This document shows positions 1-64,000 of a stretch of 64,000 nt of DNA, one piece after another. The notes beneath the pieces were generated by a model. It was given only the letters and a program-made list of their open reading frames with translations, was not told where the DNA came from and did no database searches. Within the stretch, counting starts at the first letter, position 1. Each line of letters starts with the position of its first letter. Made by a program: the position numbers and the translations under genes. The stretch is from Streptomyces sp. ML-6 (GTDB taxonomy: Bacteria; Actinomycetota; Actinomycetes; Streptomycetales; Streptomycetaceae): the NCBI RefSeq assembly GCF_030116705.1, contig NZ_JAOTIK010000001.1:5980501-6044500 (forward strand). The letters are read 5' to 3'.

Positions 1-288
1 CGCGTACCGGATGTTCTGTCGCGCCATGTCGCGGGCGACCTCGAAGGTCAGCAGCCGGACGTCCTCCGGGGTGCGGATCAGGTCCACGACGGAGAGGTAC
101 ACCTCGATGAAGTGCCCGAAGTCCGTGAAGGTGAAGTAGTCGGCCAGCGCCTCGGGATCGGTGGGGACCTTGGAGTCGGGGTGGTGCGCGGCCAGCTCCG
201 CGACGATGCGGGGGGAGGCGGACCCGACGTGGTGGACGTGCAGTTCCGCCTTGGGCAGCCCCGCGATGAAGGGGCGCAGTTCGGACAT
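1..288 (-). CDS. Adenosine deaminase-like protein, probable aminodeoxyfutalosine deaminase (5' part only)
   Basis: The first 96 codons of a minus-strand gene that runs off the left edge of the window; the start is the ATG at 286-288. The product begins MSELRPFIAGLPKAELHVHH, and the HxH pair near residues 17-19 is the metal-binding motif at the first strand of adenosine deaminase-type TIM barrels. Classical adenosine deaminases read HVHLEG here; this one reads HVHHVGSAS, a variant I associate with the actinobacterial Add-like enzymes that deaminate 6-aminodeoxyfutalosine in menaquinone biosynthesis. The family is clear from sequence; the substrate is inferred from that motif. Catalytic residues further on cannot be seen. 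Confidence 0.85.
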   Translation of the reverse strand, partial: MSELRPFIAGLPKAELHVHHVGSASPRIVAELAAHHPDSKVPTDPEALADYFTFTDFGHFIEVYLSVVDLIRTPEDVRLLTFEVARDMARQNIRYA

Positions 289-420
289 CGGACTCTCCGG
301 GGCGTGGGACGACGGGCTGCCGGGCGCGGTCGGCCGGGCAGGGGACGGGCATCATCGTAGGCCGGGTCCGCAGGTGGGAAGGCGGGCCGTAGCATGACGG
401 GACCACGATGGGGGAGGCAC

Positions 421-1137
421 ATGTCAGACAACACAGAGCAGCCCGGGGGCGGGGGCGCGCCGCGGGACCCGTGGGCCGCGCCCGACAGCAAGGTCCCGCT
501 GGACAAGCCGGCCGGCGACACCCGTCCGCCCGCCGTCCACAACCAACCGACGATCGCCTCGATGCCGGGCGTCGGGGACGGCCCCGCGCCGGCCGACGCG
601 CCGCCGCCGGGGTTCGGCTCGCCCGGCGGGACGGGGCCGGTCCCCGGTGAGGTGCCGCCGCCCCCGGTCGGCCCCAACGGGCCGGGGCAGCAGTTCCCGC
701 CGCCCGCGGGCCAGTACGGCTACCCGGCCGCACCCGCACAGCCGCAGTACGGGTATCCGGGGTACGCGGGGTACCCCGGATACCCCCAGGCGCCGTGGGG
801 CCCGCCGCCCGCCAACGGGATGGGCACGGCGGCCATGGTGCTCGGCATCCTGGCCGTCTGCATGTTCTGCGTCTACGGGATCCCGAGCCTGATCCTGGGC
901 GTACTGGCCCTGATCTTCGGCATCCTGGGCCGCAAGCGGGTGCAGCGCGGTGAGGCGACCAACAGCGGTCAGGCGCTCGCCGGGATCATCATGGGGTCCA
1001 TCGGCATCGCCCTCGGCGTGGCGATCATCAGCTTCTTCATCTGGCTGTTCGCCACCCACGCCGACGAACTCGACGACAACACCGTCTACGAGGACGATCC
1101 GTACGCCACGTCCCTGGTCGTCGACGTCACGCGGTAG
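421..1137 (+). CDS. DUF4190 domain membrane protein with proline/glycine-rich N-terminus
   Basis: A 238-residue protein. The first ~130 residues are disordered and rich in Pro, Gly and Tyr (repeats of GYP/YPGY around residues 100-125), followed by two hydrophobic segments (about residues 138-168 and 185-212) separated by a short basic loop (GRKRVQRGEATNSGQ), the pattern of DUF4190. The C-terminus is acidic. The ATG at 421 is chosen over an in-frame ATG at 394 because GGGGAGG lies at 411-417, just upstream. It is divergent from the deaminase gene. No specific function is known; such proteins are common membrane proteins of unknown role in Streptomyces. Confidence 0.88.
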   Translation: MSDNTEQPGGGGAPRDPWAAPDSKVPLDKPAGDTRPPAVHNQPTIASMPGVGDGPAPADAPPPGFGSPGGTGPVPGEVPPPPVGPNGPGQQFPPPAGQYGYPAAPAQPQYGYPGYAGYPGYPQAPWGPPPANGMGTAAMVLGILAVCMFCVYGIPSLILGVLALIFGILGRKRVQRGEATNSGQALAGIIMGSIGIALGVAIISFFIWLFATHADELDDNTVYEDDPYATSLVVDVTR

Positions 1138-1175
1138 TGCCCCGCCGGCACCGGACCGACGGCGCACCCCTTCCC

Positions 1176-1219
1176 GACGGCCGTGCGGGCCGGGCCCCGG
1201 CCCTTCCCGTACGGCCGTC
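1176..1219 (+). terminator. Hairpin terminator after the DUF4190 gene
   Basis: GACGGCCGTGCGGG (1176-1189) pairs with CCCGTACGGCCGTC (1206-1219) over 14 bp with one wobble, and the intervening bases can form a further GC stem. It lies about 40 bp after the stop codon and lacks a T-run, as is usual for Streptomyces terminators. Confidence 0.6.
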
Positions 1220-1415
1220 GTGCCGTACCGGGACCGGGAGACCCGTCCCCGGGCGAGGGCCGCCGACCTGGTGGACCTGGACGTCAACGCCGCGTTCGTC
1301 GACCTCCTCCCCGGGCGAGGGCCGTCGGCCCCGCGCGCGCCCAGCGGTCCCGACCCGCCCGGCCGTTCTCCACAACGGCCTTCCGATTCCCCGGCCGCCC
1401 CCGTTCCCGGCCCTC

Positions 1416-1982
1416 TCAGCCCGCCCGCAGCTGCGCCCGGGCGTCCATCAGCGCGAATCCCAGCAGGTTCAGCCCCCGCCAGGTCGCCGGGGCGGCCGCC
1501 CGCGGGTCGTCCGCCGCCAGGCCGATGCCCCATATCCGGTCCATCGGGCTCGCCTCGACCAGGACCCGGTCCCCGGTGTTCAGCAGGAACTCCCGCAGCT
1601 CCGGGTCGCCGCCGAACTTGTGCACGCTGCCGGCCACCACCAGCCCGTACCGCTCGCGCTCCCACACCGCGTCGTCGAAACCGCGGACCAGCCGGCCCAC
1701 CTTCTTCGCCACCGCCGGGCTCTTCGCCGCCACCGCCGCGGCCTGCGACTCCGCGTCACCGAACAGGCGCGCCTTGCCCGCCATCATCCAGTGCTCGGCC
1801 GACGCGTACGTCACGCCCTCGACCGTGAACGGCGACGGCCACCACTGGCTGAGGCAGCTCGCGCCGATACGGCCATCGGGGCGCGGGCGGTGTCCCCAGA
1901 AGTGCAGGTACTTCACCTTCTCCCCGCGCGCGACCCGCGCCAGAAGAGCGTCCATGTGTTCCATGACACGCGATTCTGGCAT
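1416..1982 (-). CDS. NADAR family protein
   Basis: A 188-residue protein of the NADAR (YbiA/DUF1768) family, whose members hydrolyse riboflavin-pathway intermediates or remove ADP-ribose derivatives from macromolecules. Diagnostic segments are YLHFWGHRP, LSQWWPSPFTVEGVTYASAE, EHWMMAGKARLFGD and the C-terminal MDRIWGIGLAADDPRA followed by WRGLNLLGFALMDAR, all typical NADAR blocks. The ATG at 1982 (MPESRV) has GGAG about 13 bases upstream; in-frame ATGs at 1964 and 1955 are alternatives. It stands alone and faces the DUF4190 gene. The cellular substrate cannot be told from sequence. Confidence 0.88.
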   Translation of the reverse strand: MPESRVMEHMDALLARVARGEKVKYLHFWGHRPRPDGRIGASCLSQWWPSPFTVEGVTYASAEHWMMAGKARLFGDAESQAAAVAAKSPAVAKKVGRLVRGFDDAVWERERYGLVVAGSVHKFGGDPELREFLLNTGDRVLVEASPMDRIWGIGLAADDPRAAAPATWRGLNLLGFALMDARAQLRAG

Positions 1983-2060
1983 CCGCCACTGACACTCCGT
2001 ACGGGGAATTCCGCACTGACGCGACACATGGTCGACAGATTCCGTCGCGTAACCAAAAGG

Positions 2061-2127
2061 CAACAACGGAATCACTTGTTGGGGTGGAAGGCCTCTGCCA
2101 GGATCGGCACTCAAATCGAGCAGAGGC
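2061..2127 (+). promoter_or_regulatory. Two dyads in the leader of the polyamine operon
   Basis: CAACAA (2061-2066) and TTGTTG (2076-2081) form a dyad with a 9-bp spacer, and GCCTCTGC (2091-2098) and GCAGAGGC (2120-2127) form another with a 21-bp spacer. Both lie in the 190-bp gap before the first gene of the polyamine operon. The first has operator geometry and the second could be an operator or an RNA hairpin. The role is inferred from position. Confidence 0.35.
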
Positions 2128-2172
2128 TACGCCGCCCCCGTGTTTCCGGGGCATGCGGCGGAGGAGAGCGTC

Positions 2173-3687
2173 ATGGGCAACGGCATCCAGGTGCGGGACC
2201 GCTTCGCGGACGGCGCACAGTACATCGGCGGAAAGCTGCGGTCCGGAACATCGGGGCGCCGGCACGACGTGGTGAACCCCGCGACGGGCGAGACCGTGTA
2301 CAGCTACGAGTTGGCGGGCACCGCGGACGTGGACGCCGCCGTGGCCGCCGCGCGCGATGCGTTCCCCGGCTGGTCGGGCGCGACGCCCGCCGAGCGGGCC
2401 GAGGCGATGCACCGCTTCGCCGCCGTACTCGCCGAGCAGGCCGACGACTTCGCGTACGTGGAGTCGCTCCAGTGCGGCAAGCCGATCAAGCTCTCCACCG
2501 AGTTCGACGTGCCCGGCACCGTCGACAACACCGCCTTCTTCGCCGGCGCCGCCCGCCACCTGGAGGGCAAGTCGGCTGCCGAGTACGACGGCGACCACAC
2601 CTCGTACGTACGCCGCGAGGCGATCGGTGTCGTCGGCTCCATCGCCCCCTGGAACTACCCGCTCCAGATGGCCGCCTGGAAGATCCTCCCGGCCATCGCC
2701 GCGGGCAACACCATCGTGCTGAAGCCCGCCGAGATCACCCCGCTGACCTCGCTGATGTTCGCCCGGGCGGCCACGGAGGCGGGCATCCCCGACGGCGTGA
2801 TCAACATCGTCACCGGTACGGGCAAGGAGGCCGGCGAGCACCTGGTCGGCCACCCGGACGTGGTCATGACTTCCTTCACCGGCTCCACCGCCGTCGGCAA
2901 GCGGGTCGCGGAGATCGCCACCTCCACCGTCAAGCGCCTCCACCTCGAACTCGGCGGCAAGGCCCCCTTCGTGGTCTTCGACGACGCCGACCTCGACGCC
3001 GCGGTCAACGGCGCCGTCGCCGGAGCGCTCATCAACACCGGCCAGGACTGCACCGCCGCCACCCGTGCCTACGTCCAGCGCCCGCTGTACGACGCCTTCG
3101 TGCGGGGCGTCGCCGAGCTGATGGAGACCGTCCGGCTCGGCGACCCCTTCGACCCGCACACCGACCTCGGCCCGCTGATCAGCCACGCCCAGCGGGACCG
3201 GGTCGCCGGATTCGTCGAGCGCGCCCGCGCGTACGCCACCGTCGTCACCGGCGGCGAGGCCCCCGGCGGCGAACTGGCCGACGGCGCCTACTACCGGCCC
3301 ACCCTCGTCGCCGACGCCGCCCAGGACAGCGAGATCGTCCAGTCGGAGATCTTCGGCCCGGTCCTGGTCGTGCTGCCCTTCGACAGCGACGACGAGGGCA
3401 TCCGCCTCGCCAACGACACCCCCTACGGGCTCGCCGCCTCCGCCTGGAGCCGCGACCTGTACCGCGCCAACCGCGCCACCCGCGAGATCAAGGCGGGCTG
3501 CGTCTGGGTCAACGACCACATCCCGATCATCAGCGAGATGCCGCACGGCGGATACAAGGCCAGTGGCTTCGGCAAGGACATGTCCTCGTACTCCTTCGAG
3601 GAGTACACGCAGGTCAAGCACGTCATGTACGACAACACCGCGGTCGTCCGCAAGGACTGGCACCGCACGATCTTCGGGGACCGATAA
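2173..3687 (+). CDS. Gamma-aminobutyraldehyde dehydrogenase (aldehyde dehydrogenase family)
   Basis: A 504-residue NAD(P)-dependent aldehyde dehydrogenase. It carries the N-terminal Rossmann region with PWNYPLQMAAWKI, the FTGSTAVGKR coenzyme segment, the general-base glutamate in HLELGGKAP and the nucleophilic cysteine in NTGQDCTAATR (Cys293), plus EIFGPVLVV near the C-terminus. The start is the ATG at 2173, preceded by GGAGGAGAG; upstream in-frame codons lack a ribosome-binding site. It is first in an operon with a spermidine/putrescine importer and an FAD amine oxidoreductase, so the likely substrate is an aminoaldehyde from putrescine catabolism, giving GABA or its gamma-glutamyl form. Family certain, substrate inferred from context. 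Confidence 0.92.
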   Translation: MGNGIQVRDRFADGAQYIGGKLRSGTSGRRHDVVNPATGETVYSYELAGTADVDAAVAAARDAFPGWSGATPAERAEAMHRFAAVLAEQADDFAYVESLQCGKPIKLSTEFDVPGTVDNTAFFAGAARHLEGKSAAEYDGDHTSYVRREAIGVVGSIAPWNYPLQMAAWKILPAIAAGNTIVLKPAEITPLTSLMFARAATEAGIPDGVINIVTGTGKEAGEHLVGHPDVVMTSFTGSTAVGKRVAEIATSTVKRLHLELGGKAPFVVFDDADLDAAVNGAVAGALINTGQDCTAATRAYVQRPLYDAFVRGVAELMETVRLGDPFDPHTDLGPLISHAQRDRVAGFVERARAYATVVTGGEAPGGELADGAYYRPTLVADAAQDSEIVQSEIFGPVLVVLPFDSDDEGIRLANDTPYGLAASAWSRDLYRANRATREIKAGCVWVNDHIPIISEMPHGGYKASGFGKDMSSYSFEEYTQVKHVMYDNTAVVRKDWHRTIFGDR

Positions 3688-3728
3688 ACCGGCCGACCCC
3701 GGCCCCACACACCCGAAAGGGCAACGGC

Positions 3729-4979
3729 ATGGAGCAGTACGAGCCCGAGCGCCTCTCCGCGGCCCAGATCGCCGCGATGCGGCGCAGCCTGACCAGCGGC
3801 CGGGGCGCCCTCACCCGTCGATCGCTGATCCGCGCCTCCGGCCTGGGGGCGCTGGCGATCGGCGGGCTGGGCACGCTGAGCGCCTGCGGCATCCCCCCGG
3901 CGAAGCGCCCGGACGGCACCGCGGCGGCCTCCGACGACCACTCGGCCCGGGAGAAGCAGATCAACTTCTCCAACTGGACCGAGTACATGGACGTCACCGA
4001 GGACGGCAAGCACCGGCCCACCCTGGAGGCGTTCACGAAGCGCACCGGCATCAGGGTCAAGTACACCGAGGACATCAACGACAACGTCGAGTTCTTCGGC
4101 AAGATAAAACCGCAGCTCGCGGCCGGCCAGGACACCGGACGCGACATCATCTGCGTCACCGACTGGCTGGCCGCCCGCATCGTCCGCCTCGGCTGGGCGC
4201 AGAAGCTCGACCCCGCGAACCTGCCGCACGCCTACGCCAACCTCTCGGCCCAGTTCCGTTCCCCGGACTGGGACCCGGGCCGCGCCCACTCGTACCCCTG
4301 GGCGGGCATCCCGGCCGTCATCGCCTACAACTCCAGGGCGACCGGCGGACGCAAGGTCGACTCGGTCACGCAGCTCCTCGACGATCCGAAGCTCAAGGGC
4401 CGGGTCTCCTTCCTCTCCGAGATGCGCGACACCATCGGCATGACCCTGCTCGACATGGGCAAGGACCCCGGCTCCTTCACCGACGCGGACTACGACGCCG
4501 CGATCGGCCGGCTCCAGAAGGGCGTCGACAGGAACCAGATCCGCCGCTTCACCGGCAACGACTACACCGCCGACCTCGACAAGGGCGACATCGCCGCCTG
4601 CGTGGCCTGGGCCGGCGACGTCATCCAGCTCCGGGCCGGGAACCCGGACATCAAGTACGCGATCCCGGCCGCGGGGTACGTCATATCCAGCGACAACCTG
4701 ATGGTCCCGGTGGAGGCCCGGCACAGGACCAACGCCGAGAAGCTCATCGACTACTACTACGAGCCGTCGGTCGCCGCGCAGCTCGCCGCCTACATCAACT
4801 TCGTCTGCCCGGTCGACGGGGTCCGCGAGGAGCTGGCGAAGATCGACCGGGCGATGGCCGACAACGTCCTGATCCTCCCGGACAAGGAGATGGCGTCCCG
4901 GTCGCATGCCTTCCGCTCCCTGACCACCGAGGAAGAGACGGCGTACGAAGAGAAGTTCGCCAAGCTCATCGGCGCCTGA
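3729..4979 (+). CDS. Spermidine/putrescine ABC transporter substrate-binding lipoprotein (PotD-like)
   Basis: A 416-residue periplasmic-type binding protein (PotD/PotF family). Residues 1-60 carry a twin-arginine signal (TRRSLIRASGLGALAIGG) ending in a lipobox LSAC, so it is probably exported folded and lipid-anchored outside the membrane. The mature part starts INFSNWTEYMDV and has the family blocks VKYTEDINDN and SYPWAGIPAVIAYN. The ATG at 3729 has AAAGG ten bases upstream. It lies 41 bp after the dehydrogenase gene and 53 bp before the ATPase gene. It delivers polyamines to the PotB/PotC-like permease encoded next. Confidence 0.93.
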   Translation: MEQYEPERLSAAQIAAMRRSLTSGRGALTRRSLIRASGLGALAIGGLGTLSACGIPPAKRPDGTAAASDDHSAREKQINFSNWTEYMDVTEDGKHRPTLEAFTKRTGIRVKYTEDINDNVEFFGKIKPQLAAGQDTGRDIICVTDWLAARIVRLGWAQKLDPANLPHAYANLSAQFRSPDWDPGRAHSYPWAGIPAVIAYNSRATGGRKVDSVTQLLDDPKLKGRVSFLSEMRDTIGMTLLDMGKDPGSFTDADYDAAIGRLQKGVDRNQIRRFTGNDYTADLDKGDIAACVAWAGDVIQLRAGNPDIKYAIPAAGYVISSDNLMVPVEARHRTNAEKLIDYYYEPSVAAQLAAYINFVCPVDGVREELAKIDRAMADNVLILPDKEMASRSHAFRSLTTEEETAYEEKFAKLIGA

Positions 4980-5032
4980 CCCCGCGCCCCTTTCTCCCCG
5001 ATCTCCCTCCGACACCACCGGGACCGCGATCC

Positions 5033-6181
5033 ATGACACAGCAGCAGACCGGCGGCGACGTCCGCCTCACCGGGATCACCAAGACGTACGGCTCCTTCAC
5101 CGCCGTCGAACCCCTCGACCTGACCGTCCCGCAGGGCACCTTCTTCGCACTGCTCGGCGCGTCCGGCTGCGGCAAGACCACCACCCTGCGGATGATCGCG
5201 GGCCTGGAGGAGGCGACCACCGGCACCATCTCGCTCGGTGACCGGGACATCACCGATCTGCCCCCCTACAAGCGGCCCGTCAACACGGTCTTCCAGAGCT
5301 ACGCGCTCTTCCCGCACCTCGACATCGCAGAGAACGTCGCCTTCGGCCTGCGCCGGCGCGGCATCAAGTCGGTGAAGAAGCAGGTCGACGAGATGCTGGA
5401 TCTCGTCCAGCTCGGCGACTTCGCCAAGCGCAAGCCGCACCAGCTCTCCGGCGGCCAGCAGCAGCGCGTCGCCGTCGCCCGCGCCCTGATCAACCACCCG
5501 CAGGTGCTCCTGCTCGACGAACCGCTCGGCGCCCTCGACCTCAAGCTGCGCCGCCAGATGCAGTTGGAGCTCAAGCGCATCCAGACCGAGGTCGGCATCA
5601 CCTTCATCCACGTCACCCACGACCAGGAGGAGGCCATGACCATGGCCGACACCGTCGCGGTGATGAACGCGGGCCGGGTCGAGCAGCTCGGCGCCCCCGC
5701 CGACCTGTACGAGAACCCGCGGACGACCTTCGTCGCCAACTTCCTCGGCACCTCCAACCTCATCGAGTCCGAGGTCGTCTCCACGGGCACCGACATCGTC
5801 GTGTCCGCGGGAGGCGGGAAGCTGCGACTGCCCACCGACCGGTGCACGGGCCGGGCCACCGAGGGCGGCAAGCTGCTGCTCGGCGTACGACCCGAGAAGA
5901 TATCCCTCGCGCCCGCCGACGACACGGACGCGATCGCCGAGGGCCGCAACCGGGTCACCGGCCGGATCGTCGACTCCAGCTTCATCGGGGTCTCCACGCA
6001 GTACGTGGTGGAGAGCCCGGCCGGCAAGGAACTCCAGGTGTACGAGCAGAACATCGACCGGCGCGCGGGACTCACCCCCGGCACCGAGGTCGTCCTGCAC
6101 TGGAACCCGGCGCACACCTTCGGCCTGGACGCCGCCCAGGACATCGCCGCCGGTGTGGAGACGGTGGAGGACGCGGCGTGA
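5033..6181 (+). CDS. potA: Polyamine ABC transporter ATP-binding protein
   Basis: A 382-residue ABC ATPase of the PotA/CUT1 type. Walker A is GASGCGKTT (about residues 40-48), the Q-loop is FQSYALFPH, the signature [15 protein letters not shown], Walker [13 protein letters not shown] and the switch histidine [11 protein letters not shown]. Residues ~240-382 form a C-terminal TOBE-type regulatory domain ([12 protein letters not shown]). It powers import by the two permeases downstream, and its TGA overlaps the GTG start of the first of them (GTGA), so translation is probably coupled. Confidence 0.94.
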
Positions 6182-7104
6182 CCGTCACCCAGGAGGCGCC
6201 ACCGGCGCCCGTCACCGGACCGAAGGTCCGCAGGCCCGCCACCCGCAAGCGCCTCGTCCCCTACTGGCTGCTGCTCCCCGGCATCCTGTGGCTGCTCGTC
6301 TTCTTCGCGCTGCCGCTCGTCTACCAGGCCTCGACCTCCGTGCAGACCGGCTCCCTGGAGAAGGGCTTCGAGGTCACCTGGCACTTCGCGACGTACTGGG
6401 AGGCGCTGCAGGACTACTACCCGCAGTTCATCCGGTCCCTGCTGTACGCGGGCACCGCCACCATCCTGTGCCTGCTGCTCGGCTACCCGCTCGCCTACCT
6501 CATCGCGTTCAAGGCCGGCCGCTGGCGCAACCTCGTCCTGGTCCTGGTCATCGCCCCGTTCTTCACCAGCTTCCTGATCCGCACCCTCGCCTGGAAGACG
6601 ATCCTCGCGGACGGCGGCACGGTCGTCGAGGTGCTCAACACCCTGCACGTCCTGGACGTCACCAGCTGGCTCGGCTGGACCGAGTCCAACCGGGTGCTGG
6701 CCACCCCGCTCGCGGTGGTCTGCGGCCTCACGTACAACTTCCTGCCGTTCATGATCCTGCCGCTCTACACCTCGCTGGAGCGGATCGACGGCAGACTGCA
6801 CGAGGCGGCCGGCGACCTGTACGCCACCCCCGCCACCACCTTCCGCAAGGTGACCCTCCCGCTCTCCATGCCGGGCGTCGTCTCCGGGACGCTGCTCACC
6901 TTCATCCCGGCCAGCGGCGACTACGTCAACGCCGAACTCCTCGGCTCCACCGACACCAAGATGGTCGGCAGCGTCATCCAGACCCAGTTCCTGCGGGTCC
7001 TGGACTATCCGACGGCCGCCGCGCTCTCCTTCATCCTCATGGCGGTCGTCCTGCTCATGGTCACCGTCTACATCCGCCGCTCCGGGACGGAGGACCTGGT
7101 CTGA
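6178..7104 (+). CDS. potB: Polyamine ABC transporter permease (PotB-like)
   Basis: A 308-residue inner-membrane permease with about six transmembrane segments, starting with a long first helix ([20 protein letters not shown], about residues 25-45). The cytoplasmic EAA loop that docks on the ATPase is [20 protein letters not shown]. The GTG start at 6178 overlaps the potA stop by four bases, and the stop overlaps the next start (TGATG). The product pairs with the PotC-like permease as the membrane channel of the importer. Confidence 0.93.
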
Positions 7105-7904
7105 TGCCCGCACTGCGCTGGATCCGCCGCAACCTGGTCGTCCTCGTGGGTCTGCTGACCCTCGCGTACATGATCCTGCCGAACATCGTCGTCATGGTGT
7201 TCTCGTTCAACAAGCCGAAGGGGCGCTTCAACTACTCCTGGCAGCACTTCTCCCTGGACGCCTGGAAGGACCCCTGCGGCGTCGCCGACATGTGCGGCTC
7301 GCTCTCGCTGTCCCTCCAGATCGCCTTCTGGGCCACCGTCGGCGCGACCGCGCTCGGCACGATGATCGCCTTCGCGCTGGTCCGCTACCGCTTCCGGGCG
7401 CGCGGCGCGATCAACTCGCTGATCTTCCTGCCGATGGCGATGCCCGAGGTGGTCATGGCCGCCTCGCTGCTCACCCTCTTCCTCAACATGGGCGCGCAGC
7501 TGGGCTTCTGGACGATCCTCATCGCGCACATCATGTTCTGCCTGAGCTTCGTCGTGACGGCCGTCAAGGCGCGCGTGATGTCCATGGACCCGCGGCTGGA
7601 GGAGGCCGCCCGCGACCTGTACGCCGGACCCGTGCAGACCTTCCTGCGGGTGACGCTGCCGATCGCCGCCCCCGGAATCGCCGCGGGAGCGCTGCTCGCC
7701 TTCGCGCTCTCCTTCGACGACTTCATCATCACCAACTTCAACGCGGGCTCCACCGTGACCTTCCCCATGTTCGTCTGGGGTTCGGCACAGCGGGGCACAC
7801 CTGTACAGATCAACGTCATCGGAACGGCGATGTTCGTCATCGCCGTGGCGGTGGTCCTCGTCGGCCAGCTGATCGCGAACCGGCGCAAGAAAAGCACACG
7901 ATAG
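7104..7904 (+). CDS. potC: Polyamine ABC transporter permease (PotC-like)
   Basis: A 266-residue permease with six predicted transmembrane segments and the EAA loop [20 protein letters not shown]. The conserved [15 protein letters not shown] stretch near residues 210-225 is typical of PotC. The ATG at 7104 shares bases with the potB stop (TGATG). It is the second half of the permease heterodimer. Confidence 0.93.
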
Positions 7905-7928
7905 AAAGCCCTGAAGGAGTTGGAAACC

Positions 7929-9344
7929 ATGGCCCCAGTTGCCATGCGTACCGCTGCACAATCACTCTCCGACGCACAACCGGTGTCGTTCTGGCTGGAC
8001 GACCCGGAAAAGCCCGCGGCGCTGCCGGCGCTCACCGGTGACGAGCGCTGCGACCTGCTCGTCATCGGCGGCGGCTACAGCGGACTGTGGACCGCGCTGC
8101 TCGCCAAGGAGCGCGACCCGGAACGGGACGTCGTACTGATCGAGGGGCACGAGGTGGGCTGGGCCGCCTCGGGCCGCAACGGCGGGTTCTGCGCCGCCTC
8201 CCTCACCCACGGCCTGCCCAACGGACTGGACCGCTGGCCGGACGAGATCAAGAAGCTGGAGGAGCTCGGCGAGCAGAACCTCGACGCCATCGAGGCCGCC
8301 GTCGCCCGCTACTCCATCGACTGCGAGTTCGAGCGCACCGGCGAGATCGACGTCGCCACCGAGCCCCACCAGCTCGAAGAGCTCATGGAATGGCACCGGC
8401 AGGCCGAGAAGCTCGGCTTCACCGGGACGGAGTTCCTGGACCGGGACGCGCTGCGCGCCGAGGTCGACTCGCCGACCTTCCTGGGCGGGCTCTGGGACCG
8501 GCGGGGCGTCGCCATGCTGCACCCCGCCAAACTGGCCTGGGGCCTGAAGCGGGCCTGCCTCGGCCTGGGAGTGCGGATCCACGAGCACACCCGGGGCCTC
8601 GAACTGGCCGGCACCACCGCCGGAATGGCCGTCCGCACGCCCTACGGAAGGATCTTCGCGCACCGGGTGGCGCTCGGCACGAACATCTTCCCGTCGCTGG
8701 TCAAGCGGGTGCGCCCGTACACCGTGCCGGTCTACGACTACGCGCTGATGACCGAGCCGCTCACCGCGGACCAGCTGGCCTCCATCGGCTGGCGGAACCG
8801 GCAGGGGCTGGGCGACAGCGCCAACCAGTTCCACTACTTCCGGCTGTCGGCCGACAACCGGATCCTGTGGGGCGGCTACGACGCGATCTACCCGTACGGC
8901 GGCCGGCTGAACGCCGACCTCGACCAGCGGCCGGAGACCTTCCTCAAGCTCGCGGGCCAGTTCTTCGAGTGCTTCCCGCAGCTGGAGGGTGTCCGCTTCA
9001 GCCACGCCTGGGGCGGGGCGATCGACACCTGCTCCCGCTTCTCCGCGTTCTTCGGCACGGCCTACCGCGGCCGGGTCGCCTACGCCGCCGGGTACACCGG
9101 ACTCGGCGTCGGCGCCACCCGGTTCGGGGCCGATGTGATGCTCGACCTGCTGGCGGGCGAGCGGACCGTGCGGACCGAGCTGGAGATGGTCCGCAGCAAG
9201 CCGATGCCGTTCCCGCCGGAGCCCTTCGCCTGGGCCGGGATCGAGCTCACCAAGCGGTCCCTGGCCAGGGCCGACCTCAACGGCGGGCACCGCAACCTCT
9301 GGCTGCGGACGATGGACCGGCTCGGGCTCGGCTTCGACAGCTGA
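7929..9344 (+). CDS. FAD-dependent amine oxidoreductase (gamma-glutamylputrescine oxidase-like)
   Basis: A 471-residue DAO-family flavoenzyme. The N-terminal dinucleotide-binding motif is LLVIGGGYSGLWTALLA (about residues 40-56), followed by SGRNGGFCAAS, where DAO-family enzymes contact FAD, and a C-terminal block YAAGYTGLGVGATRFGA. It resembles PuuB-type oxidases. The start at 7929 is set by AAGGAG at 7914-7919. As last gene of the polyamine operon it would oxidise (gamma-glutamyl)putrescine to the aldehyde consumed by the first gene's dehydrogenase. No glutamylpolyamine synthetase gene is in the window, so the free amine is also possible. Confidence 0.87.
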   Translation: MAPVAMRTAAQSLSDAQPVSFWLDDPEKPAALPALTGDERCDLLVIGGGYSGLWTALLAKERDPERDVVLIEGHEVGWAASGRNGGFCAASLTHGLPNGLDRWPDEIKKLEELGEQNLDAIEAAVARYSIDCEFERTGEIDVATEPHQLEELMEWHRQAEKLGFTGTEFLDRDALRAEVDSPTFLGGLWDRRGVAMLHPAKLAWGLKRACLGLGVRIHEHTRGLELAGTTAGMAVRTPYGRIFAHRVALGTNIFPSLVKRVRPYTVPVYDYALMTEPLTADQLASIGWRNRQGLGDSANQFHYFRLSADNRILWGGYDAIYPYGGRLNADLDQRPETFLKLAGQFFECFPQLEGVRFSHAWGGAIDTCSRFSAFFGTAYRGRVAYAAGYTGLGVGATRFGADVMLDLLAGERTVRTELEMVRSKPMPFPPEPFAWAGIELTKRSLARADLNGGHRNLWLRTMDRLGLGFDS

Positions 9345-9372
9345 GAGCCCGCCGGGCAGCCGCCGCGACACC

Positions 9373-9402
9373 GGGCCGGTCACTCCTCGGAGTGGCCGGC
9401 CC
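9373..9402 (+). terminator. Terminator of the polyamine operon
   Basis: GGGCCGGTCACTCC (9373-9386) pairs with GGAGTGGCCGGCCC (9389-9402), a 14-bp stem with one G-U wobble and a very tight loop, 29 bp past the last stop codon. It separates the operon from the chitinase gene. Confidence 0.65.
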
Positions 9403-9553
9403 GTTCCGTACCCGGAGCGGAAGGGACGGACGGATCCGCGGAGGAGGGGGAGAGACGAGGAGGAGCGGCGGGAAGAGGCAGGGGGAGAGGGGGGACAGGA
9501 GCCGGGAAACGGGACATGTCGGCACCGGATATGGCGGGGTACTGCCAGAGGTC

Positions 9554-9582
9554 TTGACAACCTGATTGGTCTGGACCATGTT
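9554..9582 (+). promoter_or_regulatory. Chitinase promoter with overlapping DasR-type (dre) operator
   Basis: TTGACA at 9554-9559 is a perfect -35 box, and CATGTT at 9577-9582 is the best -10 candidate at 17-bp spacing. Between and across it lies ATTGGTCTGGACCATG (9565-9580), which closely matches the known dre consensus ACTGGTCTAGACCAGT bound by the GntR regulator DasR in Streptomyces. A repressor here would cover the spacer and -10. DasR releases its sites on binding glucosamine-6-phosphate, which fits induction by chitin breakdown products. Confidence 0.75.
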
Positions 9583-9622
9583 GTGCCCGCCGCACTCAAT
9601 TCCCCCATGCACGGAGGTCGTT

Positions 9623-11449
9623 GTGGAACGCACGGGACCACCCGCCCGATTCACCGGACTTGTGGCCGCCTTCTCGGCGGCGCTGCTCGCCGCGGGCGGC
9701 CTGACCGCCCTCGCCCCGTCCGCCGCGGCCGCCGACGTCGACCTGGCGCGCAACGGCGGCTTCGAGTCCGGCCTGGACGGCTGGAGCTGCACCGGCGGCA
9801 GCGGAGCCGTCGTCAGCACCCCGGCCCACAGCGGCACTTCGGCGCTGAAGGCGACCCCGGCCGGCGGCGACAACGCCAAGTGCTTCCAGACCGTGACGGT
9901 GCAGCCGGACTCCACGTACACGCTGAGCAGCTGGGTGCAGGGCTCGTACGTCTACCTCGGAGCCGAGGGCACCGGCACCACCGACGTCCGCACCTGGACC
10001 CAGTCGTCCGCCGACTGGAAGCAGCTCACCACCACCTTCAAAACCGGGCCGTCCACCACCTCGGTGACCGTCTACACCCACGGCTGGTACGGCACCCCGG
10101 CCTACTACGCCGACGACCTCACCCTCGTCGGACCCGGCGGCGCCCCCGTCGAACTGCCCGCCGCCCCCACCGGACTGAAGACCGGCACGGTCACCGCGTC
10201 CTCGGTCGGCCTGTCCTGGACCGGCTCCACCGGAGCCACCGGCTACAACGTCTACCGGGGCGACACCAAGGTCCTCTCCGTCACCGGCACCTCCGCCACC
10301 GTCACCGGGCTGACCGCCTCGACCGCGTACAGCTTCCGGGTCGCCGCCACCAACTCCGCGGGCGAGTCCGCCAAGTCCGCCGCCGTGTCCGCCACCACCA
10401 CGGCGGGCGGCGGGGACGGGAACGGTGGCGACCTGCCCGCCCACGCCCTCGTCGGCTACCTGCACGCCAGCTTCGCCAACGGCTCCGGCTACACGCGCAT
10501 GGCGGACGTCCCCGACTCCTGGGACGTCATCGACCTGGCCTTCGGCGAGCCCACCTCGGTCACCTCCGGCGACATCCGCTTCTCGCTCTGCCCGGTCACC
10601 GAGTGCCCGAACGTCGAGTCCGTCGACGAGTTCAAGGCCGCCATCAAGGCCAAGCAGGCCAAGGGCAAGAAGGTCCTGATCTCCATCGGCGGCCAGAACG
10701 GCCAGGTGCAGCTCACCACCACCGCCGCCCGGGACACCTTCGTCTCCTCCGTCAGCAAGATCATCGACGAGTACGGCCTGGACGGCCTCGACATCGACTT
10801 CGAGGGCCACTCGCTCTCGCTGAACACCGGCGACACCGACTTCCGGAACCCCACGACCCCGGTCGTCGTCAACCTGATCTCCGCGGTGAAGACCCTCAAG
10901 GCCAAGTACGGCGAGAAGTTCGTCCTCACCATGGCGCCCGAGACCTTCTTCGTGCAGCTCGGCTACCAGTTCTACGGCTCGGGCCCCTGGGGCGGCCAGG
11001 ACCCCCGGGCCGGCGCCTACCTGCCGGTCATCCACGCCCTGCGCGACGACCTGACCCTGCTGCACGTCCAGGACTACAACTCGGGCTCCATCATGGGCCT
11101 GGACAACCAGTACCACTCGATGGGCGGCGCGGACTTCCACATCGCCATGACCGACATGCTGCTCACCGGGTTCCCGGTGGCCGGCGACCAGACCAAGGTC
11201 TTCCCCCCGCTGCGGCCCGACCAGGTCGCCATCGGCCTGCCGGCCTCCACCCAGGCGGGCAACGGCCACACCTCGCCCGCCGAGGTCACCAAGGCGCTGA
11301 ACTGCCTGACCAAGAAGACCGACTGCGGCTCGTACACCACCCACGGCACCTGGCCCCAGCTGCGCGGGCTGATGTCGTGGTCGATCAACTGGGACCGCTT
11401 CAACAACGGGGAGTTCGCGAAGAACTTCGACGCCTACTTCGGCGACTGA
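9623..11449 (+). CDS. Secreted GH18 chitinase with N-terminal carbohydrate-binding and fibronectin type III domains
   Basis: A 608-residue modular chitinase. It has a Sec signal peptide (residues 1-35, ending APSAAAA), a carbohydrate-binding module (about 38-170, starting NGGFESGLDGWSC), one Fn3 domain (about 175-265) and a family 18 catalytic domain (about 280-608). The GH18 signature is LDGLDIDFEG, whose Glu394 is the predicted acid catalyst. The GTG at 9623 follows GGAGGT at 9613-9618. It has its own dre-controlled promoter and should degrade chitin outside the cell. Its end overlaps the convergent phosphatase gene by 16 bp. Confidence 0.94.
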   Translation: MERTGPPARFTGLVAAFSAALLAAGGLTALAPSAAAADVDLARNGGFESGLDGWSCTGGSGAVVSTPAHSGTSALKATPAGGDNAKCFQTVTVQPDSTYTLSSWVQGSYVYLGAEGTGTTDVRTWTQSSADWKQLTTTFKTGPSTTSVTVYTHGWYGTPAYYADDLTLVGPGGAPVELPAAPTGLKTGTVTASSVGLSWTGSTGATGYNVYRGDTKVLSVTGTSATVTGLTASTAYSFRVAATNSAGESAKSAAVSATTTAGGGDGNGGDLPAHALVGYLHASFANGSGYTRMADVPDSWDVIDLAFGEPTSVTSGDIRFSLCPVTECPNVESVDEFKAAIKAKQAKGKKVLISIGGQNGQVQLTTTAARDTFVSSVSKIIDEYGLDGLDIDFEGHSLSLNTGDTDFRNPTTPVVVNLISAVKTLKAKYGEKFVLTMAPETFFVQLGYQFYGSGPWGGQDPRAGAYLPVIHALRDDLTLLHVQDYNSGSIMGLDNQYHSMGGADFHIAMTDMLLTGFPVAGDQTKVFPPLRPDQVAIGLPASTQAGNGHTSPAEVTKALNCLTKKTDCGSYTTHGTWPQLRGLMSWSINWDRFNNGEFAKNFDAYFGD

Positions 11450-12288
11450 CCCCCCGCTCCGGAAGCCCGGACCCCCTGGGATCCGGGCGACCGGGAACGC
11501 CCGCCCCGGCCACGGAGCCGGAAACCGACCAGCAGCGCCCCGCACAACCACCAGCTGCCCAGCACGTCCAGCGGCCAGTGGTAGCCGCGCAGCACCAGAC
11601 CGATGCCCGTCGCCGTGGCCAGCAAGGCAGCGGCGACGGGCATCATCCACGACCACGGCCGCCGCGCGTGCGGCGCGAGCAGCAGCGCCGCGGCCCCGTA
11701 CGCCACCACGGCCGTCGCCGCGTGCCCGGACGGGTAGTAGCCGGTGACCTCCGTCAGCGGCCCCGGACGGGCGATCCAGGCCTTCAGCGGCACGACGAGG
11801 AGCGGCACCGCGACCATCGCCAGGACCGCGCACAACGGCGCGCGGCGCTCGCCGCGCACCAGGGACCGCACGACCGCGAGGCCCAGCACCGGGAGCGCGA
11901 CCTGCATGTTGCCGAGATCGGCGAGGAACTCCGTCAACCGGAGGGGGCCGCGCCCCACGACCGCCCGCCCGATCCGCTCGTCGAGACCACGCACCGGGCC
12001 CCCGGCCGCGACCTGCCAGGTGGTGAGCGCGAACAGCACCGGCAGGAGCGGCGCCAGGAGAAGGAAAAGGGCCGGCCGCCCGGGAACAGGGGGGGTGGTT
12101 CCGGGACGGCCGGTCGGATCGGTCCGCCGCGCGCCCCGGGGGGTCTGGGGCGGGCGGCCGTCCGATCGGTGAGAAGTTCCGGAACCGAAGGCTCCGGCGC
12201 TGTGCCCGGGGGCACGACCGAAACGGCGCCGGGGAAGCTCCGGTCCGGCATCGCCCGCAGTCCCCTGCGGGCGAGGTGTTTCTCTCAT
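11434..12288 (-). CDS. PAP2 (type 2 phosphatidic acid phosphatase) family membrane protein
   Basis: The frame from the ATG at 12288 gives 284 residues; a basic, low-complexity N-terminus of ~80 residues precedes the first membrane segment (PALFLLLAPLLPVLFALT), so a later start is possible. The PAP2 signature is in order: KAWIARPGP (motif 1), YYPSGHAATAV (motif 2) and GLVLRGYHWPLDVLGSWW (motif 3), with several transmembrane helices. It would dephosphorylate a lipid phosphate or pyrophosphate at the membrane. The stop lies inside the 3' end of the chitinase gene on the other strand. Confidence 0.85.
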   Translation of the reverse strand: MRETPRPQGTAGDAGPELPRRRFGRAPGHSAGAFGSGTSHRSDGRPPQTPRGARRTDPTGRPGTTPPVPGRPALFLLLAPLLPVLFALTTWQVAAGGPVRGLDERIGRAVVGRGPLRLTEFLADLGNMQVALPVLGLAVVRSLVRGERRAPLCAVLAMVAVPLLVVPLKAWIARPGPLTEVTGYYPSGHAATAVVAYGAAALLLAPHARRPWSWMMPVAAALLATATGIGLVLRGYHWPLDVLGSWWLCGALLVGFRLRGRGGRSRSPGSQGVRASGAGGQSPK

Positions 12289-12391
12289 CTGCGAAAACCG
12301 TACGACAGCCGATGGGGGACCGACAGCCGGAAACGTATCCCGCCATCGGCCCCGCACACCTTCTTCACAGGCCCACACGCGACGCCTGCAT

Positions 12392-12424
12392 CCCCGGCGG
12401 GGGAGCGGCCCTCCGCCGCCGGGG
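12392..12424 (-). terminator. Hairpin after gabT
   Basis: CCCCGGCGGGGGAG (12392-12405) and CTCCGCCGCCGGGG (12411-12424) form a 14-bp stem with one mismatch, just past the gabT stop on the minus strand. Confidence 0.5.
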
Positions 12425-12434
12425 TCCGCACGGG

Positions 12435-13775
12435 TCAGATCCCGGCGAACGCCTGCTCGATGACGTCGAGCGCCTCGTTCAGCAGGTCCTCGCCGATCAC
12501 CAGCGGCGGCAGGAAGCGCAGGACGTTGCCGTACGTGCCGCAGGTGAGGACCAGCACGCCCTGGGCGTGGCACGCCTTGGCGAGCTTCGCGGCGGCCTCC
12601 GGGTGCGGGTCCTTCGTGCCGGACTTCACCAGCTCGATCGCGATCATCGCGCCGCGGCCGCGGATGTCACCGATGATGTCGCCGTTGTCGAGCTTCGCCT
12701 GCATCTCGGCGAGGCGGCCCTTCATGACCTCCTCGATGCGCTTGGCCTTCCCGTTCAGGTCCAGCTCGCGCATCGTCTCGATGGCGCCGAGGGCACCCGC
12801 GCAGGCGACCGGGTTGCCGCCGTAGGTGCCGCCGAGGCCACCGGCGTGGGCGGAGTCCATGATCTCGGCGCGGCCGGTCACGGCGGAGAGCGGGAGACCG
12901 CCCGCGATGCCCTTGGCGGTGGTGATCAGGTCCGGGACGATGCCCTCGTCCTCGCAGGCGAACCACTGGCCGGTGCGGCAGAAGCCGGACTGGATCTCGT
13001 CGGCGACGAAGACGATGCCGTTGTCCTTGGCGAACTGGGCGATCGCCGGGAGGAAGCCCTTGGCCGGCTCGATGAAGCCGCCCTCGCCGAGCACCGGCTC
13101 GATGATGATCGCGGCGACGTTCTCCGCGCCGATCTGCTTGTTGATCTGGTCGATGGCCTGGGCGGACGCCTCGGCACCGGCGTTCTCGGCACCGGTCGGC
13201 CAGCGGTAGCCGTACGCCACCGGCACCCGGTACACCTCGGGCGCGAACGGGCCGAAGCCCTGCTTGTACGGCATGTTCTTGGCGGTCAGCGCCATCGTGA
13301 GGTTGGTGCGGCCGTGGTAGCCGTGGTCGAAGACGACGACCGCGGTGCGCTTGGTGTGGATGCGGGCGATCTTCACCGCGTTCTCGACGGCCTCGGCGCC
13401 CGAGTTGAACAGCGCCGACTTCTTGGGGTGGTCGCCCGGCGTCAGCTCGGCGAGCTGCTCGCAGACCTCGACGTAGCCCTCGTACGGCGTGACCATGAAA
13501 CAGGTGTGGGTGAAGTCGGCGAGCTGCGCGGACGCGCGGCGCACGACGGCCTCGGCGGAGGCGCCGACCGACGTCACGGCGATGCCGGAGCCGAGGTCGA
13601 TCAGGCGGTTGCCGTCCACGTCCTCGATGATTCCGCCGCCGGCGCGGGCGGTGAACACCGGCAGGGTGGAGCCCACGCCCGCCGCCACCGTGTTCAGCCG
13701 ACGGGCCTGCAGCTCCACCGACTTCGGGCCGGGAATGGCGGTGACGACGCGTCGCTCCTGCGGAATTTCGGTCAT
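12435..13775 (-). CDS. gabT: 4-aminobutyrate--2-oxoglutarate transaminase
   Basis: A 446-residue class III PLP-dependent aminotransferase. Visible marks are LFNSGAEAVENAVKIARIHT (PLP phosphate contact), FDHGYHGRTNLTMALTAK, FVADEIQSGFCRTG (Asp binding the pyridine nitrogen) and TTAKGIAGGLPLSAV, which holds the Schiff-base lysine. It moves the amino group of GABA to 2-oxoglutarate, giving succinic semialdehyde. The ATG at 13775 is preceded by AGGAG. The aldehyde dehydrogenase at 18398 would take the next step and a PucR-type regulator lies between; a TTGTCCG dyad upstream may be the regulator's site. Confidence 0.93.
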   Translation of the reverse strand: MTEIPQERRVVTAIPGPKSVELQARRLNTVAAGVGSTLPVFTARAGGGIIEDVDGNRLIDLGSGIAVTSVGASAEAVVRRASAQLADFTHTCFMVTPYEGYVEVCEQLAELTPGDHPKKSALFNSGAEAVENAVKIARIHTKRTAVVVFDHGYHGRTNLTMALTAKNMPYKQGFGPFAPEVYRVPVAYGYRWPTGAENAGAEASAQAIDQINKQIGAENVAAIIIEPVLGEGGFIEPAKGFLPAIAQFAKDNGIVFVADEIQSGFCRTGQWFACEDEGIVPDLITTAKGIAGGLPLSAVTGRAEIMDSAHAGGLGGTYGGNPVACAGALGAIETMRELDLNGKAKRIEEVMKGRLAEMQAKLDNGDIIGDIRGRGAMIAIELVKSGTKDPHPEAAAKLAKACHAQGVLVLTCGTYGNVLRFLPPLVIGEDLLNEALDVIEQAFAGI

Positions 13776-13874
13776 GGGGGGCTCCTGGGGGGATGTTTCG
13801 GACGCTTCCCCAGCAGGCTAGGGGCGAGGCCCGGGGTCCGGCATGTTCCGTTCGGGAGTGGTGCCGGCGCGCCG

Positions 13875-13892
13875 TTGTCCGCCACGGACATA
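13875..13892. promoter_or_regulatory. TTGTCCG/CGGACA dyad upstream of gabT
   Basis: The stretch TTGTCCGCCACGGACATA sits about 100 bp upstream of the gabT start in the divergent gap 13776-14074. The half-site recurs upstream of the PucR gene and, twice, upstream of the second aldehyde dehydrogenase gene. A regulator-binding role is inferred from that sharing. Confidence 0.4.
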
Positions 13893-13980
13893 GCGGGGGC
13901 GCCGGGACGGCGGCCGCCACGGCGCGCGGAGCCGGACGAAGGGCCCCGGAGCGCGGCCCGGAACATCCCGGCGGACCGCG

Positions 13981-14009
13981 TCCGACGGGGTGGCGCGGGG
14001 CACTAGATT
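13981..14009 (+). promoter_or_regulatory. Candidate promoter for the VirD4-like gene
   Basis: TAGATT at 14004-14009 fits a Streptomyces -10 (TANNNT), with TCCGAC at 13981-13986 as a weak -35 at 17-bp spacing, 66 bp before the start codon. Confidence 0.35.
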
Positions 14010-14074
14010 GATGACTTCGGGCGCCCGCGCCCGGAGTTACCGGTCGGAGCTGGTCAGGGGACGAGGGACAGCAG

Positions 14075-16429
14075 ATGGACACCGAGGGCACGTACGGCTC
14101 GCGCGACACCCGCTCCGGTCATCCGGTGCCGCGCCCGGCAGGCCCGCCACCGCCCGAACTGCCGCCGAGGCCCGGCCACGCGCCCACGGTCGGCCCCTCC
14201 CTCGGCGACTGGCTCCGCACCCCGCGCGCGGCGGCCGAGCCCGGCCTGTGGCGGTTCGGCCACCGGCCCCGCCCCGAGGCCGACCCCGACCGGGTGCCCG
14301 ACCGCTCCCTGATCGGCGGCGCCGTGGTGGCGCTGCTCGCCGCCCTGCTGGTCTGGTCGCTCTGGCGCAACGGCTACGTGCCCCACAGCCGCATCCTGCT
14401 GGAACTGGTCACCCCCTCCGACTGGTGGGGGCTCGAACGCCCCATGTCGGCCGTGACCGCGCTCTCCGTCTACAACAGTCTGGTCGCCGTCCTGGTGATC
14501 TGGGGCTTCGGCCGTCTCGGCAACTGGCGCGAGGTGTTCCGCCGCTACGCCGTCGACCACCCCCTGCCGAGCCGGATGCTGCGCACCGCGCTGACCGCCG
14601 CCGTGCTCATCTGGTGCTTCGTGAACGCCGACGACGTGCTGCCCTTCGACAACCTGGCGCTGGGACTGACGCCGCACTCCTGGCTCTTCAGCGGTACCGC
14701 CGAAGAGGTCGCGGCGCAGGTGGAGACCTTCACGACGGTCTTCCACCTGACGGGGGCCGCCGTGATCCTGCTGCTGATCGGGCGGGCCGCCGACTGGCCC
14801 GGGACCGTCCGCGAGCTGCGCGGGGGACGCAGGAGCGGCCCGGAGCCGGAGAAGGCACCGGCGGAGGACCCGGCCGACTGGCCGCTGCTGCGCGCCGCGG
14901 GCCAGCAGGAGGCCGCCGACCGGCTGGCCGCGGAACAGCGCACCGGCCGCATGAACGATGTCGACTGCGTACGCATCCGGCGCGCCTGGAGCGGCGTGGA
15001 GGCCGACCCCGCACGGCTCCGCCCGTTCGTCGACGCCGTGCTCGGCCAGGGCGCGGCGGCCTGCCCGCACCCCTCGAAGGCCCGGGATCTGCCGGCCCGT
15101 TCCGCCACCCACGACCTGCTCACCTCGCAGGTCCGGCTCGGCCGCTACCCGGACCGCGACCGCAGCCCGGCCGCCCGGCGGGGCGCGGGCGCCGCCCTCG
15201 ATCCGGCGGTGCTGGGCGCGTCCCTGCTGGCCGTCGGACCTTTCGGCGCCGGCAAGACCGGGCACCTGGTGCGCCCGGTCGTGGAGTCGCTCGCCCTCCA
15301 GGCCCTCGCCGGGAAGGCGGTGGTCGTGGCCGTCTGCGCGGCCGGCACCCCGCTCGGGGCCGACGAGGGCTACGACGTGGTGATCAAGCCGGGCGACCCG
15401 TCCTCCGCCCACGACCTGGACCTGTACAGCGGAACGGACGACGCCGACGAAGCCGCCGCCCTGCTCGCCGAGGCCCTCGCCGGGGACCTGCCCGACGTCG
15501 ACGCACGGCGGGCCACCACGGCACTGGCCCAGCTCCTCGGCCCGTACCGGGCGGCCCACGGACGCTTCCCCACCGTCCCGGTGCTCCGCGAACTCCTCGA
15601 GGGCTCGCCCGGGGCCCTGGCGGAGCTGCGGGCCCGGCTCGACGCCGACACGCACCGCTCCTACATCCGCGAACTCGACGGCCGGGCCCGGCAGACGGCC
15701 ATCCCCGGCGACCCCGGCCTCCGGCTCGCCGAACGGCTCGCGTCCCTGGACCGGCCGGCCTTCGCCGGGTTCTTCGACCCCGGGCCCGCCACCCGCGCCT
15801 TCTCGGCGCGCACCCTCGAACACCCGCTGCGGGTCCGCATCGACCTCCCCGAGCGCGCCCACCCGGAGGCCGCCCGCCTCCTCACCCGCCTGGTGCTCGC
15901 CCAGTTCACCACCGGCGCCGCGGCCCGCACGGACCGCTCCCTGTTCGCCTTCCTGGCCCTGGACGACGCCACCCACACCGTCACCGCCGAGTCCGTACGG
16001 GCCGTGCAGCGGCTGCGGAGCCGCAACGCGGGGGTACTGCTCACCCTGCGCGGACTGGACGACGTCCCCGAGGGCCTGCACACGACGCTGCTGGGCTCCT
16101 TCGGCTGCCACATGGCCTTCTCCGGCGTCACCACCTGGGACGGGCGGCTCTTCGCACAGGCGTGGGGCACCGAGTGGGTGGAGACCACCGAGGTCGCCAA
16201 GCACACGGTCTTCGCCGACCAGCCGCTCACCCGGGCCGTGCACGCCCTGCGCAAGCTCGTCACCGGCAAGGCGGTGACCACCGACGCGGTCACCGTCCGC
16301 CAGGTCGAGCGGGAGCGCTGGTCGGCCTCCGAACTGGCCCACCAGGTGCCCGCCGGACACGCGGTCCTCTCCCTGACGACGGTCGACAACGAGCACGCGC
16401 CGCCGCTGCTGGTGGACCTGAACGGCTGA
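14075..16429 (+). CDS. Membrane-anchored VirD4/TraG-like P-loop ATPase
   Basis: A 784-residue protein. The N-terminus (1-60) is proline-rich; hydrophobic segments lie near residues 70-92, 128-150, 168-186 and 222-240. The cytoplasmic ATPase domain follows with Walker A GPFGAGKTGHLV (from about residue 388) and a Walker B-like LFAFLALDDA (about 625). This layout (membrane anchor then RecA-like motor) is that of type IV coupling proteins of the VirD4/TraG family, but no relaxase, other T4SS or conjugation gene is nearby, so the cargo is unknown. The ATG at 14075 has GAGGGA seven bases upstream. It appears monocistronic between gabT and the PucR gene. Confidence 0.82.
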   Translation: MDTEGTYGSRDTRSGHPVPRPAGPPPPELPPRPGHAPTVGPSLGDWLRTPRAAAEPGLWRFGHRPRPEADPDRVPDRSLIGGAVVALLAALLVWSLWRNGYVPHSRILLELVTPSDWWGLERPMSAVTALSVYNSLVAVLVIWGFGRLGNWREVFRRYAVDHPLPSRMLRTALTAAVLIWCFVNADDVLPFDNLALGLTPHSWLFSGTAEEVAAQVETFTTVFHLTGAAVILLLIGRAADWPGTVRELRGGRRSGPEPEKAPAEDPADWPLLRAAGQQEAADRLAAEQRTGRMNDVDCVRIRRAWSGVEADPARLRPFVDAVLGQGAAACPHPSKARDLPARSATHDLLTSQVRLGRYPDRDRSPAARRGAGAALDPAVLGASLLAVGPFGAGKTGHLVRPVVESLALQALAGKAVVVAVCAAGTPLGADEGYDVVIKPGDPSSAHDLDLYSGTDDADEAAALLAEALAGDLPDVDARRATTALAQLLGPYRAAHGRFPTVPVLRELLEGSPGALAELRARLDADTHRSYIRELDGRARQTAIPGDPGLRLAERLASLDRPAFAGFFDPGPATRAFSARTLEHPLRVRIDLPERAHPEAARLLTRLVLAQFTTGAAARTDRSLFAFLALDDATHTVTAESVRAVQRLRSRNAGVLLTLRGLDDVPEGLHTTLLGSFGCHMAFSGVTTWDGRLFAQAWGTEWVETTEVAKHTVFADQPLTRAVHALRKLVTGKAVTTDAVTVRQVERERWSASELAHQVPAGHAVLSLTTVDNEHAPPLLVDLNG

Positions 16430-16551
16430 GGGAACGCAGGGCGCGGGGTCCGTCGGACACGGTCATGACGGACCCTGCCGCTCTGGCAGAATTGACGGGA
16501 GTCGTTCATACGGGACGGCGAAAACCGACTCCCCGAGGTCCCGCGCTTCCC

Positions 16552-18123
16552 ATGCCCCTCACTCTCGCCTCGCTCGTCCAGCACTCCGCGCTCAGGCTCA
16601 CGGTGCGCGCGGGTGCGGACCGGCTCGACGTGCCCGTCCGCTGGGCGCACGCCAGCGAGCTGACCGACCCCGTCCCGTACATGGAGGGCGGCGAGTTCCT
16701 GCTCGTCACCGCCACCAACCTCGACGCCGAGAACCCCGAGGCGATGCGACGGTACGTACGGCGGCTGGCCGGGGCCGGGGTCGTCGGCCTGGGCTTCGCC
16801 GTCGGCGTCAACTACGACGAGGTGCCGCGCGCGCTGATCGACGCCGCCGGGGAGGCCGGGTTCCCGCTGCTCGAAGTGCCCCGCCGCACCCCGTTCATCG
16901 CCATCGCCAAGGCGGTCTCCTCGACGATCGCCGAGGAGCAGTACCGGGCCGTGACGGCCGGGTTCGAGGTCCAGCGGGAACTGACCAGGGCCGCGCTCTC
17001 GGGCGACGGACCCGGGGAACTCCTCGGCCGTCTCGCCGCCCACCTCGACGGCTGGGCCGCGCTGTACGACGCGGCGGGCCGGGTCGTCGCCGCGGCCCCC
17101 GAATGGGCCGCCCGCCGCGCCGCCCGGCTCACTCCCGACGTGAAACGCCTGCGGGACCGCCCCGCCCCGGCCAGCATGGTCGTCGGCGGCGCCGAGGACC
17201 GGGTCGAGCTCCAGTCCCTGGGTACCGGCCGCCGGGTCGGGGGAGCGCTGGCCGTCGGCACCGACGCGGCGCTCGGCACCGCCGGACGGTACGCCGTGCA
17301 CTCCGCCGTCGCCCTGCTGACCCTGACCACCGCCCGCTCCCGCTCCCTTCAGGGCGCCGAACAGCGCCTGGGCGCCGCGGTGCTGCGCATGCTGCTGGCC
17401 GGCCAACCCGACCACGCGCGGGCAGTCGCGGGGGACCTGTACGGGGACCTCCTCGACGCCCCCTTCCGGCTGCTCATCGCGGAGGCGTCCGACCCCGCGG
17501 CCCCGGCGGCGCTCGGCGAGGCGATGGAGGCAGCGGCCTTCCGGACCGGCGAGGCCCTGCTGGCCGTTCCCGAGGGCGGCCGGCTCGTCGTCCTCGCCGC
17601 GGACGGCGGCGCCGCGGTCGCGGCCTGCGCCGCCCACGCGGCGGCCCAGGAGGCGCGCACCCCCGCCGAAGGGGGCGCGGAGGAGGGCCGGGTGGTCGTG
17701 GGCCTCTCCGCACCGGCCGGCCCGATCGCCGTCTCCGCCGCGTACAAGCAGGCCGAGCAGGCCCTTTCGGTGGCCCGGCGCCGGGGCAGGGCACTGGTCG
17801 AGCACGAGGAGCTGGCGGCCGGCTCGGTGCTCCCGCTGCTCGCCGACGACGCGGTACGGGCCTTCGCCGACGGGATGCTCCGGGCCCTGCGCGAGCACGA
17901 CGCCAAGGGGCGCGGCGACCTGGTGGCCTCGCTGCGCGCCTGGCTCGCCCACCACGGCCAGTGGGACGCGGCGGCGGTGGACCTGGGCGTGCACCGGCAC
18001 ACCCTGCGTTACCGGATGCGCCGGGTGGAGGAGATCCTGGGCCGTTCGCTGGACGACGCGGACGTCCGGATGGAGTTGTGGCTGGCCCTGAAGGCCACGA
18101 GCAACCCGCCGCCGGAGTCGTAG
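16552..18123 (+). CDS. PucR family transcriptional regulator
   Basis: A 523-residue regulator. The N-terminal purine catabolism regulator domain starts PLTLASLVQHSALRLTVRAG and spans about residues 1-130. A GGDEF-like middle region follows, and the C-terminus carries the PucR helix-turn-helix (DLGVHRHTLRYRMRRVEEIL). The ATG at 16552 starts right at the domain; an in-frame ATG at 16465 would add 29 residues. Lying between gabT and a second aldehyde dehydrogenase, it is the obvious candidate activator or repressor of GABA use. That assignment is from position and shared upstream motifs, not from sequence identity. Confidence 0.88.
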   Translation: MPLTLASLVQHSALRLTVRAGADRLDVPVRWAHASELTDPVPYMEGGEFLLVTATNLDAENPEAMRRYVRRLAGAGVVGLGFAVGVNYDEVPRALIDAAGEAGFPLLEVPRRTPFIAIAKAVSSTIAEEQYRAVTAGFEVQRELTRAALSGDGPGELLGRLAAHLDGWAALYDAAGRVVAAAPEWAARRAARLTPDVKRLRDRPAPASMVVGGAEDRVELQSLGTGRRVGGALAVGTDAALGTAGRYAVHSAVALLTLTTARSRSLQGAEQRLGAAVLRMLLAGQPDHARAVAGDLYGDLLDAPFRLLIAEASDPAAPAALGEAMEAAAFRTGEALLAVPEGGRLVVLAADGGAAVAACAAHAAAQEARTPAEGGAEEGRVVVGLSAPAGPIAVSAAYKQAEQALSVARRRGRALVEHEELAAGSVLPLLADDAVRAFADGMLRALREHDAKGRGDLVASLRAWLAHHGQWDAAAVDLGVHRHTLRYRMRRVEEILGRSLDDADVRMELWLALKATSNPPPES

Positions 18124-18179
18124 CCGCGCCGGAGCCGGAGGGCACGTGCGGGCGGCCCCGGCCGGAGCGGGACGTTCCG

Positions 18180-18284
18180 CTTCCGGCCCCGTCGCGTCCA
18201 CTTCCGGCCCTGCAACCTCCGCTTCCGGCCCCGTCGCGTCCGAGCTCGGCCTCGCCACCTCCGCGTCCGACCCCGCCGCATCGG
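18180..18284. repeat. Five imperfect 21-bp tandem repeats
   Basis: Units start at 18180, 18201, 18222, 18243 and 18264. Units 1 and 3 differ only in the last base (CTTCCGGCCCCGTCGCGTCC then A or G); unit 2 keeps the first 10 bases; units 4 and 5 are more diverged. The array lies in the 274-bp gap between the PucR gene and the aldehyde dehydrogenase gene. Being a multiple of three it stays open on both strands (about seven residues per unit), but I see no start or ribosome-binding site that makes it a gene. Confidence 0.75.
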
Positions 18285-18329
18285 ACAAAGCGGCGTACCC
18301 CCGACGCGTACTGCTCCACGCCGGACAAA
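18282..18329. promoter_or_regulatory. CGGACAAA direct repeat upstream of the second aldehyde dehydrogenase gene
   Basis: CGGACAAA occurs at 18282-18289 and again at 18322-18329, 40 bp apart (about four helical turns), 70-115 bp before the start codon. The motif is the reverse of TTTGTCCG and matches the dyad upstream of gabT. A regulator site is inferred. Confidence 0.4.
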
Positions 18330-18397
18330 CGCCAGGCGCGCCCTCCGGCCCTACGGTGGGACAGCACACCCCCACGACTCCGAAGGGCCGGACCTCC

Positions 18398-19843
18398 ATG
18401 ACTTCCACCCACGCCTTCTGGCTCGCCGGCCGCCAGGCCACCGGTGAGGACAGCTTCGACGTCACCAACCCCTGGGACGGCCGTCTCGTCGGCACCGTCA
18501 GCGTGCCGACCGACGCCCAGGTCGAGGAGGCCGTCGCGGCCGCGCACGCCGTGCGCGAGGAGTTCGCCGCGACGCCGGCCCACGTCCGGGCCGCCGCGCT
18601 GGACCACGTCGTACGGCGCCTGGTGGAGCGCACCGAGGAGATCGCCCAGCTGATCTCGGCCGAGAACGGCAAGCCCATCAAGTGGGCCCGCGGCGAGGTC
18701 GGCCGCGCCGTCTCCGTGTTCCGGTTCGCCGCCGAGGAGGCCCGCCGCTTCAACGGCGGCGACGCCCAGCGCCTGGACACCGACGCCGGCGGCACCGGCC
18801 GCCTCGGCCTGACCCGACGCTTCCCGCGCGGCACGGTCCTCGGCATCGCGCCGTTCAACTTCCCGCTGAACCTGAGCGCCCACAAGGTGGCCCCGGCCAT
18901 CGCCGTCGGCGCCCCGATCATCCTGAAGCCCGCCCCGGCCACCCCGATCTCCTCGCTGATCCTGGGCGAGCTGCTGGCCGAGACCGACCTGCCGGCCGGT
19001 TCGTGGTCCGTGCTGACGGTCCCCAACGACCGGATGCCCGCCCTGGTCCAGGACGAGCGGCTGCCCGTCATCTCCTTCACCGGCTCCGGCCCGGTCGGCT
19101 ACTCGATCATGGAGTCGGTGCCGCGCAAGCACTGCACCCTGGAGCTCGGTGGCAACGCCGCCGCGGTCGTCCTCGGCGACTACGCCTCCGAGGAGGACCT
19201 GGACTGGGCCGCGACCCGCATCGCGACCTTCTCCAACTACCAGGGCGGCCAGTCCTGCATCTCGGTGCAGCGGGTCATCGTGGACGCCGCGGTCCACGAC
19301 CGGCTGCTCCCGAAGATCGTCGCCGCCGTCGAGGCCCAGGTCACCGGTGACCCGTCGGACCCCACCACCGAGGTCGGCCCGCTGGTCAGCGAGGACGCCG
19401 CCAAGCGCGTCGAGTCCTGGGTCGACGAGGCCGTGCAGGCCGGCGCCCAGCTGCTCACCGGCGGCAAGCGGGACGGCGCCACCTACGCGCCCACCGTGCT
19501 CACCGAGCTCCCGGACGGCGTCACCCTCTCCTGCGAGGAGGTCTTCGGACCGGTGCTGTCCGTGCAGAAGGTCAACGGCGAGGCCGAGGCGTTCGAGGCC
19601 GTCAACTCCTCCAAGTACGGCCTGCAGGCAGGGGTGTTCACGCACGACCTGCAGACCGCCTTCCGCGCCCACCGGGCCCTGGAGGTCGGCGGCGTGATCA
19701 TCGGCGACGTCCCCTCCTACCGCGCGGACCAGATGCCGTACGGCGGTGCCAAGCAGTCCGGCGTCGGCCGCGAGGGCGTCCGCTACGCCATGGACGACTA
19801 CACCTACGAGCGGGTGCTGGTCCTCACCGGCCTCGCCCTGTAG
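18398..19843 (+). CDS. Aldehyde dehydrogenase, probable succinate-semialdehyde dehydrogenase
   Basis: A 481-residue aldehyde dehydrogenase. It has the coenzyme segment GIAPFNFPLNL, SFTGSGPVGYS, the general-base glutamate in TLELGGNAA and the catalytic cysteine in GGQSCISVQR (Cys287), plus EEVFGPVLSV. The start ATG is at 18398, with GAAGGG 15 bases upstream. With gabT and the PucR gene nearby it would oxidise succinic semialdehyde to succinate. The family is certain, but other small aldehydes cannot be excluded. Confidence 0.88.
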   Translation: MTSTHAFWLAGRQATGEDSFDVTNPWDGRLVGTVSVPTDAQVEEAVAAAHAVREEFAATPAHVRAAALDHVVRRLVERTEEIAQLISAENGKPIKWARGEVGRAVSVFRFAAEEARRFNGGDAQRLDTDAGGTGRLGLTRRFPRGTVLGIAPFNFPLNLSAHKVAPAIAVGAPIILKPAPATPISSLILGELLAETDLPAGSWSVLTVPNDRMPALVQDERLPVISFTGSGPVGYSIMESVPRKHCTLELGGNAAAVVLGDYASEEDLDWAATRIATFSNYQGGQSCISVQRVIVDAAVHDRLLPKIVAAVEAQVTGDPSDPTTEVGPLVSEDAAKRVESWVDEAVQAGAQLLTGGKRDGATYAPTVLTELPDGVTLSCEEVFGPVLSVQKVNGEAEAFEAVNSSKYGLQAGVFTHDLQTAFRAHRALEVGGVIIGDVPSYRADQMPYGGAKQSGVGREGVRYAMDDYTYERVLVLTGLAL

Positions 19844-19912
19844 TCCACGATCGGCGGCGAGCCGATCCACCGACGTCGCCCGCGTCCGCCTGGACAGCAC
19901 GCGGGCGACCAC

Positions 19913-19953
19913 GGAACGGCCGGAGCCCACTGTGCGGGGGCTCCGGCCGTTCC
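19913..19953 (+). terminator. Terminator of the aldehyde dehydrogenase gene; remainder of gap 19844-20169
   Basis: GGAACGGCCGGAGCCC (19913-19928) pairs perfectly over 16 bp with GGGCTCCGGCCGTTCC (19938-19953); loop 9 nt. The rest of the 326-bp gap holds no gene I can support; the promoter of the acyl-CoA dehydrogenase gene presumably lies in 19960-20150, but no clear boxes stand out. Confidence 0.8.
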
Positions 19954-20169
19954 GGTCCTCTCCCGCTCCACCGTCCCGCCGCGGCCGCCACCGGGGGCGG
20001 GTCAGTGGAGTGGCCCCCGACCCGATCGGCGCCCGGGAGATGGCGGGCCCACCCGGAGTCGGATACATACGGACGAGTAGAGCCGGCCGGTGACGCGGAC
20101 GGGCGCACGGACGCGCCCCGCGCGCACCGGCCCCGTCCCCCATCCGCGAAGCGGCGAGGTGAGCTCCTC

Positions 20170-22137
20170 ATGTCCGCACCATCCGCATCATCCTCATCGT
20201 CGGCGTCGAAGGACGCGCCCGGCGTCACCGAACGCGAAGCGCGCCGGGTGGCCGAGGCGGCGCGCGAACAGGACTGGCACAAGCCCAGCTTCGCCAAGGA
20301 ACTGTTCCTCGGCCGCTTCCGGCTCGACCTGATCCACCCGCACCCGATGCCGCCCCCGGACGACGTCCGGCGAGGCGAGGCGTTCCTCGCCCGGCTGCGC
20401 GAGTTCTGCGAGACCCGGATCGACGGCGCCCGGATCGAGCGCGAGGCCCGCATCCCGGACGAGGTGATCAACGGCCTCAAGGAACTCGGCGCGCTCGGGA
20501 TGAAGATCGACCCGAAGTACGGCGGGCTCGGCCTGACCCAGGTGTACTACAACAAGGCCCTCGCCCTGGTCGGCTCCGCGAACCCGGCGATCGGCGCGCT
20601 GCTCTCCGCCCACCAGTCCATCGGCGTGCCCCAGCCGCTGAAACTCTTCGGCAGCCAGGAGCAGAAGGACACCTTCCTGCCCCGGCTGGCCCGCAGCGCC
20701 ATCTCGGCGTTCCTCCTCACCGAGCCGGACGTCGGCTCCGACCCGGCCCGGCTCGCCACCACGGCCGTCCCGGACGGACCCGACCACTACGTCCTGGACG
20801 GGGTGAAGCTCTGGACCACCAACGGCGTCGTCGCCGACCTGCTCGTCGTGATGGCCCGGGTACCGGAGTCGGAGGGCCACAAGGGCGGCATCACGGCCTT
20901 CGTCGTCGAGGCGGACTCCCCGGGCATCACCGTCGAGAACCGCAACGCCTTCATGGGCCTGCGCGGCCTGGAGAACGGCGTCACCCGCTTCCACCGGGTC
21001 CGAGTCCCCGCCGCGAACCGCATCGGCCCCGAGGGCGCCGGCCTGCGGATCGCCCTCACCACGCTCAACACCGGCCGGCTCTCCCTGCCCGCCATGTGCG
21101 TCGGCGCCGGCAAATGGTGCCTGCGGATCGCCCGCCAGTGGTCCTCGCGGCGCGAGCAGTGGGGCAGACCGGTCGCCCGGCACGAGGCGGTCGGCGCCAA
21201 GATCTCCTTCATCGCCGCGACCACCTTCGCGCTCGAAGCGGTGGTGGACCTCGCCTCCCAGATGGCGGACGAGGACCGCAACGACATCCGCATCGAGGCG
21301 GCCCTCGCCAAGCTGTACGGCTCCGAGATGGGCTGCCTGATGGCCGACGAACTGGTCCAGATCCGGGGCGGACGCGGCTTCGAGACCGCCGACTCCCTCG
21401 CCGCCCGCGGCGAACGGGCCGTACCCGCCGAGCAGTTGCTGCGCGACCTGCGGATCAACCGGATCTTCGAGGGCTCGACCGAGATCATGCACCTGCTGAT
21501 CGCCCGGGAGGCCGTCGACGCCCACCTGAAGGTCGCCGGGGACATCATCGACCCCGACAAACCCCTCTCGGCGAAGGCACGGGCCGGAGCGAACGCGGCC
21601 GGCTTCTACGCCCGCTGGCTGCCGGGCCTCGTCACCGGACCCGGCCAACTCCCGGGCACGTACGCCGAGTTCAACCCGGCCGGTCACCCGGACCTGTCCG
21701 CCCACCTGCGCTATGTGGAACGCTCCGCCCGCAAGCTGGCCCGCTCCACCTTCTACGCCATGTCGCGCTGGCAGGGCCGGATGGAGACCAAACAGGGCTT
21801 CCTCGGCCGGATCGTCGACATCGGCGCGGAACTCTTCGCGATGAGCGCCGCGTGCGTCCGCGCCGAACTGCTGCGCTCCTCGGGCGAACACGGCCGCGAG
21901 GCGTACCGGCTGGCCGACGTGTTCTGCCACCAGTCCCGCGTCCGGACCGAGGAGCTCTTCACCCGCCTGTGGTCCAACACCGACGACCTCGACCGGCGCC
22001 TGGTCGACGGCGTCCTGTCCGGTGCGTACACCTGGCTGGAGGAAGGCGTCGTCGACCCCAGCGGCGAAGGACCCTGGATCGCCGACACCGCCCCGGGGCC
22101 GAGCGTCCGGGACGACGTCCGCCGCACCATCCGCTGA
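20170..22137 (+). CDS. Acyl-CoA dehydrogenase family protein
   Basis: A 655-residue FAD-dependent acyl-CoA dehydrogenase, longer than the usual ~380-400. The family N-terminal helical domain starts near residue 75, followed by LLTEPDVGSDPARLATTA (FAD/substrate contact), LRGLENGVTRFHRVRVPAANR, and a C-terminal helical domain with QIRGGRGFETADSLAARGE and RINRIFEGSTEIMHLLIARE. About 150 extra C-terminal residues resemble the tail of long-chain or multi-domain homologues. The start at 20170 has GAGGTGAG upstream. It introduces the alpha-beta double bond in fatty acyl-CoA oxidation; the chain-length preference is not readable. It ends in its own terminator. Confidence 0.9.
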   Translation: MSAPSASSSSSASKDAPGVTEREARRVAEAAREQDWHKPSFAKELFLGRFRLDLIHPHPMPPPDDVRRGEAFLARLREFCETRIDGARIEREARIPDEVINGLKELGALGMKIDPKYGGLGLTQVYYNKALALVGSANPAIGALLSAHQSIGVPQPLKLFGSQEQKDTFLPRLARSAISAFLLTEPDVGSDPARLATTAVPDGPDHYVLDGVKLWTTNGVVADLLVVMARVPESEGHKGGITAFVVEADSPGITVENRNAFMGLRGLENGVTRFHRVRVPAANRIGPEGAGLRIALTTLNTGRLSLPAMCVGAGKWCLRIARQWSSRREQWGRPVARHEAVGAKISFIAATTFALEAVVDLASQMADEDRNDIRIEAALAKLYGSEMGCLMADELVQIRGGRGFETADSLAARGERAVPAEQLLRDLRINRIFEGSTEIMHLLIAREAVDAHLKVAGDIIDPDKPLSAKARAGANAAGFYARWLPGLVTGPGQLPGTYAEFNPAGHPDLSAHLRYVERSARKLARSTFYAMSRWQGRMETKQGFLGRIVDIGAELFAMSAACVRAELLRSSGEHGREAYRLADVFCHQSRVRTEELFTRLWSNTDDLDRRLVDGVLSGAYTWLEEGVVDPSGEGPWIADTAPGPSVRDDVRRTIR

Positions 22138-22148
22138 ACCCGCCCGCC

Positions 22149-22185
22149 GTACGGGGCCCGTCCACGCACCGGACGGGCCCCGTAC
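22149..22185 (+). terminator. Terminator after the acyl-CoA dehydrogenase gene
   Basis: GTACGGGGCCCGTCC (22149-22163) pairs perfectly over 15 bp with GGACGGGCCCCGTAC (22171-22185); loop 7 nt. It is followed 31 bp later by the aroA start. Confidence 0.8.
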
Positions 22186-22216
22186 GGGCGCGCACGGTGC
22201 GGCAGGATGGCCGACC

Positions 22217-23458
22217 GTGACCGTCATTCACCTCCCCGGCTCCAAGTCCGTCACCGCGCGCGCCCTCTTCCTGGCCGCCGCCGCGGACGGCACCAGCACC
22301 CTCGTACGGCCCCTGCGCTCGGACGACACCGAGGGCTTCGCCGAAGGGCTCACCCGCCTCGGCTACCGGATCACGCAGGAGGCGGACCGCTGGCACGTCG
22401 AGGGCCGCCCGGCCGGCCCCGCCGTCACCGACGCCGACGTCCACTGCCGCGACGGCGCCACCACGGCCCGCTTCCTGCCCACCCTCGCCGCCGCCGCGGC
22501 CCGCGGCAGCTACCGCTTCGACGCCTCCGCCCAGATGCGCCGCCGCCCCCTCGCCCCGCTCACCGGGGCGTTGCGCGCACTCGGCGTCGACCTGCGCCAC
22601 GGCGGGGCCGAGGGACACCACCCGCTGCGGATCGAGGCACACGGCATCGAGGGCGGCGAAATCACCCTGGACGCGGGGGAGTCCTCGCAGTACCTCACCG
22701 CGCTGCTGATGCTCGGCCCGCTGACCGGGAACGGGCTGCGGATCACCGTCACCGACCTGGTCTCCGCCCCGTATGTCGAGATCACCCTCGCGATGATGCG
22801 CGCCTTCGGCGTCGAGGTCGTCCGGGACGGCGACGTCTTCACCGTGCCGCCCGGCGGCTACCGGGCCACCACGTACACCGTCGAACCCGACGCCTCCACC
22901 GCCAGTTACTTCTTCGCCGCGGCGGCCCTCACCGGCCGCGAGGTCACCGTCCCCGGACTCGGAACCGACGCGCTCCAGGGCGACCTGCGGTTCGTCGACG
23001 TGCTGCGCCGCATGGGCGCCGAGGTGCGCGTCACGAAGGATTCCACCACCGTCCGCTCCGAGGGCAGGCTCTCGGGCGTCACGGTCAACATGCGCGACAT
23101 CTCCGACACCATGCCGACCCTGGCCGCACTCGCCCCCTTCGCCTCGGGACCGGTGCGCATCGAGGACGTGGGCAACACCCGGGTGAAGGAGTGCGACCGG
23201 CTGGAGGCCTGCGCCCAGAACCTCCGGCGGATGGACATCACGGTCGAGACCGGCCCGGACTGGATCGAGATCCGGCCGGGCACCCCCCGCCCCACCGAGA
23301 TCGCCACCCACGGCGACCACCGCATCGTCATGTCGTTCGCCGTCGCCGGACTGCGGGTGCCGGGCATCACGTTCGACGACCCCGGATGCGTCCGGAAGAC
23401 GTTCCCGGGGTTCCACGAGGCCTTCGCCGAGTTCGTCGGACTCATGAACCACCGATGA
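22217..23458 (+). CDS. aroA: 3-phosphoshikimate 1-carboxyvinyltransferase (EPSP synthase)
   Basis: A 413-residue EPSP synthase-family enzyme that would transfer enolpyruvyl from PEP to shikimate-3-phosphate. Visible motifs are LPGSKSVTARALFLAAAA (PEP/S3P loop, residues 6-23), CRDGATTARFLPTLAAAAAR in the position of the GNAGTA block, NTRVKECDRLEA (family: RxKESDR, here Cys for Ser) and THGDHRIVMSFAVAGL. The GTG at 22217 is the only in-frame start before the first motif. It stands away from other aro genes, between an acyl-CoA dehydrogenase and dxr, so it may be the only copy or a second copy; the window cannot say. Confidence 0.88.
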   Translation: MTVIHLPGSKSVTARALFLAAAADGTSTLVRPLRSDDTEGFAEGLTRLGYRITQEADRWHVEGRPAGPAVTDADVHCRDGATTARFLPTLAAAAARGSYRFDASAQMRRRPLAPLTGALRALGVDLRHGGAEGHHPLRIEAHGIEGGEITLDAGESSQYLTALLMLGPLTGNGLRITVTDLVSAPYVEITLAMMRAFGVEVVRDGDVFTVPPGGYRATTYTVEPDASTASYFFAAAALTGREVTVPGLGTDALQGDLRFVDVLRRMGAEVRVTKDSTTVRSEGRLSGVTVNMRDISDTMPTLAALAPFASGPVRIEDVGNTRVKECDRLEACAQNLRRMDITVETGPDWIEIRPGTPRPTEIATHGDHRIVMSFAVAGLRVPGITFDDPGCVRKTFPGFHEAFAEFVGLMNHR

Positions 23459-23608
23459 CCGTCCCCCGGTCCCGGCGGGCCGAGCGGCCGGATGACCGTG
23501 AACGTCCCGGTACGGGAGGCCCCGTGCGGTCACCGCCCGGCGGGGCCGGGACCGGGCGACCGGGACGCACTGTCCACGCCCGCCGAGGATGCGGCAAGAA
23601 TGGGGGGC

Positions 23609-24862
23609 ATGAGCGACAGCCCTGCCCCCCTCGCCGACCCGCACCTCGTCTTCGACGTAGCGGAAGGCCGCCGGGATCTCGTCATCCTCGGCTCCACCGG
23701 TTCCATCGGCACCCAGGCCATCGACCTGGTGCTGCGCAACCCCGACCGCTTCCGCGTCACCGGACTCTCCGCCGCCGGCGGGCGGGTCGCCCTCCTCGCG
23801 GAGCAGGCGCGGCAACTGCGGGTGCGCACCGTGGCCGTCGCCGACGCGGACGCCGTACCGGCCCTCCGCGACGCACTGCGCGAGCAGTACGGGCCGGGCG
23901 AACCGCTCCCCGAGATCCTGGCGGGCCCCGAGGCCGCCGCCCAGCTCGCCGCGAGCGACTGCCACACCGTGCTCAACGGCATCACCGGCTCGATCGGGCT
24001 CGCCCCCACCCTCGCCGCGCTGGAAGCCGGCCGCACCCTCGCCCTGGCCAACAAGGAGTCGCTGATCGTCGGCGGCCCCCTGGTCAAGGCACTGGCGAAG
24101 CCCGGACAGATCATCCCGGTCGACTCCGAGCACGCCGCGCTCTTCCAGGCCCTGCGCGCCGGCACCCGCGCCGACGTCCGCAAGCTCGTCGTCACCGCGT
24201 CCGGCGGCCCCTTCCGCGGCCGGACCCGGGACGAACTGGCCGACGTCACCCGCGAACAGGCCCTCGCTCACCCGACCTGGGCCATGGGACCGGTCATCAC
24301 GATCAACTCCGCCACCCTCGTCAACAAGGGGCTGGAGGTCATCGAGGCCCACCTCCTCTACGACATCCCGTTCGACCGGATCGAGGTCGTCGTCCACCCC
24401 CAGTCGTACGTCCACTCCATGGTGGAGTTCACCGACGGCTCCACCCTCGCCCAGGCCACGCCCCCCGACATGTGCGGCCCGATCGCCATCGGTCTCGGCT
24501 GGCCCTCCCGGATCCCGGACGCCGCCCCCGCCTTCGACTGGTCGAAGGCGTCCACGTGGGAGTTCTTCCCCCTGGACGACGAGGCCTTCCCCTCCGTGGG
24601 ACTGGCCAGGCACGTCGGCACGCTCGGCGCCACCGCCCCGGCCGTCTTCAACGCCGCGAACGAGGAATGCGTCGATGCCTTTCTCGCGGGACGGCTGCCG
24701 TTCAACGGAATCATCGATACGGTCACGGCGGTGGTGGCCGAACACGGCACCCCCGCCACGGGAACTTCGCTCACGGTCGCAGACGTCCTCGAAGCGGAGA
24801 CCTGGGCCCGCGTCCGGGCCCGTGAACTCTCGGCGAAAGCGACAGTGGAGGCGCGCGCATGA
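23609..24862 (+). CDS. dxr: 1-deoxy-D-xylulose-5-phosphate reductoisomerase
   Basis: A 417-residue DXP reductoisomerase (IspC), the first committed step of the MEP isoprenoid pathway (DXP + NADPH to MEP). The NADPH-binding loop [11 protein letters not shown] (about residues 26-36), [12 protein letters not shown] and the metal/substrate block [11 protein letters not shown], followed by TASGGPFR, are all present. The ATG at 23609 is preferred over one three codons upstream; both have G-rich leaders. Its stop overlaps the start of the protease gene (ATGA). Confidence 0.95.
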
Positions 24863-26169
24863 GCATGACGACGGTCCTGTTGACGATTCTGGGCATCGCC
24901 GTCTTCGTCGTCGGTCTGCTGTTCTCGATCGCGTGGCACGAACTCGGGCACCTGTCGACCGCGAAACTCTTCGGCATCCGCGTCCCCCAGTACATGGTCG
25001 GTTTCGGACCGACGATCTGGTCCCGGAAGAAGGGCGACACCGAGTACGGCATCAAGGCCATCCCGGCCGGCGGCTACATCCGCATGATCGGCATGTTCCC
25101 GCCGGGCGAGGACGGGCGCCTGGAGGCACGCTCCACGTCGCCGTGGCGCGGCATGATCGAGGACGCCAGGTCCGCCGCCTACGAAGAACTCGAACCCGGT
25201 GACGAGAAGCGCCTCTTCTATACGCGCAAGCCGTGGAAGCGCGTCATCGTGATGTTCGCCGGACCGTTCATGAACCTGGTCCTCGCCGTCGCGATCTTCC
25301 TCGGCGTGGCGATGACCTTCGGCTTCCAGACCCAGACCACCGAGGTGGCGGGCGTCCAGAAGTGCGTGATCGCCCAGAGCGAGAACCGCGACACCTGCAA
25401 GAAGTCCGACCCGGTCTCGCCCGCGAAGGCGGCGGGACTGGAGGAGGGCGACAAGATCGTCGCCTTCAACGGCCAGAAGGTCGACGACTGGGACACGCTC
25501 TCCGGCAGGATCCGCGACACCATCGGCCCCGCCACCATCACCGTCCTGCGCGACGGCCAGGAGAAGACCCTCCACGCCGTGCTCAAGGAGAACGCGGTGG
25601 CGAAGAAGGACTCCAGGGGCGAGGTGATCCCCGACGAGTACGTGAAGGCCGGCTACCTCGGCTTCGCCGCCCAGACAGAGATCGTCCCGCTCTCCTTCGG
25701 CGACTCGGTGGTCCGCATGGGAGACATGATCGAGAACGGCGTCGACTCGATCATCGCCCTCCCCTCCAAGATCCCGGGCCTGTGGGACGCCGCCTTCGGC
25801 GACGGCGAACGGGCGGCGGACTCCCCGGTCGGCGTGGTCGGCGCGGCCAGGATCGGCGGCGAGGTGATGACGCTGGACGTACCGGCGCAGAACCAGATCG
25901 CGATGATGCTGTTCCTGCTGGCCGGTTTCAACCTCTCACTGTTCCTCTTCAACATGCTGCCCCTGCTGCCGCTCGACGGCGGGCACATCGCCGGGGCGCT
26001 CTGGGAATCCCTGCGCCGCAACGTGGCCAGGGTCTTCCGGCGACCCGACCCGGGCCCGTTCGACGTGGCCAGGCTGATGCCGGTCGCCTATGTCGTCGCC
26101 GGCGTCTTCATCTGCTTCACGCTGCTGGTGCTGGTGGCCGACATCGTGAACCCGGTCAAGATCTCCTGA
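24859..26169 (+). CDS. Site-2 intramembrane zinc metalloprotease (RseP/RIP1-like)
   Basis: A 436-residue membrane protease. The first helix carries the zinc motif HELGH ([16 protein letters not shown], about residues 22-37), a PDZ domain follows (about 170-240, [20 protein letters not shown]), and the C-terminal membrane core holds [18 protein letters not shown], the second metal-ligand motif. Its homologues cut anti-sigma factors and other membrane proteins within the membrane. It overlaps dxr by four bases, so the two are co-transcribed and probably coupled, as is common in actinobacteria. A hairpin follows it. Confidence 0.94.
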
Positions 26170-26198
26170 TCCACCACCCGTTCCGTGTACGGCGGGTG

Positions 26199-26229
26199 AC
26201 GGCCCGGCACACAGCGTGTGCCGGGCCGT
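26199..26229 (+). terminator. Hairpin between the site-2 protease gene and ispG
   Basis: ACGGCCCGGCACAC (26199-26212) pairs perfectly over 14 bp with GTGTGCCGGGCCGT (26216-26229), loop AGC. It implies that ispG has at least one promoter of its own in 26230-26349. Confidence 0.75.
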
Positions 26230-26349
26230 TCCCTTCGTGCCGCGCCCCCGGGGCAGGGTGTGCTCGGGGCCGCCGCCGGTGCCGTAACCTCGAAGGCCGG
26301 AGCCCGCCGATCTCGGGACCTCGATCCACACCTTGGGGATGCTCAGCGC

Positions 26350-27504
26350 ATGACTGCGATTTCTCTCGGAATTCCGTCCGTTCCGACCAAGCTCGCCGAC
26401 CGGAGGGTCAGCCGCAAGATCCAGGTCGGGTCGGTTGCGGTGGGCGGGGACGCGCCGGTGTCGGTGCAGTCGATGACCACGACGCGCACCTCCGACGTCG
26501 GTGCGACGCTGCAGCAGATCGCGGAGCTGACGGCGTCGGGCTGTCAGATCGTGCGGGTGGCGTGTCCGACGCAGGACGACGCGGACGCGCTGGCGACGAT
26601 CGCGAGGAAGTCGCAGATCCCGGTGATCGCGGACATCCACTTCCAGCCGAAGTACGTCTTCGCGGCGATCGACGCGGGCTGCGCGGCGGTGCGGGTGAAC
26701 CCCGGGAACATCAAGCAGTTCGACGACAAGGTCAAGGAGATCGCGCGGGCGGCCGGGGAGGCCGGCACGCCGATCCGGATCGGCGTCAACGCGGGCTCGC
26801 TGGACGCGCGGCTGCTGGCGAAGTACGGCAAGGCGACCCCCGAGGCGCTGGTGGAGTCGGCGCTGTGGGAGGCGTCGCTGTTCGAGGAGCACGGCTTCCG
26901 CGACATCAAGATCTCCGTCAAGCACAACGACCCGGTCGTGATGGTCAACGCCTACCGGCAGCTCGCCGCCCGCTGCGACTACCCCCTGCACCTGGGCGTG
27001 ACGGAGGCCGGGCCGGCCTTCCAGGGCACGATCAAGTCGGCGGTGGCCTTCGGCGCGCTGCTGTCGGAGGGCATCGGGGACACCATCCGGGTCTCGCTGT
27101 CCGCCCCGCCGGCCGAGGAGGTCAAGGTCGGCATCCAGATCCTGGAATCGCTGAACCTGCGCCAGCGGCGGCTGGAGATCGTCTCGTGCCCGTCGTGCGG
27201 GCGGGCCCAGGTGGACGTGTACAAGCTGGCCGACCAGGTGACGGCGGGTCTGGAGGGCATGGAGGTCCCGCTGCGGGTGGCCGTGATGGGCTGCGTCGTC
27301 AACGGTCCGGGCGAGGCCCGCGAGGCGGACCTCGGGGTGGCCTCGGGCAACGGCAAGGGACAGATCTTCGTGAAGGGCGAGGTCATCAAGACCGTGCCCG
27401 AGTCGAAGATCGTCGAGACACTGATCGAAGAAGCCCTGAAGATCGCCGAACAGATGGAGAAGGACGGCATCGCCTCGGGCGAGCCCGAGGTCTCCGTCAG
27501 CTGA
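26350..27504 (+). CDS. ispG: 4-hydroxy-3-methylbut-2-en-1-yl diphosphate synthase
   Basis: A 384-residue IspG/GcpE protein, the [4Fe-4S] enzyme converting MEcPP to HMBPP in the MEP pathway. The TIM-barrel part has [12 protein letters not shown] and [12 protein letters not shown]; the C-terminal cluster domain holds the cysteines in [10 protein letters not shown] and [12 protein letters not shown]. The length is normal. Pathway partner dxr lies 1.5 kb upstream across the protease gene. The ATG at 26350 has only a weak upstream purine stretch. Confidence 0.95.
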
Positions 27505-27542
27505 ACCGGCCTCCGGCCCCGGCCGGACCGCACGACGACACC

Positions 27543-27583
27543 ACGGCGCCCCGCCGGACGACCCCCGTCCGGCGGGGCGCCGT
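27543..27583 (+). terminator. Terminator of ispG
   Basis: ACGGCGCCCCGCCGGAC (27543-27559) and GTCCGGCGGGGCGCCGT (27567-27583) form a perfect 17-bp stem with a 7-nt loop. Confidence 0.85.
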
Positions 27584-27719
27584 CATGAGTGACCGCACCG
27601 GGCACCGCCGTGAGCGACCTCACGGTGCGCCCGGAAAGCCGATCACGAGCACGAGCGGCGCAGATGAGCCTCTTTGGGTACAGTGCGGAAATCAGCAGAC
27701 CATATGGTGAGGCCCCCTC

Positions 27720-28565
27720 GTGTTGACGCAGACCACCACCCGGGTCCTCGAACCCAGCGACCTCGGTGCCGCTCTGGCCGTCCTGGAGAGCGAGCCCGTC
27801 GCCAACGCCTTCGTGACGTCCCGGGTCCAGATCGCGGGTCTCGACCCCTGGCGCCTGGGCGGCGAGATGTGGGGCTGGTACGCCGACGGACAGCTGCGCT
27901 CGCTCTGCTACTCGGGCGCCAACCTCGTCCCCATCTGCGCCGGACCCGAGGCCGTCCGGGCCTTCGCCGACCGGGCCCGCCGGGCCGGCCGCCGCTGCTC
28001 CTCCATCGTCGGCCCCGCGGAACCCACCGCCCAGCTGTGGCGGTTGCTCGAACCCGGCTGGGGCCCGGCCCGCGAGGTCCGCGCCAACCAGCCGCTGATG
28101 GTCACCGAGAGCCCCTCCACCGAGGTCGCCCCCGACCCCCTCGTCCGCCGCATCCGCAAGGACGAGATGGACGTCCTGATGCCCGCCTGCATCGCGATGT
28201 TCACCGAGGAGGTCGGCATCTCCCCGCTCGCGGGCGACGGCGGACTCCTCTACCAGGCACGCGTCGCCGAACTCATCGGCTCCGGACGCTCCTTCGCCCG
28301 CATCGAGGACGGCAAGGTCGTCTTCAAGGCCGAGATCGGCGCGGCCACCCCGCAGGCCTGCCAGATCCAGGGCGTCTGGGTCGCCCCCGAACACCGCGGC
28401 AAGGGCCTCTCCGAAACCGGCATGGCGGCCGTCCTGCGCTACGCCCTGGCCGACGTCGCCCCCGTCGTCAGCCTCTACGTGAACGACTACAACACCCCCG
28501 CCCGCCGCGCGTACGCCAAGGTCGGCTTCCGCGAGACCGGCGCGTTCATGAGCGTGCTGTTCTGA
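27720..28565 (+). CDS. GNAT family N-acetyltransferase
   Basis: A 281-residue protein with a GNAT fold in its C-terminal half: GVWVAPEHRGKGLSETGMAA (about residues 218-237) is the acetyl-CoA pyrophosphate-binding motif, followed by VSLYVNDYNTPARRAYAKVG. The N-terminal ~130 residues form a second, diverged domain of the type seen in two-domain GNAT proteins. The GTG at 27720 has GGTGAGG eight bases upstream. The acceptor is unknown. Confidence 0.88.
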   Translation: MLTQTTTRVLEPSDLGAALAVLESEPVANAFVTSRVQIAGLDPWRLGGEMWGWYADGQLRSLCYSGANLVPICAGPEAVRAFADRARRAGRRCSSIVGPAEPTAQLWRLLEPGWGPAREVRANQPLMVTESPSTEVAPDPLVRRIRKDEMDVLMPACIAMFTEEVGISPLAGDGGLLYQARVAELIGSGRSFARIEDGKVVFKAEIGAATPQACQIQGVWVAPEHRGKGLSETGMAAVLRYALADVAPVVSLYVNDYNTPARRAYAKVGFRETGAFMSVLF

Positions 28566-28618
28566 CCGGCCCCGCCGCCCCGTACCGCACACCCCGCCCG
28601 GGCCAGTAGGGTCGGCCC

Positions 28619-29188
28619 ATGGCAGCAGTCCCCGGGGGCGCCCCCCGCATTCCCAGCGTCCGGATCGGGCCGATCGATCTCGCCGCGCGCGTGGACGAGG
28701 CGCTCGCCGTGCAGGCCGTCGCCTTCGGACTGGGCCCGGAAGAGGTCGAGGTACGACGCCACATCGTCCTCAGGCACCTCGACCACCCCGAGGCCCGCGC
28801 CCTCGGCGCCACCACCCCCGGCGACCGGCTCGTCGGCTTCGTCTACGGCATGCCCAACGAGCGCGGCCAGTGGTGGTCCACCGTCGTCGAGCCCTACCTC
28901 CGCGCCACCGGCTCCGCGCACTGGCTCGACGACTCCTTCGTCATCACCGAACTGCACGTCCTGCCGGAGTTCCAGAACCTCGGCATCGGCCGCACGCTGA
29001 TCACCACCATCACGGACGCCGTCGACCAGCCCCGATCCATCCTCTCCGCGATCGACACGGAGAGCCCGGCCCGCAGCCTGTACCGCAGTCTCGGCTACCA
29101 GGACCTGGCCCGGCAGGTGCTCTTTCCCAGCGCTCCCAAGCCGTACGCGGTGATGGGAGCCCCGCTCCCGCTGCGCCGTGCACACTGA
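28619..29188 (+). CDS. GNAT family N-acetyltransferase
   Basis: A 189-residue GNAT protein. The acetyl-CoA motif is ELHVLPEFQNLGIGRTLIT (about residues 107-125), followed by AIDTESPARSLYRSLGYQ. It starts 53 bp after the preceding acetyltransferase gene and may share its transcript. The substrate is not readable from sequence. Confidence 0.87.
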   Translation: MAAVPGGAPRIPSVRIGPIDLAARVDEALAVQAVAFGLGPEEVEVRRHIVLRHLDHPEARALGATTPGDRLVGFVYGMPNERGQWWSTVVEPYLRATGSAHWLDDSFVITELHVLPEFQNLGIGRTLITTITDAVDQPRSILSAIDTESPARSLYRSLGYQDLARQVLFPSAPKPYAVMGAPLPLRRAH

Positions 29189-29267
29189 GCCGGGGCCAAT
29201 GGATTTCCGCCCACCCGTGCTGCCCGGCTAACCTCCTGCACATCACCCTTCCTAGCAGGAGTTCACC

Positions 29268-30968
29268 ATGGCCCAGGTCCAGCGCATGTCCCGATTGATG
29301 ATCAAGACACTGCGCGACGACCCGGCGGACGCCGAGACGCTCAACCACAAGCTGCTCGTCCGGGCCGGATACGTACGTCGCACCGCGGCCGGCATCTGGA
29401 CCTGGCTGCCGCTGGGCAAGAAGGTCCTGGAGAACATCACCCGCGTCGTGCGCGAGGAGATGGACGCCATCGGCGGCCAGGAGGTCCTGCTGCCCGCACT
29501 GCTGCCCAAGGAGTCGTACGAGGCCAGCGGCCGCTACGACGAGTACGGCGACCTGCTCTTCCGGCTCCGCGACCGCAAGGGCGCCGAGTACCTCCTCGGC
29601 CCCACCCACGAGGAGATCTTCACCCAGGTCGTCAAGGATCAGATCACGTCCTACAAGGACCTGCCCGTGATCCTGTACCAGATCCAGACCAAGTACCGCG
29701 ACGAGGCCCGCCCGCGCGCCGGTGTGCTGCGCGGCCGCGAGTTCCAGATGAAGGACTCGTACTCCTTCGACACCACGGACGAAGGGCTGGCCGAGGCGTA
29801 CGGGCTGCACCGCGCCGCCTACATCCGGATCTTCGAACGGCTCGGCCTCGACTACCGCGTCGTCTCCGCCGTCTCCGGCGCCATGGGCGGCTCGGCCTCC
29901 GAGGAGTTCCTGGCCCCCGCCCCGGCCGGCGAGGACACCTTCGTCGACTGCCCCGCCTGCGACTACGCCGCCAACACCGAGGCGGTGACCTTCGAGGCCG
30001 CCCCGGCGGACGGTTCCGCGCACGGCCCCGTCGAGGAGCTGGACACCCCCGACACCCCGACCATCGAGACCCTCGCCGCGCACCTGGGCGTCCCCGCCTC
30101 CGCGACCCTGAAGAACCTGCTGGTCAAGATCGACGGCGAGATCGTCGCGGTGGGCGTGCCCGGCGACCGCGAGGTGGACCTCGGCAAGCTGGGCGAGCAC
30201 CTGGCGCCCGCCGTCGTCGAGCTGGTCACCGCGGAGGACTTCGATGGCCGCCCCGACCTGGTGCGCGGCTACGTCGGCCCGCAGGGCCTGGACAAGGTCC
30301 GCTACATCGCCGACCCGCGCGTCGCCCCCGGCACCGCCTGGATCACCGGCGCCAACAAGGACGGGGTGCACGCGAAGAACGTCGTCGTCGGCCGCGACTT
30401 CGAGGTCGACGACTACCTCGACGTCGTCGTCGTCGAGGCGGGCGACCCCTGCCCCAAGTGCGGCACCGGCCTCAAGCTGGACCGCGCCATCGAGATCGGC
30501 CACATCTTCCAGCTGGGCCGCAAGTACGCGGACACCTTCCAGCTCGACGTGCTCGGCCAGAACGGCAAGCCGGTCCGGGTCACCATGGGCTCCTACGGCA
30601 TCGGCGTCTCCCGCGCCGTCGCCGCGCTCGCCGAGCAGACCGCCGACGAGCAGGGGCTGTGCTGGCCCCGCGAGATCGCCCCGGCCGACGTCCACGTCGT
30701 CGCGGCGGGCAAGGCGCTCCAGACGGAGCTGGCCCTCGACGTCGCCGAGCGGCTCGGCGCCGCGGGCGTGCGGGTCATGGTCGACGACCGCGCGGGCGTC
30801 TCGCCCGGCGTGAAGTTCACCGACGCCGAACTGATCGGCGTCCCGAAGATCCTGGTCGCCGGCCGCCGCTCGGCCGAGGGCGTCCTGGAACTCAAGGACC
30901 GCCGCACCGGCGAGCGCGAGGAGCTCACGGTCGACGAGGCGATCGCCCGCCTCACCACCGAGGGCTGA
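29268..30968 (+). CDS. proS: Prolyl-tRNA synthetase
   Basis: A 566-residue class II aminoacyl-tRNA synthetase of the bacterial long form. Motif 1 region ([19 protein letters not shown]), motif 2 ([20 protein letters not shown]) and motif 3 ([17 protein letters not shown]) are intact; an insertion editing (YbaK-like) domain occupies about residues 225-400, and the anticodon-binding domain is C-terminal. The ATG at 29268 has AGGAG upstream. It ends in a hairpin shared with the convergent gene. Confidence 0.96.
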
Positions 30969-30981
30969 TCCGGAACACGGC

Positions 30982-31013
30982 AGGAGGCCCACGCGCACCG
31001 CGCGGGGCCTCCT
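30982..31013. terminator. Bidirectional hairpin between proS and the APH-like gene
   Basis: AGGAGGCCCACGCGC (30982-30996) pairs with GCGCGGGGCCTCCT (31000-31013) with one bulged base. It lies between two convergent stop codons and can serve both. Confidence 0.6.
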
Positions 31014-31031
31014 CGCGTCCTCCTGGATTCC

Positions 31032-31937
31032 CTACAGCCAGCTCGCGAACTCCAGGGTCAGTTCGCCCTCCTGGCGGCGGCCCGCGGCCATCGCCCGGGT
31101 TCCCGACTCCACCGCGCGGAACAGCGTCCAGGCGTGCAGCCGCTCCTGGTCCACGTCCAGCGAGTCGGCGAGCCTGCGCACCCGCCGGCGGGCCGTCACC
31201 GCACCGCCGGAGGACGCGATCAGGTCCTCGACCCGGTCGCGCACCAGGCGCGCCAGGTCGTAGGCCCGCTCACCGACCAGCGGCTCGGGACCGACCGTCA
31301 GCCAGGGCACCCGTTCCCCGGCGAGCACCTTGCTCTGGCGGAAGTTGCCGTGCAGCAGCAGGAGTTCGGGGGAGTGGGCGACCAGCTCCGCACGGGCCGC
31401 GAGCGCCGCGGAGACCATCGGCTCCAGGGCGGGATCGGCAGCCGCGGCGGCGCGCATCGGCCCGACCCGGCGACCGGTCCGTTCGGCGACCGTCTCGAAG
31501 CCGTGCCCGGCCGGCGGCTCGACCCACAGCCGGCGCACCGTGCCCGCCGCCTCCAGCAGCGCCTTGGCCTCCGGCAGCGAACGCAGCGACACCTCGGGGT
31601 GCAGCCGCTCCAGCAGGAGCGCGCCGGGCCCGTCACCGAGCAGCCGCACCGCGCCCCAGCCGTTCCAGTGGGCCAGCGCCGCCCGCTCGGGGCCGGGCGC
31701 GGCCCCGGCCGGGGCCAGCTTCAACGCGGCCGGGGTGCCGTCGGAGCACGTCACCAGCAGCACCAGACTGCTGCGGCCCCCCGGGGCGGCGACCCGCTCC
31801 ACGGTCACCCGCCGCCCGGTGGAGGACAGCGCCTCCTCGATCAGCGCGGGAAGCCGTGCGAGCCAGTCGGCGGCGGCTGCTTCCCCGCACGACTCGCCCA
31901 GCGCTCGCACCAGACGCTGCGGCGGTTCAAAACCCAT
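31032..31937 (-). CDS. APH/hydroxyurea-type phosphotransferase homologue, probable pseudokinase
   Basis: A 301-residue protein with the fold pattern of the streptomycin/aminoglycoside phosphotransferase family: ATP-site lysine in AALKLAP (Lys73), a hinge-like LLLERLHPEVSLRSL and a C-lobe AYDLARLVRDR. The catalytic loop, normally HGDLHxGNVL, reads HGNFRQSKVL (residues 196-205): the catalytic Asp is Asn198 and the Mg-binding Asn is lost. The DFG-equivalent segment, normally AIDPxPLVG, reads TVGPEPLVG with Gly216 in place of Asp. So the fold is kept but catalysis is probably lost. It sits beside the DUF4439/lipoprotein gene pair on the same strand. Confidence 0.85.
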   Translation of the reverse strand: MGFEPPQRLVRALGESCGEAAAADWLARLPALIEEALSSTGRRVTVERVAAPGGRSSLVLLVTCSDGTPAALKLAPAGAAPGPERAALAHWNGWGAVRLLGDGPGALLLERLHPEVSLRSLPEAKALLEAAGTVRRLWVEPPAGHGFETVAERTGRRVGPMRAAAAADPALEPMVSAALAARAELVAHSPELLLLHGNFRQSKVLAGERVPWLTVGPEPLVGERAYDLARLVRDRVEDLIASSGGAVTARRRVRRLADSLDVDQERLHAWTLFRAVESGTRAMAAGRRQEGELTLEFASWL

Positions 31938-32012
31938 ACGTGCTGTGTTCCCTTTCAGAATTTCCTCGGTGCCTCGGTGCCTCGGTGCCTCGTGGCCCGT
32001 GTCGCGGCTTTC

Positions 32013-32504
32013 TCAGCGCGCCGGGGCGGCCCCCTCCCCGTCGGCGGTCTTCGCACCGGCCCCCGCCGCGGTGGTCCTCCCGGCGGCCCGCTCGGCGAGA
32101 CCGGGAAAGGGTACGCCGCTGCCCCGCCAGCGGACCGCGCGCACCGCGGCCTCCCGCAGCGCGTCGGCGGCCTCCCGCCTGAGCGGCCCCTCGGCGGCCC
32201 GCACCAGGTCGGAGTACACGTTCGCGACCCGGTCCTCCAGCAGGGCCGCCAGCCGCACCGCAGCGGCCGGGTCCGCGACCGTGAACGGCAGGGCGTACGC
32301 GGCCCGCGCCGCCACCGGCTCGCCGCCCAGGTCGCGCACGGTCCGGGCCAGCACGTCGCGCCGGGCCCGGTGCGCGTGGTGGGCCGAGCGGGCCTCGGCC
32401 CGGCGCTTCCCGTCGACCCGGGCGCCGACCACCCCGTACCCGTACACCGCCGCGTGTTCGGCGGCCAGGGCCGCCTGTACGGCCTTCAGCTCTCCGGCGC
32501 TCAT
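32013..32504 (-). CDS. DUF4439 ferritin-like domain protein
   Basis: A 163-residue, almost all-helical protein (residues 1-130) with an alanine/glycine-rich tail. The first helix ALAAEHAAVYGYGVVGARV and later AHHAHRARRDVL carry Glu/His residues placed as in ferritin-like four-helix bundles of DUF4439. The start ATG overlaps the upstream lipoprotein stop by four bases, so the two are translated together. Function is unknown; metal binding is possible from the fold. Confidence 0.87.
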   Translation of the reverse strand: MSAGELKAVQAALAAEHAAVYGYGVVGARVDGKRRAEARSAHHAHRARRDVLARTVRDLGGEPVAARAAYALPFTVADPAAAVRLAALLEDRVANVYSDLVRAAEGPLRREAADALREAAVRAVRWRGSGVPFPGLAERAAGRTTAAGAGAKTADGEGAAPAR

Positions 32505-33025
32505 GACGAGGTCTCCTTGGCCAGTTCGGTCAGCAGATAGGCGTGGGCCGCGCCCGCCGCCGCCGTCGAGGCCAGCAGCCGGGCCAGCTCCGGCGGGGCC
32601 TCCAGGAGGGCCGCCAGATGCGCGTCGGAGGTGCGGCGCTCCGCCGCGGCCAGCTCCTCGACCGCCGCCCTCGCACCGGTAGCGCGCGACCGTGGGGGCG
32701 CGAGCGGCTTCCCGCCGGGCACCAGCGCCCCGGCGTGGGCCCGCACGATGTCCCGCAACGGCGAGAGCGCGGCGGCGGTGGCCGGATGGGCTCCGATCAC
32801 CTGCTCGTAGTGGCCGAGCAGCTCCATGCTGCTCCGCGCGGCGCCCGCCCGGATCTTCTTCTCCGCCCGCGCCGCGGCGACCTGTTCGGCCGCGGTCGGG
32901 GCCCCGTCCCGCCCGGATCGCTCCGGGCGCCCGGAGCCGTCGCCGCAGCCGGCCAGCACCGCCCCCAGGGCGATCGCTCCCGTCGCGGTGAGCGCACCCC
33001 TGCGCGTCGTTCCGGTGCGCTGCAC
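32501..33025 (-). CDS. Putative lipoprotein, helical, partner of the DUF4439 protein
   Basis: A 174-residue protein from the GTG at 33025, chosen because GAAGGAG lies just upstream. Residues 1-27 form a Tat-like signal (TRRGALTATGAIALGAVLAG) ending in lipobox LAGC. The mature protein is helical and Ala-rich (SSMELLGHYEQVIGAHPATA), and its C-terminal half looks distantly like its DUF4439 neighbour (AAEERRTSDAHLAALLE-type helix). It is likely anchored outside the membrane. Coupled overlap suggests that the two proteins act together. No known function. Confidence 0.82.
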   Translation of the reverse strand: MQRTGTTRRGALTATGAIALGAVLAGCGDGSGRPERSGRDGAPTAAEQVAAARAEKKIRAGAARSSMELLGHYEQVIGAHPATAAALSPLRDIVRAHAGALVPGGKPLAPPRSRATGARAAVEELAAAERRTSDAHLAALLEAPPELARLLASTAAAGAAHAYLLTELAKETSS

Positions 33026-33198
33026 TTTTCTCCTTCGGGCTGGACCTGTCTTGACTGGATCTGTCCTGAAGTGATCACCGCAGGCGAGCGTACCCGCGGC
33101 GGAGGAGAGGAGGGACGGCAACACCCCTCGGGACCGGATACCCTTTGACCTGACACGCGAGATCCCACAACAGCACACGCGGCCGAGGAGTCACCCGG

Positions 33199-33696
33199 AT
33201 GAGCACCACCCAGAGCGAGAGGCTGCGCGGACTGCTCGAACCGCTCGTCAGCGCCGAGCAGCTGGATCTCGAGGAGATCGAGATTTCCCGGGCCGGCCGC
33301 CGCCGGGTGCTGCGGATCATCGTGGATTCCGACGAGGGCGTGGAGCTGGACGCCTGCGCCGAGCTGAGCCGCGCGATCTCCGAGAAGCTCGACGAGACCG
33401 ACGCGATGGGCGACGGCGAGTACGTCCTCGAAGTCAGTTCCCCCGGTGCCGACCGTCCGCTGACGGAGCACCGCCACTACGTACGCGCCACGGGCCGCCT
33501 GGCCAAGCTGCACCTGCGCGAGGGCGGCGAACTGGTGGCCCGCATCCTCGCCGTGGACGAAGAAGGGCTCGACCTCGAGGTGCCGGGCGTCAAGGGCCGC
33601 AGGCCCACGTCCCGCCGGGTCGCCTTCGACGAGATCGCCAAGGCGCGCGTGGAGATCGAATTCAGCCGCAAGGACAAGAAGGAAGAGGAGGCGTAG
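33199..33696 (+). CDS. rimP: Ribosome maturation factor RimP
   Basis: A 165-residue RimP protein needed for maturation of the 30S subunit. Family blocks are [20 protein letters not shown] and [20 protein letters not shown]; the C-terminal SH3-like domain ends with charged KDKKEEEA. It is the first gene of the rimP-nusA cluster and ends two bases before nusA begins. Confidence 0.94.
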
Positions 33697-33698
33697 CC

Positions 33699-34739
33699 GT
33701 GGACATCGACGTGAAGCTCTTGAAGGGCTTGGCACAGGACAAGGAGATCCCCTTCGACGTGCTCGTCGAGGCGATCGAGTCGGCCCTCCTCATCGCCTAC
33801 CACCGTACCGACGGAAGCCACCGCCGCGCGCGGGTGGAGCTCGACGAGCGCGGCCACGTGACGGTGTGGGCGAAGGAGGACCCGGCCGACCTGGAGCCGG
33901 GGCAGGAGCCCAAGGAGTTCGACGACACCCCGTCCGGCTTCGGCCGGATCGCCGCGACCACGGCCAAGCAGGTCATCCTGCAGCGGCTGCGCGACGCCGA
34001 GGACGACCGGACGTTCGGCGAGTACGCGGGCCACGAGGGCGACATCGTCACCGGCGTGGTCCAGCAGGGCAAGGACCCCAAGAACGTCCTGGTCGACATC
34101 GGCAAGCTGGAGGCCATCCTGCCGGTGCAGGAGCAGGTGCCGGGCGAGGAGTACACCCACGGCATGCGACTGCGCACGTACGTGGTGCGCGTCGCCAAGG
34201 GTGTGCGCGGCCCGTCCGTCACGCTGTCGCGGACCCACCCCAACCTGGTGAAGAAGCTCTTCGCGCTGGAGGTCCCGGAGATCGCGGACGGTTCCGTGGA
34301 GATCTGCGCGATCGCCCGGGAGGCCGGCCACCGCACCAAGATCGCGGTCCGTTCGACCCGCTCCGGACTGAACGCCAAGGGCGCCTGCATCGGGCCGATG
34401 GGCGGCCGGGTGCGCAACGTGATGTCCGAGCTGCACGGCGAGAAGATCGACATCGTGGACTGGTCGGACGACCCGGCCGAGATGGTCGCCAACGCGCTGT
34501 CGCCCGCACGGGTGAGCCAGGTCGAGGTCGTGGATCTCGGCGCCCGGTCCGCCCGCGTCACCGTCCCGGACTACCAGCTCTCACTCGCGATCGGCAAGGA
34601 GGGGCAGAACGCCCGCCTCGCCGCCCGCCTCACCGGCTGGCGCATCGACATCCGCCCGGACACCGAGACCGACGCCGAGCGCGACGTCGCCGACCGGGAG
34701 CGCGCGGAGCGCGCCCGCGAGCGGTCCGAGCGGCGCTGA
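33699..34739 (+). CDS. nusA: Transcription termination/antitermination protein NusA
   Basis: A 346-residue NusA of the short actinobacterial form: N-terminal RNA-polymerase-binding domain (1-125), S1 domain (about 130-200, [20 protein letters not shown]) and two KH domains (about 210-340, [15 protein letters not shown] and [20 protein letters not shown]). The acidic C-terminal repeats of E. coli NusA are absent, as expected. The GTG at 33699 has GGAAGAGGAGG upstream inside the rimP end, so expression is coupled. Confidence 0.95.
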
Positions 34740-34801
34740 GAACCGGTCGGGCGGCCGGCTCCGGCCGGACGCCCGCCGGAAGGACGGACCCGCGCGCGGG
34801 A

Positions 34802-34834
34802 CACCGGGCGCCGCTCCTGGAGGGGCGCCCGGTG
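34802..34834 (+). terminator. Hairpin downstream of nusA
   Basis: CACCGGGCGCC (34802-34812) and GGCGCCCGGTG (34824-34834) form a perfect 11-bp stem that can be extended inward. It lies between nusA and ylxR and may attenuate read-through into the infB cluster. Confidence 0.55.
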
Positions 34835-34858
34835 CAGGCCGCGGGGGGCCGGGAATAA

Positions 34859-34882
34859 ATCTCAGCGGCATGCCGCTGAGAT
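34859..34882. repeat. 24-bp perfect palindrome upstream of ylxR
   Basis: The arm ATCTCAGCGGCA (34859-34870) is followed directly by its reverse complement TGCCGCTGAGAT (34871-34882). A TTTTT run follows at 34902-34907. It is an AT-richer island in a GC-rich gap and could be a protein-binding site or, as RNA, part of a second terminator. Confidence 0.7.
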
Positions 34883-34948
34883 CACGACAACATCCGTTCG
34901 ATTTTTGCCCCAAAGGGGTGAGGTCGGTGCGGGGAGGTAGACTTAGCC

Positions 34949-35227
34949 GTGTCTGGCCGGACGCATGCCCGCGCTTGCCCTGAGCGAACCTGTGTGGGAT
35001 GCCGGGAGCGGGCGGCCAAGAGCGAACTGCTGCGCATCGTCGCGGAAGGGAACGCCTGCGTTCCCGATCCTCGCGGTACGCTGCCCGGCCGGGGTGCCTA
35101 TGTACACCCCGTCCCCGCATGTCTGGACCTGGCGGTTCGCCGCCGGGCATTCCCCCGGGCCTTCAAGGCCAAGGGGCCGTTCGACCCCGCCGCGCTGCAG
35201 CGGTTCGTCGAGCGGGTGACACCGTAA
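34949..35227 (+). CDS. ylxR: YlxR family RNA-binding protein
   Basis: A 92-residue protein of the YlxR (DUF448) family with the hallmark RTCVGCRERAAKSELLRIVA and GRGAYVHPVPACLDLAVRRR. Homologues sit between nusA and infB in many bacteria and are thought to bind RNA. The GTG at 34949 has GGAGGT 10 bases upstream. TAGACT at 34938-34943 would place a transcription start near the GTG itself, so a leaderless transcript is also possible. Confidence 0.93.
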   Translation: MSGRTHARACPERTCVGCRERAAKSELLRIVAEGNACVPDPRGTLPGRGAYVHPVPACLDLAVRRRAFPRAFKAKGPFDPAALQRFVERVTP

Positions 35228-35237
35228 GAAATGAACG

Positions 35238-35253
35238 GCACGGGACCCCGTGC
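35238..35253 (+). promoter_or_regulatory. Short hairpin at the start of the infB leader
   Basis: GCACGG (35238-35243) and CCGTGC (35248-35253) form a 6-bp stem with a 4-nt loop just after the ylxR stop, upstream of the micro-ORF chain. A role in attenuation is possible but inferred. Confidence 0.4.
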
Positions 35254-35293
35254 GGTCAGGTACCTCGCGAGTTGGAAGTAGGTCGAGATTGCG

Positions 35294-35336
35294 ATGAGCA
35301 CTCGATGAGTACGCGATGAGTACGCCCATGAAGTAG
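35294..35336 (+). promoter_or_regulatory. Chain of three overlapping micro-ORFs in the infB leader
   Basis: An 11-bp direct repeat (CGATGAGCACT, CGATGAGTACG, CGATGAGTACG at 35292-35324) creates three tiny reading frames: MSTR (35294-35308), MSTR (35305-35319) and MSTPMK (35316-35336). Each stop overlaps the next start as ATGA. They end 38 bases before the infB start. No strong ribosome-binding site precedes the first. A translational control role for infB is inferred. Confidence 0.5.
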
Positions 35337-35340
35337 CGAC

Positions 35341-35370
35341 GGTCCGGCGGTAACCCGGACCTAAAAGGAG
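35341..35370 (+). promoter_or_regulatory. Hairpin and ribosome-binding site of infB
   Basis: GGTCCGG (35341-35347) pairs with CCGGACC (35355-35361), and AAGGAG (35365-35370) follows four bases after the stem. The stem could tune access to the ribosome-binding site. Confidence 0.55.
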
Positions 35371-35374
35371 CGAA

Positions 35375-38300
35375 GTGGCTAAGGTCCGGGTATACGAACT
35401 CGCCAAGGAGTTCGGCGTCGAGAGCAAGGTCGTCATGGCCAAGCTCCAAGAACTCGGTGAATTCGTCCGTTCGGCGTCCTCGACGATCGAGGCGCCGGTT
35501 GTACGCAAGTTGACTGACGCACTGCAGGGGCCCGGCGGCAACGCCGGCAAGCCCGCTGCCAAGCCTGGCGCGCCCCGCAAGGCGACGCCCGCGAAGCCCA
35601 CGGCGCCCTCCCCGGCCGCCGCGGCACGTCCCGCTGCCCCGAAGCCCGGCGCCCCGGCCCCCAAGCCGGCCCCCGCCGCCCCGGCGAGCAGCACCCCGCA
35701 ACGCCTTCGGCGCCGGCCCCGGGCCCGCGTCCGGGTCCGCGGCCCGCGCCCAAGCCCGCTCCGGTGACCCCGGTCCCCGCCGCCGAGTTCTCGGCGCCGG
35801 CCCCGGCCCCGCAGCAGGCCCCGCGTCCCACCGGCGCCACCCCCGGCCCCCGTCCCGCCCGCCCGGCTCCGTCCGGCGGCCAGCGTGACGGCGGTCAGCG
35901 CGACGGCGGCCGCGGTGGCGACCGTCCCGCGCGTCCCGCGGGTCAGGGCGCGCCGCGCCCCGGTGCCCGTCCGTCCGGCCCCCGGCCGGGCAACAACCCC
36001 TTCACCTCCGGCGGCTCGACGGGCATGGCCCGTCCGCAGGCGCCGCGTCCCGGCGGCGCCCCGCGTCCCGGTGGCGGTCAGGAGCGTCCGGGTGCCCCGC
36101 GTCCGCAGGGTGGTCCCGGTGGCGCGCCGCGTCCGCAGGGCCAGGGCGGTCCCCGTCCGACCCCCGGCGGCATGCCGCGTCCGCAGGCTCCCCGTCCGGG
36201 CGGTGCCCCCGGTGGCAACCGTCCGAACCCGGGCATGATGCCGCAGCGTCCCGCCGCGGGCCCGCGTCCCGGTGGCGGCCCCGGCGGCCGTGGTCCCGGC
36301 GGCGGCGGTCGTCCGGGCGGCGCGGGTCGTCCCGGCGGCGGCTTCGCGGGTCGTCCGGCCGGTCCCGGCGGCGGTGGTGGCGGCTTCGCCGGCCGTCCCG
36401 GTGGCGGTGGCGGCGGTGCGGGTCGTCCCGGTGGCGGCGGCGGTGGCTTCGGCGGCCGTCCCGGCTTCGGTGGCCGTCCCGGCGGTCCCGGCGGCCGTGG
36501 TGGCACGCAGGGCGCGTTCGGCCGTCCCGGCGGTCCGGCCCGTCGTGGCCGCAAGTCGAAGCGGCAGAGGCGCCAGGAGTACGAGGCCATGCAGGCCCCG
36601 TCGGTGGGCGGCGTCATGCTGCCTCGCGGCAACGGACAGTCCGTCCGTCTGTCGCGCGGTGCCTCCCTCACCGACTTCGCGGAGAAGATCAACGCCAACC
36701 CGGCGTCGCTCGTCGCCGTGATGATGAACCTCGGCGAGATGGTCACGGCGACGCAGTCCGTCTCCGACGACACGCTCAAGCTGCTCGCCGAGGAGATGAA
36801 CTACGTTCTCGAGATCGTCAGCCCGGAGGAGGAGGACCGCGAGCTGCTCGAGTCCTTCGACATCGAGTTCGGCGAGGACGAGGGCGGCGAAGAGGCGCTC
36901 ATCCCGCGTCCGCCGGTCGTGACCGTCATGGGTCACGTCGACCACGGAAAGACCCGACTGCTGGACGCGATCCGCAAGACGAACGTCATTGCGGGCGAGG
37001 CCGGCGGCATCACGCAGCACATCGGTGCGTACCAGGTCTCCGCCGAGGTCAACGGCGAGGACCGGAAGATCACCTTCATCGACACCCCGGGTCACGAGGC
37101 GTTCACCGCCATGCGTGCCCGTGGTGCGAAGTCCACCGACATCGCGATCCTCGTGGTGGCGGCGAACGACGGTGTGATGCCCCAGACGATCGAGGCGCTG
37201 AACCACGCCAAGGCGGCCGACGTGCCGATCGTGGTCGCGGTCAACAAGATCGACGTCGAGGGCGCCGACCCGACCAAGGTGCGCGGTCAGCTCACCGAGT
37301 TCGGTCTGGTGGCCGAGGAGTACGGCGGCGACACGATGTTCGTCGACATCTCCGCCAAGCAGGGTCTGCACATCGACCAGCTGCTGGAGGCCGTCGTCCT
37401 CACCGCCGACGCCTCGCTCGACCTGCGGGCCAACCCGGAGCAGGACGCGCAGGGCATCGCGATCGAGTCCCACCTCGACCGCGGCCGCGGCGCCGTCTCG
37501 ACCGTCCTGGTCCAGCGCGGCACGCTGCGCATCGGTGACACGATGGTGGTCGGCGACGCGTACGGCCGGGTCCGGGCGATGCTCGACGACAACGGCAACA
37601 ACGTCGAGGAAGCGGGTCCCTCGACCCCCGTCCTCGTGCTGGGTCTCACCAACGTCCCGGGCGCCGGCGACAACTTCCTGGTGGTCGACGAGGACCGTAC
37701 GGCCCGTCAGATCGCCGAGAAGCGTGCCGCCCGCGAGCGCAACGCCAACTTCGCCCGCAAGGGCGTCCGGTTCTCCCTGGAGAACCTGGACGAGGCGCTC
37801 AAGGCCGGTCTGGTCCAGGAACTCAACCTCATCATCAAGGGCGACGCGTCCGGTTCGGTGGAGGCCCTCGAGTCCTCCCTGCTCCAGCTCGACGTCGGCG
37901 ACGAGGTCGACATCCGGGTCCTGCACCGCGGTGTGGGTGCGGTCACCGAGTCGGACATCGACCTGGCGACCGGCTCCGACGCCATCGTCATCGGCTTCAA
38001 CGTCCGCGCTGCCGGGCGTGCCCAGCAGATGGCGGAGCGCGAGGGCGTCGACGTCCGCTACTACTCGGTGATCTACCAGGCCATCGAGGAGATCGAGGCG
38101 GCCCTCAAGGGCATGCTCAAGCCGGAGTACGAAGAGGTCGAGCTCGGCACGGCGGAGATCCGCGAGATCTTCCGCTCGTCCAAGCTGGGCAACATCGCCG
38201 GTGTGCTGGTCCGCTCCGGCGAGGTCAAGCGCAACACCAAGGCGCGCCTGCTGCGCGATGGCAAGGTCATCGCGGAGAACCTCAACATCTCCGGTCTGCG

Positions 38301-38430
38301 CCGCTTCAAGGACGACGTCACCGAGATCCGCGAAGGCTTCGAGGGTGGTATCAACCTCGGAAACTTCAACGACATCAAGATCGACGACGTCATCGCGACG
38401 TACGAGATGCGCGAGAAGCCGCGAGGCTGA
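35375..38430 (+). CDS. infB: Translation initiation factor IF-2, interrupted by a one-base frameshift
   Basis: IF-2, the GTPase that places initiator tRNA on the 30S subunit. The frame from GTG 35375 (N-terminal IF2_N domain, [18 protein letters not shown]) is lost near 35698, where ACCCCGCAACG should read ACCCCGGCAACG: adding one G joins it to the frame running to 38430 and gives 1018 residues, a normal length. After an Ala/Pro/Gly-rich linker (to about 36560) come a second IF2_N domain, G1 GHVDHGKT, G3 DTPGHEAF, G4 NKID, G5 SAK and the C-terminal domains. As observed, the first frame stops at 35767, and a GTG at 35764 opens the second. Sequencing error is the likeliest cause; internal initiation is the alternative. 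Confidence 0.92.
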
Positions 38431-38441
38431 TCCGCGGGGAA

Positions 38442-38517
38442 TCCGGGGGAACACCCCCGGACCCCTCCTTCACAGTCGGGGCCGGTCGACGGGGCGTAAT
38501 TTCCGTCGATCGGCCCC
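38442..38517 (+). terminator. Two hairpins after infB
   Basis: TCCGGGGG/CCCCCGGA (38442-38449 and 38454-38461) forms an 8-bp stem. A second stem pairs 38478-38492 with 38503-38517 over 15 bp with one wobble. They lie between infB and the DUF503 gene and should reduce read-through. Confidence 0.65.
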
Positions 38518-38598
38518 GGCCGTTCCGTGTACGGTTCTCGTGTTCCTGCCAAGCGCTGGCAGGACACGAACCCGAACCGGCGGGACATCCGGACATTC

Positions 38599-38895
38599 AT
38601 GTATGTGGGGACACTGTCCTTCGATCTGCTTCTCGGCGACGTACGGTCGTTGAAGGAGAAGCGCTCCGTCGTCCGTCCGATAGTCGCCGAACTCCAACGA
38701 AAATTCGCGGTGAGCGCGGCGGAGACCGGCGGTCAGGATCTCCATCGCAGGGCCGAGATCGGCCTTGCCGTGGTCTCCGGGGACACCGGACACCTCACAG
38801 ATGTTCTGGACCGGTGCGAGCGGCTGGTGGCCGCCCGGCCGGAAGTGGAACTGCTGTCCGTACGACGGCGGGTCCACAGCGACGAAGACGATTGA
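38599..38895 (+). CDS. DUF503 family protein
   Basis: A 98-residue protein of the DUF503/YlxP family with the N-terminal block MYVGTLSFDLLLGDVRSLKE and KRSVVRPIVAELQRKFAVSA. Such genes commonly sit between infB and rbfA, as here. The role is unknown, presumably linked to ribosomes by context. The ATG at 38599 is chosen because the family starts at this residue; an upstream in-frame start at 38527 would overlap the hairpin. Confidence 0.9.
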   Translation: MYVGTLSFDLLLGDVRSLKEKRSVVRPIVAELQRKFAVSAAETGGQDLHRRAEIGLAVVSGDTGHLTDVLDRCERLVAARPEVELLSVRRRVHSDEDD

Positions 38896-38914
38896 GCAAG
38901 AGGGAGACGGACCA

Positions 38915-39367
38915 GTGGCCGACAACGCGCGGGCTAAGAAGCTGGCGGACCTCATCCAGGAGGTGGTCGCCCAGAAACTTCAGCGCGGTATCAAGGACCC
39001 GCGCCTGGGTACGCACGTGACCATCACGGACGTCCGGGTCACCGGCGACCTGCGGGAGGCCACGGTCTTCTACACGGTCTACGGCGACGACGAGGAGCGG
39101 GCGAGCGCCGCGGCCGGTCTGCAGAGCGCCAAGGGCATCCTGCGGTCGGCGGTCGGTGCGGCGGCGGGGACGAAGTTCACCCCGACCCTCGCCTTCGTGG
39201 CGGACGCGCTTCCGGAGAACGCGCGGGCGATCGAGGACCTCCTCGACCGCGCGCGGGCCTCGGACGCCAAGGTGCGCGAGGCGTCCTCGGGCGCCACGTA
39301 CGCCGGTGACGCGGACCCGTACCGCAAGCCGGAGGACGAGAACGACGAGGACACCGCCTCCGAATGA
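38915..39367 (+). CDS. rbfA: Ribosome-binding factor A
   Basis: A 150-residue RbfA, which aids late 16S rRNA processing and 30S maturation. The KH-type core is visible in GIKDPRLGTHVTITDVRVTG and REATVFYTVYG; the tail is acidic (KPEDENDEDTASE). The GTG at 38915 has GAGGGAGA upstream and starts 19 bp after DUF503. Its stop overlaps the truB start (ATGA). Confidence 0.94.
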   Translation: MADNARAKKLADLIQEVVAQKLQRGIKDPRLGTHVTITDVRVTGDLREATVFYTVYGDDEERASAAAGLQSAKGILRSAVGAAAGTKFTPTLAFVADALPENARAIEDLLDRARASDAKVREASSGATYAGDADPYRKPEDENDEDTASE

Positions 39368-40260
39368 CATCGCAGAACACGCCGGACGGCCTTGTCATCG
39401 TCGACAAGCCGTCCGGCTTCACTTCGCACGACGTCGTCGCCAAGATGCGCGGCATCGCCCGGACCCGCCGGGTCGGACACGCCGGCACGCTGGACCCGAT
39501 GGCGACCGGCGTGCTCGTGCTCGGCGTCCAGAAGGCCACCAAGCTTCTCGGTCACCTCGCGCTGACCGAGAAGGAGTACCTCGGCACGATCAGGCTCGGC
39601 CAGAACACCATCACGGACGACGCGGAGGGCGAGATCACCTCGTCCACCGACGCGTCCGGGGTGACCCGGGAGGGCATCGACGCGGGTGTCGCGGCCCTGA
39701 CCGGCGCGATCATGCAGGTGCCGTCCAAGGTCAGCGCCATCAAGATCGACGGCAAGCGGTCCTACGCACGGGTGCGGGGCGGCGAGGAGTTCGAGATCCC
39801 GGCCCGCCCGGTGACGATCTCGTCCTTCAACGTCTACGACGTCCGCCACGAGGTCGCCGAGGACGGGACGCCGGTCGTGGACCTGGTCGTCTCGGTCGTC
39901 TGCTCCTCGGGCACGTACATCCGCGCCATCGCCCGGGACCTCGGTGCCGGGCTCGGCGTCGGCGGGCACCTGACCGCGCTGCGGCGCACCCGGGTCGGAC
40001 CGTACGGCCTCGACGCGGCGCGGACGCTCGACCAGCACCAGGAGGAGCTGACCGTGATGCCGGTGGCCGAGGCCGCCGCAGCCGCGTTCCCCCGCTGGGA
40101 CGTGGACGAGAAGCGTGCCAGGCTGCTGCTGAACGGCGTACGGCTGGACATGCCGGCCTTCCCGTCGGAACCGGTCGGGGTCTTCGGACCCGACGGACGG
40201 TTCCTGGTTCTCGTCGAGGAGCAGAAGGGCAAGGCCAAGAGCCTCGCGGTCTTCGCCTGA
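39364..40260 (+). CDS. truB: tRNA pseudouridine(55) synthase
   Basis: A 298-residue TruB that makes pseudouridine 55 in the T-loop of tRNAs. The catalytic aspartate lies in RVGHAGTLDPMATGVLVLG (motif II), with KPSGFTSHDVV (motif I) and KRSYARVRGGEEFEIPARPV further on. The C-terminal half includes an actinobacterial tail. It is translationally coupled to rbfA and followed by three strong hairpins. Confidence 0.95.
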   Translation: MTSQNTPDGLVIVDKPSGFTSHDVVAKMRGIARTRRVGHAGTLDPMATGVLVLGVQKATKLLGHLALTEKEYLGTIRLGQNTITDDAEGEITSSTDASGVTREGIDAGVAALTGAIMQVPSKVSAIKIDGKRSYARVRGGEEFEIPARPVTISSFNVYDVRHEVAEDGTPVVDLVVSVVCSSGTYIRAIARDLGAGLGVGGHLTALRRTRVGPYGLDAARTLDQHQEELTVMPVAEAAAAAFPRWDVDEKRARLLLNGVRLDMPAFPSEPVGVFGPDGRFLVLVEEQKGKAKSLAVFA

Positions 40261-40261
40261 G

Positions 40262-40399
40262 CGGCTGCCGGGGCCCGGCAGCCGGACTTCCGGGGGCCGT
40301 CCCTCCGGCCGCCGTCCGGCAGGCTCCGGACGGCGGCCCGGTGCCGTCACCGGGACGGACTCGACGTGGAGCGGGCGGGACAACCCCGCCCGCTCCACG
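40262..40399 (+). terminator. Three tandem terminator hairpins after truB
   Basis: Stem 1: CGGCTGCCGGG (40262-40272)/CCCGGCAGCCG (40274-40284). Stem 2: GGCCGCCGTCCGG (40307-40319)/CCGGACGGCGGCC (40326-40338). Stem 3: CGTGGAGCGGGCGGG (40365-40379)/CCCGCCCGCTCCACG (40385-40399). All arms match perfectly. The first has a one-base centre and would open to a small loop. Confidence 0.8.
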
Positions 40400-40537
40400 G
40401 TTCCCCGCGATTGCTGTCCACCGGACGCCCATAATTCACCCCAACGAGCAGGCGCTCGGAGTGAAACGGGGGTGCATCAGGGGGCGCTTTTGCTCCAAGT
40501 GGTACACGTGCTGATCATCGGTCCTAACGTTCCGACC

Positions 40538-43500
40538 ATGGGAAGCGGGGACCGGGCAGCGCTGGTACGTATCTGCGATCAGGCCGGTCGGCCGCGGGGG
40601 ACCGGATTCGTCGCGGACGACCGGGGCACGGTACTGACCAGCCACGAGGCGATCGACGGCCTCGACGGACCGGTCCTGCACGGAGCGGACGGCCACAGTC
40701 GCACCCTCGGGGCCGACGACATCACCGCGCTGCCCGAACTCGGGCTCGCCCTGCTGCGCACCCCGGGCCCCGGGGCGCTGGGCGTGGAACCGGTGCCGAT
40801 CACCCTGCGGGAACGGATCGACGCCGGGACGTACGTGACGATCGCCGCCCACGGCTGGCGCGAGGCCCGGGTGCTCGGCACCACCTCCGTGACCTACACC
40901 GCGCGCGGCCGTTGCCACCGGATCGGCGCGGCGCTGGAGCTGGCGCTCGGCACCAACGGCAGGGACGCGCTGCAACTGCGCGGCGCGGCCGTGGGCGGAC
41001 CCGTCCTCGATCCGGAGAGCGGCGCGGTCATCGCCGTACTGGGCACCGCGCTGCGGGCGGAGCACCCCGCGGGCGGCCTCGCCGTACCGCTGCGGGACAC
41101 GGGCACCGAGGGCCCGCTCGACGTACTGCTGCGACGCAACGCGACGAGCGTCCCCGGTTACGGACACGACCTGAACCTCGCGGGCGCCCTGCACCTGACG
41201 GCGACCTCGCTCGGTTCGGCGGGCGGTCCGGGCGACGGGCCCGACCCGGTCGAGCGCCCGGACGTCAGCGCGGAGTTCATGGCCTTCGCGGGACCGGCCG
41301 GGGCCTCGTCCGCGGCGGGCGGCACCGCGGTCGTCCTCGGCCTGGTCGGGGCCCCGGGCACCGGGCGCACCACCGAACTGACGGCGCTCACCACCCGCCG
41401 GGCACGCGGCCCGGTCCCCGCGCCCACCCTCTGGCTGCGCGGCGCCGACCTGCTGGCCGGCGACACCTCGGTCGCCGACGCCGTCACCCGCGCGCTGAGC
41501 AGGGCCGGCCGGATCGTCACCGCCGCCGGGGCCCGGGGCGACATGACCACCGCCACTCCCGAACGGGTGGCCCGGCTGGCCCGGGAGTCCGGAATCCCGC
41601 TGCTCGTGCTGCTGGACGGCCCCGAGGAGATGCCTCCCGCACTGGCCCACGAGACCGCCCGGTGGACCGCCGCCACCGTCGACTGGCTGCGGACCAACGG
41701 CGCACGGCTCGTGATCGCCTGCCGGCCCGAGTACTGGGAGACGGCCGGTGCGCTCTGCCCGCCCGGCGCGCTGCACCGCCCCGCCCGCCCGGCCGGGCGG
41801 CTGCCGTCCGCGATCCGGCTGGGCGACCTCACCGCGGACCAGGCCGAACAGGCCCGGCAGCGGTACGCCATCCCGCCCGGTGCGCTCGCCCCCGGGCACG
41901 ACCGGCACCCGCTCACCCTGCGCCTCCTCGCGGAGGTGCGCGCCGCCATGCCCGGAGAGGTCGCCGGGCAGCCCGACACGGAGGAGGTGTTCGCCGCCCA
42001 CCTGGACCTGATGTGCCTGCGCGTCGCGGTCCGGGTCGCGGCCGCCTCGGGCCGGGCGCCGGGCGGGGGCGCGGTCCGCAGACTGGCCGCCCGGGTGGCG
42101 GGGCAGGTGCACGAGGCGGCACGGCGCTGCCTGGGCCCGGGACAGGGAGAGCTGGACCGGGCGGCGTTCGAGGAGGTCTTCCCCTGGCGCCCCGGCTGGG
42201 CGTCGGCCGTCCTCACCGAGGGCCTGCTCGTCCCGGCGGGGGCCGGTTACCGCTTCGCGCACGAGGAGCTGGGGGACTGGGTCCAGGGCGCCCATCTGGA
42301 CGTGGACGCGGCCCTGCACGCGCTCGTCCACCGATGGCACGCGCGGAAGGAGCCGGACCACGGGGCGCCGCCGGATGGGGCGGGCCCGGGCAGGGGCACG
42401 GCACCGGGGGTGGGCGTGACACCCGGGGCGGGTGCGGCACCGGGGGCGGGTGTGGCGCGGGGTGTGGCAGCCGCCCGCCGGGTGCCGCAGCCGAGGCGGC
42501 CCGCGGGAAGCGGCCGGAGCCCCGTCGCGGGCCGGCCGGGCGGCGGGAGCGACGGGGCGCCCGCACCGGACGCGGGAACGGTCCCCGGGGAGGGGCCCGG
42601 CTCCCCGGGCCCCTCCCCGGGCCCCTCGTCGGGCCCGCGCACCCTGCCCGTACCGCGCCACCGGATCGGTCCGGTGGTCCAGGCACTGCTCCGGCTGGGC
42701 CGCCGACAGGGCCCCGTGGCCCTCTCCCACCAGCTGGCCGACCTCATCGAGGCCCTGGACCGGCTGCTGCCCGGACCTGGGGCCCCGGAACGGGCCGACA
42801 CCGACACCACCGCCAGCACCACCCCCACCACCTCCTCCGGCGGGGACCGGGACACCCCGTGCCGCGACGCCCGGTGGTGGGCCGTCCACCTGCTCTCCGA
42901 GACCCTGATCCAGGTGCCCGACGCCCGGCCGTACCTCGGGGTGCTGCGGCTCCTCGCCGGCCGGGTCGTGCGCGGTGCCGCGCGGGGCGGACCGACGGGC
43001 CCCGGCACGTACGCCGAGTTCGGCCCGTGGTTCTGGCAGCGGCTGACGCTGCCCGAGGCGGACCGGATCGACCTGTTCCGGCGCCTGGTCCCCGCCGACG
43101 GGCCGCCCTGCGGTGATGGCGAGCGGTTCCTGGACGCCGTGGCCCGGCGGCTCGCCGCCCGGCCCCGGACCGTGCAGCCCCTGCTCTGCGGCTGGCTCAC
43201 CGACGAGCGTCCGCTCCCTGCCGGTGACGGTGACGGGGACGCGCTGCGGCCGACCGTGGCCACCGCCGCGCAGGCGCTGCTCCACACCCACCGGGGCCTG
43301 GCCGTCGACGACCTGACCGACGCGCTCGTCGCGGCCCACCACCCCCGGGCCGGGGAACTGCTCACCGCGCTGGCCGAGGACGAGCCCGCCGCCCTGTGCC
43401 GGGCCGTGCACCGCTGGGCCCACGACGGGGACCGGCCCGCCCGCCGCACCGCCGCCGCCACGTACGCGGCGGTCGCCGCGCCCCACGCCGTCCTCGACAC

Positions 43501-44413
43501 CGACCGCGAGCTGCTGCGCGGAGCCGCCCGCGCCCTGCTGGCCCGCCCCGGCGACGCCGCCCTGCACGGGGCCGCGCTCGCCCTCCTCGTACGGGACCCG
43601 CAGAGCCGGGACGGCTGCCTCCCGCAGGCCCTGCGGGCCTTCGTCGAGGGCGAGCCGCGACTGTCCCCGGACGTGCTCGCAGCGGCCCTGCCGTCCCACC
43701 CGGAGCCGGTGCTCGCCGCGTTCCGGGAGCGGCTGACCCGGCCGGACGAGGGCGCGGGCGAGGTGCTGTGCGCCCTGGCCGCGATCGACGCCCCCGCACT
43801 GGCCCTGCACACCGCCGGACTGGTGCGCGCCTACGTCGAGAGCCACCCGGACGACACCGCGCACGCCGCCTCGTACATCCACCGGAGGCTGGAGCACGGG
43901 CCCGCCGCCCGCGCGCTGCTGCTGCCGCTGGTGACCGGGCTGCTGCGGGACCGCCCCGTACCGCCGCCCGTGCGCGGGTCGCTCGCCGCGGTGTTCGCCG
44001 CGCCCGGCAGCCCGGCCTCCGCCCAGCTGCGGGGGGAGCTCCTGGAGGTCCTGCTCGACTTCGAACAGGACACCCGACAGGACCCGGACGTGCTCGCCGC
44101 GCTGCTGCGGGCCGCCGGAACCGGCTCCGGAGGACGCGCTCCGGCCCGTACCCGCGCCCTGGTCCACCGCACCGGAACGCTGCTGCTCCGCACCCCCGGC
44201 GGCGCGGACCGATTCGACCGGCTGCTGGTCGAACTCGCCCGTGACGTACCGGGGTTCGCAGCCCTGGTCACCGGCTGGCTGACCGAGGCCCCGCAGGAAT
44301 GGACACCGCTCATCGGCCCGGACGCCCGACGGACGGTTCGGGAGCTGGGCGGCCCCAAGGCGATGCCGATGCAGGCCGCAGGGCGTGAGCATGGCAGTCT
44401 TAGACCTGCGTAA
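40538..44413 (+). CDS. Large degenerate trypsin-like/P-loop NTPase fusion protein
   Basis: A 1291-residue protein from the ATG at 40538; in-frame GTGs at 40508 and 40472 (the latter with GGAG upstream) are alternatives. Residues ~10-200 resemble a trypsin/V8-type protease (GTGFVADDRGTVLTSHEAID, then AAVGGPVLDPESGAVIAVLG), but the serine site reads AAVGG with Val152, and the Asp of DxALL is replaced (ELGLALL). Residues ~265-480 form a P-loop NTPase: GAPGTGRTT with Arg277 for the Walker Lys, then PLLVLLDG as Walker B. A low-complexity Pro/Gly linker (about 604-705) precedes a long Leu/Ala-rich helical-repeat C-terminus. It lies between truB and ribF. Function unknown. Confidence 0.82.
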   Translation: MGSGDRAALVRICDQAGRPRGTGFVADDRGTVLTSHEAIDGLDGPVLHGADGHSRTLGADDITALPELGLALLRTPGPGALGVEPVPITLRERIDAGTYVTIAAHGWREARVLGTTSVTYTARGRCHRIGAALELALGTNGRDALQLRGAAVGGPVLDPESGAVIAVLGTALRAEHPAGGLAVPLRDTGTEGPLDVLLRRNATSVPGYGHDLNLAGALHLTATSLGSAGGPGDGPDPVERPDVSAEFMAFAGPAGASSAAGGTAVVLGLVGAPGTGRTTELTALTTRRARGPVPAPTLWLRGADLLAGDTSVADAVTRALSRAGRIVTAAGARGDMTTATPERVARLARESGIPLLVLLDGPEEMPPALAHETARWTAATVDWLRTNGARLVIACRPEYWETAGALCPPGALHRPARPAGRLPSAIRLGDLTADQAEQARQRYAIPPGALAPGHDRHPLTLRLLAEVRAAMPGEVAGQPDTEEVFAAHLDLMCLRVAVRVAAASGRAPGGGAVRRLAARVAGQVHEAARRCLGPGQGELDRAAFEEVFPWRPGWASAVLTEGLLVPAGAGYRFAHEELGDWVQGAHLDVDAALHALVHRWHARKEPDHGAPPDGAGPGRGTAPGVGVTPGAGAAPGAGVARGVAAARRVPQPRRPAGSGRSPVAGRPGGGSDGAPAPDAGTVPGEGPGSPGPSPGPSSGPRTLPVPRHRIGPVVQALLRLGRRQGPVALSHQLADLIEALDRLLPGPGAPERADTDTTASTTPTTSSGGDRDTPCRDARWWAVHLLSETLIQVPDARPYLGVLRLLAGRVVRGAARGGPTGPGTYAEFGPWFWQRLTLPEADRIDLFRRLVPADGPPCGDGERFLDAVARRLAARPRTVQPLLCGWLTDERPLPAGDGDGDALRPTVATAAQALLHTHRGLAVDDLTDALVAAHHPRAGELLTALAEDEPAALCRAVHRWAHDGDRPARRTAAATYAAVAAPHAVLDTDRELLRGAARALLARPGDAALHGAALALLVRDPQSRDGCLPQALRAFVEGEPRLSPDVLAAALPSHPEPVLAAFRERLTRPDEGAGEVLCALAAIDAPALALHTAGLVRAYVESHPDDTAHAASYIHRRLEHGPAARALLLPLVTGLLRDRPVPPPVRGSLAAVFAAPGSPASAQLRGELLEVLLDFEQDTRQDPDVLAALLRAAGTGSGGRAPARTRALVHRTGTLLLRTPGGADRFDRLLVELARDVPGFAALVTGWLTEAPQEWTPLIGPDARRTVRELGGPKAMPMQAAGREHGSLRPA

Positions 44414-44456
44414 GAGGCATATCCACGTACACAGGTTCGGGCGAGGAGCGGTCAGA

Positions 44457-45410
44457 GTGCAGCGCTGGCGTGGCTTGGAGGACATCCCCCAGGACTGGGG
44501 ACGCAGCGTCGTCACCATCGGTTCCTACGACGGGGTGCACCGCGGACACCAGCTGATCATCGGGCGCGCCGTGGAGCGGGCCCGCGAGCTGGGCGTGCCG
44601 TCCGTCGTGGTGACCTTCGACCCGCACCCCAGCGAGGTCGTGCGGCCCGGCAGCCACCCGCCGCTGCTCGCCCCGCACCACCGGCGTGCCGAGCTGATGG
44701 CCGAGCTGGGCGTGGACGCGATGCTGATCCTGCCGTTCACCACCGAGTTCTCGCAGCTGGCCCCGGCCGACTTCATCGTGAAGGTGCTCGTCGACAAGCT
44801 GCACGCGCAGCTGGTCATCGAGGGCCCGAACTTCCGCTTCGGCCACAGGGCGGCCGGGAACGTCGAGCTGCTCGCCGAGGTCGGCACGACCCACGACTAC
44901 CGCGTCGAGGTCGTCGACCTGTACGTGAGCGGCGAGGCGGGCGGCGGCGAGCCGTTCTCCTCCACCCTCACCCGGCGGCTGATCGCCGAGGGCGACGTCG
45001 CGGGCGCCGCCGAGATCCTGGGCCGCCCGCACCGGGTCGAGGGCGTCGTCGTGCGCGGCGCGCAGCGCGGCCGTGGGCTCGGCTTCCCCACGGCCAACGT
45101 GGAGACCCTGGTGCACACCGCGATCCCCGCCGACGGCGTCTACGCGGGTTGGCTGGTCGTGGCGGGCGAGGCGATGCCCGCCGCGATCTCGGTCGGCACG
45201 AATCTGCAGTTCGACGCCACGGAGCGGACGGTGGAGGCGTACGCGATCGACCGCGTGGACCTCGACCTGTACGGGCTGCACGTCGCGGTGGACTTCCTCG
45301 CGTACGTGCGCGGGATGCTGAGGTTCGACTCGGTCGACGACCTGCTCGTGGCGATGGCCGCCGATGTGAAGCGGTGCTCCGAACTGGTCGCCGCGTACGA
45401 GCGGGGCTGA
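44457..45410 (+). CDS. ribF: Bifunctional riboflavin kinase/FAD synthetase
   Basis: A 317-residue RibF that phosphorylates riboflavin to FMN and adenylylates it to FAD. The N-terminal nucleotidyltransferase domain has SVVTIGSYDGVHRGHQLIIG and FDPHPSEVV; the C-terminal kinase domain has GAQRGRGLGFPTANVET, VYAGWLVV and DLDLYGLHVAVDFL. The GTG at 44457 is set by GAGGAG at 44443-44448, although the frame stays open upstream. I see no FMN riboswitch in front of it. A strong terminator follows. Confidence 0.95.
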   Translation: MQRWRGLEDIPQDWGRSVVTIGSYDGVHRGHQLIIGRAVERARELGVPSVVVTFDPHPSEVVRPGSHPPLLAPHHRRAELMAELGVDAMLILPFTTEFSQLAPADFIVKVLVDKLHAQLVIEGPNFRFGHRAAGNVELLAEVGTTHDYRVEVVDLYVSGEAGGGEPFSSTLTRRLIAEGDVAGAAEILGRPHRVEGVVVRGAQRGRGLGFPTANVETLVHTAIPADGVYAGWLVVAGEAMPAAISVGTNLQFDATERTVEAYAIDRVDLDLYGLHVAVDFLAYVRGMLRFDSVDDLLVAMAADVKRCSELVAAYERG

Positions 45411-45478
45411 CCCCCCTCGGGCCGTGCCCGCCTCCCGGCGTGCCCGCGGCCCCCTCGAACGAACGAGTGAACGGACGA

Positions 45479-45528
45479 ACCGGGCCGGGCCCGTCCGGGG
45501 GGTGATCCCCGCACGGGCCCGGCCCGGT
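45479..45528. terminator. Bidirectional terminator between ribF and the oligopeptide transporter operon
   Basis: ACCGGGCCGGGCCCGT (45479-45494) and ACGGGCCCGGCCCGGT (45513-45528) form a perfect 16-bp stem with an 18-nt loop, placed between convergent stop codons. Confidence 0.8.
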
Positions 45529-45536
45529 CGCGCTTC

Positions 45537-46547
45537 CTACGCCTTCTTCGTCCGCCCGGCCGCGGCGGGGGCGGCGGCCGCCCAGTGGCACGCCACCTGG
45601 GTCCGGCCACCGCCCGCGAGCACCGGCAGGTCCTCCGCGCGGCAGGCGTCCGCGACGCCCGCCCGCTCCGCCTCGCCCGAGGCCAGCACCTGGCAGCGGG
45701 CGTGGAAGCGGCACCCGGACGGCACCTTGGACGGGTCCGGCGGCTCACCGGTCAGGACCACCGGCTCGCCCCCGGCCTCCGGCAGCACCGACAGCAGCGC
45801 CCGGGTGTACGGATGGCGCGGGGCGGTGAGTATCCGCTCCACCTCGCCGGTCTCCACGATCCGCCCGAGGTACATCACCGCGACCCGGTCCGCGATGTTC
45901 CACGCCAGACCCAGGTCGTGCGTGACCACCAGCGCGGACAGGCCCAGTTCGTCCCGCAGCCGCAGCATCAGGGCCAGGATCTCGCCGCGCACCGAGGCGT
46001 CCAGCGAGGCCACCGGCTCGTCGGCCACGATCAGCTCGGGCTCCAGGACCAGCGCGCCCGCGATCACGACGCGCTGGCGCTGCCCGCCGGACAGCTCGTG
46101 CGGATAGCGCAGGAAGAATCGTTCCGGCGGACGGAGCCCGGCCCGCGACAACGCCTCGGACACCGCCGCCCGCTCGTCCCCCGCGTACCCGTGGATGCGC
46201 AGGCCCTCGGCGACGGCGTCGTAGACCGTGTGCCGGGGGTTGAGCGAGCCGCTGGGGTCCTGGAGCACCAGCTGGACCCGCTTGCGGTACGCCTTCAGCG
46301 CCCGGCTCCCGTAGTCGAGCGGCCTGCCGCCGAAGGTGACCTGCCCGGACGTCGGCGGGACCAGGCCCAGCAGCGAACGCGCCAGCGTCGTCTTGCCGCA
46401 GCCCGACTCGCCGACCAGCGCCACGATCTCACCGGGCCGGATGTCCAGGTCCACGCCGTCCACGGCCCGCGCCGGTTCGGCCCCGCGCCGGCCGGGGAAG
46501 GTGACCTTCAGCCCCTGGGCGCTCAGCAGGGGAGGGGTGGTGCTCAT
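45537..46547 (-). CDS. Oligopeptide ABC transporter ATP-binding protein (OppF-like)
   Basis: A 336-residue ABC ATPase of the dipeptide/oligopeptide class. Walker A is GESGCGKTT, signature [15 protein letters not shown], Walker B LIVADEPVASLD, with VTHDLGLAWNIADRVAVMYLG after it. The C-terminal oligopeptide/dipeptide domain has PSGCRFHARCQVL, whose cysteines fit the iron-sulfur-like motif of this group. It is the last gene of a five-gene minus-strand operon and overlaps the preceding ATPase gene by four bases. Confidence 0.93.
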   Translation of the reverse strand: MSTTPPLLSAQGLKVTFPGRRGAEPARAVDGVDLDIRPGEIVALVGESGCGKTTLARSLLGLVPPTSGQVTFGGRPLDYGSRALKAYRKRVQLVLQDPSGSLNPRHTVYDAVAEGLRIHGYAGDERAAVSEALSRAGLRPPERFFLRYPHELSGGQRQRVVIAGALVLEPELIVADEPVASLDASVRGEILALMLRLRDELGLSALVVTHDLGLAWNIADRVAVMYLGRIVETGEVERILTAPRHPYTRALLSVLPEAGGEPVVLTGEPPDPSKVPSGCRFHARCQVLASGEAERAGVADACRAEDLPVLAGGGRTQVACHWAAAAPAAAGRTKKA

Positions 46548-47566
46548 GGGGTGCTCCTCGCTTCCTCGGTGTCCGGCAGGGCCGCGGCCGCTCCCGGCTC
46601 CACCAGCACACAGGCGGCCCGCCGCTCCGGTCCCGCCACCCGCAGCTCCTGGTCCTCGGTCGCGCAGGAGTCCAGGGCCACCGGACAGCGCGGGTGGAAG
46701 GTGCAGCCGCCGGGCAGCGCCGACGGGTCCGGCGGGTCGCCGGGCAGTCCGCGGGGCGCGAACCGGGAGGCCGGGTCGCCGATGCGCGGAAAGGCGCCGG
46801 ACAGGGCCTTGCCGTACGGGTGGTGCGCGTTCTCGTAGACCTCGGACGCCGGGCCCTCCTCCACGACCCGGCCCGCGTACATCACCGCGAGCCGGTCGCA
46901 GGTGTCCGAGAGCACCGCGAGGTCGTGGCTGATCATGACGAGGCCGAGGTCCTGCTCGGACACCAGCTGCTCGATCAGCCGCAGGATCTGGGCCTGGATC
47001 ATCACGTCGAGCGCCGTGGTCGGCTCGTCCGCGACGATCAGCCCCGGATCGCAGGCCAGCGCCATCGCGATCATCACGCGCTGGCGCTGCCCGCCGGACA
47101 GCTCGTGCGGATAGGCGGCGGCGCGGGCGGCCGGCAGGCCCACCTGCTCCAGCAGCTCCCCGACCTTCTTCGCCGCCCCGGCCCGGGACGCCTTCCGGTG
47201 CAGCAGGATCGGTTCGGCAATCTGGTCGCCGATGCGGTGCACCGCGTTGAGCGAGTGCATCGCCCCCTGGAAGACGATCGACGCCCCCGCCCAGCGCACC
47301 GCCCGGACCTGGCCCCACTTCATGGCGAGGACGTCCTCGCCGTTCAGCAGGATCTCACCGGTGACCTTCGTGCCCGCGGGCAGCAGCCGCAGCAGCGCGA
47401 GGGCCAGCGTCGACTTCCCGCAGCCCGACTCACCGGCGATGCCGAGCTTCTGCCCGGCGTCGACGGTGAGGTTCACGCCGCGCACGGCCCGTGCCCCGCC
47501 GGCGTACGTCACCGTGAGGTCCCGCACGTCGAGGAGCGGCGGCCGGTGGATGTTCGTGGTGCTCAA
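46544..47566 (-). CDS. Oligopeptide ABC transporter ATP-binding protein (OppD-like)
   Basis: A 340-residue ABC ATPase pairing with the OppF-like one. Walker A is GESGCGKST, signature [15 protein letters not shown], Walker [13 protein letters not shown], and the C-terminal block [18 protein letters not shown]. The start is a rare TTG at 47566, overlapping the permease stop as TTGA; no ATG or GTG lies near enough to the first strand ([11 protein letters not shown]). Confidence 0.9.
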
Positions 47567-48504
47567 CGGGCCACCCCCAGCTTGGGATTGAGGACGGACT
47601 CGATCGCGCGCCCGCAGAGTGTGAAGGCCAGCGCCACCACCGCGATGGCGATGCCGGGCGGTGCCAGGTACCACCAGTGGCCCGCGCTCACCGCACCCGC
47701 CTCGCGGGCGTCCTGGAGCATGCCGCCCCAGGAGGTGGTGGTCGGGTCGCTGAGGCCGAGGAAGGCCAGCGTGGCCTCGGTGAGGATCGCGCTGGAGATC
47801 ACCAGCGTCGTCTGGGCGAGCACCAGCGGCATCACGTTCGGCAGCACGTGCCGGACCATGATGTGCCCGTGGCCGCCGCCCAGCGCGCGGGCCCGCTCGA
47901 TGTACGGGCGGGACTCCACCGCGAGGGTCTGGGCCCGGACCAGCCGGGCCGTGGTCGGCCAGGTCGTGACCCCGATCGCGATGATGACCGTCCACATCGA
48001 ACGGTCCATCACCGTGGCGAGCGCGATCGCGAGGACCAGGGTCGGCATCACCAGGAACCAGTCGGTGACCCGCATCAGGACCGTCGAGTACCAGCCGTGG
48101 AAGTGACCCGCGACGATGCCGACGACCGTGCCGATGGCGACGCACAGGAACGCCGCGAGCAGGCCGACCGTCAGCGAGACCCGGGTGCCCCACACCAGCA
48201 GCGCCAGCACGTTGCGGCCGAACTGGTCGGTGCCGAGCGGGAATGCGCCGCTGGGGGACTCCAGCGCCCCGCCGGGGGCGTTCGTGACGGACTGCGAGTC
48301 CGCACCGACGAGCTGCGGCGCGAACACGGCGATCAGCGCGATCAGGACGAGGGCGGCCAGCCCCCACAGTCCGCCCCGGTGGTTGCGGTACTCCCGCCAG
48401 AAGCGGGCGGCGGATTGGCGCTTGCGGGCCCGTGCCAGGGCACGCGGATCCGGGGCGGCCCCGGCCTCCGCGGGCGTGGGCGTGGGCATGGATTCGGTCG
48501 TCAT
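47563..48504 (-). CDS. Oligopeptide ABC transporter permease (OppC-like)
   Basis: A 313-residue permease with an N-terminal cytoplasmic region, a first helix at about residues 46-68 (LWGLAALVLIALIAVFAPQL), and five further helices. The family block LGTDQFGRNVLALLVWGTRVS and the EAA loop ERARALGGGHGHIMVRHVLP are clear. The start overlaps the OppB-like stop by four bases. Confidence 0.93.
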   Translation of the reverse strand: MTTESMPTPTPAEAGAAPDPRALARARKRQSAARFWREYRNHRGGLWGLAALVLIALIAVFAPQLVGADSQSVTNAPGGALESPSGAFPLGTDQFGRNVLALLVWGTRVSLTVGLLAAFLCVAIGTVVGIVAGHFHGWYSTVLMRVTDWFLVMPTLVLAIALATVMDRSMWTVIIAIGVTTWPTTARLVRAQTLAVESRPYIERARALGGGHGHIMVRHVLPNVMPLVLAQTTLVISSAILTEATLAFLGLSDPTTTSWGGMLQDAREAGAVSAGHWWYLAPPGIAIAVVALAFTLCGRAIESVLNPKLGVAR

Positions 48505-49586
48505 CGGCCCACCCGGGGATCGAGCAGCGGATAGAGCACGTCGGCAAGGGTGTTCGCCAGGATCACCGCGGTGGCGAAGACGAAGAACAACCCCTGCACG
48601 AGCGGGAGGTCGGGCACGCTGAGCGCCTCGTAGAACAGCCCGCCCAGGCCCGGCCAGGAGAACACCGTCTCGACCAGGATCTGCCCGGCGACCACGTGCC
48701 CGAGGTTCACGAACATCAGGGTGAAGGTCGGCAGCATCGCGTTGGGCACGGCGTGCTTGCGGCGCACGACGTCGTCCCGCAGCCCCTTCGCGCGGGCCGT
48801 CGTCAGATAGTCGCTGCCCATCTCGTCGAGCAGCGAGGAACGCATCACCAGGAGCGTCTGCGCGTACCCGACGGACACCAGTGTGATCACCGGCAGGACC
48901 AGGTGGTGCGCCACGTCGAGGACGTGGGCGAAGCCGGTCTCACCGGTGCCGGAGTCCAGCCCGCCGGTCGGGAACAGGCCGGGGAACGGACCGATGCCCA
49001 CCGCGAAGACGATGATCAGGAGCAGGCCCAGCCAGAACGCCGGCACCGAGTAGAGCGTGAGGGCGAACGCGGTGTTGAAGCGGTCGCTGAGAGAGCCGTT
49101 GCGCCAGGCGGTACGGGTGCCGAGCCAGATGCCGAGCGCGGTGTACAGGACGTACGACGTGCCGGTGAGGAACAGGGTCGCCGGCAGCGCCTCGGTGATC
49201 TTGTCGATGACCGGTGCGTGGAACTGGAACGACAGCCCGAAGTCACCGGTGAGCGCGTCGCCCACATAGGACGTGAACTGCTGCCACATCGGCTGGTCGA
49301 GCCCGAACTGGCGACGCAGCGACTGGAGTTGCTCGGCGGACACGGGCCGGCCGCCGGTCATCTGCTTGACCGGGTCGCTGGGGATGAGCCGGAAGAGGAA
49401 GAAACTGGTGACCAGGACCGCGAACAGGGAGACCGCGGCACCCGCGATCTTGGCCGCGACGTACTGGAGATATGCCTTGGTGTTGCGCGCCCGTGGACCG
49501 CGGTCGGCCGACGGACCGGCCGGGGCTGGCCCGTCGGTGTCCGCGTCCGCGTTCTGCACGAGCGCCGGAGTGCTGTCAGCTGTCAT
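48501..49586 (-). CDS. Oligopeptide ABC transporter permease (OppB-like)
   Basis: A 361-residue permease. The first helix lies at about residues 45-67 (GAAVSLFAVLVTSFFLFRLI), followed by the extracytoplasmic FGLDQPMWQQFTSYV block and the EAA loop TARAKGLRDDVVRRKHAVPN. About 40 extra disordered residues precede the first helix. It starts 92 bp after the binding-protein gene, across a strong hairpin. Confidence 0.93.
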   Translation of the reverse strand: MTADSTPALVQNADADTDGPAPAGPSADRGPRARNTKAYLQYVAAKIAGAAVSLFAVLVTSFFLFRLIPSDPVKQMTGGRPVSAEQLQSLRRQFGLDQPMWQQFTSYVGDALTGDFGLSFQFHAPVIDKITEALPATLFLTGTSYVLYTALGIWLGTRTAWRNGSLSDRFNTAFALTLYSVPAFWLGLLLIIVFAVGIGPFPGLFPTGGLDSGTGETGFAHVLDVAHHLVLPVITLVSVGYAQTLLVMRSSLLDEMGSDYLTTARAKGLRDDVVRRKHAVPNAMLPTFTLMFVNLGHVVAGQILVETVFSWPGLGGLFYEALSVPDLPLVQGLFFVFATAVILANTLADVLYPLLDPRVGR

Positions 49587-49614
49587 GGGGAACTCTCGTT
49601 GACTCGTGCCGCAA

Positions 49615-49665
49615 TGAGGAGGGGCCGACCGGTGGAGCGAGTGTTCCCCGGCCGGCCCCTCCTCA
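49615..49665 (-). terminator. Intra-operon hairpin after the binding-protein gene
   Basis: TGAGGAGGGGCCGACCGG (49615-49632) pairs with CCGGCCGGCCCCTCCTCA (49648-49665): 18 bp, one mismatch, 15-nt loop. It is in the gap between the binding-protein gene and the OppB-like gene, where such hairpins often protect the upstream mRNA and let only part of transcription continue. Confidence 0.7.
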
Positions 49666-49678
49666 CCCGTTCGGGTGA

Positions 49679-51550
49679 TTACTCGCGGTCGTCCGCCGTG
49701 TTGCGGCGGCGCATCGCGACGAACAGCCCGCCACCGGCGAGCACCACGACCACCGCGATGAGGCCGATGACGACGCCGCTGGAGCCCGAACCGCCGGAAC
49801 CGTCCGAGCCCTCGCCGTCCGCCGGAACGGCCGACCACCAGCTCCAGTAACCGTCCTGGCCGTAGATGTTGCCCGCCGACTTCGGCATCGTGGTGATCGA
49901 CTTGATCTGGTCGGTGCGGTATGCCTCGACCGCGTTCGGGTACGCGATGACGTTCATGTACCCGGAGTCGTACAGCCACGACTGCATCTGGTTGACGAGG
50001 TCCGCGCGCTTGGCCGGGTCGTACTCGGCGAGCTGCTTCTTGTACAGCTCGTCGTACTTCTTGTCGCAGATGAAGTTGTCCGTGGAGGCGCTGTCCTTGG
50101 CCTTGGAGGGCAGCGCGGCGCAGGTGTGGATGCCGAGGACGAAGTCCGGGTCGGGGTTGACGGACCAGCCGTCGAAGGCGAGGTCGTACTCGCCCGCGTA
50201 CCAGGGCACGGAGACGTTGTCGAGGCAGTCGACCTTCAGACCGATACCGAGCTTGCCCCACCACTCCTTGAGGTACTTGCCGATCGCCTTGTCGTTCGGG
50301 TCCGTGGCGTGGCAGAGGATGCGCAGGTCGAGCGGCTTGCCGTCCTTGCCGACCCGCTGGTCGCCCTTGAGCGGGTAGCCCGCCTCGTCGAGCAGCTTCG
50401 CCGCCCTGGCCGGGTCGTACGCGAGGCTCTGCTCGGCGGTCGGCTTCCACTGGTACGCCGTGAAGCGCGGCGGGATGTAGCCCTGGCCCTCGACGGCGTG
50501 GCCCTGGAAGACCTTGTCGATGATGGTCTTGCGGTCCACGGACAGGAAGAGGGCCTGGCGCACCTTCTGGTCGAGAAGGGCCTTGTGGCCGTTGCCGAAC
50601 TTCTTGCCGTCCCTGGTCTGCGCGCCCGGGTTGGTGGCCAGCGCGAAGAAGCGGCGGCCAGGCCCCTCGTTGACCTTGATGTTCTTGTCGCCCTTGAGGG
50701 AGTTGGCCTGGGCGGGCGTCAGCGCGGGGGAGCCGGCGACGAAGGAGACCTCGCCCTTGCGCAGCGCGGCGACCGCGGTGTCCTGGTCCTTGTACGTCTT
50801 GAAGACCAGCTCGTCGAACTTCGGACTGCCGCGCCAGAAGTCCTTGTTGGCCTTGAGCTTCACATACTGGTCGACCTTGTAGTCGGTCACGATGAACGGC
50901 CCGTTCCCGACGATCGGGAAGGTCTGGTCGTTGTTGAACTTGGAGAAGTCACCCACCTTCTCCCAGACGTGCTTCGGGACGATCGGCACGTCGAGCGCGG
51001 CCATGGTGGCCTGCGGCTCCTTGAGCTCGATGACCAGCTGCGTCGGGCTGGGCGCCGTCACCTTCTTGAAGTTCGCGACGAAGCTGCCGTTGGCCTGCGC
51101 GGCGGCCTCGTCGGTCATCATCTTGTTGAACGTCCAGGCCGCGTCCTCGGCGGTGGCCTGCTGCCCGTCCGACCACTTGGAGTCGGAGCGGATGGTGTAC
51201 GTCCAGGTCAACTTGTCCGCGGACGGCTCCCACTTGGTGGCGAGACCGGGGATCGCGTGGTTGTCCTCGGGGTCGTAGTTGGTGAGGAAGTCGTACATGA
51301 GCCGGCTGATGCTGGTGCTCATGAGCCGCTGAGCGAGGAACGGGCTCAGCGAGTCGACGCTCTGCGCGACGGCGACGGTCAGGGTCGACTTGCCGCTGTC
51401 GGCGGCCTGCGCCTGCTGGGGCGCGGCGCCGAGGGGCACACCGGGTACGACGGAAGCGGCGGTCAGGGCCAGGGCGGCGGCACCGGAGGCCAGGAGGACG
51501 CGCAGGCGTGCGCGTGGCTGGACAGTGAGCGGTGGAACTCTTTCGACCAT
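49679..51550 (-). CDS. Oligopeptide ABC transporter substrate-binding protein with C-terminal membrane anchor
   Basis: A 623-residue SBP_bac_5 (DppA/OppA) protein. It has a Sec signal (about residues 1-49, ending AQAADSG) without a lipobox cysteine, the family start LTVAVAQSVDSLSPF and TKWEPSADKLTWTYTIRSDS. After a Gly/Ser linker, residues ~592-614 form a hydrophobic helix (VVIGLIAVVVVLAGGGLFVA) ending in MRRR, so the protein appears to be anchored by its C-terminus instead of by lipid. It is the first gene of the operon. Start ATG at 51550. Confidence 0.92.
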   Translation of the reverse strand: MVERVPPLTVQPRARLRVLLASGAAALALTAASVVPGVPLGAAPQQAQAADSGKSTLTVAVAQSVDSLSPFLAQRLMSTSISRLMYDFLTNYDPEDNHAIPGLATKWEPSADKLTWTYTIRSDSKWSDGQQATAEDAAWTFNKMMTDEAAAQANGSFVANFKKVTAPSPTQLVIELKEPQATMAALDVPIVPKHVWEKVGDFSKFNNDQTFPIVGNGPFIVTDYKVDQYVKLKANKDFWRGSPKFDELVFKTYKDQDTAVAALRKGEVSFVAGSPALTPAQANSLKGDKNIKVNEGPGRRFFALATNPGAQTRDGKKFGNGHKALLDQKVRQALFLSVDRKTIIDKVFQGHAVEGQGYIPPRFTAYQWKPTAEQSLAYDPARAAKLLDEAGYPLKGDQRVGKDGKPLDLRILCHATDPNDKAIGKYLKEWWGKLGIGLKVDCLDNVSVPWYAGEYDLAFDGWSVNPDPDFVLGIHTCAALPSKAKDSASTDNFICDKKYDELYKKQLAEYDPAKRADLVNQMQSWLYDSGYMNVIAYPNAVEAYRTDQIKSITTMPKSAGNIYGQDGYWSWWSAVPADGEGSDGSGGSGSSGVVIGLIAVVVVLAGGGLFVAMRRRNTADDRE

Positions 51551-51694
51551 GGTCGGGGACCTCGCGTCATGACTCGCACGGAGAAGGCGGGTTGATCTGT
51601 GGTTCGCCAGCTGGTGAAGCGAAGGTTTATCAGCGGGGGTCGAGCCCCGTCAACGGTCATCGAAATGGCGTGTGGTCTGCGGGAATGCCCAAAA

Positions 51695-51724
51695 GGGCCC
51701 GCACCGTGGAGACGGTGCGGGCCC
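51695..51724 (-). terminator. Terminator of the MinD-like gene
   Basis: GGGCCCGCACCGT (51695-51707) and ACGGTGCGGGCCC (51712-51724) form a perfect 13-bp stem with loop GGAG. Read on the minus strand it is followed by TTTT, giving a classical intrinsic terminator 25 bp after the stop of the gene ending at 51749. Confidence 0.85.
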
Positions 51725-51748
51725 TCATTGGTTCAGACCTCTGAAGCC

Positions 51749-54484
51749 TTACTGCTGAGGCGCTGACGGTGGCTGCTGCTGCCATCCGCCGGGCGATGCG
51801 GGGCCGGGCTGCGCGCCCTGGCCGGGCTGCTGCTGATGGGGCATCGGAGGAAGCCCGGCCGGGTTCGCCGGGGGCTGGGCCTGCGGGGGCGGCGACTGCT
51901 GCCAGCCGTTCTGCTGCGCTCCGGGACCGGCGTGCGGCGGGTACGGCTGCGGGGGCTGCTGACCGCCGTACGGCTGCTGCTGGTACGGCTGTTGCGGGGC
52001 GTACTGCTGGCCGGGCATCGGCGGGGCGTACTGCGGGGGCGGCGCGGAGCCGTCCGAGGTCCACAGCCCCTGCTGCTGCTGGGCGCGCGCGAAGTCCTCG
52101 GCGACCAGCGCGGAGAGGTTGAAGTACGCCTCGCGGGTCTTGGGCCGCATCATGTCGAGGTCGACCTCGGCGCCCGCCGCCAGGTGCTCGTCGAACGGCA
52201 CGACGACCACACCGCGGCAACGCGTCTCGAAGTGCTGCACGATGTCGTCGACCTTGATCATCTTGCCGGTCTCGCGGACCCCGGAGATGACCGTGAGGGA
52301 GCGCTGCACCAGCTCCGCGTAGCCGTGCGCCGAGAGCCAGTCCAGGGTGGTGGAGGCACTGGAAGCGCCGTCGACCGACGGGGTCGAGATGATGATCAGC
52401 TGGTCGGCGAGGTCCAGCACCCCGCGCATCGCGCTGTAGAGCAGGCCGGTGCCCGAGTCGGTGAGGATGATCGGGTACTGCTTGCCCAGCACGTCGATGG
52501 CGCGCCGGTAGTCCTCGTCGTTGAACGTCGTGGAGACCGCCGGGTCCACGTCGTTGGCGATGATCTCCAGTCCGGAGGGCGCCTGCGAGGTGAAGCGGCG
52601 GATGTCCATGTACGAGTTGAGGTACGGGATCGCCTGGACCAGGTCGCGGATGGTGGCCCCGGTCTCCCGGCGCACCCGGCGCCCGAGCGTGCCCGCGTCC
52701 GGGTTGGCGTCGATGGCCAGGATCTTGTCCTGCCGCTCGGTGGCCAGGGTCGCGCCGAGGGCGGTGGTCGTCGTGGTCTTGCCGACGCCGCCCTTGAGGC
52801 TGATGACCGCGATCCGGTAGCAGGACAGCACCGGCGTACGGATCAGGTCGAGCTTGCGCTGCCGCTCGGCCTCCTCCTTCTTGCCGCCCAGCTTGAAGCG
52901 GGACACCCCGGACGGGTTGCGGCTGCTCTTCGCCTTCTGCTTGCCCCGGACGAGCCGGTCGGAGGAGAGCTCCACGGCCGCCGTGTACCCGAGCGGGGCG
53001 CCGGGCACGGAACGCTCGCGCTGGTCGTGGGTGACCGGGCTCGGCCAGGCGGCCCCGGTGCGCGGGTCGACGGGCTGGCCCTGGGGCTGCTGGCCCTGGA
53101 GCTGCTGTTCCGGCTGTTGCGGGGTGGGCTGCTGTGGAGGGGCGGCCTGCGCGGGCAGGTGCGGCGCGGCCTGGGCCGGCGGCTGGGGTGCCTGCGCGCT
53201 CTGGGCTGCCTGAGGCGCCTGGGGCGGGAGGGGTGCCTGAGGAGGCTGGGGCACCTGAGGCGGGAGGGGAACGCCCTGCTGCGCGGGCCACTGAGGCGCC
53301 TGGGGCTGCTGAGGTGCCTGGGACTGCTGGGGAGCCTGCGGCGTCGGTGCCTGGGACGCCTGCGGGAACCCGTAGCCACCCTGCGGCGGTGTCTGCGGGA
53401 ACCCGTAACCACCCTGCGGCGTCTGCTGCGCGGCGGGAGGGGTCTGCTGCGGGAACCCGTAGCCACCCTGCGGGGGCTGGGGCGTCCCGGCCCCGGGGAA
53501 CCCGTAACCACCGGCCGCCTGTCCGGCCGGAGCCGGAGCGGGGGCCGGCGTCGGTGCCGGGGCAGGGGGCGAGGCGGGCCACTGCTGGGCGGGCTGCGGC
53601 GCGGCGGGCTGGAAGGCGGGCGGCAGCGGCGGCAGGGCGCCCTGCGGCGGCGGCGCCGGGGCCCAGGGCTGCGGCGCGGCGGGCGGCGGCGGGGTGTCCT
53701 GCGGTGCGGCGGCGGGCACCGCGTCCGAGGGGGCGGAACCCGCCGCTCCGTCGGAGCTCTCCTGCGTACCCCGGGCCGGGACGCCCGGAGCACCGGCGGA
53801 CGCCGGGGCATCGGCCGCGGGACCGGTCGGGGCGGCGCCCTCGGGCGCGCTCGGGGCGGAAACGGGGGCGGGGGCCTCGTCCGTACCCGTACGGTCGCCA
53901 CCGGCGCCGGCCTCCGCGGACCCCGCGCCCGTGAATCCGGCCCCGGCACCGTGAGCGTGTCCCGGACCGTCCGTCTCCCCGGCCCGGTCCGCATTCGCGA
54001 TGCCTGCCCCGAAGTTCCCCTCGATCTCCGCGATCTGCTGCTTCAGCGCAGCCGCCGAGAACCCCGCGGAGCCGTCCTCCACATCGCCGTTCCCGACCCC
54101 GAACGGGGCCGACGTACTGGCGGGCGCCACCGCCTCCGGGGCGGAGGAGGGCGCGGGACCGCTGCCAGCGGCCGGGTTGTCCGCGACCGGGTCGTCCGCC
54201 GGGGCCCGGACCGGAGCCGGGGCGGGCGGCGCCGGAGACCAGTCGGAGTCGGCCCCGTTCCCGGCCGGCGGCGCGGGCACGGACAGCGGTGCGCCGGTGG
54301 GCGGCGGCGGGGCCAGGTGCGCTCCGGCACCGCCCGACGAGTCCCCCGGCGAGTTCTGCGTGTACCAGGCGGGCGGGGTGTAGTCGATGGTGAACTCACC
54401 CGTCATCTCGACGGGCTCCGCGTCGGACGACTCGTCGACGGGCTTGTTCCAGCCCCCGCGCATCTCGTCCCGATCGCCGTTCAC
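51749..54484 (-). CDS. EspI-like type VII secretion-associated MinD-family ATPase with Pro/Gln-rich N-terminus
   Basis: A 911-residue protein. Residues ~1-540 are disordered, rich in Pro, Ala and Gln, with four GGYGFP repeats (about 325-375); residues ~590-850 form a MinD/ParA-type ATPase with the deviant Walker [26 protein letters not shown] and [14 protein letters not shown] Gln/Pro-rich tail follows. The same layout is seen in mycobacterial EspI. The GTG at 54484 is chosen because AGGAGG lies nine bases upstream. Placed beside eccE/eccB, it probably regulates ESX secretion. Confidence 0.87.
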
Positions 54485-54908
54485 TTTGCCTCCTGGTGTG
54501 GTCGAGCACCCTTGTGCGGTCGTGGGTGGGGGGCGACCGTTTCCGTCTGTCCGACCGCCCGGCTCTCCCCCTGGGACACGCATCGCCTGCCCGCAGGTTC
54601 TTCTGCCGCGCCCGGACCCACCCTAATCGTCATGGGGCCCCCTGCGGCAGGCCGTACCGCCGGGCAGAAACTGTCCAGTAGGTCACGGGCCCGCCCGCAA
54701 GCCCCCAGGGTGCGACGGAGCCCATGGAGCGAAGCGGTCAATGTGTTGCATACCGGGGTGGAGTGCATCTGAACGCGATGTGCCGGGCAGGACATGGCCG
54801 GTCGACGCGTATCGCGTCAAGCCGTATCCGTACATTCCGCATGTTCCGCACATGAGGAAAGGGGCGGCCGACATGTGCCGACGGCCACCCCTTCCACCAG
54901 GTCATCGC
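54485..54908. other. Intergenic gap with a hairpin at 54859-54893
   Basis: This 424-bp gap between two minus-strand genes holds no supportable gene. AAGGGGCGGCC (54859-54869) pairs with GGCCACCCCTT (54883-54893) over 11 bp with one mismatch, a likely terminator for the DUF397 gene. The region 54500-54800, with lower GC near 54740, presumably carries the promoter of the MinD-like gene; I find no confident -35/-10 pair. Confidence 0.5.
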
Positions 54909-55142
54909 CTACGCGAGGTCGAACTCACCGTCCCGGGCGCCCAGTACGAAGGCGCGCCACTCGGCCTCGGTGTACCGCAACACGGTCTCCGGGTCCAGCG
55001 ACGAGCGCATGGCGACCGCACCACCGGGCAGATGCGCGATCTCGACCCGCTCCTCGACGTCCTCGGTCCCCGGCGCGCTCAGCCACGTCACGTCCGAGAT
55101 GTCGAGAGCGTAGAGCTCTTCCTTTTCCTGCTGGGTGCCCAT
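54909..55142 (-). CDS. DUF397 family small protein
   Basis: A 77-residue protein. The DUF397 signature is in the C-terminal half: PGGAVAMRSSLDPETVLRYT followed by EAEWRAFVLGARDGEFDL. DUF397 genes in Streptomyces often accompany XRE-family regulators, but none is next to this one. The ATG at 55142 is preceded by AAGGGA. It lies between ESX genes on the same strand; a role there is only positional. Confidence 0.87.
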   Translation of the reverse strand: MGTQQEKEELYALDISDVTWLSAPGTEDVEERVEIAHLPGGAVAMRSSLDPETVLRYTEAEWRAFVLGARDGEFDLA

Positions 55143-55228
55143 GTCGGCGTCCCTTTCGATCGAGCCGTGTCATTCCCCGCACATCTTCCCCGGAAGCGGT
55201 GGCTCCGGGGCCACGAACGGCACAGTAA

Positions 55229-55939
55229 TCAGTCCATCCGGCGAGCGGCGCCCAGCAGACCGCTCTCGACCTCCGTCGCGCCCGTCACCACCCAGTGGTG
55301 CTCCCGGCCCGCCACCCAGAGCGTGACGCCGTCCGCCAGGGTGGGCAGGGCCTCGCTCTCGATCCGGGCGAGCCCCAGGATCCCGCCGATCCGCTCCGCC
55401 TCGTCGGGCGAGACCCGCTGGACGCCCACGAGCGCCGACGTCCGCATCAACCGCGGTGCCACCGGGCTCAGATAGGGCAGCAGCGTCAGCACCGACTGCC
55501 ACGGCGAGGACACCACCCGGCCCCGGGGCGGACGCATGCCGCAGTCCCGCACCACCACCACCGGACTGCCCACGGCCGCCCCGGTCGGCGGAACCCGCCC
55601 CACGTCATGCAGGGACACGCACTCCAGACCGGCCCCCGCGGCCTGCGCCAGCGAGGTCCACACCCCCGGGCGCCCGGTCTCCACCGCCACCCGCGCCCCC
55701 GTGGCCGCCGCCCGCAGCGCCAGCACCTGCGCGGTCCACAACCCCCCGATCAACAGGACGTCGTACGGCACCGGACGATGGAAGCCGATCATCCGCGTGT
55801 GCCCCTCGGCATCGGTACCGAGGATCACACCGTCGTCCCCGACCGGCAACGACAACGCGCCCAGGTCCGCCGCGGCCAGGGTGTGCCCCGCGTGCCGGGG
55901 ACCGCGCAGCCCGCGCCCCGCTCCGGTCCGGATCGTCAT
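55229..55939 (-). CDS. Hypothetical protein coupled to eccE
   Basis: A 236-residue protein I do not recognise. It has no signal peptide; a weakly hydrophobic stretch PYDVLLIGGLWTAQVLALRA (about residues 58-77) is the only membrane-like part. Its start overlaps the eccE stop by four bases, so it is made together with EccE. It could be a detached cytoplasmic domain or accessory factor of the ESX machine. Confidence 0.75.
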   Translation of the reverse strand: MTIRTGAGRGLRGPRHAGHTLAAADLGALSLPVGDDGVILGTDAEGHTRMIGFHRPVPYDVLLIGGLWTAQVLALRAAATGARVAVETGRPGVWTSLAQAAGAGLECVSLHDVGRVPPTGAAVGSPVVVVRDCGMRPPRGRVVSSPWQSVLTLLPYLSPVAPRLMRTSALVGVQRVSPDEAERIGGILGLARIESEALPTLADGVTLWVAGREHHWVVTGATEVESGLLGAARRMD

Positions 55940-57276
55940 CGTGCGCCTCCCAGCGGGAGCGTCGCCAGCACACCGGGCAGCTGCTCCCGGTCCAGCCGCA
56001 CCAGACCGACCTTCGCGTGCCGGGCGGTCTGCTCCAACACCCTTCGTACCCCGACCAGTTCGGTGTCGGAACCACCGGTGACCCGTACGTGACCGGACAC
56101 CGACACATCACCCCGGCGCGCACCGGGCCGCACCGTCAGGCTGAAGGCCGTCGCGTGCGCGGGCACCTGGGTCAGCAACGAGACGAGGCGCGGCAGCGGA
56201 GTCGCCCCCCGGCCCAACTCCGGCCAACGGTCCACCGCGTAGGCGGTGTGCCAACGGTCGTCGCACCGCCACACCCGCGACGTCTCCGCCGTCCGCCGCT
56301 GTGGCGCGGCCCCCTGCTGCCCGGCGCGGGCCGACAGGACGGGATTGGCGCACAAGGACGTGGCCAGGGCCGAGTGTAACTCCTCCTGGTCCAGCACCAC
56401 GGCCCGGAACCCGGCACCGGTGATCCGGCTCGCCACATGGTCCGCGACCCGGACCAGGCAGCGCTGCGCACCGCCGATCCCGCCCCCGCGCGCCTCGACC
56501 GCCTCCCGGCACAGTTCCGGGTCCAGCTTCACCGCCACCCACGTCATCCGCAACGCGGGCGCCCCGGTCCGCTCCTGGAGGGGAACGTAGGAGAGCCGGG
56601 CCGCCGACCGTTCCGGCAGATGCGGCGCCGGAGCGGGGCGCACCTGCTGCACGAGCTGCGCGGACTCCAGCACGATGTCGTCCACCGCGAGGGCGTCGCC
56701 CAGCAGGGCCAGCGGGAAAGCCCGTTCGCCGTGCGCCCTGCGCAGCGACTCGCCACCGGCCTCGACGCGTACGACGGCGGTCAGGAACGTGCCGTCCCCG
56801 ACCATGCCCACCGTGCGGCGGTTCCGGTCGACATGGGGGTACGGGGCGAGGCCCGGCACGCCCTCCGCCACCGGGGCCAGCTGCGGATCCGTGTCCGCGG
56901 CGGGCGCCGCGGCCGCCCGTCCGCGCCCGCGGAGCGCGAGCGTCATCGACACCCACTCCGGCACGGCGCGGCCCCGTCGGCGCACCACCGCGACCAGCAC
57001 CAGCAGACAGGCGATCACACCGGCGGGAACCAGCCAGAAACCGCCGAGCACGGCACCCACCGCGGCGAACGCCAGAGCCGCCTCGACGAGCACCAGCCGC
57101 CGCAGTGCGGGGCCGGGACGGCCGGTCCGGGAAGCCGGGCGCGGAGTGGTCGCCGCGGGGGGATCCACCGGCGGGACGGGCACCGGGATGGCCGGTTCGT
57201 TGCTGCGTTGCCATCGGGAAGAGGAAGGTGATCGGTGGGCGGACCGCCCCGTACGCTCGCGCGTCGCCGAAACCAT
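55936..57276 (-). CDS. eccE: Type VII secretion protein EccE
   Basis: A 446-residue EccE-type protein. After a Pro-rich N-terminus, two adjacent hydrophobic helices (about residues 58-98, LVLVEAALAFAAVGAVLGGF and AGVIACLLVLVAVV) precede a large soluble domain with the family pattern WVSMTLALRGR, HVDRNRRTVGMVGDGTF and a C-terminal VRVTGGSDTELVGVRRVLEQ. EccE sits at the rim of the ESX membrane complex. It is divergent from eccB, with about 190 bp between the starts. The family call rests on layout and neighbours. Confidence 0.8.
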   Translation of the reverse strand: MVSATRERTGRSAHRSPSSSRWQRSNEPAIPVPVPPVDPPAATTPRPASRTGRPGPALRRLVLVEAALAFAAVGAVLGGFWLVPAGVIACLLVLVAVVRRRGRAVPEWVSMTLALRGRGRAAAAPAADTDPQLAPVAEGVPGLAPYPHVDRNRRTVGMVGDGTFLTAVVRVEAGGESLRRAHGERAFPLALLGDALAVDDIVLESAQLVQQVRPAPAPHLPERSAARLSYVPLQERTGAPALRMTWVAVKLDPELCREAVEARGGGIGGAQRCLVRVADHVASRITGAGFRAVVLDQEELHSALATSLCANPVLSARAGQQGAAPQRRTAETSRVWRCDDRWHTAYAVDRWPELGRGATPLPRLVSLLTQVPAHATAFSLTVRPGARRGDVSVSGHVRVTGGSDTELVGVRRVLEQTARHAKVGLVRLDREQLPGVLATLPLGGAR

Positions 57277-57464
57277 CGCCGCATTGCCCCCTCGTGTCCC
57301 CGGTTACCGTTTCTCTTCACGGGAGTTGACCGGGCGATCACCCTAACCCGAGCGATGGCGGGCGAACGCCTACGGGCATAGTGGGGAGCCCGGCCGAGGA
57401 CGTTTGCTGACGGAGTGTGTGGCAACCTTGGTCGCCCACCGGGGGAAAAGGGGCAGCGGTACAG

Positions 57465-58997
57465 ATGGCATCACGGCGGGACGAACTCAACGCCTACACC
57501 TTCGCGAAACGGAGGCTGGTCGCACAGTTCCTGCAACCCAACTCCACCGGTTCGGAGGAGGGTGCGCCGCGCCCCCTGCGCGCGGTGGTGCCCGGGGCGA
57601 TCGTCGGCGTCGTGATCCTCGCGGGGTTCGGGGCCTGGGGAATGTTCAAACCCGTGGCACCCCCGAAGTGGGACACCCCCTACGAGAACGTCATCATCGC
57701 CAGCAAGTCCACCACGCGCTACGTGGTGCTGAAGACCGACGGCAAGAAGCAGCTCCACCCGGTGCTGAACATGTCCTCCGCCAGGCTCCTCCTCGCCCCG
57801 GGCAAGGACAAGGTCATCAAGGTCGAGGAAGCGGTCCTCGACAACGGGAAGATCCCGCACGGCGCCACCCTGGGCATCCCGTACGCCCCCGACCGGCTGC
57901 CGGACAGGAAGGAAGCCGGCTCGAAGAAGCGGTGGGCCGTCTGCGAGCAGCCCGGCCAGGGCGGCAGGGCCATCCAGAAGGCGGCGTTCGTCCTCGCGGA
58001 GCGCGATCAGCGGAAGGTCGAGGGCACGAACCGGCTGCACGGCGGCGAGCTCCTGTACGTCGAGGGCCCGGGGCCGGACCGCACCCGCTACATCGTGGAC
58101 GCCGCGGGCAAGGCGTACGAAGTGAAGAAGGACGAACTCCTGCTCCGCACCCTGATCGACCGCGACCGCGCCCCCCAGCGGGTCTCCGCCGCCTGGCTGG
58201 ACACCCTGCACAAGGGGGACGCGATCGACTTCCCGGCCCTCCCTGATACCCCCGGCGTCGACGCGGGCGTCCCGGGGCGGCTGCCGCCCGGGGCCGACAA
58301 GGTGGGCATGGTCCTCGCGGCGAAATCCGGCACCAGGACCCAGCAGTACGTGGTCCTGCCCGGCCGGGTCGCCCCCGTGTCGGACTTCGTCGCGAACCTC
58401 CTGCTCAGCAGCCGCTCCCTGGTCGACCTCGGCCAGGACGGCAGGGCGAGGCACGTCAGCGCCGGAGCGTTCGAACCCGGCGAGGCCTTCGGGCAGGACC
58501 GTGACTGGCCCACGCACGCGCCGAAGGTCGTCAACTCCACGAGCGACGCGCCCGGCAGCCGCGACACCGTGTGCAACGTTCTGCGCGACGTCGCCACGAA
58601 GGACGGCGCCGGCACGCTCAGCACCTGGGCGGGCACGGGCTTCCCCGCGACGCTCCCCACCGGTTCCAGCAGCGCCTACGTCACCCCCGGATCCGGACAA
58701 CTGTTCCGCCAGTTCAAGGGGGCCGACGTCGACTCCGGCCCGCTCTTCCTGGTCACCGACACCGGCCTGCGCTACGCCATGCAGTCCAACGGCGACAGCG
58801 CCCGGGACGATTCCGGCATCGGCGAATCGGGCTCGAAGAAGGAGCGGGAGCGGCGGCGGCAGGAGGCACAGCAGGCGCAGGACCGGCTCGGGTACAAGGG
58901 CGTCGTGCCCGCGCCCGTCCCGGCCGCCTGGTCCTCGTTCCTGCCCACGGGCCCCCGCCTGTCGACCGGCGCGGCCCGCCAGCCGCAGGGTTCCTGA
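57465..58997 (+). CDS. eccB: Type VII secretion protein EccB
   Basis: A 510-residue EccB. The N-terminal cytoplasmic block ASRRDELNAYTFAKRRLVAQ is the family hallmark; a single transmembrane helix follows (about residues 40-61, VVPGAIVGVVILAGFGAWGM), then a large extracytoplasmic repeat domain with KVVNSTSDAPGSRDTVCNVL and two cysteines in the C-terminal half. It forms part of the ESX core with EccC, EccD and EccE. The ATG at 57465 has a GGGG stretch upstream. Its stop is 13 bp before the mycosin start. Confidence 0.92.
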   Translation: MASRRDELNAYTFAKRRLVAQFLQPNSTGSEEGAPRPLRAVVPGAIVGVVILAGFGAWGMFKPVAPPKWDTPYENVIIASKSTTRYVVLKTDGKKQLHPVLNMSSARLLLAPGKDKVIKVEEAVLDNGKIPHGATLGIPYAPDRLPDRKEAGSKKRWAVCEQPGQGGRAIQKAAFVLAERDQRKVEGTNRLHGGELLYVEGPGPDRTRYIVDAAGKAYEVKKDELLLRTLIDRDRAPQRVSAAWLDTLHKGDAIDFPALPDTPGVDAGVPGRLPPGADKVGMVLAAKSGTRTQQYVVLPGRVAPVSDFVANLLLSSRSLVDLGQDGRARHVSAGAFEPGEAFGQDRDWPTHAPKVVNSTSDAPGSRDTVCNVLRDVATKDGAGTLSTWAGTGFPATLPTGSSSAYVTPGSGQLFRQFKGADVDSGPLFLVTDTGLRYAMQSNGDSARDDSGIGESGSKKERERRRQEAQQAQDRLGYKGVVPAPVPAAWSSFLPTGPRLSTGAARQPQGS

Positions 58998-59010
58998 GGA
59001 GCGCCGCCCC

Positions 59011-60297
59011 ATGAAGACGCAGCTCTCCTCCCCGTACCGGCGTTGGCCGACGGCCGCAGCCGCCACCGCCGTCCTCCTCGTCACACTGCCCGTCCCGCCC
59101 GCCGCCGCGGACGGCTCGGCACAGTGCGGCTTCCCCTCGGAGAAGTACGCGGGCCGCCCCTGGTCGCTGCAACGCGTCCTGCTGGACGAGCTGTGGAAGC
59201 AGTCCACCGGCAAGGGGGTGCGGGTGGCCGTCATCGACACCGGCGTGGACATCAAGAACCCCCAGCTCAAGGACGCCGTGGACACCAGGAGCGGCCGCAA
59301 TTTCCTGAAGAAGGACCTCAAGGACGACAACGGCAACAAGATCGCGCGCGGCAAGGAGAACGGCACCAGCGACTCGGTCGGCCACGGCACCAAGGTCGCC
59401 GGAATCATCGCCGCGCGAGAAGCGAAGGGCACCGGCTTCACCGGCCTGGCCCCGGACGCGACGATCATCCCGATCCAGCAGAACGACGCCGAGGGCAACG
59501 GAACGGCCGAAACCCTGGCCACCGCCATCCACTACGCGGCCGGCGCCGCCCGCGCGGACATCATCAACATCTCCCAGGACACGGCCGACGCGGTGAAACC
59601 CGCGGACTCCCTGAGACAGGCCGTGGACGCCGCCCTGGCCAAGGGCGTCGTGATCGTCGCCTCCGCGGGCAACGACGGACTGGACGGCAACGTCAAGGAG
59701 ACCTACCCGGCCTCGTACCCCGGCGTCCTGGCCGTGGCCGCGTCGGACCGCAACAACGAACGGGCGGCCTTCTCCCAGTCCAGCGAGTCCGTGGGCGTGG
59801 CCGCCCCCGGCGTGGACATGATCTCGACGGTCCCCGACGGCGGACACTGCTCCGACAACGGCACCAGCTTCTCGGCCCCCTACGTCGCGGGAGTAGCCGC
59901 CCTCATCAAGGCCAAGCACCCGGACTGGACGGGAAAGCAGATCGTCGCCCAGATCCAGCAGACGGCGGAACGCTCGATCGCCGGCCGCGACCGCCTGGTG
60001 GGCTGGGGCGTCGTGGACCCGGTACGGGCCCTGACCGAGGACGACAAACCCATCGAACAGCCGGTGGCGAACGAGGGCATGAGCCGGGGCGAGGCACCGA
60101 CACCGGCCGAATTCCAGCTGGGCGAAACGGCGGACGAACGCAACGCCCGCCTGGCCACCTACGTGGTGGTGGGCGGCGCGGTACTGGTCGCCGCGATCGC
60201 GGGCACCGCCGTGGCCGTACGCGATGCCCGACGACGGTCCGCACGCCGGGTCGGAGCGGCCGGTGTGGCGGGTGCGGGCGGCTCGGACAATTCCTGA
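59011..60297 (+). CDS. mycP: Mycosin, type VII secretion-associated S8 serine protease (first copy)
   Basis: A 428-residue subtilisin-family protease with a signal peptide (about 1-34), catalytic triad Asp76 (VAVIDTGVD), His125 (VGHGTKVAGIIA) and Ser286 (NGTSFSAPYVAGV), and a C-terminal membrane anchor (about 387-410, YVVVGGAVLVAAIAGTAVAV) followed by basic residues. This is the mycosin layout; mycosins process ESX substrates and stabilise the complex. GAGGAG at 58996-59001 overlaps the eccB stop, so it is co-expressed with eccB. Confidence 0.93.
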   Translation: MKTQLSSPYRRWPTAAAATAVLLVTLPVPPAAADGSAQCGFPSEKYAGRPWSLQRVLLDELWKQSTGKGVRVAVIDTGVDIKNPQLKDAVDTRSGRNFLKKDLKDDNGNKIARGKENGTSDSVGHGTKVAGIIAAREAKGTGFTGLAPDATIIPIQQNDAEGNGTAETLATAIHYAAGAARADIINISQDTADAVKPADSLRQAVDAALAKGVVIVASAGNDGLDGNVKETYPASYPGVLAVAASDRNNERAAFSQSSESVGVAAPGVDMISTVPDGGHCSDNGTSFSAPYVAGVAALIKAKHPDWTGKQIVAQIQQTAERSIAGRDRLVGWGVVDPVRALTEDDKPIEQPVANEGMSRGEAPTPAEFQLGETADERNARLATYVVVGGAVLVAAIAGTAVAVRDARRRSARRVGAAGVAGAGGSDNS

Positions 60298-60349
60298 CCT
60301 GGAGTCAGGCGCAAATTGATCGGTGCAACTCGCGGAGAAAAGAAGAGAG

Positions 60350-60378
60350 TTGGTCCTGTCATAGCCAGTGGTTAGAGT
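60350..60378 (+). promoter_or_regulatory. Candidate promoter of the substrate/mycosin 2 genes
   Basis: TTGGTC at 60350-60355 and TAGAGT at 60373-60378 have 17-bp spacing, in the AT-richer 176-bp gap between the first mycosin gene and the 154-residue ORF. The predicted start is about 90 bp before the GTG at 60474. Confidence 0.5.
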
Positions 60379-60473
60379 TCGTGGCATGGCGTCAGATCCG
60401 TTCACGAAGGTGCGATAGCAACGAGTGGCGGTCTGAGCAAACGGGGCAACGGGGTAACGGGGAGGGCGGGATC

Positions 60474-60938
60474 GTGACCGGTCCAGGTGACCTCCGGCGC
60501 GGTGTCGGCGCGCTGGAAAAATTCAGGGGGCGGGTCAACACGCTCCTTGCGGAACTCGAGGGCTCGGCGGGCGGCAGGACGAAGATCGCGGCACAGACGG
60601 TGTCGCGCGCCGCCCTGAGTGGCCAGAACACCTGCTTTGCGGAAGCAGACGGCTTGTACGCGCAGTACAACCGCGTCCACGACGCGCTCGTCTCGCTCTC
60701 CAAGTCGCTCGGCGATCAGATCGAGTACCTGAGCCTGGGCGTGCACGCGGCGGCGGTCGGCTTCGACAACGTGGACGACGACACGCGGCGCCGGTTCTAC
60801 GAGATCCAGGTGCGCCTGGACAAGGAGCGGGAGGCGCAGGCGAAGACGGGGGCGGAGAGGGATGGCAAGGTCGAGCAGCCGCGTTCCGACGGCAAGGTCG
60901 GCTCCGCCTACGACGACCTGGAGATGACTGATGAGTGA
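60474..60938 (+). CDS. Small helical protein, candidate type VII secretion substrate or chaperone
   Basis: A 154-residue, almost all-helical protein with no signal peptide. Two long helices (about 5-28 and 60-130) and a flexible tail with YDDLE near the C-terminus, which fits the YxxxD/E motif of ESX substrates, are visible. No WXG is seen. The GTG at 60474 follows GGGGAGGGCGGG. It overlaps the next gene by eight bases, so the two are probably a partner pair, as in Esx or PE/PPE pairs. The substrate role is inferred. Confidence 0.78.
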   Translation: MTGPGDLRRGVGALEKFRGRVNTLLAELEGSAGGRTKIAAQTVSRAALSGQNTCFAEADGLYAQYNRVHDALVSLSKSLGDQIEYLSLGVHAAAVGFDNVDDDTRRRFYEIQVRLDKEREAQAKTGAERDGKVEQPRSDGKVGSAYDDLEMTDE

Positions 60939-62553
60939 CACCAGGCAACCGGAACTGCCCTCGAAGGAACAGCGGGCACAGGACCAGCAACACATCCAGG
61001 GCCAGTTGATCGCCACTGACATCAACCGGCAGGCCCAGAACATCATGGAGGCTTTCAGCCCCGGGCGTTCGGGCCCCTCGGGACGTACCTCGTTCGAGGG
61101 ACACGAGCTCAACGCGATGATCGACCTGATCGAGAGCTCCGATCCCGAGCACCTCGAAGAAGCCGGCACGGCGCTCCTGAAGGCAAGGACGGCCATCAAG
61201 AGCGCCGCGAAGGAACTGGGCGACTTCATCAAGGGCGTCGACTGGGAGGGCGAGTCCGGAACCGCCTTCCGCGACTGGGGCAACGGCCTGGTCGCCCACG
61301 CGATGAAGCTGGGAGATTTCGCCGAGGCGGCAGGAACCCAGATCACGGTCGCGGGCACGGGCCTCGCATCGGTACGCAAATCCCTGCCCCCGCGCGACAG
61401 CCGCCTGGTGCGAAAGAGCGTCGAGGAGATCGAGACCCCGAAGCGGATCGACGGCAACCCGGAATACGCCGAGGCGGTGAAGGTCGAGAAGGACCGCCAG
61501 GAGGCCATCAACCAGGCGAACAGGCTGGCTTCGTACTACGCGGTCTCGGCGGAGACGCTGGCGGCGCAGGAGCCGCCGCGATTCGAGAAGAAGCTCGATG
61601 TTGCGATGCCGAGGCCAAGGGGTCGGAGGCGTGGGCAAGATGATGCAGGGACCTCACCGCAGGCAGGTGTCGACGCTTTGAGGGAAGGCGTGACATCCAG
61701 CAGTCTGGAGTACGCCCCTGCAGGTAGCTCGGTCAGTGTCGGTGCTCCTGACGGTCAAGCTCCCGCTGGGATATTCGGCACTGTACCCGTGCCGGACAAA
61801 AGCACCTCGACAGAGATCGACAGTGTGACCGTGCCGAAAGCTCCTGTGGTAGTTCCCGACACGGCCCCTGCACCGCTGACCATAAACCCTACGGCCCCGA
61901 GTACAGGCCCGGCTCTGCCCATAGCGGATAGCTTCGTGAACCCTGTGGCAGATAGTTCGCGACGATCTCCGACGTCAACTGGCTTGCCCAGAACAATTGG
62001 GCATCCCGGAAACAGTGGTCCTGCGAACAGCAGACCTGTGGCGAATGGGCGCACCGGAACTCCGGTCGGGCGTCCACCCATGCTGGGGGGTGGCCCGACT
62101 GCAAGCACGCCCGAACGTCCTGGTGGGAACGGAAGTCAGTCACCTTTTGTTGGTCGGCCCGGCGTGATCGGAGGCGGATCTGCAGCAGGTACCCCCAGAC
62201 CTCCTGGTCCGCCTGTTGGTCGGGCAAGCGGCATCGTGGGCGGAACCCCGCAGCGCACCCCTTCGGGTGCAGGCGTGTCTGGAAAGACTCGTGGTGTTCC
62301 ACGAGGTGCGGTTATCGGAGTCGGCGAAACGAACAGAGCACCTCGTCCCAGCGGGAGTGGCGCTCCCAGCTCGAACGGTGTCGTGGGTACACCCCGCAGG
62401 GGCGCTCCAGGAGCAGGCTCGGGCGCAAAGGGCTTCACCACCGGAGGTGAAGGCCTTGTGCGAGAGCCTGCAGGCCGACGGGATTTCGAGGGCGAGGACC
62501 AGAGCGCCGGTATCTCGCGTCCTGACCACCTGACGGAGAACCGGGATGCATAG
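60931..62553 (+). CDS. WXG-like protein with long Pro/Gly-rich C-terminus, candidate type VII secretion substrate
   Basis: A 540-residue protein with no signal peptide. Residues ~1-225 are helical and hold a central turn GVDWEGESGTAFRDWGNGL in which WEG is a WXG motif; residues ~226-540 are disordered, rich in Pro, Gly and Ser, with three GRPxxxGGG-like repeats (about 378-440). The layout (helical WXG/PPE-type head and disordered tail) is that of ESX-associated effectors such as Esp/PPE proteins. The second half has less biased codons than its neighbours (10/20 GC3 in codons 351-370, against 16/20 in codons 71-90), pointing to fast divergence or transfer. Confidence 0.8.
   Translation: MSDTRQPELPSKEQRAQDQQHIQGQLIATDINRQAQNIMEAFSPGRSGPSGRTSFEGHELNAMIDLIESSDPEHLEEAGTALLKARTAIKSAAKELGDFIKGVDWEGESGTAFRDWGNGLVAHAMKLGDFAEAAGTQITVAGTGLASVRKSLPPRDSRLVRKSVEEIETPKRIDGNPEYAEAVKVEKDRQEAINQANRLASYYAVSAETLAAQEPPRFEKKLDVAMPRPRGRRRGQDDAGTSPQAGVDALREGVTSSSLEYAPAGSSVSVGAPDGQAPAGIFGTVPVPDKSTSTEIDSVTVPKAPVVVPDTAPAPLTINPTAPSTGPALPIADSFVNPVADSSRRSPTSTGLPRTIGHPGNSGPANSRPVANGRTGTPVGRPPMLGGGPTASTPERPGGNGSQSPFVGRPGVIGGGSAAGTPRPPGPPVGRASGIVGGTPQRTPSGAGVSGKTRGVPRGAVIGVGETNRAPRPSGSGAPSSNGVVGTPRRGAPGAGSGAKGFTTGGEGLVREPAGRRDFEGEDQSAGISRPDHLTENRDA
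62064..62250 (+). repeat. Three imperfect protein repeats in the WXG-like protein tail
   Basis: Units start near 62064, 62149 and 62215 and encode VGRPPMLGGG, VGRPGVIGGG and VGRASGIVGG, each followed by a Thr/Pro-rich stretch. Spacing varies, so this is a degenerate array. Confidence 0.6.
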
Positions 62554-62619
62554 GGGCCGGACGGCGCGAAGTCGCACCGCTGGTGATCGAGTAGGTACAG
62601 GGAAGGCTCGGAAGTCAGG

Positions 62620-63885
62620 ATGACAGCGGAGATGAGTCAGACCCGGAAGCGTCGCGCGCCTTTCGGAGTCTCAGGTTGCCTGCTTGGCACAATGGTTGCA
62701 GCCGCTGCCTGGAGCGGGGGGTTCTCAGGTTTCGCTCCCCCCGCGGCCGCTGCAGACGTGCAGTCGAAGCAGTGGTACCTCAGCGCCATGCGTGCGGAGG
62801 AGATGTGGAAGGTTGCCACGGGCGAAGGCATCAAGGTCGTTGTTATCGACTCCGGTGTCAACCCATCGACGCCATCCTTGCAGGGGCAGGTTCTGAAAGG
62901 GCTTGACGCCACAGGAGCTGACGGCGATGAGTACGACGACTATGACGGGCATGGCACGACCATGGCTGAGCTGATTGCGGGGACGGGTAAGGGCGGAGGA
63001 CTGCAAGGCCTTGCTCCAGGCGCGAAGATCGTCCCTATGCGAATCACTGATACAGAGTTCCAAAATACGCATTCAGTGAACGCTAATGATACTGCGGATG
63101 CGATTCGTGCCGCAGCGGACAGTGATGCGCAGATCATCAGTATGTCGTTCGGCAGTGATTTCCCGGGAAGGGAAGAGCGAGCAGCAGTAACGTACGCGCA
63201 AAGTAAAGGGAAACTTTTCTTCGCGGCCGTTGGCAATGAAGCCAAGAAGGGAAACAAGGAAGAGTACCCTGCCGCGTATCCAGAAGTTGTTGGTGTTGCC
63301 GCAACCGATCGAACGGGTAAGGTGTCTGATACTTCCCAGCACGGCAATTTTGTGGATATTGCCGCACCCGGGAATGATGTGCCGTTCTGGTGCGACCAGA
63401 AGTTTGAGCGGTATTGCCAGGGAAATGGTGGAACAAGTGCAGCTACCGCCATCACATCCGCCGCAGCCGCCCTGATCTGGTCCGCCCACCCCGAATGGAC
63501 GGCCAACCAAGTCCTCAATGTCCTCTTCGACACGGCTGGGCGAGGAGACTGGAAAAAGGGCACCCTCAGCAATTACCTCGGCCACGGCATCATCCGACCG
63601 GCCGTCAACCTCCTCAGGGGCAAGGGTGACCCCGGCGACCCCGACATCAGTCCCCTCACCAAGGAGCGGACGTCCGGGGTCCCGGGCTCCTCCGCATCGG
63701 CCTCGTCGCAGCCGGAGAAGAGTGAGAAGAACGAGAAGGCCGGCGACACCGCCATGGCGGGTTCCACTGCCGGTGCCGAGAAGGGCGACGACAGCCGACT
63801 CGGGCTGATCCTCGGCGGAGTGGCGGCGGTCGTCGTGCTGGGCGGCGGGGCCTTCGTCCTCGTCCGCAGGCGCCGCGCCGTCTGA
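62620..63885 (+). CDS. Mycosin-like S8 serine protease (second copy), compositionally mosaic
   Basis: A 421-residue subtilisin-family protease: signal peptide (about 1-46), triad Asp77 (VVVIDSGV), His111 (DGHGTTMAELIAG), Ser273 (GGTSAATAITSAA), oxyanion Asn206, and a C-terminal anchor (about 394-415, LILGGVAAVVVLGGGAFVLV) with RRRR after it. It resembles the first mycosin but is diverged. The start at 62620 has GGAAG-type purines upstream; ATG 62632 is an alternative. Codon bias changes within the gene: GC3 is 8/20 in codons 148-167 but 18/20 in codons 328-347, so the C-terminal third looks native and the catalytic part looks imported or fast-evolving. Confidence 0.9.
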   Translation: MTAEMSQTRKRRAPFGVSGCLLGTMVAAAAWSGGFSGFAPPAAAADVQSKQWYLSAMRAEEMWKVATGEGIKVVVIDSGVNPSTPSLQGQVLKGLDATGADGDEYDDYDGHGTTMAELIAGTGKGGGLQGLAPGAKIVPMRITDTEFQNTHSVNANDTADAIRAAADSDAQIISMSFGSDFPGREERAAVTYAQSKGKLFFAAVGNEAKKGNKEEYPAAYPEVVGVAATDRTGKVSDTSQHGNFVDIAAPGNDVPFWCDQKFERYCQGNGGTSAATAITSAAAALIWSAHPEWTANQVLNVLFDTAGRGDWKKGTLSNYLGHGIIRPAVNLLRGKGDPGDPDISPLTKERTSGVPGSSASASSQPEKSEKNEKAGDTAMAGSTAGAEKGDDSRLGLILGGVAAVVVLGGGAFVLVRRRRAV

Positions 63886-63978
63886 CCGGCCGCAGGCCCT
63901 TCACCCGTACTACTTGCCGGCGAGTGAGCCGGACCGGACGACCGAGCAAGACCACCAGACCAGAAAGGAAGCCGAAAC

Positions 63979-64000
63979 ATGGCTGATCAGAAGCTCTCGG
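63979..64000 (+). CDS. Start of a probable Esx/WXG100 gene (5' fragment)
   Basis: An ATG at 63979 with AAAGGAAG at 63963-63970 opens a frame MADQKLS that runs off the window. Placed directly after the mycosin gene of an ESX locus, it is a plausible EsxA-type (WXG100) gene, but only seven codons are visible, so the product is inferred from context. Confidence 0.6.

Follow-up and report, generated by a model that had tools for sequence, protein, structure and literature searches.

Research on bacterial NACHT proteins has dealt with them as antiphage proteins, as described in excerpts of PMC12169576. Trypsin-like domains fused to STAND modules occur in the AVAST and iSTAND systems, according to the portions of PMC12799240 and PMC7159879 that treat them, and in the latter the iSTAND systems are described as almost wholly missing from actinobacteria. 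The same portion proposes a dominant-negative or peptide-binding role for the inactive trypsin domains found in conflict systems of multicellular bacteria. MamO is a degenerate trypsin-like protein that has lost its protease activity and has two non-catalytic activities (the relevant passages of PMC4794232).

We analysed a stretch of 64,000 nucleotides from Streptomyces sp. ML-6, referred to here as the window, in which one gene (X) encodes a trypsin-like domain fused to a NACHT module, with both active sites apparently lost. The parts of X are the following.

40538..44413, plus strand: pseudoprotease-NACHT protein X, 1291 residues, ATG start
40538..41152, plus strand: trypsin/HtrA-like pseudoprotease domain, residues 1-205
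40643..40648, plus strand: His36-Glu37, where sequence alignment puts Glu37 in the canonical slot of the catalytic His
40742..40744, plus strand: Gly69, catalytic Asp slot (D 201, G 150, A 7, N 6, E 1 of 365)
40991..40993, plus strand: Val152, catalytic Ser slot (counts over 365 sequences are given below)
41243..42352, plus strand: NACHT-type STAND module with winged-helix part, residues 236-605
41366..41368, plus strand: Arg277 replacing the Walker A Lys (R 383, L 5, A 2, K 0 of 390)
41615..41629, plus strand: Walker B DGPEE, residues 360-364 (Asp360 in 407/409)
42353..42634, plus strand: fast-changing Pro/Gly/Ala-rich linker, residues 606-699
42635..44410, plus strand: C-terminal region, residues 700-1291, perhaps helical, judged by composition

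The first-pass annotation had placed this open reading frame between truB and ribF, among housekeeping translation and flavin genes, and NCBIfam agrees: the upstream product is TruB (TIGR00431, E 4e-62), preceded by RbfA, and the downstream one is RibF (NF004160, E 1.2e-119). RimP, NusA, IF-2 and an RnpM-like protein (60 bits against a cut-off of 80) were also found upstream. The wider neighbours named by Pfam, in a scan with both libraries covering 19 proteins in total, are a class II tRNA synthetase with an editing domain, DUF4439, DUF503, an oligopeptide-type ABC transporter, a ParA-like protein and EccE. The ParA-like protein, whose N-terminus is long and Pro/Gln-rich, and the EccE gene (type VII secretion) come after the ABC transporter downstream of ribF (51749-57276, minus strand). 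An aminoglycoside phosphotransferase-like protein is encoded near rimP and nusA (31032-31937, minus strand) and stays below the NCBIfam cut-offs (97.5 versus 325 bits).

X is a real gene, since its NTPase part has a dN/dS of 0.09-0.29 when compared with the five nearest loci. The corresponding values are 0.15-0.59 for the protease part, 0.30-0.45 for the C-terminal part and 0.32-0.86 for the linker, and X is under purifying selection. A 1360-residue open reading frame lies on the opposite strand, but the reading of X as an antisense artefact was rejected on the basis of its Pfam match and dN/dS, and a local pseudogene or recent loss is ruled out by the purifying selection and by the occurrence of the site changes throughout the family. 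Full-length X matches a single place in its own genome. We found no paper on X in the open-licence part of PMC. In S. coelicolor X is presumably SCO5710, and ribF presumably SCO5711. The part of PMC3224560 that counts SCO5711 among orphan proteins says nothing there about X. Many relatives are named 'serine protease' or 'trypsin-like peptidase' in the databases, and this annotation is probably misleading.

The trypsin-like fold proposed from the first reading is supported by a Pfam match of Trypsin_2 (PF13365, residues 21-167, E 3.9e-9), the only family above its cut-off in X, and by the double barrel in the predicted structure. Trypsin_2 is also above the cut-off in three of nine more distant relatives, and Pfam gives no PDZ domain in X. 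We aligned 365 sequence names (359 distinct, window included), and the loss of the catalytic Ser (Val152) and Asp (Gly69) read from the window protein held up; the loss of the protease site is common to all 365 sequences and not specific to the window. Residue 152 is V in 152, A in 149, S in 24, I in 20, T in 10, C in 6, R in 3 and G in 1. The catalytic His slot also looks lost by alignment: the HMMER alignment sets Glu37 instead of His36 opposite the HhoA catalytic His ('tshe' over 'TNAH'), and residue 37 is E in 326, Q in 35, R in 4 and His in none of the 365. His36 itself is retained in 359/365, and the offset of one residue could be absorbed in three dimensions.

The window protein has the combination E37/G69/V152/A150. 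A nominal set of His36, Asp69 and Ser152 is found together in 12 of the 365 sequences, none of which has Gly150, and among the 24 sequences with Ser152 residue 150 is E 12, Q 6, R 2, A 2, V 1 and L 1; a complete His-Asp-Ser triad with the oxyanion-hole Gly is found in 0/365. Over 146 diverse rows, Gly153 and Pro155 of the GGP turn are nearly invariant, and Ser, Thr or Cys make up at least 70% of columns 31, 34, 35, 75, 119, 139, 161, 170 and 204 within residues 1-205. An alternative nucleophile was considered and rejected from this alignment, the closest candidate after the GGP turn being Thr/Ser161, nine residues beyond position 152. In the same rows His127 (40916-40918) is retained in 136/146, and His36 and His127 are the sole His columns above 70% in residues 1-205.

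Structure predictions covering residues 1-631 and 236-605 give X a NACHT fold with a winged helix, and comparison of the predicted model returns NLRP3, NLRC4, NOD2 and Apaf-1. Foldseek lists Avs4 as well, while no Avs protein is among the 50 VIA-align matches listed. With a pTM of 0.42, the model of residues 1-631 gives a tentative placement of the protease part relative to the NACHT part. By Pfam the window fragment scores 11.9 bits against a NACHT cut-off of 26.7. Among 80 fragments, NACHT matches at E up to 10 were obtained in 54 (best 8.7e-4), and AAA_16 (51), AAA_22 (33) and nSTAND5 (22) are about equal to NACHT or stronger. One of nine relatives tested, P0277 from Kitasatospora, exceeds the NACHT cut-off (27.2 versus 26.7 bits).

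An NTPase whose Walker A Lys is replaced by Arg277, as annotated at first, is upheld by the alignment and the predicted NACHT fold. The motif GxxxxGK[ST] is absent from X, and the P-loop Lys is missing in 390/390 sequences, so that this change too is not specific to the window. The Walker B motif is present as LLVLLDGPEE, with the hydrophobic run, the Asp and the acidic residues. Even with Arg, the P-loop might bind nucleotide or hydrolyse it slowly. A charged residue in the Lys slot is dispensable, because five Streptacidiphilus-like rows (P0256-P0260) have Leu there.

The linker has a mean pairwise identity of 0.32 (residues 605-700), versus 0.73 for residues 240-600. The mildly helix-favouring composition of residues 700-1291 is consistent with the long helical-repeat region first described for the C-terminal half, but the window protein has no Pfam family match there, a PDB profile search gave no firm match, and HEAT was matched in one of 55 sequences, weakly (E 0.11). 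The defence protein model OloA weakly matches residues 923-1252 (43304-44293, E 3e-5); in seven relatives it was matched in three (E 0.007-0.044) and not in the other four.

The best 120 of 2424 database matches of X are from Streptomyces wherever named. Searches with a NACHT profile and with the Streptacidiphilus sequence P0169 add Streptacidiphilus, Kitasatospora and Actinacidiphila, and one relative labelled Actinomadura keratinilytica. The same sites are lost in these relatives, and as far as the alignments go the loss of both sites is old and common to the relatives examined. We compared the best 80 of 510 related stretches in genome contigs, whose titles name Streptomyces and one [Kitasatospora] papulosa. 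TruB precedes and RibF follows X in 77/80 of these loci, and in the other three (L052, L068, L077) the neighbour is missing because the contig ends; taken by itself, truB precedes X in the window and in 79/80 loci, and the remaining locus is cut by a contig end. Over 77 of 81 sequences, the pairwise identities of X correlate at 0.77 with those of TruB and at 0.78 with those of RibF, versus 0.68 between TruB and RibF. With support of at least 0.9 there are 62 splits in the X tree and 30 in the TruB+RibF tree, of which 28 are common; two of the 62 in the X tree are in conflict, and shuffling the labels leaves 0.09 common splits on average. For all splits, 43/74 are common to the two trees. X is inherited together with its neighbours at a fixed chromosomal place. 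It was also considered as a mobile gene and rejected: phage records gave 0 matches, and plasmid records gave one partial match, to residues 863-960 (8% of the protein) on a 2.8-Mb replicon.

We suggest that X is a binding and switching protein, a double pseudoenzyme at a fixed chromosomal place, and we would give this reading roughly even chances. The trypsin-like domain would no longer cut, and its cleft may have become a surface that binds a peptide or protein. The NACHT module keeps its fold, the Walker B acidic residues and the winged-helix part, and its Arg in the P-loop Lys slot makes it likely that nucleotide is held weakly or is not hydrolysed; it could thus act as a conformational switch set by its ligand, or as a scaffold, with the C-terminal half as the likeliest sensor or docking surface. 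As both losses are old and common to the relatives, they speak for binding or signalling rather than catalysis, and the pattern across the family favours a sensor or scaffold over an enzyme, the role that the first-pass annotation had offered. Against this reading stand the 12 sequences with the nominal protease set, the one-residue offset of His36 that the fold might absorb, the possible residual nucleotide use of an Arg P-loop, and the fast change of X, as might be seen in a conflict protein.

We further speculate that a multicellular lineage has domesticated an NLR-like receptor, a trypsin-NACHT protein which lost both centres before the genera split and became a hydrolysis-free allosteric switch beside ribosome and flavin genes, serving growth or development and not only defence. 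This idea is tentative and seems possible rather than probable. X would offer a natural case for asking whether signalling by NACHT modules can do without ATP hydrolysis, and what such modules do outside immunity.

An alternative hypothesis could be that X is a receptor of the NLR/bNACHT kind, encoded on the chromosome and acting in defence or cell death: its C-terminus would sense an invader, the NACHT part would assemble, and an active protease or nuclease from a gene elsewhere would be recruited by the N-terminal domain. The fold matches to NLRP3, NLRC4, NOD2, Apaf-1 and Avs4, the trypsin-STAND fusions of AVAST and iSTAND and the weak OloA match are in line with this, and X has a mean identity of 0.67 against 0.90 for both TruB and RibF and so changes faster than its neighbours. 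However, the fixed place and congruent tree of X argue against it, as do the phage and plasmid searches and the 19 neighbouring proteins of the window, which include no MBL nuclease, MoxR or vWA family; PADLOC on X and its relatives gave weak OloA matches, one weak mad8 match and nothing stronger. We consider this receptor unlikely. The fixed place, the congruent tree and the phage and plasmid searches, together with the conserved promoter-like block before X and the lack of a trypsin-STAND partner among the 19 neighbours, weaken the undescribed conflict system that had been proposed along with the sensor or scaffold.

The block before X (40480-40537) is strongly conserved and promoter-like, and contains three elements, whose counts come from related sequences and are hence not independent.

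40480..40490, plus strand: upstream element GGGGGCGCTTT (pattern GGGGGCGC[CG]?[GT]T in 78/81 upstream regions, shuffled mean 0.4)
40513..40517, plus strand: GATCA (72/81 upstream regions, shuffled mean 7.3)
40524..40530, plus strand: CTAACGT, -10-like, 7 nt before the ATG

The pattern CTA[ACG][CG][GT]T is found at most 260 nt upstream of X in 81/81 regions (shuffled mean 7.2) and 8-16 nt before the assigned start in 71/81 (shuffled mean 0.27). A leaderless start of X is possible because the spacing of the -10-like element fits. Several of the other ten loci have a longer leader with a GGAGG-like site after the same element, and some of these ten starts may be misassigned. Between truB and X, an inverted repeat GTGGAGCGGGCGGG...CCCGCCCGCTCCAC without a T run (40366-40398) is possibly the truB terminator; an Rfam scan of 40200-44700 gave two sub-threshold miRNA-model matches on it, one per strand. 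At the other end of X, a 15-nt element ATGGCAGTCTTAGAC (44391-44405) overlaps the final codons, 66 nt before the ribF start. It is exact in 73/78 loci with ribF, third positions included, while the reading frame beyond it varies (48 in frame with RibF, 13 stop, 12 other), and it therefore resembles a DNA or RNA signal for ribF. Read as a leader open reading frame, it has a TTA codon inside.

These elements bear on another hypothesis, that X regulates or assists its neighbours in ribosome maturation (RbfA, TruB) or flavin supply (RibF). The gene order kept in 77/80 loci and the spacing between the X stop codon and the start of RibF (43 nt in 40/78 loci, 44 nt in 10/78) agree with such a role. 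But long-lived gene order alone is no proof of shared function, and X and ribF may be transcribed separately because X has its own promoter-like block and its 3' end overlaps ATGGCAGTCTTAGAC, an element before ribF that is conserved as DNA. A helper of the neighbours is to our judgement quite improbable. Least probable of all is that one or both sites still work by an unusual route, with the Arg P-loop hydrolysing ATP or His36 reaching the active centre: the near-constancy of His36, Asp360, Gly153 and Pro155 and the 12 nominal triads would suit it, but residues in the Ser and Asp slots change freely, no sequence with Ser152 has the oxyanion-hole Gly and five rows have Leu in the P-loop.

As a binding and switching protein, X may be set beside the known systems as follows. 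MamO and the proposal for inactive trypsin domains, in the passages cited above, would fit X as precedents by analogy; unlike HtrA/Deg proteases and MamO, X has a NACHT module fused in the same chain and no PDZ by Pfam. AVAST type 1 (Avs1) likewise has a trypsin-like domain at the STAND N-terminus, as the part of PMC12799240 on it describes; it has a working protease and an upstream MBL nuclease gene, whereas X has no working site and truB upstream. The iSTAND of the MoxR-vWA ternary systems is an inactive STAND with a possible N-terminal trypsin-like fusion, as the section of PMC7159879 on them states, and differs from X in its MoxR and vWA partners, which are not among the 19 neighbouring proteins. 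With the antiphage bNACHT proteins X shares a central NACHT module in its predicted structure. In general, X resembles the NACHT/NLR STAND NTPases (NLRP3, NLRC4, NOD2, bNACHT) in its NACHT fold with winged helix, its Walker B DGPEE, its N-terminal domain in the effector position and its C-terminal region. Unlike them, it has lost the P-loop Lys in 390/390 sequences, has an N-terminal domain without a working site, and is inherited vertically in a fixed neighbourhood: a NACHT protein at a fixed place in Streptomycetaceae, with protease site and P-loop Lys lost in every sequence examined.
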